The notes under the pieces are model-generated. The model made no database searches, was not told where the DNA came from, and saw nothing but the letters and a program-made list of their open reading frames with translations. The translations under genes and the position numbers were made by a program. 64,000 bases of DNA from Stigmatella erecta. GTDB taxonomy: Bacteria > Myxococcota > Myxococcia > Myxococcales > Myxococcaceae. Location of the stretch: NCBI RefSeq assembly GCF_900111745.1, contig NZ_FOIJ01000003.1, positions 186,001 through 250,000 of the forward strand, given 5' to 3'. This document shows positions 1-64,000 of this stretch, one piece after another; position 1 is the first letter of the stretch, and every line of letters begins with the position of its first letter.

Positions 1-76
1 GGAGCAAATTGGTGATCGTCTTGGTGTCCTCGACGATCAGGACCTTCATGGGACCGCGTGTTCCGACCGTGTTCAT
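1..76 (-). CDS. Response regulator, N-terminal fragment (cut by window edge)
   Basis: Only the first 25 codons lie in the window. From the ATG at 76 the product reads MNTVGTRGP followed by [16 protein letters not shown], which is the beta-1 strand and acidic pair (ED) typical of a CheY-like receiver domain. The ATG overlaps the stop of the upstream chemoreceptor gene as ATGA, so it is probably translated by coupling; an internal ATG at 49 is the alternative start. Whether this is a stand-alone CheY, a CheB or the receiver of a longer hybrid protein cannot be told from the fragment. Confidence 0.8.
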
Positions 77-1683
77 AGCTGGTATCTACCTACAAGCTCC
101 GAGAAGCGCTTGGAGAGATTGGAAAGATTGCCTGCCACCTGTTCGATTTGCCGGGTGCCCAGGACACTGTCCGCCGTCGCGGAGGACAGCTCGCTCATGG
201 CGGTGGCGATCTGCTCCACGCCAATGGTCTGCTGCCGGGTGTTGCCGGCGATCTGCCGGGCCGCCGAGGAGGACTCGCGGATGACTTCCGCCAGGCCGAG
301 AATCGCCGAGCCCGCGCTCTGGGCCAGCGCCATGGCGGCCTGAGCGCGGCGGCTGCCCTCCTCGGTGACCGCCACCGCCGCCTTGGTGCCCTTCTGCACC
401 TCCCCGAGGAGGCCGCGCACCTGGTTGGCGGCCACCTTGGACTGCTCGGCCAGGGTGCGCATCTCCATGGCCACCACCGCGAAGCCCCGGCCGTGCTCGC
501 CCGCCTTGGCCGCCTCGATGGAGGCGTTGAGCGCCAGCAGGTTCGACTGCTCGGCCACATCCCGCACCGTGGTGATGATGTCGCTGATCTGCAGCGTGCG
601 CTCGTGCAGCTCGGTGATGGCCACCGCGATGGCGCGCACCTGCTGCCCCAGCTTCTCCATGCCCGCCACGCTCTCGGCCACCACCTTCTGGCCCTCGCTG
701 GACAGGGCCTCGGAGCGCTGCGTGCCGCTGATCACCGAGTCGGCGTAGGTGGTTGCCTGCTTGGAGGTCTGGGCGATCTCCGCCACCGTGGTGCTCGTCT
801 CGTTGATGGCGGAGGCCTGCTCGTGGGCCATGGCGGACTGCTGCGTGGAGGTGGTGAGCACGCTCGTCGCCTCGCGCTCGATGTCCGCCGCGGCGCTGCG
901 CAAGTCCGACAGCATGTGCGTCACCGTCTCCGCCATCTTCGCGAAGCTCCGGGCCAGCTCGCCGATCTCGTCGTTGCCGCCGACGGCGATCTGCTGGCGC
1001 AGGTCGCCCGAGGCGATGCCCGCCGCCGCCTTGCCCAGCCGCTCCAGCGGCACCGTCACCAGCTGGGACAGCAGCGCCGCGGCGATGAGGCACAGCACCA
1101 GCACCAGCAGCCCCAGCCCCAGCGCCTGCCACACCACGGAGGAGATGGACTCCGAGAGCGAGTCGAGCTGGATGCCCACCTGCACCGTGCCGACCCGCGA
1201 GGGCACCGCATCCCCGCGCATGGCGTATTGGATGGGCGTGGAGGTCTCCAGCGCCGGCTTCTCCGCCACCATCACCCACCGGTCCATGGCCTCGGTGCCC
1301 TGGGTGGCCTTCACCCTCTCGGCGCCGGTGAATTCCTTCTTGTGGGCCATCGCCAGCACGGTGCCCACCTGGTTGCGCACCAGCACGTAGGCCACGTCCG
1401 GCACGTCGCGCAGGGTGGCGTCCACCTCTTTCTGAAGCATCACCTGATCCACGGACGCCACGTCCGGCGCCAGGTGGTTGCCCATCTGGATGCTGATGAC
1501 CCGCGCCCGCGTGGCCAGCTCGGCGCGCAGCGCATCCCGCATCTGCATCAAGAACACCGCGCTCAGAATGCCCGCCACCAGGCCCCCGGACAGGCCGGTG
1601 ATCCAGAGGATCTTGGTACGCAGGCTGAGCCGTCCCACCGTTTGACTGCCGGGCATGGACAACTTGATGCCTTGGACTTCCAC
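73..1683 (-). CDS. Methyl-accepting chemotaxis protein
   Basis: A 536-residue inner-membrane chemoreceptor. A first membrane segment lies near residues 24-46, a periplasmic sensor region of about 135 residues follows, a second membrane segment lies near 182-205, then a HAMP linker and a long methyl-accepting coiled coil. The signalling hairpin tip is explicit ([20 protein letters not shown]). Such receptors relay ligand or redox signals through CheW to a CheA kinase and are adapted by CheR methylation. It sits third in a minus-strand operon after cheW and cheR-TPR, and its stop overlaps the next response-regulator start. The ligand is unknown. Confidence 0.93.
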
Positions 1684-1732
1684 ATGACCTCCCTTGGTAC
1701 TCGCGGCCAGCCTCGGCCCACCGCGCCCCCTG

Positions 1733-3097
1733 TCAACCCGCCCGGCCCCTCGCCGAGAGCGCCCGCCGCAGGCCGCCCACGGTCATCATCTCCACCCCGC
1801 GCAGGGGGTGCTCATCATCCAACCCGTCCAGCACCCTCAGCGCGTTCTGCCGCGCCCGCTCCGCGTCCTCCCGGCGCTCCAGCCGCGTGTAGAGCGTCAC
1901 CAGCGTAGCGTGGCCGAGCGCCAGTTGCGGCTCCAGGTATAGCGCCTTTCGCACACAGTCCACTGCGCCGTTCAGATCTCCCCGCGTCTCGGCCACCATG
2001 GCCAGGAGCAGGTAGGCCTCCGGAACCATCTTGCGCGCCGCGTCCCGCGCCAGCGCCTCGGCCCGCTCGTACTGGCCCTCCCGGGCGGCGGCGAGGGCTT
2101 GACGCATCGCATCATCCTCGGCGGGCGCCTCCTCCCGGGGCGGCGGCGCGGGCGGCACCACCTTGAGCGCGTTCTGGACCAGGGGCAGCCGTGTCATGGG
2201 GGCCGTCGGGGCGATGCGCGCCGCCCGGGGCTCCAGCTTCCAGCGCGCCAGGGCCTGGGCGGCGGGCGGCTCCTTCGGCGGCTCCAGGGGGACCACGGGG
2301 CGGCGCAGCACGGGGGTGCCCTCCACATCGAGCATCTCCAGGCCCAGCCCGTTGGCCAGCGGCACCTCCGCGGGCGACAGGAACAGCAGCCCTCCGGGGG
2401 CCAGCGCCCCCACGAGCTTGGCGAGCACCTGGCGCACCAGCTCCGGCGGAAAGTAGATGAGCACGTTGCGGCAGAAGACCGCGTCCTGGTTGGACACGGG
2501 CGCCAGGTCCGAGACGAGGTTGTGCCGGCGGAACTCCACCGGCTGCCGCGCCTGGGTGCACACGGACATCCCGCCGGCATGGGCCGTCAGGAAGCGCTTC
2601 TCCATGGTGGGCTCGACGCGCCGCACGGACCAGGGGCTGTAGGTGCCCACGCGGGCCCGGCTCAGGGAGCGGGCCGAGATGTCGGTGGCCAGCACGTGGA
2701 TGTTGTCCACGGGGACGTTGGCCGCCAGCAGCGCCATGGTGATGCTGTAGGGCTCCTCGCCCGTGGCGCAGCCGGCGCTCCAGATGTGCACGGGCCCGCC
2801 GCGCGCGGCGGCCACGCGGGTCAGCTCGCGCAGGTGCTCGGGGTGGCGGAAGAAGTACGTCTCGCCGATCACCGCGTGCTCGATGAAGGTCTCCACCGCC
2901 AGGGGCTCGCGCGCCAGCAGGGCCTTGAGGAACACGGGGGTGGTGAGCTTGCGCGCCTCCGCGGCCCGCACGAGCGCGGTGCCCAGCGAGCGCCGCACGC
3001 TGGCGGTGAGGGTCAGGCCACTGGCCTCCCGCAGGACATCCTCGACCCGGCTGAGCGTGGCCTCGTCGAGCACGTCCGCCCGGACGACTTCGTTCAC
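1733..3097 (-). CDS. CheR-type protein methyltransferase with C-terminal TPR region
   Basis: A 454-residue protein that would methylate glutamates of the neighbouring chemoreceptor using S-adenosylmethionine. The CheR N-terminal helical domain is followed by the SAM-binding core with [15 protein letters not shown] and the downstream motif [13 protein letters not shown] Pro/Ala-rich linker leads to a C-terminal stretch of helix pairs with TPR spacing, as in Myxococcus FrzF and Pseudomonas WspC. The GTG at 3097 is chosen because it overlaps the cheW stop as GTGA and has GGAGGGG just upstream; reading from an earlier start would run deep into cheW. Confidence 0.92.
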
Positions 3098-3660
3098 GTC
3101 CCCTCCGGAGTGACCAGCAGGCCCGCGGTCCGCAGCAGCGGCAGAAGCCCTCCCTCGGGAAGCCGGCACAAACCACCCATCAGCCCCGTCGTGTCCCACG
3201 GCGAGCGGTGCTCACCGGCCGCATCCCCTTCCACCAGGGCGGGCGTGTCGACGATGTCACGCACCCGGTCCACCAGCAGCGCCACGGTGCGCGCCCCCGC
3301 GCAGACCACCAGGTGCGCATCCATCTCCGGCTCCCGGCGGACGCCCAGCAGCACGGCCAGGTCCACCACGATGGCGGAGGTTCCCCGGTAGACGAACGCG
3401 CCGGCCACATGGGCAGGGGCCCCGGGCAGCGGCTGAATCTCCACCAGCCGGACCACTTCCTGGACCACCTCGGTGGGCAAGAGCGCCTGGGCGCCGGCCA
3501 CCTCCAGCGTGAGGTACAGCCCCGGCAGCCGCAGCTCCCCATCGAGGTGGGTCAGCTCTTGCCGCAGTTGCTGCAGCTCTCCCTCCAGCAGGGACAGCCG
3601 TTGCTGGACGGAGGCACGGCGTGCATGGGCTTCGGCGGGGGTTGTGGGGGTTTCGGCCAT
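3094..3660 (-). CDS. CheW-like chemotaxis coupling protein
   Basis: A 188-residue coupling protein expected to bridge the chemoreceptor and a CheA kinase. The N-terminal 45 residues form a short coiled coil (QQRLSLLEGELQQLRQELT) that is not part of canonical CheW; the rest is a CheW-type beta fold with GAFVYRGTSAIVVDLAVLLG and VALLVDRVRDIVD. The ATG at 3660 is chosen because the reading upstream is low-quality Pro/Gly-rich sequence, although an in-frame ATG at 3810 exists. First gene of the chemosensory operon; its stop overlaps the cheR start. The extra coiled coil may add an oligomerisation surface. Confidence 0.86.
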   Translation of the reverse strand: MAETPTTPAEAHARRASVQQRLSLLEGELQQLRQELTHLDGELRLPGLYLTLEVAGAQALLPTEVVQEVVRLVEIQPLPGAPAHVAGAFVYRGTSAIVVDLAVLLGVRREPEMDAHLVVCAGARTVALLVDRVRDIVDTPALVEGDAAGEHRSPWDTTGLMGGLCRLPEGGLLPLLRTAGLLVTPEGT

Positions 3661-3907
3661 CGAGCAGCCCTGGCCCGGTGGAGACGATCCGGGAGGTCCG
3701 GAACGTAATCCGGTCCCAGCAGGACCGTCAATGCGGGCGGTGTAGTCTTCCTGCTTCCTTGGCTGCTCCCGGACGGCCCAAACGTCCGGGAGGAGGCGGC
3801 CAGGCTGCATCGCGGTGGGGCCGGGGTTGTGGTTTGATGGGCCTCACGATGCGCGGTGGGACGCAAGAGGGTGACGAGGCCATGCCGTGTGCAGGTGGGG
3901 AGAGTGA

Positions 3908-5902
3908 ATGATCAAGAGTGATTCGTCGGCCGTCGGGACTCCAGAGGCGCATGGGGTGGACCCGCTCATTGGCCGCACGCTCAACGGTCGCTTCCGCATC
4001 ACCGAGCCACTGGGCATGGGGGGCATGGGCAAGGTCTACCGGGCCATCCAGACGCCCCTGGACCGGGTGGTGGCGCTCAAGGTCCTCAATCCCAACTTCC
4101 CCAGCAGCAAGGATCCCGGCTTCCAGCAGCGGTTCCTGCGCGAAGCCTCCCTCACCTCGAAGCTGCGCCACCCCAACACGGTCACGGTCATCGACTACGG
4201 TCAGACCGAGGACAACATCTACTTCATCGCCATGGAGTACATGGAGGGGCGCACCCTGGCCCAGGTGCTCTCCCAGACGGGGCCCCTGCCCTGGAGCCGG
4301 GTGATTTCCATTGGCCAGCAGGTATGCCGCTCGCTGCGCGAGGCGCACGGCATGGGCATCGTCCACCGGGACCTCAAGCCCGCCAACATCATGCTGCTCA
4401 ACGAGTCGGATCAGGACCTGGTCAAGGTCCTGGACTTCGGCCTCGTCAAGTCCATCGCGCCCGTCACCGAGGGCGTGCTCAGCCCGGAAATCACCCAGAG
4501 CGGCACGTTCCTGGGCTCCCCGCAGTACATGGCGCCCGAGCAGGCGCGCAACGTGACGGATGCCCGCAGTGACGTCTACTCGCTGGGCGTTATGCTCTAC
4601 CAGATGCTGATGGGGCGCCCGCCGTTCATCGCGCGCGACCACCTGGAGCTCATCTTCTCCCACTGCAAGGAGGCCCCACCCCCCTTCAACTCGCTGCGGC
4701 CCTACATCCCGGTCCCCGCGGAGATCGAAGCGGTGGTCATGCGGTGCCTGGAGAAGGACCCGGCGCGCCGCTATCAGACGATGGATGAGCTGCTGGAGGC
4801 GATGCGCACGGCCAACATGTCCGCGGGCGGCCACAGCGGCATCTTCAAGCGGCCGGGCGGTGCGTCGACCACGGGCCCCTACCCCTCGCCGCACTTCGTG
4901 CAGCCGCCTGCGGCGGACTCCGGCTCCTCCACGCTGGCGCTGGACATCAGCGTGGACCTTCCCGAGCCCGTGCGCCCCCGCGGCCAGCGCCGCAACAGGG
5001 TGCTGCTGGGCCTGGGCATCGGGGCCGCCGTCGTGGCGGGGCTTGCCGCCGCCTTCTTCTTCCTCCGCCCCAAGCCGGACTCCGAGGCGGCGCCCCCACC
5101 CGCCGAGACGGTCCAGGTGAAGGCCGAGGCCCCGGTGGCCCCCGCGCCGCCGGCGGCCGCCGAGAAAACGCCCGAGGCGCCCCAGAAGGTCCGCCTGCGG
5201 CTGATGACCGAGCCGTCCGGGGCGCGCGTCTACTACAAGGGGAAGGAGCGCGGCACGACGCCCTTCGTGCTGGAAATCCCCCCCGGCGAGGACGGCACCG
5301 TCACCGCCGAGCTCGCCTTCGTGCTGGAGGGGTACCAGACCGAGACCGTCATCACCGGCGGCTCGGGAGACGTGGTGCTCTCCCAGAAGCTCCAGCGGCG
5401 CCGGGGAGGCTCCTCGGGAGGCTCGCGCGTGGAGTTCGCCCATGGCGGCTCCCAGCAGCAGCCCAACGCGCTGCCCGCCTCGCTCGCCCCGGCGGAGCCC
5501 ATGGCGCCCCTGGCCGAGGCCTCCGCGAAGACGGCCCCGGAGGCAGGCGGCCTGGCCGGACAGACGCTGCCCGCGAACGTGCTGGCCGCCATGAAGACCT
5601 CTCAGGCCACCCTCCCCTACGACAGCGAGCACATGAGCCGCCCCGAGCAGCTCGAGGGCAAGGACCTCACCTACTCCCGCGAGGCCCTCGCGGCGAAGGT
5701 CGAAGGGGTGATGCTGGTGAAGTGCACCATCACCCGCCAGGGCCGCGTGGAGAACTGCCGGGTGCTCAAGACGCTGCCCCACATGGAGGCCACGGTGCTG
5801 GAGACCCTGAGGTCGCGCGTCTACAAGCCCATCCTCTACCGGGGCCAGCCCGTGGCGGTGGACTACGTGTTCAACATGCGCCTGACGCTGCCCCGGCGCT
5901 GA
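3908..5902 (+). CDS. Ser/Thr protein kinase with PEGA and TonB C-terminal domains
   Basis: A 664-residue membrane kinase. Residues about 20-290 are a Hanks-type kinase with a Gly-loop (LGMGGMGKVYRA), the VALKVL lysine, catalytic HRDLKPAN near 152, DFG near 175 and the SPQYMAPEQ activation segment. A Pro-rich linker leads to one membrane segment near 365-386, which puts the C-terminus in the periplasm. There a PEGA domain (TEPSGARVYYKGKERGTTPF, about 428-500) is followed by a TonB/TolA-type C-terminal domain (about 590-664, VMLVKCTITRQGRVENCRVL). The ATG follows a GGGGAGA ribosome site. Divergent from the chemosensory operon. The TonB-like end suggests that it contacts an envelope partner. Confidence 0.95.
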   Translation: MIKSDSSAVGTPEAHGVDPLIGRTLNGRFRITEPLGMGGMGKVYRAIQTPLDRVVALKVLNPNFPSSKDPGFQQRFLREASLTSKLRHPNTVTVIDYGQTEDNIYFIAMEYMEGRTLAQVLSQTGPLPWSRVISIGQQVCRSLREAHGMGIVHRDLKPANIMLLNESDQDLVKVLDFGLVKSIAPVTEGVLSPEITQSGTFLGSPQYMAPEQARNVTDARSDVYSLGVMLYQMLMGRPPFIARDHLELIFSHCKEAPPPFNSLRPYIPVPAEIEAVVMRCLEKDPARRYQTMDELLEAMRTANMSAGGHSGIFKRPGGASTTGPYPSPHFVQPPAADSGSSTLALDISVDLPEPVRPRGQRRNRVLLGLGIGAAVVAGLAAAFFFLRPKPDSEAAPPPAETVQVKAEAPVAPAPPAAAEKTPEAPQKVRLRLMTEPSGARVYYKGKERGTTPFVLEIPPGEDGTVTAELAFVLEGYQTETVITGGSGDVVLSQKLQRRRGGSSGGSRVEFAHGGSQQQPNALPASLAPAEPMAPLAEASAKTAPEAGGLAGQTLPANVLAAMKTSQATLPYDSEHMSRPEQLEGKDLTYSREALAAKVEGVMLVKCTITRQGRVENCRVLKTLPHMEATVLETLRSRVYKPILYRGQPVAVDYVFNMRLTLPRR

Positions 5903-5908
5903 GCCGGT

Positions 5909-6586
5909 TCACCTCGGGCCAGCGCCCGCGGGAACGCCCCAGTCCACCACCGGCCACCCCCTGCGGAGCGCCTCCCGGCGCAGCCGCTGGTCGGGGTGCA
6001 CGGCCACGGGCTTGCCCACCACCTCCATCACGGGCAGGTCCGAGTAGGAGTCCGTGTAGAAGGCGCACGCGGACAGGGACGCGCCCACCTCCCGCACGTA
6101 GCCCTCCGCACAGGTGCGCTTGCCCTCCCCGAAGCAGACGGTGCCCAGGGGCTTGCCGGTGTGGAGGCCCTCGGCGTTCACCTCGAAGCGGTTGCAGAGG
6201 ATCGCATCCAGGCGCAGGTCCCTCGCGACGAGCTCGGAGAGATAGCCCGTGGAGGAGGTCAGCAACACCAGCCGGTCCCCGGCACGGCGGTGCTCCTCCA
6301 GCACGCGCAACGCGCCGGGGCGGTAGAGCAGGCGGAGCTGCTCTTCGTAGAAGGCGGTGGTGCGCTCCAGGATGGGCCCCACGGCGGTGCCCGCCAGGTG
6401 GCCGATGGCCGCCAGCAGCGCGTCCTGCATGGACACGAAGCCCAGGTGGTAGCGGGCCATCCACACGCTGGCCCCCAGGGCCTGCCACCGGGAGATGTGG
6501 CCCAGGGCCAGCTCGCGGCGGATCCACAAGGCGGCGGAGTTCACCGCGAGCAGCGTCTTGTCGAGATCGAAGAACGCGACACTCAT
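5909..6586 (-). CDS. HAD-family phosphatase (HAD-IB, SerB-like)
   Basis: A 225-residue cytosolic phosphohydrolase. HAD motif I is FFDLDKTLL at residues 4-12 with the DxD nucleophile pair, motif II is LLTSSTGYLSEL near 115, and the motif IV acidic region is ACAFYTDSYSDLPVME near 185. The helical cap is of the HAD-IB type found in phosphoserine-phosphatase-like and lipid-phosphate proteins. The ATG at 6586 overlaps the stop of the upstream metalloprotease as ATGA, so it is the last gene of a four-gene operon. The substrate cannot be assigned. Confidence 0.9.
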   Translation of the reverse strand: MSVAFFDLDKTLLAVNSAALWIRRELALGHISRWQALGASVWMARYHLGFVSMQDALLAAIGHLAGTAVGPILERTTAFYEEQLRLLYRPGALRVLEEHRRAGDRLVLLTSSTGYLSELVARDLRLDAILCNRFEVNAEGLHTGKPLGTVCFGEGKRTCAEGYVREVGASLSACAFYTDSYSDLPVMEVVGKPVAVHPDQRLRREALRRGWPVVDWGVPAGAGPR

Positions 6587-7515
6587 GTGTCCTCCTCTCC
6601 AGGGACGCCCCACCGGCGGCGGGGTTTCGCCCACCATGCGGCCAGCACCAGGCCGCCCAGCCAGCCCCCGGGAGCAGCCCCGCAGCCCGTCCCGGCATTC
6701 TGGGCGGCCAGGTGCTGGCTCGTCACGGGGGGCTCCCCACAGGCGGCGGGGGGCAGCCCGCGGGGATATGTCCGGCAGAAGCCCGCCCCGGTGCCCGCGT
6801 CGATGATGCGCTTGTGCGTCTCGCCCGCGGGAGCGGTCGCCTCCATGGTGGACAGCGCCGAGTACACGTGGTCCAGCCCCACCACGTGGCCGATCTCGTG
6901 GGTCATCGTGTTCTGGATGTCCGCGATGACGCACCCGGAGGAGAAGTCTCCCATGCAGGGCGGGCCGCCCACGGTGGTGAACAGAAACCCCGGCAGGCCC
7001 TCGCCCTGCGCCGCGTTGAACTCGATGTCCGCATCGAGCGCATAGCCGGTCCTGAAGCTGAAGGTGGTGGTGGTCAGCGCGATGGTGGCGAAGCCGTGCT
7101 CCCAGCACCCGTAGGCGTTGCCGCAGCTGTCGTCCTCCAGGCAAGCGTCGTTCTCGGGGACGACCTCGTAGCAGGCCCTCTGCCGGAAGGTGACGACGTT
7201 CTGGTTCCGGTCCGGATGCTCGGGATCGTAGCCCACGGTGGGGTTCGGGACGTCGGGGCCCCGCGTGAACACGTAATCCGTGCACCCGGAGGCCAGGGCC
7301 CGCCAGGAATCAAAGGAGGCCTCGAGGGCGGCGAGCTCGGTGTCCCCGGGCGTCCAGGGGTTGCCCGCCGGATCCAGGTGGTACACGTACTCCCGGATGG
7401 GCCACGCGAGGCACAAGGGCTCGCCGGGGACCCCGGTGCGCTTGTAGTCGAACTGGGCGCGCGCGGCGGGCGCGGCGGCCAGAACGCCCAGCATGAGCCA
7501 CAAGCCCCGTCTCAC
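6583..7515 (-). CDS. Secreted matrixin-type metalloprotease A with MYXO-CTERM-like tail
   Basis: A 310-residue exported zinc protease. The GTG start at 7515 overlaps the previous stop as GTGA and gives a good signal peptide (RRGLWLMLGVLAAAPAARA). The zinc site is HEIGHVVGLDH near residues 206-216, with a Met-turn-like STME soon after. Several cysteines (CYEVV, CLEDDSCGN, CWEHG) are shared with protease B. The C-terminus has TGCG, a hydrophobic stretch and KPRRR, matching the MYXO-CTERM sorting pattern, here followed by a short acidic extension. Third gene of the operon at 5909-9001. Confidence 0.9.
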   Translation of the reverse strand: MRRGLWLMLGVLAAAPAARAQFDYKRTGVPGEPLCLAWPIREYVYHLDPAGNPWTPGDTELAALEASFDSWRALASGCTDYVFTRGPDVPNPTVGYDPEHPDRNQNVVTFRQRACYEVVPENDACLEDDSCGNAYGCWEHGFATIALTTTTFSFRTGYALDADIEFNAAQGEGLPGFLFTTVGGPPCMGDFSSGCVIADIQNTMTHEIGHVVGLDHVYSALSTMEATAPAGETHKRIIDAGTGAGFCRTYPRGLPPAACGEPPVTSQHLAAQNAGTGCGAAPGGWLGGLVLAAWWAKPRRRWGVPGEEDT

Positions 7516-8417
7516 GCGCGGAAGTCCTTCCGGCGGCGAACCCGGCGCATCAGGGCCCACCCCGCGAGGGCGGGAAGCCAGGCCCCGGCGCCCGCGCTGG
7601 CACAGCCCCCGGCCCCGTCGGCCGCCTTGCGGCCCAGCGTGGGGTCCGTGGTGAGGTGGATGCAGTTCTGGCTGACGCCGCCCTTGGGGTACGCCTCACA
7701 GACGAACGAGCGGGAGCCCGAATCGATGGTGCGCTTGGACGTCTCCCCCGGAGGCGCGCGCGGGTTCATCGTCGAGTTCAGCGCGTCCGTGTGGTCCAGC
7801 CCCACCAGGTGGCCAATCTCGTGCGTCATGGTGTTCTGGATGTCGGTGGCCACACAGCCCTGCGTCACGTTCGGCCCGCACCGGGGCCCATCGGCCGCGG
7901 TGAAGGTGAAGGCGGCCGAGTTCAGCTCGATGTCCGAGTCGTAGATGATGCCGGTGTTCTCGTCGTACGTCGTCAAGGTGACGGCGATGGTCTCGTTGCC
8001 GTTGCTCCAGCAGTCGTAGACGTTGCCGCAGCTGTCGTCCTCCCAGCAGCCGTCATCGGCGGGCACCACGCTGCCCACCGTGCACTGGCGCGTGCGGAAG
8101 AGCACGAGGTTGCGGTTGTCCCCCCGGAGCACGTAGCCGACGTCGCGATCCTGCACCCGCGGCCCTTCCTCGAAGGTGATGTTGCCGCACGAGGAGAAGA
8201 CATCCTGCCAGCTCTGGAACGAGCGGCGGACCGCGTCGAACTCGGAGCCCGCGGGCAGCGTCTCCGGGTTGCCCTGGGTGCTCTGGTGCCAGGTGATGCG
8301 GGGCACCGACCAGAACAGACACTGGGTCGACCGGTCTCCGGCCTCGACCCGGCTGCGCACGTAGGGGTCCAGGCTCTGCCCCAGGGACAGGCTCAGCAGC
8401 AGCGCGGCGATCTTCAC
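7512..8417 (-). CDS. Secreted matrixin-type metalloprotease B with MYXO-CTERM-like tail
   Basis: A 301-residue paralogue of protease A. The signal peptide is MKIAALLLSLSLGQS. The zinc motif HEIGHLVGLDH lies near residue 199, followed by a Met-turn-like NSTMNPRAPPGET. It shares the CWEDDSCGN / CWSNGNETIAVTLTTY region with protease A, which shows tandem duplication. The tail GGCASAG, then a hydrophobic segment and RRVRRRK, matches MYXO-CTERM sorting signals, which are known to direct proteins to the outer surface through the myxosortase pathway. The start ATG overlaps the stop of the small secreted protein upstream (ATGA). Confidence 0.93.
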   Translation of the reverse strand: MKIAALLLSLSLGQSLDPYVRSRVEAGDRSTQCLFWSVPRITWHQSTQGNPETLPAGSEFDAVRRSFQSWQDVFSSCGNITFEEGPRVQDRDVGYVLRGDNRNLVLFRTRQCTVGSVVPADDGCWEDDSCGNVYDCWSNGNETIAVTLTTYDENTGIIYDSDIELNSAAFTFTAADGPRCGPNVTQGCVATDIQNTMTHEIGHLVGLDHTDALNSTMNPRAPPGETSKRTIDSGSRSFVCEAYPKGGVSQNCIHLTTDPTLGRKAADGAGGCASAGAGAWLPALAGWALMRRVRRRKDFRA

Positions 8418-9001
8418 GGGCGGGACTCCTTGCCAGCCCCTTCTGGCTTGGGCTGCTGCAGGGCGGCGCGGATGGCGCTCTTCAGCTCCTCGAGCCCCAT
8501 CGTCCGGGGCGCGGAGGCCGAGGGCTGGGACGTCTTCGGCTCCAGCAGGCGCACGTCCTTGGCCGCGGGCACGGCGAGCGCGGACCGGGAGTCCTCGGTC
8601 CGGAGCACCTCGTACTTGCCCTGGGACAGCCCCACCAGGCCAAAGGCCCGGGCGCCCCGGCGCTCCAGGAAGACGACGACTTCCTCGCCCTGCGTGAACG
8701 AGGCCATGCCGCTCACCACCTGCCCGATGTCACCGACGCGCCCGCCCGGCTGAATGAGGAGCACGGTGCTGCCCGGCTGCCCCTTGAGGGCCTCGGACAC
8801 TTCGATCTCGACGTCCGTGAGGATGCGGCGGTGGTCCCGGCTCCACCGGCTCTCCACCCGGCGGACCGTCCCATGAATGACGGCATCGGAGGAGTGGGAC
8901 AGGGCGGAGAGGTCCAGCTGGAACATCGTGGACGCGGACGCAGGCATCCCGAGCAACCAGGCAGTGGCCAGCAGGGCTCGGAACGCGACAGGCAATTTCA
9001 T
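8414..9001 (-). CDS. Small secreted protein, matrixin-associated, TIMP/NTR-like strand pattern
   Basis: A 195-residue exported protein of unknown function. A signal peptide (residues 1-24, ending ASAS) precedes a beta-rich core: SDAVIHGTVRRVESRW, then TDVEIEVSEALKG, then VLLIQPGGRVGD and GEEVVVFLERR. This order (surface-risk strand, charged hairpin, strand ending in LKG) resembles by eye the OB-fold of TIMP/NTR domains, but the N-terminal cysteine of TIMPs is absent. The protein at 38073-38618 is a distant homologue and also precedes a matrixin. It leads a four-gene operon with ATGA coupling to protease B, so a role as inhibitor, chaperone or partner of the protease is inferred. Confidence 0.85.
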   Translation of the reverse strand: MKLPVAFRALLATAWLLGMPASASTMFQLDLSALSHSSDAVIHGTVRRVESRWSRDHRRILTDVEIEVSEALKGQPGSTVLLIQPGGRVGDIGQVVSGMASFTQGEEVVVFLERRGARAFGLVGLSQGKYEVLRTEDSRSALAVPAAKDVRLLEPKTSQPSASAPRTMGLEELKSAIRAALQQPKPEGAGKESRP

Positions 9002-9070
9002 GGATGCACCTCGGTACCCTTCAGTCTAACTCATGAATCCGGGTTGTGCGCGGCCCATGAGGGCACCGCG

Positions 9071-9099
9071 TTGACCACCCTGCGCCGCCTTGCTATCCC
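9071..9099 (+). promoter_or_regulatory. Possible promoter of gltX
   Basis: TTGACC at 9071-9076 and TATCCC at 9094-9099 are separated by 17 bases, upstream of the gltX ATG at 9113. The -35 box is good and the -10 box is weak (TAT only). If used, the leader would be only a few bases long. Confidence 0.3.
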
Positions 9100-9112
9100 G
9101 CGCCTGCTCCCT

Positions 9113-10543
9113 ATGGCCTCTCCCCTTCGCGTCCGCTTCGCTCCCTCTCCGACCGGCTACCTCCACATCGGTGGTGCCCGGACCGCGCTCTTCAACTACC
9201 TCTACGCGCGCCGCTTCGGCGGCACCTTCATCCTGCGCATCGAGGACACGGACCTGGAGCGCTCCACGCCGGAGTCGCTGAAGGCCATCCTGGACGGCCT
9301 CAAGTGGCTCGACATCGGCTGGGACGAGGGCCCCGAGAAGGAGGGCCCCCACGCGCCCTACTTCCAGACGCAGCGCCTGGACACCTACCGCGACCACGCG
9401 GATCAGCTCATCGCCGCGGGCAAGGCGTACCGCTGCTACTGCACCCAGGAGGAGATCCGCGAGCGGCGCGCGCAGGCCGAGAAGGAAGGCCGCGCCTACA
9501 AATATGAGGGCACCTGCCGCGACCGCAAGGAGGCCCCCGAGGGCCGTGCTTCCGTCGTGCGCTTCAAGATGCCCTCGGCCGAGGGCTCCGTATCCTTCGA
9601 CGACCTGGTGCTCGGGAAGATCACCAAGGAATACTCGGACCTGGATGACTGGGTCATGCTGCGCGGGGACGGCATCCCCCTCTACAACTATGGCTGCGTC
9701 ATCGACGACCACCTGATGGACATCACCGTGGTGTCGCGCGGGCAGGAGCACGTCAACTCCACCTTCCCGCAGCTGATGCTCTACCAGGCGCTGGGCTGGG
9801 AGCCGCCCCGCTTCGCCCACCTGCCGCTCATCCTGGGCCCGGACCGCGAGAAGCTCTCCAAGCGCAAGCACAAGGAGGCCGACGTGATGTTGCACAAGGC
9901 CAACGGCATCCTGCCGGAGGCCCTGCTCAACTTCGTCATCCGCCTGGGCTGGAGCCACGGCAACGAGGAGGTCATCGCGCGCCCGCAGATGGTTGAGTGG
10001 TTCGACTTCAAGGACGTGGGCTCCACCTCCGGCGTGTGGAACCCGGACAAGCTGCTGTGGCTCAACCAGCACTACCTGAAGACGCTGCCCCCCTCGGACA
10101 TCGCCGCCCGGCTGGCGCCCTTCCTCGCCCAGCAGGGCCAGACGCTCGCCGCCGATGACGTGCGCTTGGAGCGGTTCGTGCTGGCCTTCCGCGAGCGCGC
10201 CAAGACGCTGGTGGAGATGGCCACCATGGCCCTGCCCTACCTCAAGCAGGGCGTGACGCTCGACGAGAAGGCCGCCGCCAAGCACCTCACGGGCGACTCG
10301 CTGGCGCTCCTGCGCCAGGTGCGCGAGGAGACCGCCGCCCTGCCCGGCTGGGAGGTGGCCGCCCTGGACGCGGTCATCAAGACCGTGAGCGAGCGGGCCG
10401 GCGTGGGCATGGGCAAGGTGGCCCAGCCGGTCCGCGTGGCGGTGACCGGCAACACCACGAGCCCCGGCATCGGCGAGACGCTCCAGTTGTTGGGCAAGGA
10501 CGAGGCGCTGCGGCGGCTGGATGCCGCGCTGGCCCGGGGCTAG
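9113..10543 (+). CDS. gltX: Glutamyl-tRNA synthetase
   Basis: A 476-residue class I synthetase that charges tRNA-Glu. It has the HIGH-type motif YLHIGGARTALFNY near residue 15 and the KMSKS-type motif KLSKRKH near 245. A cysteine cluster (CYCTQEE and later TCRD) fits the zinc-binding insertion of the family. The ATG at 9113 is chosen because the next residues (MASPLRVRFAPSPTG) are the family N-terminus. Length is typical. A tRNA-Gln and a tRNA-Glu gene lie 550-690 bases downstream. Bacterial GluRS may be discriminating or may also charge tRNA-Gln; the sequence alone does not settle this. Confidence 0.97.
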   Translation: MASPLRVRFAPSPTGYLHIGGARTALFNYLYARRFGGTFILRIEDTDLERSTPESLKAILDGLKWLDIGWDEGPEKEGPHAPYFQTQRLDTYRDHADQLIAAGKAYRCYCTQEEIRERRAQAEKEGRAYKYEGTCRDRKEAPEGRASVVRFKMPSAEGSVSFDDLVLGKITKEYSDLDDWVMLRGDGIPLYNYGCVIDDHLMDITVVSRGQEHVNSTFPQLMLYQALGWEPPRFAHLPLILGPDREKLSKRKHKEADVMLHKANGILPEALLNFVIRLGWSHGNEEVIARPQMVEWFDFKDVGSTSGVWNPDKLLWLNQHYLKTLPPSDIAARLAPFLAQQGQTLAADDVRLERFVLAFRERAKTLVEMATMALPYLKQGVTLDEKAAAKHLTGDSLALLRQVREETAALPGWEVAALDAVIKTVSERAGVGMGKVAQPVRVAVTGNTTSPGIGETLQLLGKDEALRRLDAALARG

Positions 10544-10609
10544 CCCCCCCTCCAGGGCCCCCGAGAACGCGGTGGACGCCGCGGGATGGGGGCACTAGGG
10601 TATCCGCCG

Positions 10610-11026
10610 ATGACACGAGCGCTTGACAGGCTGACCCGGTGTTTTTATAAGGCGCGCCCGCTTTGGGTCGCAGCCGTGGCCCTGAGCGTGACGGTGGCGG
10701 AGGCGGAGGTCGTCAACGGAGCCCAGCTCCCTGACGGCGCCCGGAAGGTGGGCGAGAACCGGTACCGGGCTCCTGGGGATTTCGAGGAGACCCTGAAGTA
10801 CTACCGGACGGTTTATCCCGCGGGGACGTTCTCGCGGAAATCGATCGTCAACCAGCCGGGCGTGAAGGCGGTTCACATCGTCAACCCCTCGGGGAAGAAT
10901 TTCGAGGGGCTGAACATTTATGAGGCGAACGAGGAAGTTCGCATCTATATCGTGCCGGCGCAGCCCTCGGCGAAGCAGCCCGCCAAGAAGGCGCCGGAGA
11001 CGAAGCCGGGAAAGAAAACTCGGTAG
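10610..11026 (+). CDS. Conserved small secreted protein of unknown function
   Basis: A 138-residue protein. Residues 1-32 form a signal peptide (KARPLWVAAVALSVTVAEA), and the mature part has a compact motif set (LPDGARKVGENRYRAPGDF, LKYYRTVYP, IVNQPGVKAVHIVNPSGK, FEGLNIYEANEEVRIYIVP) ending in a Lys/Pro-rich tail. I do not recognise the family; the sequence looks like an envelope or periplasmic protein. The ATG at 10610 is the only in-frame start that keeps the signal peptide. Unusually, a near-consensus promoter lies inside codons 5-14. Confidence 0.78.
   Translation: MTRALDRLTRCFYKARPLWVAAVALSVTVAEAEVVNGAQLPDGARKVGENRYRAPGDFEETLKYYRTVYPAGTFSRKSIVNQPGVKAVHIVNPSGKNFEGLNIYEANEEVRIYIVPAQPSAKQPAKKAPETKPGKKTR
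10623..10651 (+). promoter_or_regulatory. Near-consensus sigma-70 promoter inside a coding region
   Basis: TTGACA (10623-10628), a 17-base spacer and TATAAG (10646-10651) match 11 of 12 consensus positions, followed by a GC-rich discriminator as in stable-RNA promoters. It lies within the signal-peptide codons of the gene starting at 10610 and points toward the tRNA genes at 11094 and 11230, so it probably drives them or a separate transcript. Confidence 0.6.
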
Positions 11027-11030
11027 TTCA

Positions 11031-11064
11031 CGAGGCCCGGCAAGTTGTGGTAGTGAGGGCCTCG
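11031..11064 (+). terminator. Hairpin downstream of the small secreted gene
   Basis: CGAGGCCC (11031-11038) pairs perfectly with GGGCCTCG (11057-11064) across an 18-base loop, immediately after the stop at 11026. There is no T-run, so termination is uncertain; it may instead be a processing structure in the leader of the tRNA transcript. Confidence 0.35.
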
Positions 11065-11093
11065 CAGGGCGCAGCAAGCAGCAAAGTGGTTTT

Positions 11094-11164
11094 TGGGGAA
11101 TCGTCTAACGGCAGGACAGCAGACTCTGACTCTGCTTATCTAGGTTCGAATCCTAGTTCCCCAG
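11094..11164 (+). tRNA. tRNA-Gln (anticodon CTG)
   Basis: A complete cloverleaf. The acceptor TGGGGAA pairs with TTCCCCA over seven pairs, the anticodon stem GCAGA/TCTGC encloses loop CTCTGAC with anticodon CTG, and the T-arm contains GGTTCGAATCC. The discriminator is G at 11164. CCA is not fully encoded. It is probably co-transcribed with the tRNA-Glu downstream. Confidence 0.95.
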
Positions 11165-11186
11165 CTTGAAAACTTCGGTTGACGTC

Positions 11187-11217
11187 AGGTGGCCGAAGCG
11201 GTAGTTGAAGGCGCAGC
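11187..11217 (+). pseudogene. tRNA-Ser-like 5' fragment
   Basis: Between the two intact tRNAs, AGGTGGCCGA (11187-11196) and GTTGAAGGCGCA (11203-11214) match the D-arm region of bacterial tRNA-Ser, interrupted by a longer D-loop. No anticodon arm or 3' half follows, so it looks like a remnant. Part of the match (GGCGCAGCA) also occurs in the spacer before tRNA-Gln, which weakens the case. Confidence 0.35.
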
Positions 11218-11229
11218 AGCAGCAAGGAC

Positions 11230-11301
11230 GGCCCTGTCGTCTAGTGGTTAGGACGGTGCCCTCTCACGGCACAAACTCGGGTTCGAATCCCGGCAGGGTC
11301 A
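11230..11301 (+). tRNA. tRNA-Glu (anticodon CTC)
   Basis: A complete cloverleaf. The acceptor GGCCCTG pairs with CAGGGTC with one G-T pair, the anticodon stem GTGCC/GGCAC holds loop CTCTCAC with anticodon CTC, and the T-arm has GGGTTCGAATCCC. The discriminator is A at 11301. It is the cognate substrate of the gltX product encoded 700 bases upstream. Confidence 0.96.
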
Positions 11302-11304
11302 CTG

Positions 11305-11347
11305 AGACGCCCGCTCTCCTCACGGAGGGCGGGCGTTTCGCTTTTGC
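11305..11347 (+). terminator. Rho-independent-type terminator after the tRNAs
   Basis: GACGCCCGCTCTCC and GGAGGGCGGGCGTT form a stem of about 13 pairs with a TCAC loop, followed by TCGCTTTT. It ends the tRNA transcript and, being symmetric, could also serve the convergent response-regulator gene that stops at 11393. Confidence 0.8.
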
Positions 11348-11392
11348 GGGCTCCGCGCCGGCAGCGGCCGGAGCCCCCCCTCCCGGGAGGGC

Positions 11393-12364
11393 TCAGCGGC
11401 CCGGAATGCTCTGGTGAAAGGCGCCCAGGGCGGTGGCGAGCCGGTCCTGCGCGCGCTGGATGCAGCGGCGCAGCAGCACCATGCGCAGCCGGTCCGGCAG
11501 GCCCTGCGTCGTGGAGGTCGCGCCGAAGCCCACCAGGTCCAGCCGCAGGCTGATGGCCTCCAGCAAGTCGGCGAGATCCGCCTGGGGGCTGGAGAGCAGC
11601 AGCAGGTCCGGGGAGCGGGACTGGAGGTGCTCGGCCAGCACCCGCCACTGGGGCTCGCCCGTCTCCAGGATGACGACGTCGGCGCTCTCCAGGGCCGAGG
11701 GCGTGGGCGGAAAGCTCGCCACCTCGAACCCTTCGGCGCGCAGCAACTCCACGGCCTCGGTGCTGCCCACCACGGCCACGTGCCCGCTCATGGCGCCGTT
11801 CTGCACAGCCTGCTCGTAGTTGCGCAGCTCGTCCTCCAGCGCCTGGTGCGCCGGCTCCGGCGCATCCTTCCCGGCCAGGATGAGCGCCGAGGCCTGCCGG
11901 GCCACGTGCCGCGCCTGCTCCCGGCCGCGGATGCGCTCGGTGCGGCGCTCCAGCGCGGCGCGCACCTTGGCGCGCAGCACCCGGAGGTCATCGAAGGGCT
12001 TGAGAATGTAGTCGCTGGCCCCCGCGGCAAAGGCGGCGATGACGGACTCCGAGCTGGCGTAGCCGGTGATCATCATCGCCTCGAGGGACGGCTGCAGCTG
12101 CCGGGCCGCGGCGATGAGTTCGATGCCGCTCATCTGGGGCAGGTTCTTGTCCGTCACCAGCACATCGAAGCGCTGGGCCCTCAGCAAGGGCAGCGCCTCC
12201 TCGGCGCTGGTGGCCTGGGTGATCAGCAGGTCCGGCTCGCGCGACAGCAGCCGGGTGCAGATGTCCAGCACCACGAGCTCGTCATCCACCAGCAAAACGG
12301 TCGAAGCGAGCGTCCCGCCGCCACCTTGCTCCTCCTCCTCCTCGATTTCGAACGGCAAATCCAT
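11393..12364 (-). CDS. Two-domain response regulator with degenerate second receiver
   Basis: A 323-residue protein with no DNA-binding domain. After an acidic N-terminal stretch (EIEEEEEQ), residues about 20-140 form a canonical receiver: VLLVDDELV, phosphorylatable Asp in FDVLVTDKNLPQMSG, MITGYAS and YILKPFDD. A helical linker rich in Arg/Ala follows. The C-terminal half again looks receiver-like (HVAVVGSTEAVELLRAEGF, then ADVVILET, then LLLLSSPQ), but the acceptor Asp is missing, so it is a probable pseudo-receiver. The ATG at 12364 is the natural start before the receiver. It lies divergent from a small membrane protein gene. Confidence 0.85.
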   Translation of the reverse strand: MDLPFEIEEEEEQGGGGTLASTVLLVDDELVVLDICTRLLSREPDLLITQATSAEEALPLLRAQRFDVLVTDKNLPQMSGIELIAAARQLQPSLEAMMITGYASSESVIAAFAAGASDYILKPFDDLRVLRAKVRAALERRTERIRGREQARHVARQASALILAGKDAPEPAHQALEDELRNYEQAVQNGAMSGHVAVVGSTEAVELLRAEGFEVASFPPTPSALESADVVILETGEPQWRVLAEHLQSRSPDLLLLSSPQADLADLLEAISLRLDLVGFGATSTTQGLPDRLRMVLLRRCIQRAQDRLATALGAFHQSIPGR

Positions 12365-12432
12365 GCCGGCCCAGGATCTCACAGCTCGCGAGCAACTTCG
12401 AGCGGCGAGGCGAGACGTCCTATTCTGAGGGG

Positions 12433-13014
12433 GTGAGTTTCGCCGACGCCCTGGTGGAAAACCGCATCCCCCCCCGGCTTGGGGACGTCCTCCTGCGCTA
12501 TGACGAGGGGCGCCTGGTGGGAGAATCCCGACCCACCTCCTGGGCACGGCGCCTGCTGCCCGAGCTGTGCCTGCTGGTCGCAGCCCTGTGTGGCGTGGGC
12601 AGCGTGGGCACCCTGCTGAGCGTCCCCTCCCGCCTGGCCGCCCCGGTGGCCTGGGGGCTCCTGGCCGCCGCCTTCGTGGGGCTCGGGCTCCGGCTCGAAG
12701 GCCGGCTGGCCCGGCGCCGCTTCGCCTTGCACTTCCGCACGGAGACGCTCCAGCTGGACCACCTGACGTGGGCCCCCGGAACGACACGCACCCACGTCAT
12801 CCCCTTCGATGACGTCACCTCGGTGGAGGTGGTGCCCCGGGGCCCCGGCCGCCGGGCCCTCGTCGTGGAATGGCGCCCGGAGCCCGATCAACCCCCGCGG
12901 CAGGCCGTGCTGGTGGAGCACATCCTCCCCGCCGAGGAGGAGACGCTCCGCCGCGTCTGGCGGATGCTCCGCAATGCCTTCGGGCTCAAGGCATCGGCGC
13001 CCGGAGGACCGTGA
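12433..13014 (+). CDS. Two-TM membrane protein with PH-like C-terminal part, unknown
   Basis: A 193-residue protein starting at GTG 12433 behind GAGGGG. Two hydrophobic segments lie near residues 45-60 and 68-88, followed by a soluble domain (RFALHFRTETLQLDHL, THVIPFDDVTSVEVVPRG, RALVVEWRP) that resembles bacterial PH-like domains on short membrane proteins. I cannot assign a function. Its last 29 bases overlap the 3' end of the convergent receiver-histidine kinase gene. Confidence 0.75.
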   Translation: MSFADALVENRIPPRLGDVLLRYDEGRLVGESRPTSWARRLLPELCLLVAALCGVGSVGTLLSVPSRLAAPVAWGLLAAAFVGLGLRLEGRLARRRFALHFRTETLQLDHLTWAPGTTRTHVIPFDDVTSVEVVPRGPGRRALVVEWRPEPDQPPRQAVLVEHILPAEEETLRRVWRMLRNAFGLKASAPGGP

Positions 13015-14143
13015 TGTTGATCTCCGTGCCCTCGCCCGGCACGGAGGTGAGCTGGAGCTTGCCGCCGTACTGCGTGACCAGCTCCTTGCAGATGGACAGC
13101 CCCAGCCCGGTGCCGATGCCCACGGGCTTGGTGGTGAAGAGCGGCTGGAAGACCTTCTCCTGGAGCTCCAGCGGAATGCCGCACCCGTTGTCCGCGACGG
13201 TGATGGTGACCCACCGGTCCTGCTGCGTCCACCGCACGTCGATGCGGCCGGTGCGCTGGACGCCCTCCATGGCCTGAGCGGCATTCACGATGAGGTTGAG
13301 CAGCACCTGGCAGAGCTTCACCGGGCCGAACAGCACGCGCACCTGCTCCCCACTGCTGGTGAGCCGGGCCCGGTCCCGCACCTCCGCGCGCGCCAGCTTC
13401 ACCGCGAAGGACACCACCTCGGACACCTCCGCCGCCTGCTCCGTCTCATCGCCCCGCGCCTGGGCCTTGAGCCCATTGGCCACCTGCCGCAGGTGCTCGG
13501 TGCCCGTGGCGAGATCTCCGATGAGCGCGGGCAGATCCTTCACCGTCTCCGCCACGGCCGGATGCGGGTCCTCCTCCAGGTGCTTGTTCACGTAGGCGAT
13601 GATGGACTCCATGTCCCGGCGCAGGGAGACCACGTTCTGCGAGAGGTAGCCCACCGGGCCCATCAGCTCGTGCGCGATGCCCGCCGTCACCTGCCCCAGC
13701 GTGGCCAGGCGCTCGGCCTTCATCATCCGGCCTTCCACCTGGCGGATCTTCAGCTCCAGCCGGGCGATCTTCAGGGCATCCTCGAGCGCGGCGAGCATCT
13801 CCGCCCGGTCCCACGGCTTGACGAAGTAGCGCGTCACCTGGCCGCGGTTGACGGCGTCCACCACGGCCTGGAGATCCGCATAGGCCGTGACGAGCATGCG
13901 CTTGGCATCCGGGGCCAGCGTGCGCGCCCGCTCCAGCAGCTCCACGCCACTCATGCCCGGCATCCGCTGATCGGAGATGACGACGCCGATGTCGCCGCGC
14001 CGCTGCTCCAGCACGGTCAGCGCTTCATTGGGCGAAGAGCAACGCAGGATGCGGAAGCGCTGCCCGAAGTTGGCGTCGAACACCCGGAGGTTCAGGGCGT
14101 CGTCATCACAGTAAAGCACCGCGGGAAGATCAGAGGGGGTCAT
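12986..14143 (-). CDS. Receiver-histidine kinase hybrid (response regulator plus HisKA/HATPase)
   Basis: A 385-residue soluble kinase. Residues 1-125 are a receiver (AVLYCDDDALNLRVF, acceptor Asp in GVVISDQRMPGMSG, LVTAYADL, RYFVKPWD). A coiled-coil helix leads to the phospho-acceptor H-box (LGQVTAGIAHELMGPVGYL), then N-box (LLNLIVNAAQAME), G1 (VADNGCGIP) and G2 (GTGLGLSICKELV). The receiver-first order marks a protein that takes phosphate or signal from another kinase. The ATG at 14143 fits the receiver start; longer readings add unlikely sequence. No transmembrane segment is seen, so it acts in the cytosol. Confidence 0.93.
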   Translation of the reverse strand: MTPSDLPAVLYCDDDALNLRVFDANFGQRFRILRCSSPNEALTVLEQRRGDIGVVISDQRMPGMSGVELLERARTLAPDAKRMLVTAYADLQAVVDAVNRGQVTRYFVKPWDRAEMLAALEDALKIARLELKIRQVEGRMMKAERLATLGQVTAGIAHELMGPVGYLSQNVVSLRRDMESIIAYVNKHLEEDPHPAVAETVKDLPALIGDLATGTEHLRQVANGLKAQARGDETEQAAEVSEVVSFAVKLARAEVRDRARLTSSGEQVRVLFGPVKLCQVLLNLIVNAAQAMEGVQRTGRIDVRWTQQDRWVTITVADNGCGIPLELQEKVFQPLFTTKPVGIGTGLGLSICKELVTQYGGKLQLTSVPGEGTEINITVLRAPMP

Positions 14144-14287
14144 GGCGTGCGGTCCGGCCAGGCCTTCCATGGAAGCCGGACCGGATACACACAGGATAAC
14201 CCCACCGCCCTCGCGTGCATCGCCCCTCCGAGCCCCACCGTGTGAAGCCACGAAAGCGGGTCCCCCTGGACCCTGACGCACCGCGTC

Positions 14288-14587
14288 CTAGCTCGACGAG
14301 GAGGGCTCCTCCACCGGAGCCACACGCGGGGTGTGGTTCAACAGGGAGAACTCCACCACCTCCAGGGAAGCGAACGGCTTCCGGGGGAGCGAGCTGAGCA
14401 AGGTGAGGAGGGTGGCGGGGGCGCCGTTCTCCCGGGCGACATGAACCAGTTGCTCCACCGAGAGCGGAAACACCGCGCCTTCCAGGGCCTTCCGAAGGGA
14501 ACCGAAGGGAGAGGACTGCACCGGGACAGGGGCATCGGCGCCACGGCCATCGGCGGTTGAACGGGCTCGCGTCATGTCGTCGTTCAT
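14288..14587 (-). CDS. DUF2795-like small protein
   Basis: A 99-residue protein. The central segment (LRKALEGAVFPLSVEQLVHV, ARENGAPATLLTLLSSLPRK, FASLEVVEFSL) matches the pattern of DUF2795 proteins, in which a short helical unit with a LEG-x-FPa motif and a LP-x-FxS ending is found. The function of this family is unknown. N- and C-termini are low-complexity. Divergent from the 63-residue gene at 14741. Confidence 0.72.
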   Translation of the reverse strand: MNDDMTRARSTADGRGADAPVPVQSSPFGSLRKALEGAVFPLSVEQLVHVARENGAPATLLTLLSSLPRKPFASLEVVEFSLLNHTPRVAPVEEPSSSS

Positions 14588-14740
14588 TGGGCCTAAGTTA
14601 AGCAGCGAACAGGAGCCGTGCGGGAACTTTTTGCCGCCCGGAGAGCAGCCAGGACAGCAAGCGCCGGCTCCATGCGCCCCTGGCTACTTTCATTCCCCCA
14701 CCCCACCTTCATTGGGCGGACACCCCACAGGAGGCATGGG

Positions 14741-14932
14741 ATGGCGAAGAAGGACAAGGGCTACGCAGAGAACATCAAGCACCCCCAAGCGACCCGGCCG
14801 GAGCCTTGGCCTGGCATTCAGGGCCGCTCGAAGGAGCACGAGGAGGACTTGCCCACGGAGACGCCGCGCGAGGCACAGGCGGATGTCACCGAGGCCCAGC
14901 GCAAGCTGGAGAAGGACATGGAAGACACCTAG
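14741..14932 (+). CDS. Small hydrophilic protein of unknown function
   Basis: A 63-residue, highly charged protein (MAKKDKGYAENIKHPQ, then PETEAxx-like and QADVTEAQRKLEKDMED), probably disordered or helical. The ATG at 14741 follows AGGAGG at a good distance. No signal peptide, membrane segment or cysteine is present. I do not recognise the family. The good ribosome site and codon bias support a real gene. Confidence 0.65.
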   Translation: MAKKDKGYAENIKHPQATRPEPWPGIQGRSKEHEEDLPTETPREAQADVTEAQRKLEKDMEDT

Positions 14933-14999
14933 CCGCCGCCGCGGCCCTGGGCCCACGGGCCGCCATGTTCGCGCATGGCGGCCCGCGTGCACACGGGGG

Positions 15000-16583
15000 C
15001 TAGAACAGCAGCCGCATCGGGTGCTCGAGCAGGTTCTTCAGCTCGCGCAAGTACTCGGCGCCCGTGGCACCGTCGATGACCCGGTGGTCGCCCGAGAGCG
15101 TCACCGTGAGGATCTTCCTCACCGCGAGCTGCCCGTCGCGCACCACCGCTTTGTCCGCCACGGCCCCGACCGCGATGATGGCGGCCTGCGGCGGGTTGAT
15201 GACGGCGACGAACTGGTCGATGCCGTACATGCCCAGGTTGGACACCGTGATGGACCCGCCGGTGTACTCCTCCGGCTTTAGGGCCTTCTTCCGGGCCCGC
15301 TCGGCCAGCTCACGCGCCTCGGCGGAGATGGCCTGCAGTCCCTTCTGATCCGCGTCCTTGATGATGGGCGTGATGAGGCCATCCTCGATGGCCACCGCGA
15401 TGCCCACATCCGCCGTGGCGAACTGCAGGATGTTGTTGCCCTGCAGCGACACGTTCATCTTCGGAGAGCGGCGCAGGGCAACAGCCACCGCCTTCACGAT
15501 GATGTCGTTGACGGAGACCTTGGACTCCAGCGCCTTGGCCTCGTCGCGGATCTTCATCGCCGCGTCCATCTCCACGTCCACCGTCAGGTAGAAGTGGGGC
15601 ACGCCCGGCTTCACCTCGCTCATGCGCTGCGAGATGACCTTGCGCATGTTCGAGATGGGGATCGTCTTCGGGGCCGGACGGCTGCCCGGAGCCGCAGCGC
15701 GAGCCGGAGCCTCGGGGGCCTTCTTCGCCGCCGCAGGACCCTGCGCCAGCGCGGCCTCGATGTCCCGCTTCACGACGCGCCCGAGCGGACCCGAGCCGTG
15801 AACCGCGGCCAGATCCAACCCCTGCGAGCTCGCCATCTTCCGGGCCAGCGGGCTCGCGCGAACGCGGCCGCCGGCCTGAGCCGGACGAGGCGCCGCCGCC
15901 GGGGCCGGAGCCTCGGCCTTCGCCGCAGGCGCCGCACTGGGCGCCGCGGGCTTGGGTGCCGCGGGAGCCGGTGCCACCGCCTTGCCGCCCTTGCCCGAGA
16001 TGTACGCGATGGGGGCTCCCACCTGCGCCACCTGGTCCGCGTCCACGAGGATCTTCGTGAGCGTCCCGTCGTCGTAGGCCTCCACCTCGAGGTTGGACTT
16101 GTCCGTCTCCACCTCGGCGATGGCATCTCCGGAAGAGACCTTGTCTCCCACCTTCTTCAGCCACTTGACGACCTTGCCCTCCTTCATCGTCGGGGAGAGC
16201 GCGGGCATGAGCACGGGGATGCCGTCCCCCCCGGAAGCGGGAGCCGCCTCGGGAGCCTTCGGGGCCGCGGCGGGAGCCGCCGGGGTCTCGGCCTTGGGGG
16301 GCGCCGCGGGCGCGGAGGGCTTGCCGCCCGCCTCGACCTTCTCACCCTTGGCCCCCACATACGCGATGGGGGCGCCCACCTGAGCCAGCTCCCCCTCGGG
16401 CACGAGGATCTGCAGCAGGACCCCGTCGTCGTACGCCTCCACCTCAAGGTTGGACTTGTCCGTCTCCACCTCGGCGATGGCATCCCCGGAGGAGACCTTG
16501 TCCCCCACCTTCTTCAGCCACTTGACGAGCTTCCCCTCCTTCATGGTGGGGGAAAGCGCCGGCATCTGAATGGGCTTGGCCAT
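15000..16583 (-). CDS. pdhC: Pyruvate dehydrogenase E2, dihydrolipoamide acetyltransferase (two lipoyl domains)
   Basis: A 527-residue core subunit of the pyruvate dehydrogenase complex. Two lipoyl domains (about 1-80 and 125-200) each carry the lipoylated Lys in ETDKSNLEVEAYDDG, separated by Ala/Pro-rich swinging linkers. A peripheral subunit-binding domain (RVRASPLARKMASSQGLDL) follows, and the acyltransferase core ends with LSGDHRVIDGATGAEYL. It passes acetyl groups from E1 to CoA. Last of the pdhA-pdhB-pdhC operon. The two lipoyl modules are nearly identical over about 45 residues, suggesting recent duplication or conversion. Confidence 0.96.
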   Translation of the reverse strand: MAKPIQMPALSPTMKEGKLVKWLKKVGDKVSSGDAIAEVETDKSNLEVEAYDDGVLLQILVPEGELAQVGAPIAYVGAKGEKVEAGGKPSAPAAPPKAETPAAPAAAPKAPEAAPASGGDGIPVLMPALSPTMKEGKVVKWLKKVGDKVSSGDAIAEVETDKSNLEVEAYDDGTLTKILVDADQVAQVGAPIAYISGKGGKAVAPAPAAPKPAAPSAAPAAKAEAPAPAAAPRPAQAGGRVRASPLARKMASSQGLDLAAVHGSGPLGRVVKRDIEAALAQGPAAAKKAPEAPARAAAPGSRPAPKTIPISNMRKVISQRMSEVKPGVPHFYLTVDVEMDAAMKIRDEAKALESKVSVNDIIVKAVAVALRRSPKMNVSLQGNNILQFATADVGIAVAIEDGLITPIIKDADQKGLQAISAEARELAERARKKALKPEEYTGGSITVSNLGMYGIDQFVAVINPPQAAIIAVGAVADKAVVRDGQLAVRKILTVTLSGDHRVIDGATGAEYLRELKNLLEHPMRLLF

Positions 16584-16588
16584 ACGTC

Positions 16589-17575
16589 TCAGGCTCCCTC
16601 TCGGTAGAGGACCTTCTTCACGGCAGCGGCGATCTTCGCGGCGTCCGGCTGGGTCGCGTTCTCCAGGTTCGCCGCATAGGACATGTTCACGTCCAGGCCC
16701 GTGACGCGCGCGACGGGCGCATCCAGGTCATCGAAGGCCTTGGACTGGATGATGTCCACCACGGAGGCGCCCACACCGGCCAGCGCCCAGCCCTCTTCCA
16801 CGATGACCACGCGGTTCGTCTTGCGGACGGTGGCCAGGATGGCCTCCTCGTCCAGCGGGCGCAGCGTGCGCAGGTCGAGGATCTCCACGGAGATGCCCTC
16901 CTGCTCGAGCTGCTTCGCGGCCTCCTCGCAGAAGTAGTACATGCGGCTCCACGTGATGATGGAGACGTCCTTGCCCTCGCGCTTCACATCGGCCTTGCCG
17001 ATGGGAACCACGTGCTCGCCCTCGGGCACCTCGCCCTTGACGGCATACAGGCGCTCGCCCTCGATCATCACCACCGGGTTCTCGTCCCGGATGGCCGCCT
17101 TGAGCAGGCCCTTGGCATCCGCGGGCGTGGCCGGCGCAATCACCTTCAGGCCCGGGAAGTGGGCGTAGTTGGCCTCCAGCGCCTGGCTGTGCTGGCTGGA
17201 CAGGCGGCCACCCGCGCCACCCGGCCCGCGGAACACGATGGGGCAGCGCAGCTGGCCGCCGGACATGTGCCGCAGCTTGGCCGCGTTGTTGACGATCTGG
17301 TCCATCGCCAGGATGGCGAAGTTCCACGTCATCATCTCCACCACCGGGCGGAGGCCCACCATCGCGGCGCCCGCGGCCATGCCGGTGAAGCCCAGCTCGG
17401 AGATGGGCGCGTCGATGATGCGCGCGCTTCCGAACTTGTCCAGCAGCCCCTGGGACACCTTGAAGGCCCCGTTATAGCGACCCACTTCCTCACCAATCAG
17501 GAAGACGTTGGCGTCGCGCTCCATCTCCTCGGCGAGTGCCTGGTTCAGCGCCTCGCGATACATCAACTCGGCCAT
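16589..17575 (-). CDS. pdhB: Pyruvate dehydrogenase E1 component, beta subunit
   Basis: A 328-residue E1-beta subunit of the heterotetrameric alpha2beta2 type. It has the N-terminal pyrimidine-binding domain (EEVGRYNGAFKVSQGLLDKF, PISELGFTGMAAGAAMVGLR, SSQHSQALEANYAHFPGLKV) and the C-terminal transketolase domain (DLRTLRPLDEEAI, VEEGWALAGVGASVVDI). With PdhA it decarboxylates pyruvate using thiamine diphosphate. Its stop is 5 bases before the E2 start and its start is 48 bases after the pdhA stop. Confidence 0.97.
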   Translation of the reverse strand: MAELMYREALNQALAEEMERDANVFLIGEEVGRYNGAFKVSQGLLDKFGSARIIDAPISELGFTGMAAGAAMVGLRPVVEMMTWNFAILAMDQIVNNAAKLRHMSGGQLRCPIVFRGPGGAGGRLSSQHSQALEANYAHFPGLKVIAPATPADAKGLLKAAIRDENPVVMIEGERLYAVKGEVPEGEHVVPIGKADVKREGKDVSIITWSRMYYFCEEAAKQLEQEGISVEILDLRTLRPLDEEAILATVRKTNRVVIVEEGWALAGVGASVVDIIQSKAFDDLDAPVARVTGLDVNMSYAANLENATQPDAAKIAAAVKKVLYREGA

Positions 17576-17623
17576 CTTTCGGCTCCGACTCGTAATCTCT
17601 GGGGGTTGGGGTGCGAGGCGCGG

Positions 17624-18745
17624 TTAGCGCGCCAGGCCGGCCTTCTTGTCTTCCTTCTCGGCCTGCTCACGCGGCTCGAGATCCCACGTCACCTTCAGCT
17701 CCTGGCCGGAGGGGTACGAGGGCCACTTCACCTTCATGCCCAGCACGCGCTCGCGGGGGCGCACATCCTCCTCGCCCGGCTCCACGATGGTGTCGCGCCA
17801 CAGCTCCTCGAGGCTCGGCTCGGGCGACTCGTCGGCGAACTTCACCGCCGCATCCACCTGCGCCTTCACCTCTTCGTCGATGGCGTCGAACTCCTCCTCC
17901 TTCGCCAGCTTCTTCTTGAGCGTGAAGTCCTTGATCTTCGGGATGGGGTCGTTCTTGCGCTCGTCCTCCACCTCTTGCTTGGTGCGGTAGTTGGCGGGGT
18001 CGGCCATGGAGTGGCCGCGGAAGCGGTAGGTGTTGGCCTCCAGCAGCACGGGGCCCTTGCCGGCGCGGCAGTACTCGGCGGCGTCCTTCACCGTCTCGTA
18101 CATCTTCAGGCAGTCCATGCCGTCCACCGGCTCACCGCGCATGTTGTAGGCCACCGCGCGCTTGTACATCTCCGGCACCGCGGAGGTGCGGCCCACGGCC
18201 GTGCCCATGCCGTAGCGGTTGTTCTCGCAGATGTAGATGACCGGCAGCTTCCACTTGGAGGCCATGTTGAGCGTCTCGTGGAAGGCGCCCTGGTTGGCCG
18301 CGGCGTCGCCGAAGTAGCACACCGTGACGCGGTCCTCGTTGCGGTAGCGGCTGGCGAACGCCATGCCCGCCGCCAGGGGAATCTGGCCGCCGACGATGCC
18401 GTAGCCTCCGTAGAAGTGGTGCTCGATGTCGAAGATGTGCATCGAGCCGCCCTTGCCCTTGCTGTAGCCGGTGCCCCGGCCGAACAGCTCCGCCATCACC
18501 ATGCCCGCATCGGCGCCACGGGCCAGCGGCTGGCCGTGGTCCCGGTACGCCGAGAGCATGTAGTCATCCGGCCGGATGGCCTCGATGGCTCCTACGGCCG
18601 TGGCTTCCTGGCCGATGTAGAGGTGGCAGAAACCGGCGATCTTCCCCAGGCCGTACTGCTGCCCCGCGCGCTCCTCGAAGCGGCGGATGAGGTACATCTT
18701 CCGGTACATCGTCAACAGCAGTTCTTTCGAGTACGGGCTTGCCAC
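17624..18745 (-). CDS. pdhA: Pyruvate dehydrogenase E1 component, alpha subunit
   Basis: A 373-residue subunit with the thiamine-diphosphate/Mg motif GDAAANQGAFHETLNMAS followed by VIYICENNRYGMGT, plus the family motifs RRFEERAGQQYGLGKIAGF and YRFRGHSMADPANYR. The GTG at 18745 is chosen because it has GGAGG nine bases upstream and starts just before the conserved YSKELLLTMYRKMYLIRRFE; an upstream TTG at 18865 would add about 40 non-conserved residues. The C-terminal 90 residues include a charged insert (EDERKNDPIPKIKDFTLKKK). First gene of the pdh operon. Confidence 0.95.
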   Translation of the reverse strand: MASPYSKELLLTMYRKMYLIRRFEERAGQQYGLGKIAGFCHLYIGQEATAVGAIEAIRPDDYMLSAYRDHGQPLARGADAGMVMAELFGRGTGYSKGKGGSMHIFDIEHHFYGGYGIVGGQIPLAAGMAFASRYRNEDRVTVCYFGDAAANQGAFHETLNMASKWKLPVIYICENNRYGMGTAVGRTSAVPEMYKRAVAYNMRGEPVDGMDCLKMYETVKDAAEYCRAGKGPVLLEANTYRFRGHSMADPANYRTKQEVEDERKNDPIPKIKDFTLKKKLAKEEEFDAIDEEVKAQVDAAVKFADESPEPSLEELWRDTIVEPGEEDVRPRERVLGMKVKWPSYPSGQELKVTWDLEPREQAEKEDKKAGLAR

Positions 18746-18880
18746 CGCGACTTGCCTCCGTGCAGGCCGCTCCGAGGGTCTCCACGGAGCGTCAAACGCC
18801 GGGGGCCTCATAACGCGCGCAGCCGGGAGTTCAAAGCCAAACATGGCTTCGACACACCGCGTCAAAGCGGGCGCGAACCC

Positions 18881-20446
18881 TCAGGCGGCGGTCCGGTAAG
18901 GTTCCGGGCGAGGCGGCAGGTCGGTCTTGGGGCTCAAACGGAGCATCCGTTTGATGCCATTGCGGTCCAGCACGAGCCGGACGAGCTGCACGGACACCTT
19001 CTCCTGGTCCGCCTCGTCCGTGGTGAAGCGGAACGCCATGTCCACCTGGTAGCTCTTGGCGCCGCGCACGCGCCCCACCGAGAAATTGTCCAGGTCCACG
19101 TACTCCAGGGCCAGCTCCGGATCATCCATGTCGCGCAGGAAGCGCTCGACGTTGAAGCGGATGATGTCGGTGACGCCCGTGAGCCCCCGCTGGGTGCGCG
19201 GCAGCAGGTCCGCGTCGAGGAGGATTTCCTTCTGGTAGCGGATGACCGTCTCGGCCAGCTCGCCCTGGGCCGCGATGATGAAGTCATCCTGGCGGCGCAG
19301 CTCGGCGATGGCCTCGGGCACCTTCACCGCCCGGCCGTAGTCCACCTTCTCCTCACAGACGCCCAGGCGCTTCTTCGTCACCGGATCGACGATCTCCGCC
19401 GTCCGGTCGTACAGGTGCATCGAGGCCACCTCGCTGAAGATGCGGCGCAGGCCCTCCTTGATGCGGTCCTTCACCATGTAGCCCACCACGGCGATGAGGA
19501 AGAAGTTGAGGCTCACCTGGGTGTAGCGGAGCTGGGCCCAGAAGGCCACCGAGGTGGCGAACGCCATGGCCAGGCCCGCGGCGACGGCGAACAGCCCCTC
19601 TTCCCAGCCCTGGCGCTTCTGGCGCCGGCGCGCCGAGAGGAAGAGGATGTTCATGCAGAACTTCTTCAGGAAGCCAATCCGGTGCATGTACTCCTCGTTG
19701 TCACCGGTGGGGCTCAGCACGCTGCGCAGCTGGTTGTCCTTGCGGTACTGCTCCTCGCTGATGACGGTGGTCATCAACGCCCGGCGCGGCTCGATGTAGA
19801 CGCCCGAGCGCGGCAGCGTGTCCATGTCCGCCACGGCCTTGCGGAAGTACTGCTCCACCGTGAGGCTCATGTACTCGTCCACCAGCCGCAGCGCCACGCG
19901 CGTCTTCTCCTGCAGCGGCACCCGCGCGGTGCCCTTCAACCACTCGCGGAACCGGCTCAGGAGCCTGCCCACCGCTGCCTGGGACTCCAGCGTGTGCTGG
20001 TGCAGCACGGTGCACTCGGCCTCGCCCATCTTCGTGGCGTCCTTCTCGCACCGCGACTCCACGCCCTTGGCGAAGCGCCGCAAGGCCCCCCGGAAGATGC
20101 AGCACAGAAGCTTCGTCTGGTAGACCACCTCCGCCTCGGTGGCCAGCCCCGTCTGGAGCCACGTCTCCAGCCGCGCCAGCGGCGAGCCCTCGGAGCTGAG
20201 CAGCTCCTCCAGGCTCATCACCGGCGTCATGAAGCGCACGTAGTTGTGGATGTCCCCGTAGAAGTCCGGCCGCCGGTAGGTCTCCGCATCGATGTTCAGG
20301 CTCGAGGGCAGGAACAGGAACATCTCGACGAGGTAGCGCGTCTCGTCGTCCGCCCCGGAGGGCTGGTACTCAAGCTTGATCTCGAACTGCTTCCGGTCGT
20401 GGACCTCCAACCGGTTCTGAAGCAAGGGGACGCTGTCCTGGGGCAC
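18881..20446 (-). CDS. Large two-TM membrane protein of unknown function
   Basis: A 521-residue protein starting at GTG 20446. Residues 1-300 are soluble and helical, with many charged residues (VESRCEKDATKMGEAE). Two hydrophobic segments near 303-325 and 330-350 (GLFAVAAGLAMAFATSVAFW, SLNFFLIAVVGYMVKD) are followed by a soluble C-terminal domain with beta character (YDRTAEIVDPVTKKRLGVCE, MAFRFTTDEADQEKVSVQLV). I do not recognise the family. No signal peptide. It stands alone, 135 bases upstream-separated from pdhA; its start is weakly marked. Confidence 0.82.
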   Translation of the reverse strand: MPQDSVPLLQNRLEVHDRKQFEIKLEYQPSGADDETRYLVEMFLFLPSSLNIDAETYRRPDFYGDIHNYVRFMTPVMSLEELLSSEGSPLARLETWLQTGLATEAEVVYQTKLLCCIFRGALRRFAKGVESRCEKDATKMGEAECTVLHQHTLESQAAVGRLLSRFREWLKGTARVPLQEKTRVALRLVDEYMSLTVEQYFRKAVADMDTLPRSGVYIEPRRALMTTVISEEQYRKDNQLRSVLSPTGDNEEYMHRIGFLKKFCMNILFLSARRRQKRQGWEEGLFAVAAGLAMAFATSVAFWAQLRYTQVSLNFFLIAVVGYMVKDRIKEGLRRIFSEVASMHLYDRTAEIVDPVTKKRLGVCEEKVDYGRAVKVPEAIAELRRQDDFIIAAQGELAETVIRYQKEILLDADLLPRTQRGLTGVTDIIRFNVERFLRDMDDPELALEYVDLDNFSVGRVRGAKSYQVDMAFRFTTDEADQEKVSVQLVRLVLDRNGIKRMLRLSPKTDLPPRPEPYRTAA

Positions 20447-20606
20447 GTCTCGATTCTACGTTACAGCCCTGTCACACAAAAGCCACGCAGGCGTGACGGC
20501 GTCGCGCGCTCAACGCGGGCTTCCGCGACGGTGGCGATAGGGACCCGGGGTGCCAGGAAAGCGGTGGTTCTTCAACGCACCGCCCCATGTGCCCCCCTCC
20601 CCCGCG

Positions 20607-21671
20607 TCAGGGCTGGAAACGGTAGATTTCGTAGGGTCCCCGCTCGGCGGGCGGCAGGTGGATCTGCGAGGTGGTGACGTAGATTTTCTCCTCGGGCCCC
20701 TCGGTCAGGCTGTCGGGCCAGCGCAGCCGGTCATCCTGAATCACCTGCGCATAGCTCCCACCCGGGACGTACCGGTTGACCGAGCTGTTCTCCAGCCCGC
20801 CGAGCCAGAGCACTCCTTTGCGGTCAAAGAAAATCCCATCCGGCGCGACGATGGTGTGCACGCGTTCGAGCCGGCCCGCGAGCGCCTCATCCGTGAGGCT
20901 GGCATCGCGCAGCGCCTCGGTGGGGATGCGCCACAGGGTGTGGCCCGTGAGGGCCGACCAGTAGAGCGTCTGGCCATCCAGGCTGACCGCGATGCCGTCA
21001 GACTGGACCGCCTTCTTCATGGGCCGGCCCATCACGGTCAGGTGGCTGAACTCGGCATGGGTGGAGGGGTGCTGGGCCAGCACCTTGCGGGCGCTTCCCG
21101 TGTTCAGGTCCAGCACCACCAACCCCCCGGCCTGCGAGTCGGTGAGGTAGGCGAGCTCCCGCTCGGTATCGACGCTCACGTCGTTGAGGTAGCTGTCCCC
21201 GGAGGACACCTCGGGCGGGAAGGCATAGGTGCGCGCCGGCGGGCCGCCGGAGAGCTCGAACCGGTGCAGCCGGGGCGGGGCGATGACGCCCTTGAAGCCG
21301 GGGTTGCCGGTGTCCAGGACCCAGAGCCGGTTCTTGCGGTCCACCACCACGCTCTGCACGGCGACGAAGCGGCCCTCGGCGCTGCCGCCCGGGGTCCAGC
21401 TGTTCCAGGCGGCATCCGGCCAGGGAACGATGGCACCGTCCTTCACCTCCGCGACGGAGGTGGGGACGTCCTCGGACCAGCGCGGGAAGTTGACGAAGAT
21501 CCGCCCCTCGTTCGAGACGGCGATCCCCGTCCACTGCCGGGGAGAGCGGGCCACCAGCTCCAGCTCGGGCTCGCGGGCCTCCGGTGAACCCGCGGCAGCC
21601 TCGGGGCGGGTGGAAGTCCGGGCACAACCGGCCGCCAGCAAGGCGGCGACAGGGAGAAGGGCCAAACGCAC
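20607..21671 (-). CDS. Lipoprotein with major royal jelly/SMP-30-type beta-propeller
   Basis: A 354-residue lipoprotein starting at GTG 21671 with GGAGG seven bases upstream. The signal ends in lipobox AALLAAGC. The mature protein has repeated beta-propeller blades and the yellow/royal-jelly pattern (GRIFVNFPRW, VVVDRKNRLWVLDTGNPG, YLNDVSVDTERELAYLTDSQ, GIAVSLDGQTLYWSALTGHT, LWLGGLENSSVNRYV). Bacterial members are generally uncharacterised; lactonase-like or ligand-binding roles are possible. It appears monocistronic. Confidence 0.9.
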   Translation of the reverse strand: MRLALLPVAALLAAGCARTSTRPEAAAGSPEAREPELELVARSPRQWTGIAVSNEGRIFVNFPRWSEDVPTSVAEVKDGAIVPWPDAAWNSWTPGGSAEGRFVAVQSVVVDRKNRLWVLDTGNPGFKGVIAPPRLHRFELSGGPPARTYAFPPEVSSGDSYLNDVSVDTERELAYLTDSQAGGLVVLDLNTGSARKVLAQHPSTHAEFSHLTVMGRPMKKAVQSDGIAVSLDGQTLYWSALTGHTLWRIPTEALRDASLTDEALAGRLERVHTIVAPDGIFFDRKGVLWLGGLENSSVNRYVPGGSYAQVIQDDRLRWPDSLTEGPEEKIYVTTSQIHLPPAERGPYEIYRFQP

Positions 21672-21807
21672 GGGAAAGCCTCCAGAGGTGAAAGTGGCCT
21701 TCCTAGATGCGGCGTCCTCCCCTTCCCCGCCACTCAAATTCCCCGTCCGGACCCGTGATGCGTCCTGGCTACTGGGGCGCATCACGGACCCTGACGTTGC
21801 TTCCGTT

Positions 21808-24800
21808 CTAGAGGTCGACCGCCACCGTGTCGAACACCACTTCGACACCTTGGATGCCACCCAGGCTCGTCTCGAGGGCGGCGTAGTCGCTGGCCGGAAG
21901 GGCGACGGTCCAGTTCCCCGCGAGGCTGCGGTCATAGAACGTCACGTTGGATGCCGTATCCGGCACGGGGCCGGAAATGCTGCACGCATCCGCGGTGAGC
22001 GCGTCCTGGAAGGGCGTGCGGCAGGAAGCCTGGCTCAAGTCACACGAAGGAGGCACCGCCGTGCAGGCCAGGAAGCTCTGGTAGTGCAAGGGGCTGCGCA
22101 CCGAGCCATTGGAGGCGAGATCCTTGTCCGTGAGCTCGAAGTCGATGATCCACGGCTCGCCCGTCGAGGCGTTCCGGCCCACGTAGAACGAGTCGAGCAT
22201 GTCCCGCACCAGGAAGATGGAATGCCGCGCCGACCCCCCATTCGTCCCCAGGAAATTGACGCGCACATCCCGGATGCGGTGCTTGAGCAGCGCGGAGTTC
22301 AGCCCGTCGTAGGTGATGTTGACGTGGAAGAGGTAGGGCGTGTTCAGGTAGTCCAGCCCCAGGGCCGTCAGCACTTCCTTCTCGCCCGTGGACGCCTGCA
22401 CGAAGGGATTGCCCGTCACGCGCCGGTAGTGGGAACGCTGGCCGCTCGTGAAGTGGTTGAGCTGGGCGTCCAGGTCGATCAGCCGCAGCTTCATCTGCTC
22501 GAAATTGACGAAGGTGAAGGCCTCCACCTTGATGACGTCTCCGCTCAGGAGGCTTTGTCCCGTCTGGCTGGAGAACGGCAGCTTCTCGTACTGCGCCTGA
22601 CGGACCACCTTCCAGTAGCGCATGCCCAGGTCATCCAGCAGCAGCATCGTCATGGCATACGTCTGCTTGAGGAGCAGCAACCGGTCCAGCGCGCTGAGCG
22701 CCGCCTGCTGGCCGATGTAATCGGTCACCTGCTGCTTGAGCCGCTGCACGCTCGCATGATGCGAGCGCAAGGTGAAGGCATCCATCCTCGCCGCCTCCAG
22801 ATCCAGCTTCGCCTTCTCCAGGCTGGCCATCAGATCCAGATACTCGTTGATGGTGCGGCGCTGGGACTCGGAGGCCACCGTGGCCGACACCTCGTTGGTG
22901 ATGGTGCTCCGCGCCTGCGGGAACAGCTCGATGCCGTCGACAACCTTGAAGAGGTCCGGCTTCGTCTGCGCGAACGCCTTCTTCAGCGCGCTGCCCGCCG
23001 CGGAGCCAGCGATGTCCGTGAGGGAGCCGAGGAAGTCCCTGGACTCCGCCTTGCCCTCGGCCGTCGCGGGCTTCTTTCCGGACTCCTGGTCAAACCAACC
23101 TCCCAGCGCGTCGGTGAGGGAGCTGAAGGCTTGCTCTCCCGCCTTCGTGAGGAACTCGGAGCCAAAGGCCGAGAGCGCCGCCTTGCCCAACCCCAGCAAG
23201 AAGGAGCCCAGGCTGACCTGCTTCGAGGCTTCATAGGTCTGCAGGACCTCGGTCGTGCTCTCGTACTCGTTCTTGCGGCGGTTGATGCTTTGGACGAGGC
23301 CATCCACCGCGGCCTCCGCGGCGTCGATCCGCAGGTTGGCGGCCTCCAGATCCAACGCGGTCTTGTTGAGTTCCTGCTGGAGCTTGCCCCCCTCGATGCT
23401 GAACCAGGCCGCCAGATCCTGGCTGATGGACAGGGTGAGGTAGCGATCGACGTTGCCCTTCAGCAACTCGAAGCGGTCATCGAAGTCCTCGCGCAACACC
23501 TGGTAGCGGTCACGAGGGTTGATGCGTGGCTCCCTCGACTGGCCATAGAAGTCCAGGCCTGCCTTCAGATGCGAGAAGTGGAGCTGGACCCGGCCGAGGG
23601 TGGGGCACACATTCTGGGCGACTTGCCGCTGCTTCAGGGACGCGGTGGCGGGAAGCTCCTCGCACGACGCGATGTCCGCGTCGGCCAACACGCCCCGCAG
23701 GCGCATCAACGTGAGCATGTACAGGAACGAGGCCTTCTGCGCGTGGCCGTTCTTGAAGTGGGCATTGCCCAGCGCCGCATTCACGACCCACTGGTTGGGC
23801 GACATTTGCGAGCGCAGGATGTCGGTGGACCGGCGGGGGGTAAAGCGCAGCTCGGTTCCTCCCGGCTGTCCATCCTGGCCCGTGCTGGCTCCGTTATAGG
23901 ACATCCGGCCGAGGTGACAGGTATAGGTGACGGTCCCATTCGGAGGGGTGTTGACCACCCGGCTCTGGGTCAACATCTTGCCCTTGAGTCCCGCTGCCCC
24001 ATGCAGACCCTTGGCGGACTTCATCGAGATGGCGGCGGAGGTGTAGACCCCGTTGTACGTGGGCGGCTTCACCACCTGGGTGTGATTCGTCTGGATCTGC
24101 CCCGTGCACACATACGTCCCAAAAAAGGGATTCTCGCGGCAGGTGCCCTCGGAGCAATCGGTCACGCCATCGCCGTCATTGTCCAGCCCGTCGGAACACT
24201 CGGCCATGGAGTTCTCCTGGTTCCCGCACACGGTCACCAGGGGGTTGTTCAAGCACTGGTAGTCCCTGCAGTCCTTGTAGCGATCCGAGTCATTGTCCAG
24301 CCCGTCGGAGCAGGTCGCATTGGAGCTCTCGGCCAGGAACGGATAGCCGCTCACATTGCAAACCTTCACGTACGGGTTGCGCGAGCAATCGAAGTCATTG
24401 CAGTCGGCATAGCCATCGCCGTCATTGTCCAGGCCATCCGCGCAGGCCTCGACGGAGTTCTCCTGGGTGCACACCGTCACCAGGGAGTTGTACCTGCATT
24501 CATTGTCCCTGCAGTCCGTGTAGCCATCGCCATCGTCATCCAGGCCATTGCTGCACGAGGCATTGGAGGACTCCTCGAACCCCGACGTGTAGGGATAGAG
24601 GGGGCCGATGGGCTCTGTGCCTCCACACTGCTCCAGATAGATGCACCCGGGGCTTGCGCAGTCCAAGCCAACGCCATCGCTGCAAGCCTCGGGCGTTCCC
24701 TCCACGATGTGTCTGGTGTCCATCGGGCCCATGGGACAGACCGTGACAAAAGGATTGCCGGAGCAGTTCGTGTCCGCGCAGTCCAGGACCCCATCCCCGT

Positions 24801-25920
24801 CGTTGTCGATGCCATCACTGCATTGCCGGTTGTCCGCCTCGGTGAGGACGTCACAGATGGACACGGAGGGATTGTCCGTGCAGCGGGCCGATTCACACCC
24901 CAGCGCCGGATCGCTGAAACATTCCCAATCGCTGACCGGCGCCGTCTTCTCTGGCTTCCGGGGCGTCCCCGTTCCTATCAGGGTGGTATAGCGCACGAGG
25001 ACAGGGCCTCCTCTCCCCCCATTGCTGCTATCCCCGCCATCCTGCGGATCCTTGTCGGGCGGAGTTCCCTTGCAGACCAGGTAGAGGTTGCTGCCAGAGC
25101 CCATCAGCTCGGTGCTGGTGATGACTCCTTGCTCGTGGTCGGTGCCCGGGTGTCCAGGCTCTCCGTTCATTCCCGAGGCATCCACGCCCAGCTTGTCGAG
25201 CACGTTGGTGTAGAGCAGAAACGCTCCTCCCGGGTGGCCATGGCGCCCATTGGCGGCCTTGGTGAGGGTGGACTCGTTCTCCGGCATCCGGAAGAACCGG
25301 GGATGGGTGCTGATGGCATTCCCATGGCCCCGGAAGTTCTCGGCGATGATGAGGAGCGACCGGCCCTCGGTGAAGGCCGGCCCTGCTACCTCCACATCCC
25401 ATCCCAACAGCACGATGATGTCCGCGAGCTGCGTCTCCGAGGGCTCCTCGGCGAAGTCGGATTTGCGGTTGTACAGGTTCTCGCACAGGTGCGTGGTGTT
25501 GCAATGCACCGCGGGGTTCACCATCTCCTTCGTCACCCGGGGGTTCTGTTCCAGGTGGACCCCATCTCCCTTGGGTAACAGCACCTGATGGCCCACGAGG
25601 AACGTGGGGTAGTCACGCGAGTAGGCCTCCAGGAACCGCACCTTCGCGACGTCCGTATGCACCTTGCGCAACGCGACGATGACTTCCGACTCTTCGCCGA
25701 GCCGGGCCGCCAGGCCCGCGAGCGTCAGGTTCGCGGCGCTGGGCTCCAGTGGCAGGCCCCAGGTCGCGTCGTACGAGGACGGATCCTGGAACTGGCTGGT
25801 GAGGGAAGCCGAGGTGGTGCCAGCGGAGGGGGCCTGGGGCCCGCCGCGTCCAGAGACCTCCTCGGGCGTTACCGGCTGACAGCCATACACCCAGAGCAGC
25901 AACAACGAGAGGGCATGCAT
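21808..25920 (-). CDS. Very large lipoprotein with MopE-type metal-binding repeats and coiled coil
   Basis: A 1370-residue surface-type lipoprotein. The ATG at 25920 follows GAGGAGG and gives a signal with lipobox WVYGC; an in-frame ATG at 25965 would add 15 residues but has no ribosome site. Residues about 60-350 contain Gly-rich collagen-like bits (NGEPGHPGTD, NGGRGGP). About 360-600 hold six tandem Cys repeats of the form CSDGxDNDGDGxxDC, the MopE copper/calcium-type motif, one of them degenerate. A long helical/coiled-coil part follows (about 830-1150) and then a beta-rich C-terminus. It is probably an envelope filament or adhesin-like protein; no enzyme motif is visible. Confidence 0.88.
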   Translation of the reverse strand: MHALSLLLLWVYGCQPVTPEEVSGRGGPQAPSAGTTSASLTSQFQDPSSYDATWGLPLEPSAANLTLAGLAARLGEESEVIVALRKVHTDVAKVRFLEAYSRDYPTFLVGHQVLLPKGDGVHLEQNPRVTKEMVNPAVHCNTTHLCENLYNRKSDFAEEPSETQLADIIVLLGWDVEVAGPAFTEGRSLLIIAENFRGHGNAISTHPRFFRMPENESTLTKAANGRHGHPGGAFLLYTNVLDKLGVDASGMNGEPGHPGTDHEQGVITSTELMGSGSNLYLVCKGTPPDKDPQDGGDSSNGGRGGPVLVRYTTLIGTGTPRKPEKTAPVSDWECFSDPALGCESARCTDNPSVSICDVLTEADNRQCSDGIDNDGDGVLDCADTNCSGNPFVTVCPMGPMDTRHIVEGTPEACSDGVGLDCASPGCIYLEQCGGTEPIGPLYPYTSGFEESSNASCSNGLDDDGDGYTDCRDNECRYNSLVTVCTQENSVEACADGLDNDGDGYADCNDFDCSRNPYVKVCNVSGYPFLAESSNATCSDGLDNDSDRYKDCRDYQCLNNPLVTVCGNQENSMAECSDGLDNDGDGVTDCSEGTCRENPFFGTYVCTGQIQTNHTQVVKPPTYNGVYTSAAISMKSAKGLHGAAGLKGKMLTQSRVVNTPPNGTVTYTCHLGRMSYNGASTGQDGQPGGTELRFTPRRSTDILRSQMSPNQWVVNAALGNAHFKNGHAQKASFLYMLTLMRLRGVLADADIASCEELPATASLKQRQVAQNVCPTLGRVQLHFSHLKAGLDFYGQSREPRINPRDRYQVLREDFDDRFELLKGNVDRYLTLSISQDLAAWFSIEGGKLQQELNKTALDLEAANLRIDAAEAAVDGLVQSINRRKNEYESTTEVLQTYEASKQVSLGSFLLGLGKAALSAFGSEFLTKAGEQAFSSLTDALGGWFDQESGKKPATAEGKAESRDFLGSLTDIAGSAAGSALKKAFAQTKPDLFKVVDGIELFPQARSTITNEVSATVASESQRRTINEYLDLMASLEKAKLDLEAARMDAFTLRSHHASVQRLKQQVTDYIGQQAALSALDRLLLLKQTYAMTMLLLDDLGMRYWKVVRQAQYEKLPFSSQTGQSLLSGDVIKVEAFTFVNFEQMKLRLIDLDAQLNHFTSGQRSHYRRVTGNPFVQASTGEKEVLTALGLDYLNTPYLFHVNITYDGLNSALLKHRIRDVRVNFLGTNGGSARHSIFLVRDMLDSFYVGRNASTGEPWIIDFELTDKDLASNGSVRSPLHYQSFLACTAVPPSCDLSQASCRTPFQDALTADACSISGPVPDTASNVTFYDRSLAGNWTVALPASDYAALETSLGGIQGVEVVFDTVAVDL
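24130..24830 (-). repeat. Six Cys-Asp-Gly repeats coding for MopE-type motifs
   Basis: Within the large lipoprotein gene, the pattern C-S/A-D/N-G-x-D-N-D-G-D-G-x-x-D-C recurs at intervals of about 45-60 residues (CSDGIDNDGDGVLDC, CSNGLDDDGDGYTDC, CADGLDNDGDGYADC, CSDGLDNDSDRYKDC, CSDGLDNDGDGVTDC, plus a shortened CSDGVGLDC). Each is followed by a short spacer ending in NPxVTVC or similar. Such motifs are thought to bind divalent metals. Confidence 0.85.
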
Positions 25921-26080
25921 CCGCCTCCTCGCATTCCGAGAGGAGACGTTCGTGATCGATCGCATGGCCGGGCTGTCTACAGCCCCCTGGATGCGTTCCG
26001 CGCGAGTCCTGCAGCCAGACGCTCTGCCCGTGCAGCGAACTGGCCTGAGCAGCCCGCGAGCTGTCAGGGCCAGCCCGGAA

Positions 26081-27541
26081 TCACCCTTCCGTGCCCGTCC
26101 GGGGCGCGGGAAGCGTCTCCACGGGCGCTGCCGTGGGCAGGGGTGCCGCCTTCGGCTGGGGCCTGGCGTTCCATACCCGCGTGGCGAGCAGCAGCCCGGC
26201 GAAGGACAAGGGCACCAGGGCAATGGGCCAGTTGCTCCAGTTGGCCGCGCTCTTGGCGGCCTCGCCCGACGGCAGGATGCTCCCGAGCAGCAGCGACTGC
26301 GCGGCGGTGCCCAGGTAGACGGCGCCGTCGATGATACCCACCGCGACGCCCGCGTTCTTCTTGCCCCCGAAGTCCATGCTGGCCGTGCCGGAGAGCATGC
26401 CGTGCACACCAATGACACACAGGGACATGAAGATGACCGTCCACCCCAGCATCATGCTGTCGATGAGAAAGAGGCTGGCCACGGCCCCCGCGCTCATGCC
26501 CGCGTAGAGCACCGCGGAGACAGGCCCCCGCCGGGAGTCGAAGAGCCGGTCGGAGATGACGCCCGCGAACATGCCCCCGGTGATGCCCGCCACGCACAGC
26601 AGCATGCCCCAGTTGGAGGCGACGAACGTTCCGCCAATGCCTGTCGCCTTCGCGAACTTGGGGTACCACTGCATGATGGCGTTGCGCATGTAGCCGCTGC
26701 AGAACTCGATGAGCAGGATGACGACGATGGTGGGGTTGCGGAGCATCCGCGACACCACGGCCTTCAATCCCAGCTGGGGGCCCGTGTCCCCCGAGGAGGC
26801 ATCCGCGGTGTCGAAATCCGGGTGGCCCGTGTCCCCCGGCGTGTCCCGGATGACGAAGAAGTCCAGCACCACGAAGGCCAGCAGGATGGCGGCCGGGACG
26901 AAGAACACCCAGTAGGTGGGCGCCGCCTTGACGATCAGCGCGCTCCAGTCATACGCGAAGTAGACACCCAGGGAGATGAGGATGCCGAACACCCCGCCCA
27001 GCAGCCCGCGCTCGCGGACGTGAAACCAGGCCGCGTTCACCTTGACGATGGAGACGGCCCCGAAGCTCTGGAAGTACATGTTGGCCGCGTAGAGGACCGA
27101 CAACACCGCCACGAGCCCCCCGGGCGGCTGCCAGTTCTGGGTCAGCACCGCGTAAACCACCGCGCCCATCAGCACGTTGCAGACCGAGGAGCCGGCGGCG
27201 GACAGGAGGATCGTCTTGCGGCCGCCCAGCCGGTCCGTGAGCGGACCGTTGAGCAGGAACGCGACGCCGTAGACGATGGTGCCCCAGAAGAAGATGGTGC
27301 CGAAGTCCGCGTTCGTCGTCCGGTTGCCCATCGCGCTGGTGGCGATGTTCACGTTGTAGCGTCCCATGTAGAGGAACGCGTACGTCATCCCCAGCGGGAA
27401 CCAGTTGAAGAACCGGCGGCGCTTGAAGGCCTCGGAGTGTCCCAGCTCCACCTTGGGCAGCCGCGCGAAGACCAGGCCAATCGCCGCGAGCAGAATGAGG
27501 ATGGGCAGCAGCTTTTGCAGCCACTCGGGCATTGACGGCAT
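26081..27541 (-). CDS. MFS transporter, organophosphate:phosphate antiporter (GlpT/UhpT) type
   Basis: A 486-residue membrane protein. An additional N-terminal hydrophobic helix (LLPILILLAAIGLVF) precedes the twelve MFS segments. The family signature appears in FNWFPLGMTYAFLYMGRYNVNIA and GPLTDRLGGRKTILLSA. A large cytosolic loop lies in the middle (RDTPGDTGHPDFDTADASSG). OPA-family members exchange sugar or glycerol phosphates for phosphate. The ATG at 27541 is used; a second ATG at 27532 is equally possible. Followed on the same strand by nothing coupled. Confidence 0.9.
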   Translation of the reverse strand: MPSMPEWLQKLLPILILLAAIGLVFARLPKVELGHSEAFKRRRFFNWFPLGMTYAFLYMGRYNVNIATSAMGNRTTNADFGTIFFWGTIVYGVAFLLNGPLTDRLGGRKTILLSAAGSSVCNVLMGAVVYAVLTQNWQPPGGLVAVLSVLYAANMYFQSFGAVSIVKVNAAWFHVRERGLLGGVFGILISLGVYFAYDWSALIVKAAPTYWVFFVPAAILLAFVVLDFFVIRDTPGDTGHPDFDTADASSGDTGPQLGLKAVVSRMLRNPTIVVILLIEFCSGYMRNAIMQWYPKFAKATGIGGTFVASNWGMLLCVAGITGGMFAGVISDRLFDSRRGPVSAVLYAGMSAGAVASLFLIDSMMLGWTVIFMSLCVIGVHGMLSGTASMDFGGKKNAGVAVGIIDGAVYLGTAAQSLLLGSILPSGEAAKSAANWSNWPIALVPLSFAGLLLATRVWNARPQPKAAPLPTAAPVETLPAPRTGTEG

Positions 27542-27618
27542 GCGGGGGACCTCAGGGCCGGAAGGGAACCGCCGCGCACCCTATCCGGTCCCCCCGTGCG
27601 GGCCAACCCACGGTGGCG

Positions 27619-28290
27619 CTACGGCTGCCCGGCCAGCAACCGGGTGATGGCGATCTCCGTCTTCGCGTCCGGCACCTCGCCGCGCCGGCACGCCGCGAGC
27701 AACGCCTCGATGGGGTGCCAGCGCAGCTCCGTCCCCTCTTCCAGGGGCGAGCCATCTCCCTCCGGCGTCTGCGGCTGCTTGCCCGTCACATCCACCGCCG
27801 CCGGAAACACCTTCTCCGACAGGATGCCCGGGGCCACGAAGAACCCCGCCCCCAGCAAGCGGATCTCCTCGGGTGACACCACGTAGCCCGCTTCCTCGCG
27901 CACCTCCTCCGCCGCGCGGTGCCGCAACCCCTCCTCCCCCTTGTCCTCCAGTTCCAGCAGCCCCGCGACGATCTCCTCCACGCGCAGGTAGCTGCGCCCG
28001 TCCGGCACCGCCATGTCCTTGCCCTTGCGGAAGAACGCCGCGGGCCGGAGGTTCATCCGCGTGAGCACCTCCAGCCCCGACGCACCGCGGCGGTAGACGA
28101 GCACCGCCACCGCGTCCAGGCGCGGACGATCCACCACGTCCACCCGGTACACCTTGGAAGCCGAGCCATCCGCGCGCCGGTTCTGGCAGCGCAACCGCCT
28201 CACCCGCAGAAACCCTTCGTCGCATCTCGCGGTAGGCGAGAAATCCTCGATGATCTCGATATCAGTGACAGACGTGTTGTTTGATCGCAT
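27619..28290 (-). CDS. Nudix hydrolase (ADP-ribose pyrophosphatase-like) with variant Nudix box
   Basis: A 223-residue cytosolic hydrolase. A beta-rich N-terminal part (VYRVDVVDRPRLDAVAVLVY) precedes the Nudix helix with AAEEVREEAGYVV. Compared with the family box GX5EX7REUXEEXGU, the leading Gly is Leu and the Arg is Glu, while the metal-binding EExxEE acids are kept. The segment PGILSEKVFPAAVDV fits the ADP-ribose/NDP-sugar subgroup. Its start is 116 bases from the divergent 5'-nucleotidase gene. Confidence 0.88.
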   Translation of the reverse strand: MRSNNTSVTDIEIIEDFSPTARCDEGFLRVRRLRCQNRRADGSASKVYRVDVVDRPRLDAVAVLVYRRGASGLEVLTRMNLRPAAFFRKGKDMAVPDGRSYLRVEEIVAGLLELEDKGEEGLRHRAAEEVREEAGYVVSPEEIRLLGAGFFVAPGILSEKVFPAAVDVTGKQPQTPEGDGSPLEEGTELRWHPIEALLAACRRGEVPDAKTEIAITRLLAGQP

Positions 28291-28405
28291 GCCTGCTCCG
28301 TGAGCGAAAAGCCGTCATCGGGGCGTTGCTTGCCCGAATCCGTTTGATTTCGTACCTTGCGCCGTCTTCCGCGTCACCCCCCTCGACAAGCGTTCGGACC
28401 CACTG

Positions 28406-30772
28406 ATGCGCTGTGCCCTGCTCGGCCTTTCTTGTCTCCTGGTCTCCGCCTCGTGCATGCCGTTGATGGATGGCGAGGAGTACAACCTGGCGGGACAAGA
28501 GGTTCGTCTCTCCATCCTTCACACCTCCGATATTCACTCGCGGCTCATCCCGTACGACTTCGCCCCGCTGAAGACGGATACGGACCTGGGGCTCATCCCC
28601 GAGGCGGGTCCCTTCGGCGGCGCGACCCGCATGGCCGCGCTGCTCAAGCGCGAGCGTCAGCGCGGTGAGCGCGTCATTCACCTGGACTCGGGTGACTGCT
28701 TCCAGGGCGCGCCCATCTTCAACACCAACAAGGGCGAGGCGGAGTTCCGCTTCCTGTCCGGTGTGGGGCTGGACGCGGCGGTGGTGGGCAATCACGAGTT
28801 CGACGCGGGCGCCCCCAACTTCGTCCAGAAGGCGCGCGACCACGCCGTGTTCCCGCTGCTGTCGGCCAACTACTTCTGGAACGACGCCCGCGAGAGCGGC
28901 AACAACGGCGCCTCGGCCGTCACCATGCCCTACACCATCCGCACCATCAAAGGCCTGCGGGTGGGCATCATCGGCATGGCCAACATCTCCTCGCTCAACT
29001 CCATCGTGGAGGGTGGCAACTCGCTGCAGGCCACCCCGCTGGAGCAGAACGAGGCGGCGCGCGCCTACGTGGACCTGCTGCGCCCGGTGACGGATCTGGT
29101 CGTCGTCGTCAGCCACCTGGGCCTTACCGAGGACCAGGACATGGTGCTCGGCTACGAGGGCTACTACGAGTACGAGGCGGCCCGTCCCTTCATCCTGCGC
29201 GAGAACAACCCCTGGAAGATCCTCGAGTGGCGCGGCGAGGAGGGCAACCTCAAGTCCGTGGTCCGGGTGCAGATCCCCGGCGTGAGCGGCATCGACGTCA
29301 TCATGGGCGGCCACCTCCACGTGGTGCTCAACCCGCCGCAGAGCATCATCGACCCCAGCGGCCGCAAGGTGCTGCTGTCCCACTCGGGCGCGTTCGCCAA
29401 GTACGTGGGCCGGTTGGATCTGGTGGTGAAGGTGCCCCAGGAGCCGTCGCTGGATGGCGCGGAGCTGGTGAGCCACGACTACCGCGCCATGCCGCTCGAC
29501 GCGCTGTGGTGCAACGACGCCATGCGCGCCTACTACCAGGACAGCTTCTGGAATCCGGGCCAGTTCGCCAGCAACCCCCGGGTGCGCACCGCCATCGAGG
29601 AGTGCCAGAACCTGGAGGACCGTTGGACCACGGGGCTGATGCAGTCCTACATCCTGGGGATGGACACCAACCTCCAGCTCACGTCCATCTTCTCCTACGC
29701 GCCGAGCGATGTGGCGCGCCGCAACAACTCCACGGGCGGCGACTCCCCGCTGGGCAACCTCACCGCCGACTCCATGCGCAAGCGCCGCCGGGTGGAGGCG
29801 GAGATGGCCCTCACCAACTCGCTGGGCATCCGCGACAACCTCTACGCGGGCGTCATCACCCAGGAGGCGATGTTCAACGTGTTCCCCTTCGAGAACACGA
29901 TCAACATCATGTACCTGTCCGGCGTGGAGATGCAGGAGCTGTTCGACTTCGTCACCGAGCGCTCCGCGGAGCGCGGCTGTGTCAGCCAGGCCCAGGTCTC
30001 CGGCGCCCGCTTCACCATGGACTGCGCCCAGGCCCAGCTCAATGCCCTGAGCATCCCCTGTAACCCCAATGAGGGGGGGGCCGCCAAGTGGTGTCCCCAG
30101 GAGAACCGGGCGGGCCACTCCCCCTGGCAGTGCCTGGCGGATCAAAACCAGGGCCGGTGCTGGGCCAACCCCGCCACCGACATCCAGATCAACGGCAAGC
30201 CGCTGGATCCGCGAGGCACCTACCGCATCGCCGTCAACGACTACATCGCCAAGGGCGGCTCGGGCTTCCGGGTGCTCAAGAGCAACACCACCCGCATCGA
30301 GACGGGCATCTCCCTGCGTGACTCGCTCATCGGCTACATGCAGGGCTTCTGCACCTGCGAGGACATCAACAAGGGCCGGGAGACGTCCAAGACGGGCGAG
30401 CGCTGCGGCACCCTGATCGACGGCCAGTGGACGATCAGCGAGCAGGTCCGCGCCTTCTGCGGCCAGGCCAGGGACTTCAAGAGCGCCCTGCAGAAAGAGG
30501 TGGGCAGCTGCACCTGCGGCGGGCTGCTGAGCAAGCCCGATGATTTGCAGCGGTGCGGGGTGCCGGACCTGACGCCCGAATCCCTGCAGGCCACCTGCAA
30601 CATCCCCCCGGGCCCCTTCACGGGCCGGTGCAGCTGCCGCGAGGCGCTGGCGGGCACCAACCCCACGTGCGGCACCATCACCCCACAGCTGAAGAACTTC
30701 TGTGAGAACCCCACCGCCATGGGCATCTCGGGCGCAATCGAAGACGGCCGGATCGGCCGGAGGGTGAAGTGA
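28406..30772 (+). CDS. 5'-nucleotidase/UshA-family lipoprotein with Cys-rich C-terminus
   Basis: A 788-residue exported metallophosphoesterase. The signal ends with lipobox VSASC at residue 17. The calcineurin-type metal sites are LHTSDIHS (about 39), LDSGDCFQGAP, VGNHEFDAG and GGHLHVVL, and the C-terminal 5'-nucleotidase domain contains NLTADSMRKRR and INIMYLSGVEMQELFDF. A Cys-rich tail (residues about 640-788, CTCEDINKG, CTCGGLLS, CSCREALAG) is unusual for the family. It would remove phosphate from external nucleotides. Its stop overlaps the next start as TGATG. Confidence 0.93.
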   Translation: MRCALLGLSCLLVSASCMPLMDGEEYNLAGQEVRLSILHTSDIHSRLIPYDFAPLKTDTDLGLIPEAGPFGGATRMAALLKRERQRGERVIHLDSGDCFQGAPIFNTNKGEAEFRFLSGVGLDAAVVGNHEFDAGAPNFVQKARDHAVFPLLSANYFWNDARESGNNGASAVTMPYTIRTIKGLRVGIIGMANISSLNSIVEGGNSLQATPLEQNEAARAYVDLLRPVTDLVVVVSHLGLTEDQDMVLGYEGYYEYEAARPFILRENNPWKILEWRGEEGNLKSVVRVQIPGVSGIDVIMGGHLHVVLNPPQSIIDPSGRKVLLSHSGAFAKYVGRLDLVVKVPQEPSLDGAELVSHDYRAMPLDALWCNDAMRAYYQDSFWNPGQFASNPRVRTAIEECQNLEDRWTTGLMQSYILGMDTNLQLTSIFSYAPSDVARRNNSTGGDSPLGNLTADSMRKRRRVEAEMALTNSLGIRDNLYAGVITQEAMFNVFPFENTINIMYLSGVEMQELFDFVTERSAERGCVSQAQVSGARFTMDCAQAQLNALSIPCNPNEGGAAKWCPQENRAGHSPWQCLADQNQGRCWANPATDIQINGKPLDPRGTYRIAVNDYIAKGGSGFRVLKSNTTRIETGISLRDSLIGYMQGFCTCEDINKGRETSKTGERCGTLIDGQWTISEQVRAFCGQARDFKSALQKEVGSCTCGGLLSKPDDLQRCGVPDLTPESLQATCNIPPGPFTGRCSCREALAGTNPTCGTITPQLKNFCENPTAMGISGAIEDGRIGRRVK

Positions 30773-32841
30773 TGAAGCGGCTCCTTCTGGGCGCGGCCCT
30801 CCTGACGGCCGGCTGTTACACGGATTCGAGCGGCACGCCGGAGCCGTCCCCGGGCAGCCAGCTGAGCACCTTCCAGGTGAAGGTGAAGAAGCTGTCCGCC
30901 GTGGCCTCCAACGGGGCCCTCACGCCCCTGTCGGTGACGACCTCCTGCATCTACCGCTACGGCGTGAGCACGGACGCGGTGCCCGCCGAGGTGCGGGGGA
31001 CGCCGGAGTGCCGCTACGCCATCCCCAAGAACCCGGTGGACATCGAGCTGGAGATCACCGCGCTGGACGCCGCATCCCAGCCGCTCACCTCGTTCAATGG
31101 CCCCGTCTCCTTCCGCGCGGTCCCGGGAGACCTGTCCGGGAACTATGCGACGCGGTGGACGACCCTCACGAACGGCACCGGCTCCGGCACCGTGCGCGTG
31201 TCCCACCTCTACGGGGATGTCCGCGTGTGGGTGCAGGATGAGCCGCCCCAGGTGGACTTCCTGGACGGAGGCGTGTCGGGAGACCCCAGCCAGCTTCCCC
31301 CGGATTCGGGCACCCCGCCGACCTTCGCCACCGGCATCACCCCGGCCATCCTCTTCGAGGAGCCGACGATCGCCCGGATGCAGGAGCCGGATCTGCAGAC
31401 CGACAGCCGCGGCTCGCCCTTTGACCGGCAGTACCTGACCGTGGGCCGGGCGCCCGAGAACGGCACGCCGCTCGTTCAGAACTGCCCCCTGGGCTACAAC
31501 CTGCAGGATCCGAACGCGAAGGACCCCAACCACGGCAAGCTCGTCACCATGGTGGTAACCGGCCTGGATCCGGGCGGCTTCTTCGTCACGGACCTCACCG
31601 CCTGCCGCGTGCGCGAGTACACGGGCACGGGCTCCAACGTCCGCACCCCCGAGGACGACGGCTTCACGCCAGGCACCTACGGCTCGGTCTACGTCTACAA
31701 CTACTCCTTCCCCGAGGGGCTGTATCCGGGCGATCTGCTCTGGTCCCTCTCGGGCTCGGTGCAGGACTTCACGGCCACCACCCAGCTCACCTTCCCCTCG
31801 TGGATCATCCGCGAGCGCGTGCGGGACACCCTGCCGCCCGCCCAGTGGACGAAGTACCTGGATCAGGTGCCGGTGCGCGAGGTGCTCCTGCGCTACTGCG
31901 GCCTGGACAACAAGCCGGAGGTCTTCAACACCGACCCGCTGTGCGGCTACAGCTACGGCAACATGAAGATGGAGAGCATGGAGTCCTCGCTGGTCAAGGT
32001 CCGGCGCGTGCGCTTCCCCCAGGTCTTCAAGAACTGTGACGCCAACGGCGACGGCGCGGTGACGTTCTTCTGCCCCGGCCGCAGCAACGGCGCCTGGACG
32101 ACCTGCGCCGACTCGGAGCCTCCCGAGGAAGCCGTCGAGCGCAAGTGCAACGCCGAGTGCACCACCGGCACGGGCGAGTTCGCCGGGCAGATCTGCTCGG
32201 AGCGCACCACGCTCAACAGCTATGGCCAGTTCGTGGTGGAGATGGCGAACCCGGGTCCCCGCGAGGCGGGCCGGGACAACTCGCTGAGCGGGCGCACCCA
32301 GGTGCTCAAGGTGTCGGCCCAGTCCACGGCCACCACCGTGGCGCTCAACGCCACCGTGGCCAACGGCCCTGCCCAGGTCAACGTCTGGTGTGACACGCCG
32401 GTGAAGGTGAAGTTCGGCGCCCGGACCGTGGCGGCCACCGCGGGGGACACCGCGCTGGCGGCCCGCACGAACCTGGAGCACGCGATGGCCAGCACCGAGC
32501 AGTACGTGGCCGTCATCGCCGACGGCGCCATCAGCGGCCGGGGTGAGTGCCACGTGTCGCTCAACAGCCGCACCCGCATCAACATCATGACGCGCGATGC
32601 CGTTCCGGAGCTCCGGGTGGACTGCAGCGAGAGCGACGCGGACGCCGAGAGGGCCCGGCAGTGCCGGTTGCTGCACGCGGCCACCTACAACGTGACGGGA
32701 CACCTGAAGCAGGTGAGCGCCGCGCGGCCCCGCTGGGTCATCAACCTGCGTGACGCGGATGACCTCTGCTGCTTCCCGGGGCCCGAGGGCGAGTGCCCGA
32801 GTCCCATCCAGACGTGTCCTGACGAAAACGCTGTTCCGTAA
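30772..32841 (+). CDS. Large secreted lipoprotein of unknown function
   Basis: A 689-residue lipoprotein. The signal MKRLLLGAALLTAGC has a clear lipobox. The mature protein is beta-rich, with Ig-like early sections (VDIELEITALDAASQPLTSF), many cysteines and one calcium-loop-like segment (CDANGDGAVTFFC). I do not recognise a family. The ATG at 30772 overlaps the stop of the nucleotidase gene, so they are translationally coupled, and the outer-membrane protein at 32909 follows after a structured gap. Confidence 0.85.
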   Translation: MKRLLLGAALLTAGCYTDSSGTPEPSPGSQLSTFQVKVKKLSAVASNGALTPLSVTTSCIYRYGVSTDAVPAEVRGTPECRYAIPKNPVDIELEITALDAASQPLTSFNGPVSFRAVPGDLSGNYATRWTTLTNGTGSGTVRVSHLYGDVRVWVQDEPPQVDFLDGGVSGDPSQLPPDSGTPPTFATGITPAILFEEPTIARMQEPDLQTDSRGSPFDRQYLTVGRAPENGTPLVQNCPLGYNLQDPNAKDPNHGKLVTMVVTGLDPGGFFVTDLTACRVREYTGTGSNVRTPEDDGFTPGTYGSVYVYNYSFPEGLYPGDLLWSLSGSVQDFTATTQLTFPSWIIRERVRDTLPPAQWTKYLDQVPVREVLLRYCGLDNKPEVFNTDPLCGYSYGNMKMESMESSLVKVRRVRFPQVFKNCDANGDGAVTFFCPGRSNGAWTTCADSEPPEEAVERKCNAECTTGTGEFAGQICSERTTLNSYGQFVVEMANPGPREAGRDNSLSGRTQVLKVSAQSTATTVALNATVANGPAQVNVWCDTPVKVKFGARTVAATAGDTALAARTNLEHAMASTEQYVAVIADGAISGRGECHVSLNSRTRINIMTRDAVPELRVDCSESDADAERARQCRLLHAATYNVTGHLKQVSAARPRWVINLRDADDLCCFPGPEGECPSPIQTCPDENAVP

Positions 32842-32850
32842 GAGCCATCC

Positions 32851-32905
32851 AGCCCCGGTCACGGGGCTTCTGGGAAGAGGGGCCTCGCGGCCCCTCCGTG
32901 GAGGG
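32851..32905 (+). promoter_or_regulatory. Structured leader with alternative hairpins around a ribosome site
   Basis: AGCCCCG/CGGGGCT (32851-32868) forms a first 7-pair hairpin. GAGGGGCC/GGCCCCTC (32877-32896) forms an 8-pair hairpin with a TCGC loop. The CCCTC of its 3' arm can instead pair with GAGGG (32901-32905), which is the Shine-Dalgarno of the TTG-start gene at 32909. The two pairings exclude each other. Confidence 0.45.
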
Positions 32906-32908
32906 AAT

Positions 32909-34444
32909 TTGAAAACGTTGCGCACCGTGGCCCTGACCGGGCTGTTGTCCCTTGCCGCGCCCGCCTGGGCCGGTGACTTCGTCGATACGCGTCTGTCCTT
33001 CGTCTTCGCGGATGACAACGTCCTGGCCGGCGCCGGGGAGACGACGCCCAACAGCCCCAACGCGCGCTTCGGCGCGGGGAACCAGAACACCCAGTTCTAC
33101 GACAACTTCAACACCCGGTTCTCGGGCTTCGAGTCGCTGTCGAACCTGACGCTGTACAAGCGCATGCCCGCGTTCTTCGAGGGCCTCACGACCGAGGCGG
33201 CCCTCACCGTGCTCTTGCTGGAGAACCCCTCCGGCGGCGTGACGCTCCAGGACAACTCCAGCTACATCCGGCTCAACTACACCCCGCCGGGCTGGGGCGA
33301 GAAGGAGGGCATCTCGCTCACCGGCTTCCCGGTGTCCGCGGACCGCTTCCGGCTCGGCTACGCCTACCGTATCTCGTGGGGTGGCAGCAGCATCTTCACC
33401 ACGCGCGCCACCGCGCAGGGCGTGCCGGGCGCCAAGCTGCAGATCACCCGGGACCGCTGGTACGCGTACATCGGCGGCAAGACGGCGCTCGTGCTCAATG
33501 ATCTCATCCTGGAGCAGGAGACGCTCTACGGCGCGATGGCGGGCGCGGGCGTGGACATCCTGGAGACGCTGCGACTGGAGGCCGGCGGCGGCTACTTCCA
33601 GAAGGGCATCATCCCGGGCCTGGCCAACCAGGGCATCCGGGCGCCGGTGACCTCGGCGGGCGTCTCGGGCCAGGCCGTCTACCACGTGGGCGTCCCCGTG
33701 GGCACCAGCGTGGACTTCCGGCTCTACCGGAACGACCCGGAAGTGTACCAGCGGTTCTTCGCGCCGGAGTCGTACCCGGGCGGCCTCGCCTACTCCATCT
33801 CGCTCGAGGGCAGCTACCTCACCCAGTCCCTGGAGGATCCGGACGTGAGCGCGCGCACCGTGCCCCAGGGCGCCACGGCGGTGGCCCTCCAGGCCCGCGC
33901 GAAGCTCGACTACCTGCGCCTGCACGTGCTCGGCCTCTACCGCAGCCTGTCCTTCATCCAGTTCGACGTGCCCGGCCTGCCGCCCTTCCGCGACTTCCCG
34001 GATGGCACGGAGCTCAAGCCCGAGATGTTCATCGCCGTGGGCGCGGACTACCACCTGAAGGATCTGCACCTCACCCCGGGCTTCATCGCCGGTGTGCAGA
34101 TGCCCGCCTCCTACCGCAGCCCTCAGTTCCTGGGCGGCGGCAACAACCCGCCCCCGGGCCTCACCGGCACGCGCACCGTGGTGGTGCGCGACGTGAACCA
34201 GCTCAGCATCCTGCCCCAGACGTGCGGCTCCTCCTCGGAGGCGTGCGAGGCCGAGCCCATCCTCTCCGCCAAGGCCACCTTCCGGTGGGATCTCTCGGAG
34301 ACGGTCGCGGCGGTGGGCGAGGTCTATTACACGTACGACTCGAACCGGACGACGTTCCGGGACGACACCACCGGTGTCGCCCAGCCCCGCTTCGAGGACC
34401 CGCACGGGCTGGGCTTCAACACGCTGCTCCAGGCCCGCTTCTAA
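32909..34444 (+). CDS. Outer-membrane beta-barrel-type protein, unknown function
   Basis: A 511-residue protein with a signal peptide (TLRTVALTGLLSLAAPAWA). The mature part alternates amphipathic strands (RFRLGYAYRISWGG, WYAYIGGKTALVLND, ETLRLEAGGGYFQKG) and ends in Phe (LQARF), as expected for barrel assembly. The rare TTG start at 32909 follows GGAGGG at a short distance; no in-frame ATG gives a signal peptide. Third gene of the envelope cluster with the nucleotidase and lipoprotein. Confidence 0.85.
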   Translation: MKTLRTVALTGLLSLAAPAWAGDFVDTRLSFVFADDNVLAGAGETTPNSPNARFGAGNQNTQFYDNFNTRFSGFESLSNLTLYKRMPAFFEGLTTEAALTVLLLENPSGGVTLQDNSSYIRLNYTPPGWGEKEGISLTGFPVSADRFRLGYAYRISWGGSSIFTTRATAQGVPGAKLQITRDRWYAYIGGKTALVLNDLILEQETLYGAMAGAGVDILETLRLEAGGGYFQKGIIPGLANQGIRAPVTSAGVSGQAVYHVGVPVGTSVDFRLYRNDPEVYQRFFAPESYPGGLAYSISLEGSYLTQSLEDPDVSARTVPQGATAVALQARAKLDYLRLHVLGLYRSLSFIQFDVPGLPPFRDFPDGTELKPEMFIAVGADYHLKDLHLTPGFIAGVQMPASYRSPQFLGGGNNPPPGLTGTRTVVVRDVNQLSILPQTCGSSSEACEAEPILSAKATFRWDLSETVAAVGEVYYTYDSNRTTFRDDTTGVAQPRFEDPHGLGFNTLLQARF

Positions 34445-34492
34445 CGCGAGGCCCCGGGCCCCGGCGGTGGCGCGTGGCGCGCCCCGGGGCCC

Positions 34493-36304
34493 TCAGCGGG
34501 ACGTCATCCGCACCACCTCTTCGAACGAGGTGAGCCCCTGGGCCAGCTTGCGCACCGCCGCCTCGCGCAGCGTGCGCATGCCCGCGCGCCGGGCTGCCTC
34601 CACCAGCGCGTGGTAGGGCGCCGCCTGGGTGATGAGCTCCTTCAGCTCCGCGCCCACGCTGACGATCTCGAACACGCCCGTACGGCCCAGATAGCCCGTG
34701 CCGCGGCAGCGCACGCACCCCGCCCCCTTGCGCAGACGGACGCCCCCAGGGAGCAATGGCAGGGGCACCTGGAGGGCAATCAGCTCGTCCGGCGTCAGCG
34801 TGGCCTCCTGCGCGCAGTGCGCGCAAATCCGGCGCAGCAGGCGCTGCGCCATCAGCCCCACCAAGCTCTGTGAGAGCAGGAACGGCGGCACGCCGAGATC
34901 CTTCATGCGCGCCACCGCGCCGATCGCGTCGTTGGTGTGCAGCGTGGAGAGCACCAGGTGGCCGGTGAGCGCGGACTGGATGGCATTCTCCGCCGTCTCC
35001 GCGTCGCGGATCTCTCCCACCATGATGACGTCCGGGTCCTGCCGGAGGATGTGGCGCAAGGCCCCCGCGAAGTCGAGCCCCACCTTGGGCTGGACCTGCA
35101 CCTGGTTGAAGCCCTCCCACACCATCTCGATGGGGTCCTCCACGGTGGTGACGTTGACGTCCGGCCCCGCCACCGCTTTGAGCGCCGAGTAGAGCGTCGT
35201 CGTCTTGCCGCTGCCCGTGGGGCCCGTCACGAGGATGAGCCCGTGGGGCTGGTCGATCCAGAACTCGAAGGAGCCCTTCTCGTCCGGCTCGAAGCCCAGC
35301 TGGGCGATGTCCTGGACCAGCGTCTCCGGATCGAAGATGCGGATGACCACCTTCTCACCGAAGGCGGTGGGCAACGTGGACACGCGCAGCTCCACCTCCC
35401 GGCCATCCCGCTCCGTCTTGATGCGCCCGTCCTGGGGCTTGCGCTTCTCGGAGATGTCCATGCGCGAGAGCATCTTCACGCGCGAGACGATGGGCGGGTG
35501 GACCCCGGCGGGCAGCGTGTACACGGTGTGCAGCACGCCATCGATGCGCAAGCGGACCTGGGAGGTGGCCCGCTTGGGCTCGACGTGGATGTCCGAGGCC
35601 CGGTTGTCGAAGGCGTAGCGCAGCAGGTAGTCCACCGCCTGCACCACGGGCTTGTCGGAGGCCTCCAGCTCCTGGGTGCCGCTGAGCGAGACGAGCTGCT
35701 CGAAGTTGGAGAGCTGGGGCGCGGCGGCGAAGTCATCCGCGGCCCGGGCCAGCGTCTTCTTGAAGCCGTAGATCTCCGCGATGGACTTGAGGATGTCCAC
35801 CTTCGCCGACAGCACCGGCTCGATGGGCAGGCCCGTGAGCCGGAAGAGGTTCTCGAACAGCTCCCGATCAAACGGGTTGGCGACCGCCACCACGAGCCGC
35901 CCCTGCGGCGAGCGCTCCAGGGGCAGCAGCACGTGCTTCTGGGCGAAGGGCCGCGACACCGTGCGGGTGGCCAGCCCCATGTCCAGTTTGAGGGGATCGA
36001 TCTTCCGGTAGGCAATGCCCGCGGCATGGGCCGCCGCCTCCGTCACCCGGTCCTCGTCCAGCGGGCCGCGGCCCTCCGGCAACGGCACCTGGAAGGCGGC
36101 GATCACCTCGACCGGGGACACGTCGTAGCGCGCCGTCTCCTTGGAGGCGCCCTGGGCCCGGGACTTGAGGACCCGGGCCCGGGCGGCCGGCTCCCGGGCC
36201 AGGATTTCCTGAGCCTGCTGCGGCGAGAGCAGGCCCTGGGCCACCAGCGCCTCCAGGACGAACGCCGTGCTGAAGTCCGCCTGGCTGCGGCTGGCGGCGT
36301 TCAC
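34493..36304 (-). CDS. GspE/PilB-family secretion ATPase
   Basis: A 603-residue hexameric-type ATPase of type II secretion or type IV pili. An N-terminal MshEN-like region is followed by the conserved core: RIDGVLHTVYTLPAG, MDISEKRKPQDGRIKTE, Walker A GPTGSGKTTTLYSAL near residue 360, Walker B RQDPDVIMVGEIRD, and a zinc tetracysteine (CAHC, then CVRCRGTGYLGRTGVFE). The GTG at 36304 overlaps the upstream protease stop as GTGA. It lies last in a run of haem and protease genes with no other secretion component nearby, so GspE versus PilB is open. Confidence 0.95.
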   Translation of the reverse strand: MNAASRSQADFSTAFVLEALVAQGLLSPQQAQEILAREPAARARVLKSRAQGASKETARYDVSPVEVIAAFQVPLPEGRGPLDEDRVTEAAAHAAGIAYRKIDPLKLDMGLATRTVSRPFAQKHVLLPLERSPQGRLVVAVANPFDRELFENLFRLTGLPIEPVLSAKVDILKSIAEIYGFKKTLARAADDFAAAPQLSNFEQLVSLSGTQELEASDKPVVQAVDYLLRYAFDNRASDIHVEPKRATSQVRLRIDGVLHTVYTLPAGVHPPIVSRVKMLSRMDISEKRKPQDGRIKTERDGREVELRVSTLPTAFGEKVVIRIFDPETLVQDIAQLGFEPDEKGSFEFWIDQPHGLILVTGPTGSGKTTTLYSALKAVAGPDVNVTTVEDPIEMVWEGFNQVQVQPKVGLDFAGALRHILRQDPDVIMVGEIRDAETAENAIQSALTGHLVLSTLHTNDAIGAVARMKDLGVPPFLLSQSLVGLMAQRLLRRICAHCAQEATLTPDELIALQVPLPLLPGGVRLRKGAGCVRCRGTGYLGRTGVFEIVSVGAELKELITQAAPYHALVEAARRAGMRTLREAAVRKLAQGLTSFEEVVRMTSR

Positions 36305-38076
36305 CGGCGAGGCCAAGAGCGGCGCCCCCCCACCCTCAGCAGCGCGAGCACCGCGAAGAAGGCCAGCGCGGAGGCGGCCGTCCCCGAGGAGCACCCGCAC
36401 CCGCCCGGACTCCCGCTGTCCCCGCCCCCGCCTCCCCCATCCACGGGGGGCGGAGGCGGCGGGGTGCCGCCATCATTGCAGAGCGAGCAGCCGCCATCGT
36501 TGGACTGGTCCGAATAGCACCCGTCGGCGCCGCAGAGGAACCCGTTCGGGCAGTCCGTGTTGGTGCGGCAGGGCGGCTGGCACGCGTAGACGGTGTCGAG
36601 CGGGTTGCACTGCATGGGCTCGGCACACGTGCCGCCCGCGCAGTCACGCATGCACAGCTTGTCCGCGCCCACCGTGCGGCAGGTCGAGCCCGCCGGGCAA
36701 TCACACACCGTGGAGCACGACCGCGAGCAGATGCCCTGGGGGTGGTTGCCAATGAAGGTGCAGCCCAGCCCAGGCCCGCACGCGTTGTTGGCATCGCAAG
36801 GGTCACCCACCCCGCGGCCCGATTGATCGTTCTGGACACAGACGCCGTCGCACACCCGGCAGACGAAGGCATTGCCCCCGCCCTCGTTGCAGTCCGCATC
36901 GGCGTAGCACCTGGGAATGCAGGCGGAGCCCTGGGCCAGCGGGGCGCAGGTATAGCCCTCCCGGCAACTGGAGGCGGCATCGCAGCGCTGGAAGCAGCGG
37001 TCATCCTCCCCCAGATCGGCGCACAGCGAGCCCGTGGGGCAGACCGCAGGGCTGGCGCCCGCCACGCACGACTGCTGGCAGTAGCCGCCGACCCACGCCG
37101 TCCCCGTGGAGGGAAGCTGCAGGGGCACCTGGCAGATGCCCCGGGGCGAGCCACACTGGGGGGACTGCTCGCAGGGGGCACCCACCTGGGTGACGAACTC
37201 ATCGGGCACGGCCAGGCACGCGCGCGTGGAGCCCGCCACGGCGGTGGAGGGCCGGCACAGGAAGGGGTCCGGGCACTCGCCGTTGGTGTTGCCGATACAT
37301 CCCTTGGTGCAGTACTGCGCCGACGCGCCCTCCGCCGTCCGGCGCGTCACGCAGGTGAGTCCATTGGAACACGGGTCCGTCGCGGAGCACGGCGAGCCCA
37401 CATCACCATTCTCGGGGTAGAGCGCGCACAAGCCCGTCACATCGTCCGGGTCGAGCGTGCGGCGGTTGCCCCCCACCGGCAGCTCCGGGTTCATCACCGA
37501 GGTCAGCGGGTCGAAGTTGTCATTGAAGCCCAGGCAGTGGCCCACCTCGTGGGTGAGGGCTGTCTGCAGGTCGATGAACCCCTGGCTGGGGGTGGTGTTC
37601 GGCAACGTGGTCCACTTGAACTTCACCGCGTTGATGAAGATGTCGCACTGGTAGAGGTACCCCGCATAGGTGAGCGCGAGGGTGGACGATGGGCGGCTGC
37701 CGCCGTTGAGCACCGTCTCGTAGTACGGGTCCGTGGTCTGGGTAACCCAGATAGTGCTCACGTTGAACGTGTCATACGTGTCCCCCACTTTGTTGGGGTT
37801 GATGCCCGCGTTGACCGTGCTCCGGCCCATGTACTCGAAGTCGGGATAGGCGCACTGCACGTCTTCCCAGGTCTTGAAGGCGGCGTTGGTGGCCTTCTCC
37901 ACCTCCGCGAGCGCGATGCCCGCGGGCGTGCCAGCCCGGGCGTCCAGGTAGTAGCGGAACGGATTGTCCCGCGTGTGGAGCATCTCGTAGCCCAGGGGCT
38001 CGTACGCCTCCGCCGAGCCCGCGAAGATCCCTGCCAGCATCACCAGCGCTGCGTACCCGTGCCATCTACCGTTCAT
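36301..38076 (-). CDS. Secreted matrixin-type metalloprotease C with Cys-rich domain and MYXO-CTERM tail
   Basis: A 591-residue exported protease. Signal peptide MNGRWHGYAALVMLAGIFAGSAEA. The zinc motif near residue 176 is HEVGHCLGFND, with Asp where the third His is usual, followed by the Met-turn-like SVMNPELPVGG. Residues about 230-545 hold many Cys pairs in EGF/kringle-like spacing (CSNGLTCVT, CPTGSLCAD, CREGYTCAP, CPAGSTCRT). A Pro/Gly linker precedes GCGCSSG, a hydrophobic stretch and RRSWPRR, a textbook MYXO-CTERM tail. Coupled to the small secreted protein upstream (ATGA) and to the ATPase downstream (GTGA). Confidence 0.93.
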   Translation of the reverse strand: MNGRWHGYAALVMLAGIFAGSAEAYEPLGYEMLHTRDNPFRYYLDARAGTPAGIALAEVEKATNAAFKTWEDVQCAYPDFEYMGRSTVNAGINPNKVGDTYDTFNVSTIWVTQTTDPYYETVLNGGSRPSSTLALTYAGYLYQCDIFINAVKFKWTTLPNTTPSQGFIDLQTALTHEVGHCLGFNDNFDPLTSVMNPELPVGGNRRTLDPDDVTGLCALYPENGDVGSPCSATDPCSNGLTCVTRRTAEGASAQYCTKGCIGNTNGECPDPFLCRPSTAVAGSTRACLAVPDEFVTQVGAPCEQSPQCGSPRGICQVPLQLPSTGTAWVGGYCQQSCVAGASPAVCPTGSLCADLGEDDRCFQRCDAASSCREGYTCAPLAQGSACIPRCYADADCNEGGGNAFVCRVCDGVCVQNDQSGRGVGDPCDANNACGPGLGCTFIGNHPQGICSRSCSTVCDCPAGSTCRTVGADKLCMRDCAGGTCAEPMQCNPLDTVYACQPPCRTNTDCPNGFLCGADGCYSDQSNDGGCSLCNDGGTPPPPPPVDGGGGGGDSGSPGGCGCSSGTAASALAFFAVLALLRVGGRRSWPRR

Positions 38077-38618
38077 CGCTTTCCCCTCTTCTGCGACGCC
38101 GGGGGCGAAGCGGCCCGCCGGATCTCTTCAATGACTTCGGAGAGCGGCCGCGACGCGGGGCCCCCCTTCATCTGCGCGGAGATTTGCACCTGCCGCTGGC
38201 CGTTCTCCCCCGCCGTCACCGGGCTCTTGCCCGCGCCCAACCCCACCAGCGCGCAGCGCGTCACCCCCTGAGGGTCCGGGCAGCGCAGGAAGAACAGCGC
38301 CGTCTCCCCCTCGGTGAGCGTGGCATCCCCCACCAAGCGCGACTCCCACAGGCCACTGCGGCCGCCCAGTTGCACCACCTCGAGGGCCTGGGGCCCCTGC
38401 CCCCGGTACTCCTCCAGCACGTCGAGCTGGCTCACGGTGGTCATCTGCCGCACGTTGCCCTGAGGCACCCGGACGTGGGAGCCCTTCACCCGTGCCAGCA
38501 CCACCCGGTCCGACGCCTGAACGAGCGCCTCCAGAGACTGCGGTTCCCCCGGCGTGGCCAGGGCCATTCCAGGCAGACACAGCGCGGCGAGCAGCCCCCA
38601 GCGGCGAAGGAGATTCAT
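38073..38618 (-). CDS. Small secreted protein, second matrixin-associated TIMP/NTR-like copy
   Basis: A 181-residue exported protein. Signal peptide MNLLRRWGLLAALCLPGMALA. The core mirrors the 8414-9001 protein: SDRVVLARVKGSHVR, TTVSQLDVLEEYRGQ, LEVVQLGGRSGLWES, GETALFFLRC and ALVGLGAGK line up with the same elements there. Sequence identity is low, but order and spacing agree. It again immediately precedes a matrixin with an ATGA overlap. The role is unknown; a partner of the protease is inferred. It starts 12 bases after the hemD stop. Confidence 0.83.
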   Translation of the reverse strand: MNLLRRWGLLAALCLPGMALATPGEPQSLEALVQASDRVVLARVKGSHVRVPQGNVRQMTTVSQLDVLEEYRGQGPQALEVVQLGGRSGLWESRLVGDATLTEGETALFFLRCPDPQGVTRCALVGLGAGKSPVTAGENGQRQVQISAQMKGGPASRPLSEVIEEIRRAASPPASQKRGKR

Positions 38619-38630
38619 GCAGCCGGCACT

Positions 38631-39392
38631 CTACCCGTGAACGGCACGGACTGTGGCGTCCACCAGCCCTTCCGAAGTGGGACGCTCGGCCACAGCCGCC
38701 ACCTCCACGCCCAACCGGGCCAGGGCCCCCGCCGTCGTGGGGCCAATGGCCACCACCTTGGCCTGGCCCAGTCCTGCGGCGCCCATAGCCTCCAGGAAGA
38801 GCTCCGCCGTGCGCGGAGAGGCGAAGAGCACCACATCCGGCGGCGTCTGCCCGAGGGCCGCGTGGGCCTCGGGCGGCAGCTCCGCCGGGGTGGACCGGTA
38901 GGCGGTGACGCGGGTGACGCGCACCCCGTGCTCGCGCAGGGCCAGCTCCAGCTCCCGGCGCCCCTCCTCGCCAGCGGGCAGCAGCACCTCGTCGTCCGGG
39001 TGCAGCGCCTCCCGGATCGCCTCGAAGAGGCCCAGGCCAGTGGCCTCGGCGGGCTCCGCCGCCACCGTCAGGCCATAGCCCTCCGCCGTCCGCGCGGTAC
39101 GAGGGCCCACCACGGCGATCCGGACGTGGTTCAGGCGGTCCAGCGTGCCCGCCTCGCGCAGGGCCTCCATGAGCGCCTCCACGGCGGAGGGGCTCGCGAA
39201 GACAACCCACCGGTAGCGCTGAATGGACTCGGCGGCGGCGGCCAGCGGCCGCGCGTCCTCCGGCGGACGCAGCTCCAGCACCGGCAGGCTCATCACCTCC
39301 GCGCCCTCATCCTCCAGGAGGAAGCACAGCTCCTCCACCCGTTCCTTCGGACGCGTGACCAGCACGCGCTTGCCTTCGAGTCGCCGTTCCAC
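38631..39392 (-). CDS. hemD: Uroporphyrinogen-III synthase
   Basis: A 253-residue enzyme that cyclises hydroxymethylbilane to uroporphyrinogen III. The family is weakly conserved, but the two-domain pattern is clear: GKRVLVTRPKERVEEL at the start, WVVFASPSAVEALMEAL, IAVVGPRTARTAEGYGL, then VVLFASPRTAELFLEAM and KVVAIGPTTAGALARLGV. The GTG at 39392 lies 11 bases after the hemC stop and places the first beta strand correctly; the ribosome site is weak. Part of a ccsA-hemA-hemC-hemD operon. Confidence 0.92.
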   Translation of the reverse strand: MERRLEGKRVLVTRPKERVEELCFLLEDEGAEVMSLPVLELRPPEDARPLAAAAESIQRYRWVVFASPSAVEALMEALREAGTLDRLNHVRIAVVGPRTARTAEGYGLTVAAEPAEATGLGLFEAIREALHPDDEVLLPAGEEGRRELELALREHGVRVTRVTAYRSTPAELPPEAHAALGQTPPDVVLFASPRTAELFLEAMGAAGLGQAKVVAIGPTTAGALARLGVEVAAVAERPTSEGLVDATVRAVHG

Positions 39393-39403
39393 GGCGGCGG
39401 ACT

Positions 39404-40348
39404 CTAGGGCTTCGGCCCTGGGGCCGCGCGGCCAAAATCGCGAAGAATCTCGCCCGCGCCACGGGACAACAGTTCCTCGGCGAGCGCCTCGCCCAGCGCG
39501 TGGGCCTCTGGCACGGGGCCCCGCACCTCCCCGGCCACCACCCGCGTGCCATCCGGCCGCCCCACGAAGCCCCTCAGGTACACCCGGCCCTGCTCCAGCG
39601 TGGCATGGCCCGCCAGCGGCACCGTGCACCCGCCCTCCAGCTTGGCCAGCAGCGCCCGCTCGGCCGTCACCGCGATGCGCGTCGCCTCGTCCTCCAGGGG
39701 GGCCAGCAGCGCCCTCACCGCCGCGTCCTCCGTGCGGCACTGGATGGCCAGCACCCCCTGCCCCACCGCAGGCAGGCTCACCTCGGGGGACAGCACGTCG
39801 GAGATCTCCCGCTCCAGCCCCAGGCGCTTGAGCCCGGCGTGGGCCAGCACCGCGCCCGCCAGCCCCAGCTCCCGCGTCTTCTGGAGCCGCGTCTGCACGT
39901 TGCCGCGCAGGCTGACAATTTCCAGGTCCGGCCGCCGGGCGCGCAGGATGCAGCTGCGGCGCAGCGACGAGGTGCCCACCCGGGCGCCCTGGGGCAGCCT
40001 GTCGAGCGTCAGCCCCGTGGGGCTGCAGAAGGCATCCCGCGGGTCTTCACGCACCGGCACCGCCGCGAGCATCAGCCCCTCGGGCATCACGGACGTCATG
40101 TCCTTGAGGCTGTGCACGGCGATGTCCGCGCGGCCATCCAGGAGCGCCTGTTCGATTTCCTTCACGAACAGCCCCTTGCCGCCCACGGCGGACAGCGGGG
40201 CCGAGAGGAACCGGTCTCCCTCGGTCGTCATCTCCACCAGGGACACGGACAGCCCGGGGTGGCGCTCGGCGAGCAACGCGCCCACGTGGCGGGCCTGCCA
40301 GAGCGCCAGCGGGCTCTGGCGGGTGGCGATTCGCACGGAACGGCTCAT
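39404..40348 (-). CDS. hemC: Hydroxymethylbilane synthase (porphobilinogen deaminase)
   Basis: A 314-residue enzyme that condenses four porphobilinogens. Conserved motifs are [64 protein letters not shown] and [10 protein letters not shown]. The dipyrromethane-cofactor cysteine is in [13 protein letters not shown] near residue 245. Length is typical. Its ATG overlaps the hemA stop as ATGA. Confidence 0.97.
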
Positions 40349-41667
40349 CGCTTGCCCCCGCTGGCGGCGATGGCCGGGGGCGCGGCCTGGGCCTCCGCGC
40401 GGGAGGCGGCCTCGTCTTCCAGGCCGAACAGCTCGGCGGCGGCGCCCGCGAGCCGGTTCCCCTCGTGCTCGGGCCCCACGGCGCGCAGGCGCGCGGTGGG
40501 CTCGTGCAGCAGCTTGTTGACGATGGCGCGGCCCATGGCCTCGATGCTCTTGCGCTGCTTGTCGTTCAGCCCATCGCCCATCGCACTCAAGGTCTTCTCC
40601 ACCTCCGCGCGGGCGATCTGCTCGGCCCGCTGCCGGAGCCGCGCCAGCACGGGCATCCCCTCGCGGAGCGCCCGCTCCCGCATGAAGCGGGACACTTCCT
40701 GGATGACGAGCACGCCGGCCTTCTGGGCCTCCTCGGCCCGCGCCGCCTCGTTCTCCGCCACGAACTTCTGGATGTCATCCACGTCGTAGGCGTGCACCCA
40801 GTCCAGCTCCGCCACGTCCGGCGCGATGTCCCGGGGGACCGCCAGGTCCACCATGAACAGGGGCCGGAACCGCCGGGACCGGCCCACCGCGCTCACGTTC
40901 TCGCGGGTGAACAGGGGCACCGGCGAGGCCGTCGAGCACACCACGACGTCCGCATCCTTCAGGAGCCCATGCAGCTCCTCGAAGGGACGGGCCTCGCCCC
41001 CCACCTCGGCCGCCAGGGCCTGGGCCCGCGCCAGGGTGCGGTTGGCCACCAGCAGCCGGTGAGGCCCGGCCTGCCGCAGGTGCCGGGCGGCCAGCTCCGC
41101 CATCTCCCCGGCCCCCACCACCAGCACCGTCTTGTCCTTCAGATCGTCGAACACCTTGCTGGCCAGCGACACCGCCGCCGAGGCCATGGACGTCGAGGCC
41201 CGGCCGATGGCCGTCTCGGTGCGCACGCGCTTGGCGCAGCCGAACGCCGCCGCGAACACCCGCATCAGCGCGTTGCGCACCGAGCCGGTGCTCACGCCCA
41301 GCTCATAGGCCTCCTTCACCTGGCCGAGAATCTGCGCCTCGCCCAGCACCATGGAGTCCAGGCTCGAGGCCACGCGGAACAGGTGCTCCAGCGCCCCGGC
41401 CCCCTGGTGCGCATAGAGGTGGTGGAGCGTCTCCGGCCCACCCAGCCGGCTCAGCTCCTCGCGCACGAGCTGGTCCGCCTGGAACAGGTCCGGGGCGCAC
41501 ATGTACACCTCCACCCGGTTGCAGGTGGAGACGAGCAGCGCTTCGGAGGAAGGCACCTGCGCGAGCCGCTGCAGCAGTTCGGCCTGCTGGGGCTCCGGCA
41601 GCGCCAGACGCTCGCGGACGTTGAGGGGGGCGGTCCGATGGGACACGCCCAGACAGAGCAGTTCCAT
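40345..41667 (-). CDS. hemA: Glutamyl-tRNA reductase
   Basis: A 440-residue enzyme that makes glutamate-1-semialdehyde from Glu-tRNA for haem. The N-terminus is [19 protein letters not shown], the catalytic Cys is in [10 protein letters not shown] near residue 50, [14 protein letters not shown] is conserved, and the NADPH-binding motif is [17 protein letters not shown]. The dimerisation helix is at the C-terminus, with an Ala-rich tail. It depends on tRNA-Glu, which is encoded elsewhere in this window. It starts two bases after the ccsA stop. Confidence 0.97.
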
Positions 41668-41669
41668 CG

Positions 41670-42479
41670 CTAACGCATCCCCCCAGCAGAGAAGTCATAC
41701 GACGACAGGAACGACACCAGCACCAGGCAGAACCCCGCCATGGTCAGCAGCGCCACCCGCCGGCCCCGCCACCCCACGAGCACCCGCGCCCCCGCGACCG
41801 AGGCAAACAGGCCCCAGGCCACGAAGGTGGCCACCACCTTCGCATCCATCATCCACGTCAGCCCCCGCGGCGAGCCCGCCACGAAGAAGGCCCCGGTGGC
41901 CAGGGTAATGGAAAGTGCGACGAATCCCCACACCACCAGGCGGCGGTTGAGGGTGTCCAGGAACTCCAGCGAGGGAAGCCGGGCGAAGAGCAACCCGAAG
42001 TGCTTGCCGCGTACCTGCCGTTCCATCAGGAGGTACATCACCCCCACGCCCGCCGCGACGGCGAAGGCGGCCAGCCCCAGCAGGGCGATGCCGACATGCA
42101 CCGGCAGCAACGGCTGGCGCAGCGGCGCGTCCAGGGGGGCCCGCCCCTCCTGCAGCAGCAGCCCGGGCAGCAGCACCGCCACCGCCAGGGGCGTGATGAA
42201 GGCGCCGATGACGGGCTTGCGGTAGCGCACATCCAGCACGAGCCCGATGGCGAGCAGAAGGAAGGCCAGCGTGGAGAACCCCTGGGCGGCGCCCACGGGC
42301 ATGATGCCCTGAGCGCCCATGGCCAGGGCCAGGGCCACGCCGTGAAGCACCAGCCCGCCGCCCACCAGCAGGCGTCCGGCGAGGACCAACGCGTCCCACT
42401 GGCGCACCAGGTACGTCAGGTACACCAGCGCCGCGAAGGCGTAGGCATGGCAAGCAAGGGAGACCAGCGGTTGACTCAT
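41670..42479 (-). CDS. ccsA: CcsA/HemX-type cytochrome c assembly membrane protein
   Basis: A 269-residue membrane protein with about eight hydrophobic segments. It carries the pattern of the CcsA/CcmC/HemX family, including LPVHVGIALLGLAAFAVAAG (a histidine in a membrane segment) and VVWGFVALSITLATGAFFVA. Members bind or move haem for cytochrome c maturation, or, as HemX, affect the level of HemA. Its position directly before hemA matches the hemAXCD type arrangement known in other bacteria. Confidence 0.9.
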   Translation of the reverse strand: MSQPLVSLACHAYAFAALVYLTYLVRQWDALVLAGRLLVGGGLVLHGVALALAMGAQGIMPVGAAQGFSTLAFLLLAIGLVLDVRYRKPVIGAFITPLAVAVLLPGLLLQEGRAPLDAPLRQPLLPVHVGIALLGLAAFAVAAGVGVMYLLMERQVRGKHFGLLFARLPSLEFLDTLNRRLVVWGFVALSITLATGAFFVAGSPRGLTWMMDAKVVATFVAWGLFASVAGARVLVGWRGRRVALLTMAGFCLVLVSFLSSYDFSAGGMR

Positions 42480-42513
42480 GGCGGCAGCGACATAACCCCG
42501 GGCAGCCTTTCGG

Positions 42514-42885
42514 TCAGCCCATCTTGTTCAGGATGAAGGCGGCCAACAGATCCGCCTCGTTTCCCACCTTCTTATCGGAGGGGCGGGGCGCCACCTCCGT
42601 GAGGTACCCGGGCACGATCTCATAGGCGGTCTCGCCCAGGAGCACCGAGTCCGCCATCTGTTCGGCCCCCAGGCTGGCGAGCTGCGCCTCGGTTTTGACC
42701 TTGGCCACCAGCTGGTGGGTGTCATCCCCGGAAACGAGCTGCACGAAGTGGACGGCGGGGACCGTGGGAAAGCTGGCGCCCCCCTCCTCCGCCACCACCA
42801 GGTGGCCATCGCGCAGGTCGGCTTTGTCGGCCAGGGCCCACTCCTCGAGCTGGGTCTGGGGAAGGAAGAGCTTCGTCACGTCCAC
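42514..42885 (-). CDS. Conserved small protein of unknown function
   Basis: A 123-residue soluble protein starting at GTG 42885 (MDVTKLFLPQTQLEEWALAD). It shows an alternating beta pattern (GHLVVAEEGGASF, VHFVQLVSGDD, HQLVAKVKTEAQLASLGAE) and a helical C-terminus (EADLLAAFILNKMG). No signal, membrane segment or known motif. It lies 34 bases upstream of ccsA on the same strand, so it may lead the haem operon. The start is uncertain; a GTG at 42879 is the alternative. Confidence 0.75.
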   Translation of the reverse strand: MDVTKLFLPQTQLEEWALADKADLRDGHLVVAEEGGASFPTVPAVHFVQLVSGDDTHQLVAKVKTEAQLASLGAEQMADSVLLGETAYEIVPGYLTEVAPRPSDKKVGNEADLLAAFILNKMG

Positions 42886-43076
42886 CAGTTTACATGAAGG
42901 CCCCCCGGCCCGGGCGGACTCTCGTCATGCCTGCCTGCTTGAAACATCCGGGGCCGAGCCGCATCTGACTGAATGGAAGCGGCGAGGGCCGCCGATTTCT
43001 TGCAGAGCCCGGGGCGGGCGTACTAGACGCGCCGCTCAAGGGCCCATGCTTTCACAAGATGACCCATGGAGGAGTT

Positions 43077-43409
43077 ATGGCAGGCGCGAACGTGCTGAAC
43101 ATCGGAGATGGGGATTTCACCAAGGAAGTCATCGAGTCCGACAAGCCGGTGCTCGTGGACTTCTGGGCCACCTGGTGCGCGCCCTGCCGGGCCATCGCCC
43201 CGGCCATCGATGCGCTGGCAGATGAGTACAAGGACCGGGTCAAGGTCGCCAAGATGGACGTCGACCACAACCAGGACACGCCCCAGAAGTACGGCATCCG
43301 CTCCATCCCCACCCTGCTCGTCTTCAAGGGCGGCAAGGTCGTCGAGCAGATCGTCGGCACCGGCGGCGGCAAGGCCAAGATCGAAGAAGCGCTCAAGAAG
43401 GCGCTTTAA
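43077..43409 (+). CDS. trxA: Thioredoxin
   Basis: A 110-residue thioredoxin. The active site is [14 protein letters not shown] near residues 28-41; the usual WCGPC is WCAPC here. The cis-Pro loop is [13 protein letters not shown]. The ATG at 43077 has a strong GGAGGAG ribosome site; an in-frame ATG at 43059 is less likely. It reduces disulfides in the cytosol. It is transcribed alone and followed by a strong hairpin. Confidence 0.96.
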
Positions 43410-43424
43410 CCGGCTTCACCCCCC

Positions 43425-43455
43425 GCCCGCGCGGAGCATCTTGGCTCGCGCGGGC
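43425..43455 (+). terminator. Strong GC hairpin after trxA
   Basis: GCCCGCGCGGAGC (43425-43437) pairs with GCTCGCGCGGGC (43444-43455) with one bulged G and an ATCTTG loop, starting 15 bases after the trxA stop. There is no T-run, so it may pause or protect the mRNA end rather than act as a classical terminator. Confidence 0.5.
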
Positions 43456-43719
43456 GCGGATCCGGGTTGTACCGGGGCGCGGACGCGTCCCGCCTCGTGG
43501 CTCCGCTCTCCTGCCCGGAGAGTGTTCGAGCCGTGAACTTCGGAACGCCACACGCATAAAACGTGCATTTCGTTCTGGAGAAACACCCGTTTTCATCCGT
43601 ATTCTCTGTGACGCTCGTGCCGCGTGGGGGCTTGCCCCCCAACAGCGGCCGAGTGCCCGGCGGGAAATCACCCCCTGCGCGGGCTGTGCAACAGGCCCGG
43701 CCCACCTGTGAGTTCTGTC

Positions 43720-43750
43720 CACCTGGAGAGGGGAAACCCTCATCCAGGTG
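43720..43750 (+). promoter_or_regulatory. GAAA-capped inverted repeat abutting a promoter
   Basis: CACCTGGA (43720-43727) pairs with TCCAGGTG (43743-43750), and the inner GAGGG pairs with CCCTC around a GAAA tetraloop, with a single bulged A at 43742. It ends exactly one base before the TTGACA box at 43751. It could be an RNA hairpin (terminator or sRNA end) or a palindromic operator. Confidence 0.5.
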
Positions 43751-43780
43751 TTGACAGTTCTGTTCCCGAAGGCGAATAAG
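43751..43780 (+). promoter_or_regulatory. Probable sigma-70 promoter of the AT-hook/zinc-knuckle gene
   Basis: TTGACA at 43751-43756 is a perfect -35 box. AATAAG at 43775-43780, after 18 bases, matches four of six -10 positions. The predicted transcript would have a leader of about 50 bases before the ATG at 43836, with a CAGGAG ribosome site. Confidence 0.45.
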
Positions 43781-43835
43781 CGTTTTCTACGGTTTTCTCT
43801 GGCTTCACCTGCTATTAGGAATCTCAGGAGTATTC

Positions 43836-44180
43836 ATGTCTCGCCCCTCTCGCAAGAATGTCACCATTTCTCCCCAGGCACTTCCTCCCGCACTCGCATC
43901 CTGGGCGGAGGCCATTGGAGATGCGATCGGCCGGGGAATGGCGCGGGCCCTTCACAACAGTGGATTGGACTCCCTGGGGGGCAGCAGCAGCACCGTTCTC
44001 AGCGCGTCGTCCATGCGGCGCCGGGGCCGTCCGCCCAAGCTCGTGACGGCCGGTCCGGTTCCTCCCGAGCGCCGCTGCACTGTCTCGGGCTGCGATCGTG
44101 AGTCGCGGTCCAAGGGCCTGTGCTCGGCGCACTACCAGGCCGAACGGCGCCGCCAGCTGGCCGCCGGCAAGCCCTCCTAA
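43836..44180 (+). CDS. Small DNA-binding-type protein with AT-hook and zinc knuckle
   Basis: A 114-residue basic protein. A hydrophobic-helical N-terminal part (ALPPALASWAEAIGDAIGRG) is followed by an AT-hook core RRRGRPPK near residue 62 and a four-ligand zinc motif CTVSGCDRESRSKGLCSAHY (C-x4-C-x8-C-x2-H) near residues 81-100, ending in a basic helix (QAERRRQL). Similar zinc knuckles occur in short DNA-binding and phage-derived proteins. Function is unknown; nucleoid or transcription regulation is inferred. It has its own promoter-like signal and a large upstream gap. Confidence 0.82.
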   Translation: MSRPSRKNVTISPQALPPALASWAEAIGDAIGRGMARALHNSGLDSLGGSSSTVLSASSMRRRGRPPKLVTAGPVPPERRCTVSGCDRESRSKGLCSAHYQAERRRQLAAGKPS

Positions 44181-44359
44181 GCAAGGCCTTCCCCTTTCCC
44201 AGGGGTGCCTCACGTCCCAGGGCCCCCTGGCGCGGATTCCCCTCCCGGCACGCGCCCGGGAGGGGCGCGGTGACGAAGGCGAAACGGCGGAAAAATCCCA
44301 TATCGCGGGCGGCGTGTTTCATACACCATGCGCCCCCTCCACCCCGCGTGGGGACTGCG

Positions 44360-45739
44360 ATGCTGGGAAACCTCCTCAAGCCCGAATTCGAAGAGCTGAT
44401 CCGCTCCCGGGACTGGAACTCGCTGCGCGAGGCCTTCACCGAGATGGATCCGGCCGACGTGGCCGAAGTCATCGAGGATCTGCCCGCCCAGGAAAGCGGC
44501 GTGCTCTTCCGGCTCCTGCCGCGGGACATCGCCGCGCTGGTGTTCGAGTACCTCCCGCCCGGCCAGCAATCCGAGGTGGTAGGGACGCTGGCCACCGAGG
44601 AGCTGAAGAACCTGCTCAACGAGATGGCGCCGGACGACCGGACGCGTCTTCTGGAGGAGCTGCCCGCGGAGGTGACGCGGCGGGCGCTCACCTCGCTGTC
44701 GCCCACGGAGCTGAAGGTGGCGCGGCAGCTGCTCGGGTACCCGGAGAAGAGCGCCGGCCGCTACATGACGCCGGAGTACCTCACGCTGCCGGGAAACCTC
44801 TCGGCCGCCGAGGCCCTCGACTACGTGCGCTCGCACGGCCAGGGGCGGGAAACCCTGCACGTGCTCTACATCGTCGATGAGAAGGGCCGGCTGCTGGACG
44901 ACGTGCGCCTGGCCTCGCTGGTGCTCTCCAAGCCGGACACCCGCGTCATCGACATCCACGACCGGCAGCTCGTCAGCATCCCGGCCACCGCGGACCGGGA
45001 GGAAGTCATCGGCTTCTTCGAGAAGTATGACCGCGTGGTGATTCCGGTGACGGACTCCCGGGGGGTGATGCTGGGCATCATCACCGTGGACGACGTGCTC
45101 GACGTGGCCGAGGAGGAGGCCACCGAGGACATCCAGCGCATGGGCGGCATGGAGGCCCTGGAGGCCCCGTACCTGGAGAGCGGCCTGCTGGAGATGCTGC
45201 GCAAGCGCGTGGGCTGGCTCACGCTGCTGTTCCTGGGGCAGATGTTCACCGCGACGGCCATGGCGCACTACCAGGACGCCATCGCCCAGGCCGTCTTCCT
45301 GGGCACCTTCGTGCCGCTCATCATCTCCTCGGGGGGCAACTCCGGCTCCCAGGCCACCTCCCTCATCATCCGCGCGCTCGCGGTGCGCGACGTGTCCCTG
45401 CGGGACTGGTGGCGCGTGGCGATGCGCGAGAGCATCAGCGGCGTGGCGCTGGGGGTGTTCCTCGGGGTGCTGGGCGCGCTGCGCATCGCGCTGTGGCCCG
45501 GCCACGAGACGCTCTATGGCGAGCACTTTCTCTGGGTGGGCGTGGCGGTGGGCCTCAGCGTGCTGGGGGTGGTGACCTTCGGCACGCTGTGCGGCTCCAT
45601 GCTGCCGTTCCTGCTGCGCAGGCTCGGGTTGGATCCGGCCACCGCGTCCGCGCCCTTCGTGGCCACGCTGGTGGACGTCACCGGCGTGGTCATCTACTTC
45701 ACCGTGGCGAGCACCCTGCTGGCGGGCCGGGTGTTCTGA
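44360..45739 (+). CDS. mgtE: MgtE-family magnesium transporter
   Basis: A 459-residue Mg2+ channel. The cytosolic part has the MgtE N-domain of superhelical repeats (MDPADVAEVIEDLPAQESGV, LEELPAEVTRRALTSLSPTE) and two CBS domains (about 130-260, with VLYIVDEKGRLLDDV and RVVIPVTDSRGVMLGIITVD). A connecting helix leads to five membrane segments with the pore-region signature FVPLIISSGGNSGSQATSL. The ATG at 44360 gives the normal N-terminus. Its stop is 12 bases from the convergent rodA stop. Confidence 0.96.
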   Translation: MLGNLLKPEFEELIRSRDWNSLREAFTEMDPADVAEVIEDLPAQESGVLFRLLPRDIAALVFEYLPPGQQSEVVGTLATEELKNLLNEMAPDDRTRLLEELPAEVTRRALTSLSPTELKVARQLLGYPEKSAGRYMTPEYLTLPGNLSAAEALDYVRSHGQGRETLHVLYIVDEKGRLLDDVRLASLVLSKPDTRVIDIHDRQLVSIPATADREEVIGFFEKYDRVVIPVTDSRGVMLGIITVDDVLDVAEEEATEDIQRMGGMEALEAPYLESGLLEMLRKRVGWLTLLFLGQMFTATAMAHYQDAIAQAVFLGTFVPLIISSGGNSGSQATSLIIRALAVRDVSLRDWWRVAMRESISGVALGVFLGVLGALRIALWPGHETLYGEHFLWVGVAVGLSVLGVVTFGTLCGSMLPFLLRRLGLDPATASAPFVATLVDVTGVVIYFTVASTLLAGRVF

Positions 45740-45751
45740 GGCCCCGCGCCC

Positions 45752-46903
45752 TCAGAACATGTGGCGGCGCATGCTGATGTTCACCAGCAGCCCGATGCTG
45801 AGCATCACCGACAGCATGGAGGAGCCGCCGTAGCTCATCAGCGGCAGGGTGATGCCCGTCACCGGCAGCAGGCCAATCACCATGCCGATGTTCTCGAACA
45901 CCTGCCAGAAGAGCATCGCGGTGACGCCCACGGCCACGAAGGCGCCGAACCTGTCGCGCGCGTTGAAGCCCACGGCCAGGGCCATGGAGAACAGCCCGCC
46001 ATAGAGCGCCAGCAGCACCAGGCAGGAGAGGAACCCATGCTCCTCGGCCCACACGGAGAAGATGAAGTCCGTGTGCTGCTCGGGCAGGAAGGACAGGCCC
46101 GTCTGGGTGCCCTCGCGCCAGCCCTTGCCCGTCATGCCCCCGGAGCCCACGGCGATCTTGGACTGGGCGGCGTGGTAGCCGCTGCCCCGCAGGTCCGCCT
46201 CCGGATCCAACCACCCGGAGATGCGCTGGCTCTGGTGCCTCTTGAGGTGGTGGCGGACGATCGTCGTGCGCGGCTCGGGCGAGTCCCGGATGTAGTCGTT
46301 CCAGATGACGCCCGCCCCGGCCAGCAGCCCCACCACCATCATCGCCACGAGGTACCAGCGCACCTTGCCGAAGATGAGCACCGTGAGCGAGGACAGGAAG
46401 ATCATCAGCGCGGTGCCCAGGTCCGGCTGCACCAGCACCAGCACGAACGGCACGCCCACCGCCATCACCGGCTTCCACAGGCGCCACAGGTTGTAGGAGC
46501 CCTGGCCCGGCCGGAAGTCGTCGTGGTAGATCTTCGCCAGCATCAGCACCACGGCGATCTTCATGAACTCGGCGGGCTGGACGCGGATGGGCCCCAGCAC
46601 GAACCAGCTCTCGGCGCCCTTGGCCTTGTGCCCCACGAAGCGCAGCGCGATGAGCGCCACGATGTTGAGCACGTAGATGGGCACCGTCATGCGCTGGATC
46701 CACCGGTAGTCCACCAGGCACACCACCAGCGCGGCCCCCAGGGCCACGCCCAGGAAGATGGTCTGGCTGTACCAGACGGGGGCATGGGGCGGCCGGGACG
46801 CCGAGGCCAGGTTCCAGATGCCCAAGGTCGCGATGCCCAGGACACAGAAGAGCAGGCCCCACGGGATGTGGGGGACCATGCGGCGTTCAATGCGCAGTTG
46901 CAT
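45752..46903 (-). CDS. rodA: Rod-shape peptidoglycan glycosyltransferase RodA
   Basis: A 383-residue SEDS-family polymerase with about ten membrane segments. Family motifs include ESWFVLGPIRVQPAEFMKIA, VLVQPDLGTALMIFLSSL, GSGGMTGKGWREGTQTGLSF, LPEQHTDFIFSVWAEEHGF and GITLPLMSYGGSSML. It polymerises lipid II during elongation together with PBP2, whose gene overlaps it by 17 bases. Last gene of the mreC-mreD-mrdA-rodA operon. Confidence 0.97.
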   Translation of the reverse strand: MQLRIERRMVPHIPWGLLFCVLGIATLGIWNLASASRPPHAPVWYSQTIFLGVALGAALVVCLVDYRWIQRMTVPIYVLNIVALIALRFVGHKAKGAESWFVLGPIRVQPAEFMKIAVVLMLAKIYHDDFRPGQGSYNLWRLWKPVMAVGVPFVLVLVQPDLGTALMIFLSSLTVLIFGKVRWYLVAMMVVGLLAGAGVIWNDYIRDSPEPRTTIVRHHLKRHQSQRISGWLDPEADLRGSGYHAAQSKIAVGSGGMTGKGWREGTQTGLSFLPEQHTDFIFSVWAEEHGFLSCLVLLALYGGLFSMALAVGFNARDRFGAFVAVGVTAMLFWQVFENIGMVIGLLPVTGITLPLMSYGGSSMLSVMLSIGLLVNISMRRHMF

Positions 46904-48884
46904 TCGGCAGGCCTGGGGGCGTCACGCCCCGGGAGAGAATCGCACTCTCCAGGTTGGGGGCGGGAGGCAACGTGGGGGTATAGGGCTGGTTGGCACGCGG
47001 CGGCGGCGAGACCGCATCCTGCGCCTTCAGGTCGAAGTACTTCTGGATGACGGCCATGCCCGTGGGCGCCGCATCCGAGCCTCCGTGGCCGCCGTGCTCG
47101 TTGAGCACCACCACGGCGAGCTCCGGGTTGTCCGCCGGGGCGAAGCCCGCGAACCACGCATGGTCTCGCGCGAAGAACTCCATCTGGTGCGTCTTCACGC
47201 GCACCGCGCCCAGCGTGGCCACCTGGGCGGTGCCCGTCTTGCCCGCCACCTTGATGTCCTTGAGGCGCTGGCGGTACGCGGTGCCGCCCGGCTCGTTCAC
47301 CACCGCCATCAGCGAGTCGATGACCGCCTTGAGGTGCGCCGGGTTGATGTCCACCTTGCGCACCACCTGCGGCTGGAACGCATCGATGACATTGCCGTCC
47401 AGATCCTCGATGCGCTGCACCAGCTGCGGCTTGTACAGCGTGCCGCCATTGGCCAGGGAGGCATACACAAGCGCCAGCTGCAGCGGCGTCACGTTGTCAT
47501 CGCCCTGCCCGATGGCGCTGTTGAGCGCCATGCCCTTGGAGTAGCCGCCCGGCGAGAGCCGGTCATGGTAGGCCGTGCTGGGCATGATGCCCGGCACCTC
47601 GGCCACCACGCCGATGCCGGTGGGGCTGCCCAGGCCCAGGGCCTTGCCCATGTCGGCGATGGGGTCCAGGCCCAGGGTGTCGGCGACCTTGTAGAACCAG
47701 GTGTCGCACGAGTACTGCATCGCCTGGCGGCCCGTCACCGGACCGTGGCCGCTGTCCTTGTGGCAGCGCCAGGTGCGCGCCCCGAGCTTGTAGCCGCCGG
47801 GGCAGTTCACCACCGACTCCGGCCGGAAGAGGCCCGACTTGTAGGCGGCCAGCGCCGAGACGACCTTGAAGGTGGAACCGGGGCTGTAGTGCTCGGCCGC
47901 CACGCGGTTGATCATCGGCTGGAGCGGATCCTTCGCCAGCGCCGCCATCTGAGCCGGGGTGACGCGGCCGGTGAGCAGGTTGGGATCAAAACCCGGCCGG
48001 GACACCAGCGCGCGGATGAAGCCGGTGTTCACGTCGATGGCCACCACCGCGCCCGTCACGCCCGGGAAGGCCTGCTCGGCCACTTCCTGCAGCCGCATGT
48101 CGAGCGAGAGCACGACGTTGCCACCGGCCTCCGGCGGCACCACCGAGTGGTCGCCGAGCATGTCGTTCAGCTCCACGATGGTCTGCCCGCGCGCGTTCAC
48201 CACTTCCTTGCGCACCCCGTCCACGCCGCGAAGCTGGGACTCGAAGTAGCGCTCCAGGCCGCGGCGGCCGATGTAGTCGCCCAGCGCGTACTTGGCGCCG
48301 TCGGCGTTGAGCCGCTCCAGCTCGTCCTGGTTGATCTCGTTCATGTAGCCGAGCACGTGCGAGAGCACCGTGCCGGCGCGGTAGTTGCGGTGCGGCACCG
48401 GCACCACCTCCACGCCGTCCAGGATGTCGTGCCGGGCGTTGAGCCGGTCCAGCTCGTCGCGCGTCAGGTCCACCCGCACCGGAATGGGCTGGAACGGGGC
48501 GTTGCGGCGGGCGGCGCGGACCTGGTCCTCCACCTTCTGGCGCTGCTCGGCATCCAGCGCGAGCAGCTCGGCCAGCCGGGGGATGACCTGCTCGAAGCAG
48601 TGGGTGCAGAAGGCCGGGGTGATGAACGCATCGAACGAGGGCCGGCTGTCCACCAGGATGGTGCCCCGGGCGTCCTTGATGACGCCGCGGTCGGCGCGGA
48701 GGCGGACCTCCTTGACGAAGTTGGCCACGCTCTTGGCGGCGTACTCCTCGCCACGGATGAGCTGGAGCCGGTAGAGCTGCATGGCCAGCAGCACCATGCC
48801 ACCCACCATGGCCAGGCCCAGGAACAGGAAGCGGCGCTTGAGATCTCTTCCCGGCGTGGTGTTGCCCAGCGTCGGAGGCGTCAC
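46887..48884 (-). CDS. mrdA: Penicillin-binding protein 2 (elongasome transpeptidase)
   Basis: A 665-residue class B PBP. One N-terminal membrane anchor (FLFLGLAMVGGMVLLAMQLY), a dimerisation domain (RGVIKDARGTILVDSRPSFD), and a transpeptidase domain with SxxK as SPGSTFKVV near residue 333, SxD as YSCDTWFY and KTGTAQ near 546. A Pro-rich C-terminal tail (PPPRANQPYTPTLPPAP) is unusual. The GTG at 48884 overlaps the mreD stop as GTGA. The dimerisation domain contains a CTHC pair. Confidence 0.96.
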   Translation of the reverse strand: MTPPTLGNTTPGRDLKRRFLFLGLAMVGGMVLLAMQLYRLQLIRGEEYAAKSVANFVKEVRLRADRGVIKDARGTILVDSRPSFDAFITPAFCTHCFEQVIPRLAELLALDAEQRQKVEDQVRAARRNAPFQPIPVRVDLTRDELDRLNARHDILDGVEVVPVPHRNYRAGTVLSHVLGYMNEINQDELERLNADGAKYALGDYIGRRGLERYFESQLRGVDGVRKEVVNARGQTIVELNDMLGDHSVVPPEAGGNVVLSLDMRLQEVAEQAFPGVTGAVVAIDVNTGFIRALVSRPGFDPNLLTGRVTPAQMAALAKDPLQPMINRVAAEHYSPGSTFKVVSALAAYKSGLFRPESVVNCPGGYKLGARTWRCHKDSGHGPVTGRQAMQYSCDTWFYKVADTLGLDPIADMGKALGLGSPTGIGVVAEVPGIMPSTAYHDRLSPGGYSKGMALNSAIGQGDDNVTPLQLALVYASLANGGTLYKPQLVQRIEDLDGNVIDAFQPQVVRKVDINPAHLKAVIDSLMAVVNEPGGTAYRQRLKDIKVAGKTGTAQVATLGAVRVKTHQMEFFARDHAWFAGFAPADNPELAVVVLNEHGGHGGSDAAPTGMAVIQKYFDLKAQDAVSPPPRANQPYTPTLPPAPNLESAILSRGVTPPGLPNATAH

Positions 48885-49384
48885 AGCAGCCCTCCCATCT
48901 GGGAACGCTCCTGGCGCACCTCGAAGCGGCGCAGCAACGGGTAGAGCACCAGGGCCGCGAGCCCCGTCAGCGCCACCTGCAAGGGCAAGCCGGGCAACAC
49001 CGCCATGGCCGAGCCGTCCTTCACCGTCAGCCAGCTGAAGAAGGCCGCCAGCAGGCCATGGCCGATGTCCGCGCCCATGACGAAGAGCACGAAGGCCACC
49101 ACGCCGCGCACATCCACCAGCGAGTCCACCAAGCGTCCAATCAAGAAGATGAAGACCCCCAGGAACGTGAACAGCCCCGTGGGCTGGCCACTCATCAGAT
49201 CCAGCAGGTAGCCCACCACGAAGGCGGAGAAGGCCCCCTCCAGCAGCGAGGCCCTCAGGGCCAGGAACGCCAGTAGCACCACCGTCACATCGATGCGGCT
49301 GAGCACGAGGCCCGAGCGCTGCACCACCACCGACTCCAGCGTGAGGAGCACGAGCGCCAACCCCACCGTCACCAGGAACTTCAT
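48881..49384 (-). CDS. mreD: Rod shape-determining protein MreD
   Basis: A 167-residue membrane protein with about five hydrophobic segments (MKFLVTVGLALVLLTLESVV, VTVVLLAFLALRASLLEGAF, GVFIFLIGRLVDSLVDVRG). Low sequence conservation is usual for MreD; the identification rests on topology plus the position between mreC and mrdA. The start overlaps the mreC stop as ATGA. Confidence 0.93.
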   Translation of the reverse strand: MKFLVTVGLALVLLTLESVVVQRSGLVLSRIDVTVVLLAFLALRASLLEGAFSAFVVGYLLDLMSGQPTGLFTFLGVFIFLIGRLVDSLVDVRGVVAFVLFVMGADIGHGLLAAFFSWLTVKDGSAMAVLPGLPLQVALTGLAALVLYPLLRRFEVRQERSQMGGLL

Positions 49385-50235
49385 CGCGTCCCGCCCTCCA
49401 GCGACTGGGCCGCCACGCCATAGGGGCTGCCCACCACGAGCACTTCCTCGAGCTTGGTGGTGTCCACCGCGGGCACGATGTCGGCGCCCTGGAACATGCC
49501 GTGCTCCTTCTTCTCGAGGTTCGTCACGCGGCCCACCACCATGCCTGCGGGGTACACGCCATCCGTCCCGGAGGTGATGATGAGGTCTCCGTTCTCCACG
49601 TCCTCGGTGCGCAGCATGTTCTCCAGAATCAGCGGTCCACTGCCCGAGCCCACCGCGGTGCCCCGCGCCCGCGAGCGCTGGACGCGCACCCCGACCCGGC
49701 TCTGCGGATCCGTCACCAGCGCCACATCCGCATAGTGGCCCGTGGTCCGGATGACCCGGCCCACGATGCCGTCCGGCGTCACCACGGACATGCCTTCGAA
49801 CACCCCTTGCTTCTCCCCGCTGCTGATGCGCACCGACAACAGCTTCGCCACCGGGTTCACTCCCACCACGCGCGCGGGGATCTCCGGCCCGGGCATCGCC
49901 TCCGTGTAGCCCAGCAGCTGCCGCAGCCGCTCGTTCTCCGTCCGCGCCTCGCCCAGCGACTGCACCGCGGCGCGCAGCTGCATGTTCTCCAGCCGCAGTG
50001 CGTCATTCTCCCGCCGCACCCCGCGCAGGTCCACGTAGCCGTTCACCAGCCCGATGCCCCCGTCGATGATCCAGTTGAGCCCCGACTGGAGCGGCGACGT
50101 CAGGGCGATGACGGCGCGGTCCACGAAGTTGGGCTCGCGCCCTCGCCGCCCGGAAGCCAGGAAGGCCACCAACGGAACGAGTAACAGCGCGCTCACCAAG
50201 AGCAGCTGACGGTACCGCTTGAGGAGCGACAGCAC
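49381..50235 (-). CDS. mreC: Rod shape-determining protein MreC
   Basis: A 284-residue periplasmic scaffold. An N-terminal membrane segment (LLLVSALLLVPLVAFLAS) is followed by a coiled coil (RRENDALRLENMQLRAAVQS) and the beta domain with VVGVNPVAKLLSVRISSGEK, GIVGRVIRTTGHYADVALVT and DLIITSGTDGVYPAGMVVG. The start is GTG at 50235 with no recognisable ribosome site upstream. No mreB is present in the window, so it must lie elsewhere. Confidence 0.96.
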   Translation of the reverse strand: MLSLLKRYRQLLLVSALLLVPLVAFLASGRRGREPNFVDRAVIALTSPLQSGLNWIIDGGIGLVNGYVDLRGVRRENDALRLENMQLRAAVQSLGEARTENERLRQLLGYTEAMPGPEIPARVVGVNPVAKLLSVRISSGEKQGVFEGMSVVTPDGIVGRVIRTTGHYADVALVTDPQSRVGVRVQRSRARGTAVGSGSGPLILENMLRTEDVENGDLIITSGTDGVYPAGMVVGRVTNLEKKEHGMFQGADIVPAVDTTKLEEVLVVGSPYGVAAQSLEGGTR

Positions 50236-50464
50236 GAGGAGGGAATGTCCTGTGGGGAAAGGGGGGCAACGGCGTGTTGGGGATCAGCTAACCACTCTAA
50301 ATCGCTTGCATTTTCTGGGGTACTGTCCTAGGCAGTCAAGGCCTCGTATCGGGGGTGGCGGAGAACCGTTCACCTACCGGCCGGGCATCCAACAAACCCG
50401 CGCCGCGAGTCCTTCCGCGAAATCAGCGGTTGCCCGGCGCCCTACGAGAAGAAACGACGGCAAC

Positions 50465-52030
50465 ATGGACGGTATGAACGCCCGGAAGGTGCTCTCGCTG
50501 GTGGGCATTATCGCCATCGCGGTGGTGTTCGCGCTGCAGTTCGGACCGGGAAGCTCGGGGTTCGGGGCCGCCACGGGTCCGGCGCTGCCCAGCGCCGCGG
50601 CGGTGGTCAACGGTAAGGAGATTCCCCTCCGGGACTTCAGCCGCTTCTACGCAGGCCAGCTCAACTCGCTGCGCAACCGGGGCGTGCCCATTCCCGAGTC
50701 TTATGCGCGCCAGTCGCTTCCCAGCCAGGTCATGGACCAGCTGGTGACGCGCGAGCTGCTGTCCCAGGCCGCCGAGCGCCACGGCATCGTTCCGTCCGAT
50801 GACGAGCTGCGCAAGCTCATCCACGAGAACGTGGACTTCCACAAGGACGGCCAGTTCAACTTCGAGCAGTACAAGCGCGCCCTGCGCGACTACTACCGCA
50901 CCACCGAGCCCAAGTACGAGGAGGAGCTGCGCCGGCAGCTCGCCGCGCAGAAGATGCTCCAGGTGGTCAACAGCGGCGCGGTCGTCTCGGACGACGAGGT
51001 GCGCGCCCGCTTCGAGAAGGACGCCAACCAGGCCAAGGTGGTGTTCGCGCGCTTCCTGCCCACCATGTACGCGGCCCAGGTGCCCGCCCCCACCCCCGCG
51101 CAGCTGGAGGAGTTCCGCAAGGCGAACGCCGAGCAGGTCTCCTCCTACTTCGAGACCAACCGCTTCATGTACCAGCAGGCCGAGCGGGCCAAGGCCCGGC
51201 AGATCCTCGTGAAGCTGGCGCCGGACGCCACCGCGCAGCAGAAGGCGGACGCGAAGGCCCGCGCCGAGGCGATCCGCCAGGAGATCACCGGCGGCAAGGA
51301 CTTCGCCACCGTGGCGCGCGAGCGCACCGAGGACCCGGGCACCAAGGCCTCCGGCGGGGACCTGGGCTGGGTGGAGCGCGGCAGCCTGGAGCCCACGCTC
51401 GCCGAGGCCGTCTTCGCCCTGGCCCCCAACGGCGTCTCGGAGCCCATCGAGACGAAGCTCGGCTGGCACGTGGTGAGGGTGGAGGAGAAGCAGGCCGCCT
51501 CCGACAAGAAGCTCGACGAGGTGGCCCCGGAGATCGCCACCACGCTCTACAAGCAGCAGAAGGCGAAGGACCTGGCCAAGGTGGCCGCCGAGAAGGCGCT
51601 GGCCTCCGTGAAGGGCGGCCAGACGCTCCAGCAGCTCTTCCCTCCCGAGAAGGACGGCCAGCCGGCCCTCCAGCGCTTCGAGACGGAGACGCGGCCCGAG
51701 GCGGTGGAGACGGGCAGCTTCACCGCGGGCGGCGAGTCCGTGCCGTACCTGGGCCTGGCGCCCGCGCTGTCCACGGCGGCCTTCGCCGCGCCCGGGCCGC
51801 AGGTGCTGGATCAGGTGTTCCCGCTCAACGAGGGCTTCGTGGTGGCGCAGGTCACCGAGCGGGTGAAGCCCACCGAGGAGACGTTCACCCAGAAGAAGGA
51901 CGAGCTGCGCGAGCAGACCCGCCGCGCCAAGCAGATCGAAATGACGGAGTCCTTCCTCAAGGCCCTGCGCGAGACGGGCACCGTGGTGGAGAACAACGAG
52001 GCCATCCAGAGCATCGTCGGCTCCAGCTAA
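50465..52030 (+). CDS. Peptidylprolyl isomerase/chaperone of the PpiD/SurA type
   Basis: A 521-residue envelope foldase. A short N-terminal membrane anchor (VLSLVGIIAIAVVFALQF) is followed by a SurA-N-like chaperone region (VVNGKEIPLRDFSRFYAGQL, VMDQLVTRELLSQAAERHGI) and a parvulin domain (AKARQILVKLAPDA, GKDFATVARERTEDPG, SGGDLGWVERG, ETKLGWHVVRVEEKQ). A second, degenerate C-terminal region follows. The anchor favours PpiD over soluble SurA. The ATG at 50465 is used (second ATG at 50474). Divergent from mreC and ended by a strong terminator. Confidence 0.93.
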   Translation: MDGMNARKVLSLVGIIAIAVVFALQFGPGSSGFGAATGPALPSAAAVVNGKEIPLRDFSRFYAGQLNSLRNRGVPIPESYARQSLPSQVMDQLVTRELLSQAAERHGIVPSDDELRKLIHENVDFHKDGQFNFEQYKRALRDYYRTTEPKYEEELRRQLAAQKMLQVVNSGAVVSDDEVRARFEKDANQAKVVFARFLPTMYAAQVPAPTPAQLEEFRKANAEQVSSYFETNRFMYQQAERAKARQILVKLAPDATAQQKADAKARAEAIRQEITGGKDFATVARERTEDPGTKASGGDLGWVERGSLEPTLAEAVFALAPNGVSEPIETKLGWHVVRVEEKQAASDKKLDEVAPEIATTLYKQQKAKDLAKVAAEKALASVKGGQTLQQLFPPEKDGQPALQRFETETRPEAVETGSFTAGGESVPYLGLAPALSTAAFAAPGPQVLDQVFPLNEGFVVAQVTERVKPTEETFTQKKDELREQTRRAKQIEMTESFLKALRETGTVVENNEAIQSIVGSS

Positions 52031-52057
52031 GCGGCGGGCCCTTCGCGGTCATCCCCT

Positions 52058-52090
52058 GGGCGGCCCTCTTTCGGAGGTGCCGCCCTTTTT
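52058..52090 (+). terminator. Rho-independent terminator of the PpiD-like gene
   Basis: GGGCGGC (52058-52064) pairs with GCCGCCC (52079-52085), with an inner CCTC/GAGG stem around TTTCG, followed directly by TTTTT (52086-52090). It is the clearest terminator in the window. It sits in the gap between convergent genes. Confidence 0.9.
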
Positions 52091-52094
52091 GCGT

Positions 52095-53177
52095 TCAGGG
52101 CTCGCCGGGCTCCGGGCGCGGCCCGGCGGGCAGGGGCTCCGCCAGGCAGACGCCATCCCGGCCCCGGGCCTTCGCGGCGTACATGGCGAAGTCGGCCGCC
52201 CGGATGAGGTCCATGGCGGAGTGGGCGTGGTCCGGGAAGGTGGCCACCCCCAGGCTGGCGGTGAGGCGGATGTCGAGCCCCTGGGACTGCAGGAAATGCT
52301 GCTCGCGGAACGCATCGCGGATGCGCCGGGCGATGGTGAGCGCCCCCTCGGGGGCCGTCTCCACCAGCATCAGCGAGAACTCGTCCCCGCCGTAGCGGAA
52401 CACCAGGTCCAGCTGGCGGCTGCAGCTGATGAGCAGCTCGCCCACCTCCTTGAGGAGGGCGCTGCCCACCACGTGCCCGTGGGTGTCGTTGACGTGCTTG
52501 AAGCGGTCCAGGTCCAGGAAGACCAGGGACAGCGGGTGGTGGAAGCGCTGGGAGCGCTTCACCTCGTGCTCGAGCTGCGCGCGCAGGTGCCGGGCGTTGT
52601 AGCAGCCCGTGTGCTCGTCGGTGATGGTCAGCTCCTGCACCCGCCAGAAGTTCTTCGCGTTCTCGATGGCGATGGCCGCGTAGTCCGCGATGGCCGTCAG
52701 CGTCGTCAGGTCATCCTGGGTGAAGAGCGGATCCTGCGGGCCGTTCACCAGTTCGATGATGCCCAGCACCCGGCCCCGGGCGATGAGGGGCACGGCCAGG
52801 ATGGAGCGCGTGCGGAACGCCGAGGCCTTGTCGAAGCGCGGCGCGAAGGTGGGGTCTCCGCCCACGTCGTCCACCAGCCGGGCGGTGCCCGTGGAGAACA
52901 CCGTGCCGGCGATGCCCTCGCCGGGCGAGAGCTGCAGGGACTTGAGCGCCTCGGCCCCCTCGCCCACGGCGATCTCGAAGTAGAGCTTTCCCGAGCGCTC
53001 GTCCTGGAGGATGAGTGACCAGTTGCGCGGCTGGAGCAGATCGCTCACCTTCTGCATCACCAGGCTGAGCACCTCCCGCAGCTCCAGCGTCGAGGTGAGC
53101 GCCTTGGCCATCTCGTTGAAAGCGGCCAGCTGCTCCACCGTCCTCTTCATGGCCGAGAGGAGATCCGCGGGATTCAT
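52095..53177 (-). CDS. GAF-GGDEF diguanylate cyclase
   Basis: A 360-residue soluble enzyme that makes cyclic di-GMP. Residues about 25-175 are a GAF sensor ([40 protein letters not shown]). The GGDEF domain has the metal Asp in [16 protein letters not shown], an intact [11 protein letters not shown] and, five residues before it, RQLD, the product-inhibition I-site. The ATG at 53177 follows GGAG; a GTG 21 bases earlier is the alternative. Gene order gives no pathway. The active-site residues look complete. Confidence 0.95.
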
Positions 53178-53228
53178 CAGGGGTCCACTCCGAGGCACGG
53201 TTCTGCTAAGGGATTCGGTCCTATCGCC

Positions 53229-53825
53229 ATGTCCACTCTAGAGGATCCTACACCCCTCGTCCTCGCTTCCGCTTCGCCGCGGCGGCGGGAACTTCTGTCC
53301 CAGCTGGGCCTGCGCTTCACCGTGGCCGCGGCGGACCTCGATGAAACCCCGCTGAAGGGTGAAGCAGCGGATACTTATGTCCTGAGGCTGGCCCGCGCCA
53401 AGGCCCAGGCCGTGGCGGGCCGCTTCCCCGGTGCCTGGGTGCTGGCAGCCGACACCACCGTGGCCCTGGGGACGGAGTTGATGGGAAAGCCCGCAGACCC
53501 TGGCGAGGCCCACCAGATGCTCCGCCGCCTCTCGGGGCAGACCCATGCCGTTTACACGGGGGTGGCCCTCGCGGGCCGCGCCGAGGCCTCCACGGTGGTG
53601 CGCACCGCCGTCACCTTCCGGACACTGCAGGACGCGGAGATCGGCTGGTACGTGGGCACCGGCGAGCCCCTGGACAAGGCGGGGGCCTACGCGGTGCAGG
53701 GGCGCGGCGGGTTTCTCGTGGCCGCGCTGGAGGGCAGCCCCACCAACGTCATCGGCCTGCCCCTGGGGGAGACCCTGGAGCTGCTGACGCGCGCCGGCGT
53801 GCCGCTGGCCTGGAGCTCCCCATGA
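53229..53825 (+). CDS. maf: Maf-family nucleoside triphosphate pyrophosphatase
   Basis: A 198-residue house-cleaning enzyme that hydrolyses non-canonical or TTP/UTP-type nucleotides. Family motifs are [51 protein letters not shown] and [20 protein letters not shown]. Length is normal. Its stop overlaps the yggS ATG (ATGA), so the two are co-translated. Confidence 0.96.
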
Positions 53826-54487
53826 GCGCCGTCGCGGAGCGGCTGGAGGACATCCGCGCCCGGGTGGCCGCGGCCTGTGCCCGCGCGGGGCGCCCGGTGG
53901 AGTCGGTGACGCTGGTGGCCGTGTCCAAGCTCAAGCCCGAGGCGCTCATCCGCGAAGCCTACGCGGCGGGCCAGCGGGACTTCGGGGAGAACTACGCCCA
54001 GGAGCTGCGGGACAAGGCCGCCGGGCTGGAAGCGCTGGCCGGGCTGCGCTGGCACGCCATCGGCGCCCTGCAGACCAACAAGGTGAAGTACGTGGCCCGC
54101 GCCGCCCACGCCTTCCATGCGCTGGAGCGGATGGACGTGGCCCGGGAGCTGTCCAAGCGCCGGGTGGAGGCCCCCCTACCCTGCTACATCGAGGTGAACC
54201 TCGGGGGCGAGCAGAGCAAGAGCGGCCTGCGGCCCGAGGCGCTGGGGGCCTTCCTGGAGGAGGCGCGCACGCTGCCGGGTCTCCGGCTGGAGGGGTTGAT
54301 GGCCCTGCCCCCTCCCACCGAGGACGGGGAGCAGGCGCGCGGTCACTTCCGGCGCCTGCGGGCGCTGGCCCGCGAGCATGGGCTCACGGGCCTCTCCATG
54401 GGGACGACGCATGACTTCGAGCTGGCCATCGAAGAGGGGGCCACGCTCGTGCGCGTCGGGACGGCCATCTTCGGCGAGCGGGACTGA
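53822..54487 (+). CDS. yggS: YggS-family pyridoxal-phosphate homeostasis protein
   Basis: A 221-residue PLP-binding TIM-barrel protein without known catalysis. The PLP lysine is in [10 protein letters not shown] near residue 36, with [12 protein letters not shown] and the C-terminal phosphate-binding [12 protein letters not shown]. Two normally conserved spots differ: the usual GHLQxNK reads GALQTNK, and the usual SMGMSxDFE reads SMGTTHDFE. Coupled to maf. Confidence 0.95.
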
Positions 54488-54508
54488 GCGCGCCGAAGGG
54501 GGGAGCGC

Positions 54509-54718
54509 CTACAGCTCCTTGAACTTGAGCCGGCCGCTGTCGTTGATGCTCACCAGGAAGTCGTTGCCGCAGTAGTTGCAGCGCAGCTCCGCCCCGTCGG
54601 TGATGGGCTCATCCGTGGGGTTGTTGGCGTTGCACGTCGGACAGTCGAACTCCTTGAGGGGCTTGCCACTGCGGCCCTTCCCCTTGCTCCCTTTGTTGTC
54701 GTCATCCTCGAAGTCCAT
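54509..54718 (-). CDS. Small zinc-ribbon protein
   Basis: A 69-residue protein. An acidic/basic N-terminal stretch (MDFEDDDNKGSKGKG) precedes two Cys pairs, FDCPTCNANNP and LRCNYCGNDFLV, spaced as in zinc ribbons. The ATG at 54718 has GGAGG upstream; longer readings add unlikely sequence. Convergent with yggS. Function unknown; RNA polymerase- or ribosome-associated roles are common for such ribbons. Confidence 0.82.
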   Translation of the reverse strand: MDFEDDDNKGSKGKGRSGKPLKEFDCPTCNANNPTDEPITDGAELRCNYCGNDFLVSINDSGRLKFKEL

Positions 54719-54980
54719 GCGCCAACCCTCCTCACGCGAGCATTGAGCGACGGTGCCGGGGCACCGCCTGGCACCCAGGCTAGCAGCGGAGCAACCCCAC
54801 TGCCACATGCTCCCACCTCGGCAATCCCCCTTTGAATGCCCGGGGGGAACGCCCGTCCGGGGAATGGTCCGCTTCCGGCAATGATTGGGGGAGGCGGTTG
54901 GCGGCGCTCAGGCCGGCTGCCTACATTCTTCGCCCTACCGGCTGTCCGGAGGGCAGGATCCCGAGCGAGGGAGCTCAGAC

Positions 54981-55790
54981 ATGCACAAGCGGTTCACAGG
55001 TGCGATGACGGGACTGCTGTCCGGATTGCTGCTGATGGCGGGCACCGCCAGTGCCCAGGTGTCCAACCCGTCCTTCGGGCCTGGCGAGCAGGCGCTCTAC
55101 CGCGTCCAGTATCTGGGCGTGACCGCGGGCACCGCGCAGATCACCGTCGGCGCGCCAATGCAGCAGTGGGGCCAGAAGGTGTGGCCCATCATCTCCCTGG
55201 CGAAGACGGATTCGATGGCCAGTGCCTGGCCTATCAAGGACAAGTTCGTGACGTACTGGGGCGAGGACGGCCAGCGCTCGCTGGGCAGTGACTTCTTCGC
55301 CGACGAGAACCACAAGCGCCGCCGGCAGCGCATCCAGCTGGAGAACGGGGGCAAGTCCGCGAAGGTCTTCCGGCAGAAGGAAGGCACGCCGGCCAGCGAG
55401 TCCACGCACGAGCTGCCCGAGGGCACGATGGACGTGGCCAGCGCCGCGTTCGGGCTGCGCCGCCAGGGGCTCGCCGATGGCCAGGAGTACTCCGCCCCCG
55501 TCTTCACCGGCAGCAAGAGCTTCGTGATGCGCGCCAAGGTGGAAGGCCGCCAGCAGATGAAGACGCCGATGGGCCCGCGCGAGGTGTTCCGCGTGTCCGT
55601 GCAGACGGACTTCTCCGAGAAGCTGCAGACCCGCCGCGACATCACCCTGTACTTCACGACGGACCCCAGCCACGTGCCGGTGCGGCTCGAGGCGGACTTC
55701 GTGCTGGGTACCATCGTGGCGGAACTCACCGAGTACAAACCCGGCCGCCTGCTGACGATGAACCAGGTGGCCCGCAGCACCGACGGCTAA
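54981..55790 (+). CDS. DUF3108 exported protein (copy 1)
   Basis: A 269-residue exported protein with signal peptide MHKRFTGAMTGLLSGLLLMA, cleaved after ASA. The mature part has the DUF3108 pattern (GPGEQALYRVQYLGVTAGTA, MRAKVEGRQQMKTPMGPREV, DITLYFTTDPSHVPVRLEAD). This family is a periplasmic beta-sheet fold of unknown function. It is 18 bases upstream of the DUF4091 gene. The second DUF3108 gene lies downstream. Confidence 0.88.
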   Translation: MHKRFTGAMTGLLSGLLLMAGTASAQVSNPSFGPGEQALYRVQYLGVTAGTAQITVGAPMQQWGQKVWPIISLAKTDSMASAWPIKDKFVTYWGEDGQRSLGSDFFADENHKRRRQRIQLENGGKSAKVFRQKEGTPASESTHELPEGTMDVASAAFGLRRQGLADGQEYSAPVFTGSKSFVMRAKVEGRQQMKTPMGPREVFRVSVQTDFSEKLQTRRDITLYFTTDPSHVPVRLEADFVLGTIVAELTEYKPGRLLTMNQVARSTDG

Positions 55791-55808
55791 GCCGCGAAAG
55801 GTGGAGCG

Positions 55809-57485
55809 ATGGGAGCAGGATGGGCGTGGGTGCTCACGGCGGTGGTGGCCGCATCGCCGGAGCCGAAGGTGGAGCCGAAGGTCGTCTCTCCGCTGATCAA
55901 GGTCCGGCCCGGCGCCGCGGTGGAAGGCCGCGCCGAGGCCAAGCTGAGCGTGGCCCGCGGGGAGTGCGAGGCCACCCAGGTGGTGCTCCCCGGCGCCATC
56001 GAGCGCGTCACGGCCCAGCCGCTGACGCTCCGGGCCGAGGGCCAGTCCCTGACGGCCTCGGTCTGGCGCGAGGCCTACCTGGACGTGAAGACGCCGTCCA
56101 ACAGCCAGGGCCGCACAGGCCCCTGGCCCGACGCGCTCGTTCCCGTGGAGACGCCGGGAGAGCCGTCCCTGCCCACCGTCCTCTATGTGGAGGTGTGCGC
56201 CCCCGAGGCGCAGGCGCCCGGCAAGTACCGCGGGGAGCTGCGCGTGAAGGCGGACGCGAAGGCGATGACGGCCGTGCCCTTCACGGTGGAGGTGCAGCCC
56301 TTCGTGCTGCCCGCCACGGCCTCGCTGCCCACGAGCTTCGGCATCTCGCTCTACAGCATCTCCCGGGGCCATGGCCTGGCGCCGGAGTCCCCGGAGGCGC
56401 AAAAGCTGCTGCGGGACTACGCGCGGACCCTGCTGGAGCACCGGGTGAGCGCGCATGGCCTGAGCATGGATGCGCCGCCGGTGCGCTTCGAGAAGGGCCG
56501 CGCGGTGGTGGACTTCCAGGCCTATGACGCGGAGATGGCCCCCTTCCTCGACGGGAGCCTGCTGCCCTCTGGGGCCCGCTTCACCACCGCGGACGTGCGG
56601 GACAGCCGCAAGGCCAGCACCGAGGAAGAGAAGGTGGCGTACTACCGGGCCTTCGCCGAGCACTTCAAGAGCAAGGGCTGGGACGCCCAGCTCTTCTTCT
56701 ACGCCAAGGACGAGCCGAAGCCGGAGGACGTGCCCCTGGTGCACGCGCAGTCGAAGCGGGTGCGCGCGGCCGGGAAGATTCCCGTGCTCGTCACCTCCCC
56801 GCTGGACGAGGCCCTGAAGGGAACGGCGGACATCCTCACCCCCACCCTCAACTGCTTCTTCCCCCGGCCGGGGCCCCAGACGTGCCGCAACATCCTGCCG
56901 ATCGCCAAGCTGCGCGCGCGCCTGCCCGCGGACGCCAAGGTCTGGTGGTACCAGAGCTGCAACTCCCACGGCTGCAACGGCGGGCCCATCGCCGAGGCCG
57001 CCACCGAGCGGGCCTATACCGGCTGGGCCTCCTACATGGTGGACCACCCCGCCCCCCTCAACCGGGCCATGGGGCCGCTGGCGTTCCTCACCGGGGTGGA
57101 TGGCGAGCTCTATTTCGACACCGTCTTCGCCTACAACACGCAGGACCCCTGGAAGAACCTCTTCGAGTTCGGGGGTAACGGCGACGGCACCCTCTTCTAC
57201 CCGGGCACCCCCCAGCGCCTGGGCACCTCCACGCACCAGCCCGTGGTGTCCCTGCGGCTCAAGCACCTGCGCGACGGGCTGGAGGACTACGAGTACCTCC
57301 ACCTGCTGGCGAAGCTCGGGGATGCGGAGAGCGCCAAGGCCCTGGCGCGGCGGCTCACCCGCTCGGGCTATGAAATCGAACCATCTCCCGCCGAATGGGA
57401 GACCGTCCGCCAGGCCCTGACTTCCCGGCTTCGCGCCCGCTGGGAAAACTCCGAATATGCGAAGCGCCCGGGCGTCTCCCGTTGA
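55809..57485 (+). CDS. DUF4091 glycoside-hydrolase-like exported protein
   Basis: A 558-residue protein with an N-terminal signal-like stretch (WAWVLTAVVAAS). An N-terminal beta domain (ARGECEATQVVLPGAIERVT) precedes a TIM-barrel-like domain and the hallmark C-terminal motif LKHLRDGLEDYEYLHLLAKL, shared by DUF4091 and GH123-like proteins. The region WDAQLFFYAKDEPKPEDVP has the acidic pair expected of such barrels. Activity on a surface glycan is plausible but unproven. Flanked by two DUF3108 genes on the same strand. Confidence 0.9.
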   Translation: MGAGWAWVLTAVVAASPEPKVEPKVVSPLIKVRPGAAVEGRAEAKLSVARGECEATQVVLPGAIERVTAQPLTLRAEGQSLTASVWREAYLDVKTPSNSQGRTGPWPDALVPVETPGEPSLPTVLYVEVCAPEAQAPGKYRGELRVKADAKAMTAVPFTVEVQPFVLPATASLPTSFGISLYSISRGHGLAPESPEAQKLLRDYARTLLEHRVSAHGLSMDAPPVRFEKGRAVVDFQAYDAEMAPFLDGSLLPSGARFTTADVRDSRKASTEEEKVAYYRAFAEHFKSKGWDAQLFFYAKDEPKPEDVPLVHAQSKRVRAAGKIPVLVTSPLDEALKGTADILTPTLNCFFPRPGPQTCRNILPIAKLRARLPADAKVWWYQSCNSHGCNGGPIAEAATERAYTGWASYMVDHPAPLNRAMGPLAFLTGVDGELYFDTVFAYNTQDPWKNLFEFGGNGDGTLFYPGTPQRLGTSTHQPVVSLRLKHLRDGLEDYEYLHLLAKLGDAESAKALARRLTRSGYEIEPSPAEWETVRQALTSRLRARWENSEYAKRPGVSR

Positions 57486-57512
57486 GTCCGTTTCCCCGCC
57501 GCTCCTGAAAGA

Positions 57513-58400
57513 ATGATCTCCATGCGCTCAGCCCTCGCGGCCAGTTTCCTCCTGCTCGCCACCACCACCTACGCCCAAGGGGCCGCGCAGCCCGAGGACA
57601 AGGAGCCCGAAGCCGCGCAGGCCGCCCCCGCCACCGCCAAGGTGGCCCTGTGCCCCACCGCCCTGCCCACGCTGACCAGCCCCCTGGCCTTCATGCCCGG
57701 CGAGGACCTGGAGTTCGACCTGGATGCCATGGGCGCCCAGGCGGGGAAGATGTCGATGCGCACCCACCGCCCCGACAACGGCGTGCTGCCCGTGCAGATC
57801 GACGTGCAGAGCAATGCCTTCTTCTCCAAGGTGCGGCGCGTGAAGGGCTCCGCGGTGAGCTACCTGCACCCGCGCACGCTGCGGCCCTCGCGCTACGTGG
57901 AGAACGCCACCGAGAACGACGTGCAGCGCAAGGTGGACGTGGCCTTCGGCGCCAAGGACCGCTCCGTCAAGGTGGACTACACCCTGGGCGGGCGCTCCGG
58001 GCGCTACCTCTACACCTATGACAAGGACGGGCTGGATGTGGCCGGCGCCATCTACCTGATGCGCCAGCTGCCCATGAAGGAGGGCCTGCCCCTGTGCTTC
58101 GACGTGTACGGCATCCGCAAGCTGTGGCGCATGACGGGCGTGGTGGAGAAGCGCGAGCACGTCTCGCTGCCCATTGGCGAGTTCGAGGCCTGGTACCTCA
58201 AGGGCACCGCGGTGCGCCTGGACCGGCCCTCGATTCAGCGCGAGGTGCACGTGTGGATTTCCGACGACGCGCGCCGCCTGCCGCTCGTCGCCGTGGGCAC
58301 CGTGGACGTGGGCGCCGTGCGCGCCACCCTCACCGCCTACTCGCGCCCCGGCGACAAGAAGCAGCGCGCCCAGACGGGCAAGGAAGAACTCAAGTGGTGA
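57513..58400 (+). CDS. DUF3108 exported protein (copy 2)
   Basis: A 295-residue exported protein with signal peptide MRSALAASFLLLATTTYAQ. The mature part again has DUF3108 elements (FMPGEDLEFDLDAMGAQAGK, VDYTLGGRSGRYLYTYDKDG, LPIGEFEAWYLKGTAV, VHVWISDDARRLPLVAVGTV). Its start could be 57513 or 57522 (second ATG). It is only distantly similar to copy 1. The gene is followed by a hairpin and the iron-type promoter. Confidence 0.87.
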   Translation: MISMRSALAASFLLLATTTYAQGAAQPEDKEPEAAQAAPATAKVALCPTALPTLTSPLAFMPGEDLEFDLDAMGAQAGKMSMRTHRPDNGVLPVQIDVQSNAFFSKVRRVKGSAVSYLHPRTLRPSRYVENATENDVQRKVDVAFGAKDRSVKVDYTLGGRSGRYLYTYDKDGLDVAGAIYLMRQLPMKEGLPLCFDVYGIRKLWRMTGVVEKREHVSLPIGEFEAWYLKGTAVRLDRPSIQREVHVWISDDARRLPLVAVGTVDVGAVRATLTAYSRPGDKKQRAQTGKEELKW

Positions 58401-58424
58401 GCCACCGCCCCCGCTGAACCGCCC

Positions 58425-58446
58425 CCACCGGCCCCGGTCCCGGTGG
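58425..58446 (+). terminator. Hairpin after the second DUF3108 gene
   Basis: CCACCGG (58425-58431) pairs with CCGGTGG (58440-58446) across an 8-base loop, followed by ATGGTTTT. It separates the DUF3108 cluster from the iron-type operon. The T-run is short. Confidence 0.5.
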
Positions 58447-58452
58447 ATGGTT

Positions 58453-58490
58453 TTGACTCAAACTGATTCTGATTTGCATAATCGTTTTCG
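58453..58490 (+). promoter_or_regulatory. Promoter overlapped by a Fur-box-like operator
   Basis: TTGACT (58453-58458), 18 bases, then CATAAT (58477-58482) make a good sigma-70 promoter. Between and over the -10 box, the sequence CTGATTCTGATTTGCATAAT (58463-58482) resembles known Fur boxes (GATxATGATTTGCATTATC type). Position over the core promoter fits iron repression of the porin-imelysin-di-haem operon that follows. Confidence 0.55.
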
Positions 58491-58514
58491 CACGGCTAGG
58501 GTGCGCGCCGTCCG

Positions 58515-59846
58515 ATGCGCCCTGCTCTTTTGCTTGCCGTGCTGTTGTCCGCCGTTCCCGCTTGGGCCGATCCGCCCCCTCCCGCCAGCGCCGAGACGCC
58601 CACGGAGGAGAAGGAGGCGCCGAAGCGGCCCCGCCTGGAATTCAAGATGTCGGGCTATGGGGATTTGCAGTTCACCTACCACAACTACGGTGAGAACCAG
58701 AACCGCGTGGGGGGCTCGCAGCGCGACTCGCGGATGACGTTCGACACCACCCGCCTGGCGCTGGAGCTGGAGGCGGAGCTGCCCGAGTACGGCCTCGAGG
58801 CCGAAATCGAGGTGGAGTTCGAGCACGGTGGCACGGGCTCCTCGATGGAGCTCGAGTACGAGGAGTTCGGCGAGTTCGAGATGGAGGTGGAGAAGGGCGG
58901 CGAGGTGGTGGTCGAGGAGCTCGTCCTCAAGAAGAAGTTCGGCCCGCGCTTCTCCCTGGCCATCGGGCGCTTCTACGTGGCGGTGGGCACGCTGAGCGCG
59001 TACTCCCGCCCCACCGACTACCTGGCCACGGTGCGCTCGGAGTCCGAGACGCTCATCCTGCCCAACACCTGGCACGAGATGGGGCTGCAGGCCCGGGCGA
59101 ACCTGGGCGCGGTGAAGCTCACCGCGCAGGCCGTCAACGGCCTGGACTCCACGGCCTTCAACTCCCAGCGCTGGGTGGCCGAGGGGCATCAGCTGCGCTT
59201 CGAGATGGTGCGGGCCCGGGACATGGCGCTGGTGCTGCGCGCGGACGTGGACCGCTTCGAGGGCATCGTCTTCGGCGCCTCGGGCTACTACGGCGGCACC
59301 ACGCGCAACCGGCCCAAGCCGGACCTCGTCAAGTCGTGCGAGGCGTCCGGCGACGGCCGCCAGGTGGCCCCGTGCGGCTATGTGCCCGGGGGCCTGCTCA
59401 TCCTCGATGCGCACCTGTCCGTGGAGAAGGGCCCCTGGCGCGCCAAGGCGCTGGTGCTCTGGGGCAACCTCCAGAACGCGGATGACATCTCCGCGCGCAA
59501 CTCGCGCCTGTCCAACTTCCTGAACGTGACGCGCACCCCCGTGGCGGAGCACGCCCTGGCCACCTGGGCCGAGCTGGGCCGCGACGTGGCCCCGGCGCTC
59601 GGGCTCGGCAGGGACCACGGGGTGGAGCCCTTCGTGCGCTTCGACTACGTGGACTCGCAGTTCAAGCCGCGCGCGGACCTGTTCGACAACCCCCGCTTCG
59701 CCCGCTCCATCTACACCGTGGGCGTGGCCTACACGCTGGCGGATCTCTTCTTCGCCAAGTTCGACTTCGGGCACCGCCGCCTGGGGGACTCCTCGCGCTT
59801 CCGGCCCGAGAACACCCTGCGCCTGTCCACCGGCTTCTCCTACTGA
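58515..59846 (+). CDS. Outer-membrane porin-like protein of an iron-type operon
   Basis: A 443-residue protein with signal peptide MRPALLLAVLLSAVPAWA. The mature part shows alternating amphipathic strands (FKMSGYGDLQFTYHNYGENQ, RFSLAIGRFYVAVGTLSAYS, AKALVLWGNLQNADD) and ends in Tyr after LRLSTGFSY, as in phosphate- or iron-related porins. An unusually acidic stretch lies near residues 95-140 (EFEHGGTGSSMELEYEEFGE). First gene after the Fur-box-like promoter. Confidence 0.88.
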   Translation: MRPALLLAVLLSAVPAWADPPPPASAETPTEEKEAPKRPRLEFKMSGYGDLQFTYHNYGENQNRVGGSQRDSRMTFDTTRLALELEAELPEYGLEAEIEVEFEHGGTGSSMELEYEEFGEFEMEVEKGGEVVVEELVLKKKFGPRFSLAIGRFYVAVGTLSAYSRPTDYLATVRSESETLILPNTWHEMGLQARANLGAVKLTAQAVNGLDSTAFNSQRWVAEGHQLRFEMVRARDMALVLRADVDRFEGIVFGASGYYGGTTRNRPKPDLVKSCEASGDGRQVAPCGYVPGGLLILDAHLSVEKGPWRAKALVLWGNLQNADDISARNSRLSNFLNVTRTPVAEHALATWAELGRDVAPALGLGRDHGVEPFVRFDYVDSQFKPRADLFDNPRFARSIYTVGVAYTLADLFFAKFDFGHRRLGDSSRFRPENTLRLSTGFSY

Positions 59847-59867
59847 CCCGTGAAGGAACCCCCGCCC

Positions 59868-60965
59868 ATGCTCTTCTCCCGCTCCTGGCTCCGTCCCCTG
59901 GCCCTCACCGGCGCGCTCGCGCTCCTGTCCTGCGGGGACGATGACTCCACCCCGTCCACGGACGCCTTCGACAAGGAGATCATCGTTCACTTCGCCGATG
60001 ACGTGGTGGTGCCCACCTACCAGCAGCTCGCCGCGCGGCTGGAGGCCCTGGACACGGCGTCCACCGCGCTCGCTGCGGGGCCCACCGCCGAGCGCCTCGC
60101 CGCCGCCCGGAAGGCCTGGTTCGACGCCCGGGTGCCGTGGGAGCAGAGCGAGGGCTTCCTCTTCGGCCCGGTGGACTCGTTCGGCTATGACCCGGCGCTG
60201 GACAGCTGGCCGGTGAACCGCTCGGACCTGGATGCGGTGTTGGCCGGCAACCGGGACTTCACCCCGGAGTACGTGGGCAACCTGGAGGACACGCTCAAGG
60301 GCTTCCACACCGTGGAGTACCTGCTCTTCGCGCGCAACCCCAGCACGGGCGCCGAGAAGACGGTGCAGGACTTCACCCAGCGGGAGTTCGCCTACCTGAA
60401 GGCCATCTCCACGCAGCTTAAGGACATTGGCGCCGCGCTGGCGAACGCCTGGACCCAGTCCGTGGGCGGCCGCCCTCCGTACCGCGACGCCTTCGCCAAC
60501 GCCGGGGAGGAGGGCAACACCTTCTACCCTTCCGTGCAGAACGCGGCCCAGGAGATGGTGGGTGGTATCGTCAACATCCTGGACGAGGTGGCCAACGGGA
60601 AGATCGCCGACCCTTATGATGCGAAGGACCCGGAACTCGTCGAGAGCCAGTTCGCCTACAACTCGCTGTCCGACTTCACCAACAACATCCGCAGTGTCGA
60701 GAACGCTTACCTGGGCCACCTGCCCGGGGCCACGGCCAAGGGCCCCTCTCTCGCCGACTTCGTGAAGGACGCGAATCCGGAGCTGGACACCCGGATCCGC
60801 CAGGAGCTGACCGATGCCATTGCCGCCCTTGCCCTCGTCCCCGAGCCCTTCCGCGAGTCCATCCAGGATCCGAACGCCGCGGACGAAATCGAAGCCGCCC
60901 AGGAGGCCATCCGCAAGGCGCAGAACACCTTCCAGACGGATGTCACCCGGCTCATCAACCGGTAG
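59868..60965 (+). CDS. Imelysin-family iron-uptake lipoprotein
   Basis: A 365-residue exported protein. Signal MLFSRSWLRPLALTGALALL with lipobox LLSC. The imelysin signature GxHxxE appears as GFHTVEYLLF near residue 140, and the helical-bundle motif PWEQSEGFLFGPVD is present. These proteins (EfeO/IrpA-like) bind iron at the surface or periplasm. The ATG at 59868 is preferred to the GTG at 59850, which lacks a ribosome site. It lies 21 bases after the porin gene and 4 before the di-haem gene. Confidence 0.92.
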   Translation: MLFSRSWLRPLALTGALALLSCGDDDSTPSTDAFDKEIIVHFADDVVVPTYQQLAARLEALDTASTALAAGPTAERLAAARKAWFDARVPWEQSEGFLFGPVDSFGYDPALDSWPVNRSDLDAVLAGNRDFTPEYVGNLEDTLKGFHTVEYLLFARNPSTGAEKTVQDFTQREFAYLKAISTQLKDIGAALANAWTQSVGGRPPYRDAFANAGEEGNTFYPSVQNAAQEMVGGIVNILDEVANGKIADPYDAKDPELVESQFAYNSLSDFTNNIRSVENAYLGHLPGATAKGPSLADFVKDANPELDTRIRQELTDAIAALALVPEPFRESIQDPNAADEIEAAQEAIRKAQNTFQTDVTRLINR

Positions 60966-60969
60966 TGCG

Positions 60970-62289
60970 GTGTCCCGGGCGCTCCTGCTCTCCACGGTGA
61001 CGGCGCTGCTCGCCGGCTGTGGCGAACAGGAGCCCCCCCGGGCCGGCGGCGCCACCACCATCGACAACCGCACCTCGCTGGCGTTCGCGCAGCCGGCGCC
61101 CCACCTCACCGAGGAGGGGCTGGCGCTGCACCGCGCCGGGGATGCGGCCTTCGCGGCCCTCTTCGTCCCGGGCCCCGCCCCGGTGAACCCCGGGCTCGGC
61201 CCCCTCTTCAACAACAACTCCTGCAACGCCTGCCACCTGCGCAACGGGCGCGGCATGCCGGTGATGGGGCCCGGCCCCCAGCGCACCCAGCTGCTCGTGC
61301 GCGTCAGCATGCCCGAGGGCACCCCCACCCACCCCCACGGCCCCGTGCCCGTCCCGGGCCTGGGCACCCAGATCGCCGACCAGGCCAACTACGGGTTGGT
61401 GCCGGAGGCCTCCGTCCGCCTGGAGTGGGTGGAGACCGAGGGCGCGTACGCGGATGGCACCCGCTACACGCTGCGCGCGCCGCGCCTCCACATCACCCCC
61501 AGCGATGGCTCGGCGCTGCCCGCGGGCATGCTCACCTCGCTGCGCCTGCCGCCCCCCGTGTTCGGGCTGGGGCTGCTCGAGGCCGTGGAGCTCTCCACGC
61601 TCCAGGCCATGGCGGACCCCACCGACAAGAACCGGGACGGCATCTCGGGCCGCCTCAACGAAGTCTGGGACGTGCAGCGCCAGGCGCTGGTGCCCGGACG
61701 GTTCGGGCTGAAGGCCAACAGCCCCACCCTGCTCCAGCAGTCGGCCGAGGCCTACCTGAACGACATGGGGGTGACGACGCCCCTGTTCCCCGAGGCGGAT
61801 GGCACCCACGAGCTTCCCCTCCGGACGCTGGAGGCCGCGGCCTTCTACGCGCGCACGCTCGCGGTGCCGGCGCGGGACCTGCTCGGCGATGCGGAGACCC
61901 AGCGGGGCGAGGACCAGTTCCAGGCCCTGGGCTGCGAGCGGTGCCACCGGGAGACGCTGCACACCGGCCCCGATGCGCTCGCGGACCTGAGCCACCAGCG
62001 CATCCACCCGTACACGGACCTGCTCCTGCACGACCTGGGGCCGGGGCTCGCGGATGGCCGTCCGGATGGAATCGCCACCGGGCAGGAGTGGCGCACCGCG
62101 CCGCTGTGGGGCCTGGGGCTCACCCAGACGGTGCTGCCCTACTCGGGCTACCTCCACGATGGCCGGGCCCGCACGCTGGAGGAGGCCATCCTCTGGCACG
62201 GCGGCGAAGCGGAGCGCTCCCGGGAACAGTTCCGGAAGCTGCCGGTCAGCGACCGAACGGCGCTGGTGAAGTTCCTGGGCTCGCTCTGA
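60970..62289 (+). CDS. Di-haem (DUF1111) oxidoreductase lipoprotein
   Basis: A 439-residue exported cytochrome. Start GTG 60970 gives a signal with lipobox LLAGC. Two c-type haem sites are seen: NSCNACHLRNG near residue 82 and GCERCHRET near residue 320. The family (DUF1111, often called thiol oxidoreductase) is typically linked to imelysin in iron operons, as here. It may oxidise or reduce iron at the envelope. Its end overlaps the convergent small gene at 62246. Confidence 0.93.
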   Translation: MSRALLLSTVTALLAGCGEQEPPRAGGATTIDNRTSLAFAQPAPHLTEEGLALHRAGDAAFAALFVPGPAPVNPGLGPLFNNNSCNACHLRNGRGMPVMGPGPQRTQLLVRVSMPEGTPTHPHGPVPVPGLGTQIADQANYGLVPEASVRLEWVETEGAYADGTRYTLRAPRLHITPSDGSALPAGMLTSLRLPPPVFGLGLLEAVELSTLQAMADPTDKNRDGISGRLNEVWDVQRQALVPGRFGLKANSPTLLQQSAEAYLNDMGVTTPLFPEADGTHELPLRTLEAAAFYARTLAVPARDLLGDAETQRGEDQFQALGCERCHRETLHTGPDALADLSHQRIHPYTDLLLHDLGPGLADGRPDGIATGQEWRTAPLWGLGLTQTVLPYSGYLHDGRARTLEEAILWHGGEAERSREQFRKLPVSDRTALVKFLGSL

Positions 62290-62623
62290 GCAGCCCCGAG
62301 GCCTTCGAGAGCCGGCGGCGCACCTGCGTCACCACGCCCATCAAGGTATCGAGCCGCTGCAGCACCCGCTGCTCATCGGCCACCGAGAGCAGCGCGAAGG
62401 GCGAGGGCTGCTCCGCCCCCAGCGCCTCGATGACCTCGGAGAAGTGCGCCTCCACGTCCCCCAGGGCATCGAGCCCTTCCCGGAGGTCATCCTCCAGGAG
62501 CTCCACGAGCACCACCGCGTCCGCGCGGGCCGGGAGCGCCGCGGACAGGCTTTCCACGGCCTCACGCAGCGGATCACTCCGCGGGGTGGAGGGACGGGAG
62601 AGGGCGGCAGCAAACGTCGGCAT
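62246..62623 (-). CDS. Small helical protein of unknown function
   Basis: A 125-residue, helix-rich acidic protein (LREAVESLSAALPARADAVV, LVELLEDDLREGLDALGDVE, RVLQRLDTLMGVVTQVRRRL). No signal peptide or motif. It overlaps the 3' end of the di-haem gene by 44 bases in convergent orientation. Codon bias supports coding, but the function is unknown. Confidence 0.62.
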   Translation of the reverse strand: MPTFAAALSRPSTPRSDPLREAVESLSAALPARADAVVLVELLEDDLREGLDALGDVEAHFSEVIEALGAEQPSPFALLSVADEQRVLQRLDTLMGVVTQVRRRLSKASGLLRASPGTSPAPFGR

Positions 62624-62645
62624 GAACAGGACGCTACAGCCCTGT

Positions 62646-62674
62646 GGCCGGGGGTCAATTTTTCGCCCCCGGCC
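62646..62674 (-). terminator. Perfect 9-pair hairpin after the Pro/Gly-rich gene
   Basis: GGCCGGGGG (62646-62654) pairs with CCCCCGGCC (62666-62674) around an A/T-rich loop. It follows the minus-strand stop at 62686. There is no T-run on either side, so it may stabilise the mRNA end rather than terminate. Confidence 0.4.
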
Positions 62675-62685
62675 CGGCCCGTCCT

Positions 62686-64000
62686 TTAGATGGAGGGAGG
62701 CACCCCGGTACCCCCCGCCGGCGCGACGGTGGCCGGTGCGGGCGCCGCCCCCCCGACGAGCGGCGTCAAGGGAAACGCATTGGCCGGAGAGGGCGTGCCC
62801 ACCAGGGCAGGCGCGGGCGCGGCATTGAGCGGCGCGGGCGTGCCCAGCAGCGGCGGCGCGTTCGCGGCGGTGAGCGGCGCGGGCGTGCCCAGCAGCGGCG
62901 GCGTGGGAATCGTCACGTCCGTTCCGATGGGCGGAGCCGTCGCGATGATGCCCGGGCTGACCTGGGGCGAGCCCGCGAAGGAGAAGGTGGTGAAGTTGGG
63001 CGGGGAAATGGGCACCACGGTGAAGGAGCCCTGCGCAGGGGCGGTGCTCCCCGAGAAGCCCCCGATGGCCACCCCTGCCTCCGCGGGTGCCCCCGGCGGC
63101 GGTGCGCCCACCACGTCCCGGCTCTCCTCCGCGAACTCCGCTCCCGGCGCGAGCGTGCCGGGCATCACGCCGGAGATGTTGACGGACGGCGTCGGCGCGC
63201 CCCGGGTCGGGAACGAGCCACTGATGGTGTCCGGCGTCACCGCGCCTCGCCCCGCCGCTGGCGCAGAGACAGGGGTGAGGGTGGCCAGCGAGTCCGCCGA
63301 GCCCACCGCGACGCCGCTCCCCGTCCCCGCGTTGAAGCTGGGAATGACGGAGGGATCCGGAGACTCCGGGCCGCCGAGCGTCCCCGGGCCCACCGGGGTG
63401 ATGGGCCCACCGGGGAGCCCCGTCACCGTGGTGCCCTCCACGGTGAAGCCGCTGCCGCCCAGCCCCTCGCCCGGAGGCGAGGGCGGCGCCAGCGGCGTCC
63501 CCAGGCTCACGCCGCCCAGGGACGAGGCGAGGCTCATCGGATTCTGGGGCTGCTCGGAGACGTTCGGCACCTGGGCCAGGGACTTCAGCACCGTGCCGTC
63601 GAAGTTGATCTCCACGTCATCGAAGGACAGCTGCAGGAACCCCCGGGGCTCGACGTTGAGCGGCAGGTTCCACACGAGCACCTGAAGCTCCGCGTCGCCC
63701 GTGCGGGCCTGGGGCAGCGTGATGTGGGTGTCGTCATCGGCCTGGGCACCGTGCGACAGCGCCGCGGCGTGGATGACGGCCGAGTCCGTCACCAACCGTC
63801 CGTTGATCGACACGCGCCCCACGCCCCAGACGGCCGCGGCCGCATGCACCCGGGTGGTCGCCATCCAGCCGAGGCCGCTGTTGCCGTACACGTCCTGATC
63901 CACCAGGACGCCGCCGCCCACCGGGTGACCGGGCCGGGGAAGCGACCCAGCGGCCGCTGCCCCGGACACCTGGGCGGGCGGGAACCCGGGCTGGGTCAGC
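62686..64000 (-). CDS. Pro/Gly/Ala-rich surface-type protein, 5' end beyond window
   Basis: At least 437 residues lie in the window, and the frame stays open to base 64000, so the start is outside; an in-frame GTG at 63969 is an unlikely start. The N-terminal visible part is beta-like (DVYGNSGLGWMATTRVHAAA, VSINGRLVTDSAVIHAAALS, FLQLSFDDVEINFDGTVLKS). The rest is low-complexity Pro/Gly/Ala/Ser, ending in near-repeats PPLLGTPAPL(T/N)AA. No enzyme motif. An extended secreted or surface protein is inferred. Confidence 0.75.
   Translation of the reverse strand, partial: LTQPGFPPAQVSGAAAAGSLPRPGHPVGGGVLVDQDVYGNSGLGWMATTRVHAAAAVWGVGRVSINGRLVTDSAVIHAAALSHGAQADDDTHITLPQARTGDAELQVLVWNLPLNVEPRGFLQLSFDDVEINFDGTVLKSLAQVPNVSEQPQNPMSLASSLGGVSLGTPLAPPSPPGEGLGGSGFTVEGTTVTGLPGGPITPVGPGTLGGPESPDPSVIPSFNAGTGSGVAVGSADSLATLTPVSAPAAGRGAVTPDTISGSFPTRGAPTPSVNISGVMPGTLAPGAEFAEESRDVVGAPPPGAPAEAGVAIGGFSGSTAPAQGSFTVVPISPPNFTTFSFAGSPQVSPGIIATAPPIGTDVTIPTPPLLGTPAPLTAANAPPLLGTPAPLNAAPAPALVGTPSPANAFPLTPLVGGAAPAPATVAPAGGTGVPPSI
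62826..62903 (-). repeat. 33-bp direct repeat, 45-base period
   Basis: A 33-bp block starting TGAGCGGCGCGGGCGTGCCC is repeated exactly at 62826-62858 and 62871-62903, 45 bases apart (15 codons). It encodes the repeated PPLLGTPAPL unit of the Pro/Gly-rich protein and a third, diverged copy lies just beside it. Such repeats can change copy number by slippage. Confidence 0.85.

Follow-up and report, generated by a model that had tools for sequence, protein, structure and literature searches.

The window, by which we mean the whole 64-kb stretch of DNA analysed, comes from a 9.2-Mb myxobacterial genome, and the region studied here (43410-43835) is the gap between a thioredoxin gene (trx; PF00085 match, 2.4e-32) and a gene for a 114-residue protein that combines an AT-hook (RRRGRPPK) with a zinc-type motif (C-x4-C-x9-C-x2-H). 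This AT-hook/zinc protein matched Pfam Zf_WRKY19 at 22 bits, under the cut-off of 27, and its gene is followed by one for an MgtE-type transporter. The features of the locus are:

43077 to 43409, plus strand: thioredoxin gene (trx), the 5' neighbour of the gap
43422 to 43459, plus strand: hairpin H1 (15 pairs), 12 nt past the trx stop codon, with no T tail
43473 to 43492, plus strand: H2, an 8-bp hairpin
43496 to 43535, plus strand: H3, a 14-pair hairpin
43538 to 43580, plus strand: H4, an 11-pair hairpin
43612 to 43655, plus strand: H6, a possible hairpin, weakly supported
43656 to 43714, no strand assigned: near-invariant block upstream of H8
43715 to 43757, plus strand: hairpin H8, 18 pairs with a GAAA loop, paired in all four genomes compared, its 3' arm overlapping the -35 box
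43751 to 43756, plus strand: -35 box TTGACA, matching the consensus at 6 of 6 positions
43758 to 43765, plus strand: T-rich tail TTCTGTTC, directly after H8 and identical in all four genomes
43774 to 43780, plus strand: presumed -10 region GAATAAG
43826 to 43830, plus strand: ribosome-binding site AGGAG, read from the sequence, with GGAG conserved in an alignment of 24 loci
43836 to 44180, plus strand: gene for the AT-hook/zinc protein

A search of 145 genomes of the order with the AT-hook protein found matches (E 0.001 or better) in 116; six other members of the source genome's genus were among those searched. As orthologs we kept 59 loci with E-values of 1.8e-19 or better (59 proteins, 55 of them distinct) and set aside the weaker matches (2.5e-12 and worse) as paralogs. 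A trx match lay upstream on the same strand at 42 of the 59 loci, many of the remainder having only a short flank retrieved. Four genomes (G000, G077, G078, and G079) are referred to below as Stigmatella-type, a name that is inferred. In open-licence papers we recognised no literature on the AT-hook/zinc protein or the gap, most subscription papers being outside the scope of that search.

A preliminary description of this DNA, made from the sequence alone, had pointed to the gap as lower in GC than its surroundings and as having no reading frame. Its GC content is 0.627, falling to 0.574 over 43540-43835, versus 0.691 for the window. A six-frame listing does contain mechanical ORFs in the gap (e.g., 43563-43754 on the plus strand, 63 residues), yet none looks coding, since the four close relatives differ here by insertions and deletions that are not multiples of three; a small coding ORF was ruled out by these frame-breaking changes. 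The same description had mentioned one other small hairpin besides a GAAA-capped repeat; more than one is present, and the gap as a whole gave a folding z of -6.3 (100 shuffles). Whole-gap values in the four Stigmatella-type genomes were -7.6, -6.4, -7.5, and -5.5 (20 shuffles), and 25 random control windows had a mean of -0.76 (sd 1.5, minimum -4.5). Among 19 gaps longer than 150 nt, delimited by a crude gene caller that overlooks some genes, this one ranked first for structure (z -5.8 plus, -4.2 minus, for the first 500 nt of a gap called as 43410-43951), the runner-up, which contains two tRNA genes, reaching -3.5/-3.7. Some of the orthologous gaps are structured too, with z from -1.4 to -6.5 in fifteen further ones, and since the Corallococcus-type gap L027 reached -6.5 and the gap after the AT-hook gene -6.0, gaps with z this low are not unusual. 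The latter gap (44181-44300; -6.0 plus, -4.4 minus in four genomes) is presumably the terminator of the AT-hook gene.

Judged from sequence conservation, 43751-43835 reads as the leader of the AT-hook/zinc gene together with its conserved promoter of the sigma-70-like type. The TTGACA box was kept at 55 of the 59 loci (41 distinct sequences, many from close relatives), and the four loci that lack it have trx and the AT-hook gene almost side by side. Its distance to the start codon is 77 or 78 nt at 45 of the 55 loci and 77-89 nt at 53; it lies further off in L067 (-105) and in L046 (-120), where the start codon was probably chosen too late by our script. Set beside the sigma-70 consensus (TTGACA/TATAAT), the promoter has a perfect and deeply conserved -35 box, a 17-18-nt spacing, and a start codon at an almost constant distance; it differs in a -10 match of 4 of 6 at best and in a hairpin that replaces the GAGTC element found upstream at other loci. 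The 4 of 6 refers to AATAAG with an 18-nt spacer, the alternative reading, GAATAA, matching at 2 of 6 with 17 nt, and CAAATA occupies the -10 place with a 17-nt spacer at 33 of the 55 loci. A scan for promoter consensus sites reported none and so missed this conserved promoter as well. Over the promoter and leader the alignment z in the four genomes was -0.3 on the plus strand and -1.5 on the minus strand. We also noted two 21-nt copies (CGTTTTC...TTCTCTG, 81% identical), one at 43588-43608, where the gap is richer in AT, and the other at 43781-43801, close to where transcription of the AT-hook gene presumably starts.

For the left part of the gap we derived a consensus of successive hairpins from a sequence-only alignment of the four Stigmatella-type genomes, and counted 78 of its 124 predicted pairs, omitting long-range pairs, H5, H7, and the promoter part (an omission that removed one of 12 doubly changed pairs). 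Both partners had changed in 11 of the 78 pairs, a number that none of 500 shuffles reached (their mean was 6.3), and 96.5% of cells were paired, a value also reached by no shuffle of 500, while the number of further pair types, one of five measures, was reached by 41 of 500. Sliding the partners by 1-3 columns left 0-2 doubly changed pairs and 36-50% paired, a comparison in which the structure is favoured because it was derived from the same alignment. The double changes fell in H1 (5 of 15 pairs), H2 (3 of 8), H3 (one, alongside G-U/G-C changes), H4 (one), and H6 (one); H8 had none. Within H2-H4, the five doubly changed pairs were matched or exceeded in 55 of 500 shuffles and the further pair types in 319, whereas no shuffle of the 500 attained the covariation score or the percentage paired. 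As the four genomes are in effect two pairs, the independent changes are few; compensatory changes nonetheless appear above control in these alignments, mainly in H1-H4.

Shuffled alignments pointed to the same hairpins. H1 had an alignment z of -6.9 on the plus strand and -6.1 on the minus strand (-6.6/-5.4 in an earlier run with 60 shuffles and other boundaries), and H2-H4 had -7.1 and -2.5 (-5.8/-2.2 in that earlier run), which is a preference for the plus strand. Nine coding pieces used as controls lay between -1.2 and +0.9 on the plus strand, and the gap before trx gave -2.8 plus and -1.1 minus. H2-H7 taken as a whole reached -3.9 plus and -2.8 minus (60 shuffles, earlier boundaries), and for H6-H7 (43607-43714) shuffling gave no support (+0.5 plus, -1.1 minus), so that H6-H7 was dropped as a conserved RNA. 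We read these results as RNA-level support for H1-H4, with a strand preference for H2-H4, and H1 as the presumed trx terminator. Other genera are also structured at this position, the first 120 alignment columns past trx giving z of -3.3 to -6.9 in the Corallococcus, Myxococcus, and Hyalangium-type sets (25 shuffles). As a separate observation, columns 241-360 of the Corallococcus alignment of the gap had z -4.8 on the minus strand and -1.9 on the plus strand (25 shuffles), possibly an opposite-strand RNA in that genus.

The preliminary description had placed the GAAA-capped inverted repeat at 43720-43750, touching a perfect -35 box. Both are there, and the repeat is longer than claimed: H8 has 18 pairs over 43715-43757, and its 3' arm goes beyond touching the box to overlap it. 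The arms are CTGTC/GACAG, CACCTGGA/TCCAGGTG, and GAGGG/CCCTC, with one A and two T bulged out. The 61 nt at 43706-43766 have a minimum free energy of -33.1 kcal/mol (z -4.9; none of 200 shuffled sequences folded as well); an energy at the level of H8 is reached by 22 of 12,791 45-nt windows of this GC-rich 64-kb window, and by energy alone H8 is not exceptional. Among the four genomes the hairpin varies by one G-C to G-U change and in its loop, and every change within 43672-43775 falls in that loop or that G-U pair. Its alignment z was -6.4 plus and -6.2 minus (-7.4/-7.4 in the earlier run with 60 shuffles and other boundaries); with a single wobble, no double change, and nearly equal z on both strands, these data do not separate a structure acting as RNA from one acting as DNA.

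The frequency of H8-like energies in the window, together with the absence of the strong hairpin from the 51 other TTGACA loci, is what one would expect if the gap were merely GC-rich sequence folding by chance around an ordinary promoter, with only H1 and the promoter functional. We consider this very improbable, as the low whole-gap z (-5.5 to -7.6) is common to the four genomes and compensatory changes occur in sequence that differs among them (over 43410-43499 they agree at 35 of 90 columns).

Further along the gap, 114 of 120 columns are identical over 43656-43775, including 57 of 59 in the block just upstream of H8, compared with 32 of 42, 54 of 69, and 56 of 68 fourfold-degenerate sites in three neighbouring genes. 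The longest unchanged run in the 1.9 kb compared is 43672-43733 (62 nt). Such a near-invariant block is compatible with operator sites or with an RNA. In 65-nt folds of the 51 other TTGACA loci the 18-pair hairpin was absent; weaker stems with the -35 box as the 3' arm were predicted at many of them, the best (-12.5 kcal/mol) at six Corallococcus-type loci, with marginal plus-strand z of -0.6 to -2.2 by group (shuffled alignments). The overlap of arm and -35 box is therefore not special to the four genomes.

What most other loci have in place of H8 is a GAGTC element, present within 40 nt upstream of TTGACA at 48 of the 51 non-Stigmatella loci (at exactly -28 in 39 loci) and at none of the four Stigmatella-type ones. 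GTCA, complementary to the TGAC within the -35 box, occurs within 32 nt upstream at 47 of the 51. GAGTC is often followed by GACCC as an imperfect inverted repeat, and GAGTC-N6-GACCC had a minus-strand z of -4.3 in 19 distinct sequences (1 of 200 shuffles as good) and of -1.1 in another group of 7 sequences. These observations bear on the possibility that H8 acts as a DNA palindrome, an operator at which a dimeric regulator would cover the -35 box and repress (or activate) the AT-hook gene, with more sites in the block at 43656-43714. The palindrome's overlap with the -35 box, the near-invariance of the block, and the position of H8 where other loci carry GAGTC all fit such an operator. Against it, the arms lie about 29 bp apart from centre to centre, which is wide for one dimer, the sole change in the stem breaks the DNA symmetry and keeps the RNA pair, and the four genomes have no second copy of the arms plus loop. 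The preliminary description had offered a complex operator as one explanation. GAGTC is missing from precisely the four genomes with the hairpin, and weak inverted repeats are predicted at the other loci as well; on these sequence comparisons we regard an operator as a serious possibility that probably does not hold. TTGACA is kept at 55 of 59 loci and the 18-pair hairpin is found in four only, which makes the promoter an old and ordinary one, with the strong hairpin as a local reshaping of the element upstream of it.

Three related ideas about H8 and its counterparts were rejected. A repeated palindrome family was discarded, CACCTGG/CCAGGTG occurring at 13 places in the source genome (reversed control 4) and the sequence of arms plus loop only here; a match to group II intron domain V (43721-43749), the highest-scoring of the sub-threshold Rfam hits, was weak, at 19.6 bits versus a gathering score of 61. 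A regulon defined by GAGTC-N6-GACCC-N12-TTGACA found no clear excess (191 matches versus 174 for the reversed control, five genomes, up to 3 mismatches), and among the matches listed the perfect pattern occurred only at this site, in two genomes.

The other explanation raised in the preliminary description was an unannotated small RNA. We built covariance models of H2-H4 (R1) and H6-H8 (R2) and searched 96 genomes of the family; both had matches with E below 1e-25 in the four Stigmatella-type genomes only, at one place each. Weak matches numbered 13 in 12 genomes for R1 (E 0.016-1, with G079, one of the four, accounting for two) and 4 for R2 (E 0.09-0.63), those of R2 in G083 and G108 lying on other contigs than the AT-hook gene. 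As the best 30-38 candidates per genome were scored under strict filters, weak relatives could be missed; among 28 sources (the window and 27 of the 59 orthologous loci) no other match reached an E-value of 0.1. Strong matches in only four of 96 genomes do not support a family-wide small RNA, and that candidate was dropped. What stands of the earlier suggestion is plus-strand structure with compensatory changes in four genomes, which gives the idea of an RNA partial support. The conservation that it had proposed to look for in relatives was found for the promoter, at 55 of 59 loci, and for this plus-strand structure in the four genomes only.

An independent trans-acting small RNA of Stigmatella could still be envisaged, with H8 as its end and a length of about 150 nt (43607-43767), or more if it began at H2, and here nearly invariant sequence leading into a terminal hairpin with a T-rich tail, together with the plus-strand structure of H2-H4, would fit. 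We think it unlikely, given the alignment z of 0.5 for 43607-43714, the restriction of strong matches to four genomes, and the lack of any Rfam family at or above its gathering score for 43380-43860; a promoter scan also found none upstream, a negative that weighs little because the same scan missed the conserved promoter. A known myxobacterial small RNA, Pxr, is likewise intergenic with several stem-loops; it is reported to occur in Stigmatella and Myxococcus, to have nla19 and a gene for an NADH dehydrogenase as its neighbours, to be 108 nt long in M. xanthus, and to have single-copy orthologs well conserved across genera and an apparent sigma-54 promoter (PMC5568312). The gap differs in its locus, with trx and the AT-hook gene as neighbours, and in the limitation of its strong structure to one group. 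The different locus, along with the Rfam result, led us to reject Pxr or another known RNA.

Like an intrinsic (rho-independent) terminator, H8 is a stable GC-rich hairpin with a short loop followed by a T-rich stretch; it differs in its bulged stem, its imperfect tail, and a 3' arm that contains most of the next gene's -35 box. The tail TTCTGTTC has 5 T of 8, the nine other loci listed having 1-4, and its place in the promoter spacer may constrain it anyway. A terminator scan reported no site, H8 included. We favour a terminator for H8 on account of its T-rich tail, of arms that hardly change beside a loop that does, and of a position at which transcription from upstream would meet the next promoter; an operator comes close behind.

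Our preferred reading, held tentatively and with somewhat less than even confidence, is that the gap is a compound element, with a promoter on the right, the folded 3' end of trx on the left, and H8 as a terminator-like hairpin that shares an arm with the -35 box. We infer that an RNA exists here and that H1-H4 (43422-43580) would form the folded 3' end of the trx transcript. H8 and its T-rich tail would have arisen at the upstream element of the promoter, in the Stigmatella-type genomes only, as a hairpin much more stable than the stems of other loci, and with a 3' arm taking in most of the -35 box it would stop RNA polymerase arriving from upstream, whether reading through from trx or transcribing a short RNA, at the promoter of the AT-hook gene. 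A more specific version seems improbable to us: a structured RNA of about 340 nt, running from the trx stop codon to the -35 box and new in the Stigmatella lineage, would control the AT-hook gene in cis, its last hairpin having grown from a weak ancestral inverted repeat until the -35 box became a terminator arm, with trx read-through and firing of the AT-hook promoter competing at the same bases. If H8 is a terminator that shares an arm with the promoter, the locus would be a case of terminator evolution in place inside a conserved promoter, traceable because GAGTC and weaker stems persist at this position in related genera. A folded end of the trx transcript would then also be on record for a group in which we found few RNAs described. 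Otherwise, what is left is an ordinary terminator plus a promoter.

Some orthologous loci showed features of their own. In the Myxococcus alignment a near-palindrome, GGGAAACACGTATCCC (GGGAACCACGTATCCC in two), lies ~65-85 nt upstream of TTGACA at 11 of 11 aligned loci and looks like an operator in its sequence. The record of L090 (BNCN01000003.1), titled Comamonas sp. KCTC 72670, carries a Myxococcus-type locus, so the Comamonas name looks wrong. L038 (Myxococcus-type genome G104) has an opposite-strand ORF between trx and the AT-hook gene that, judged by eye, looks like polyphosphate kinase 2, and the gaps of L021, L040, and L042 are of similar length to that of L038 (939-957 nt).
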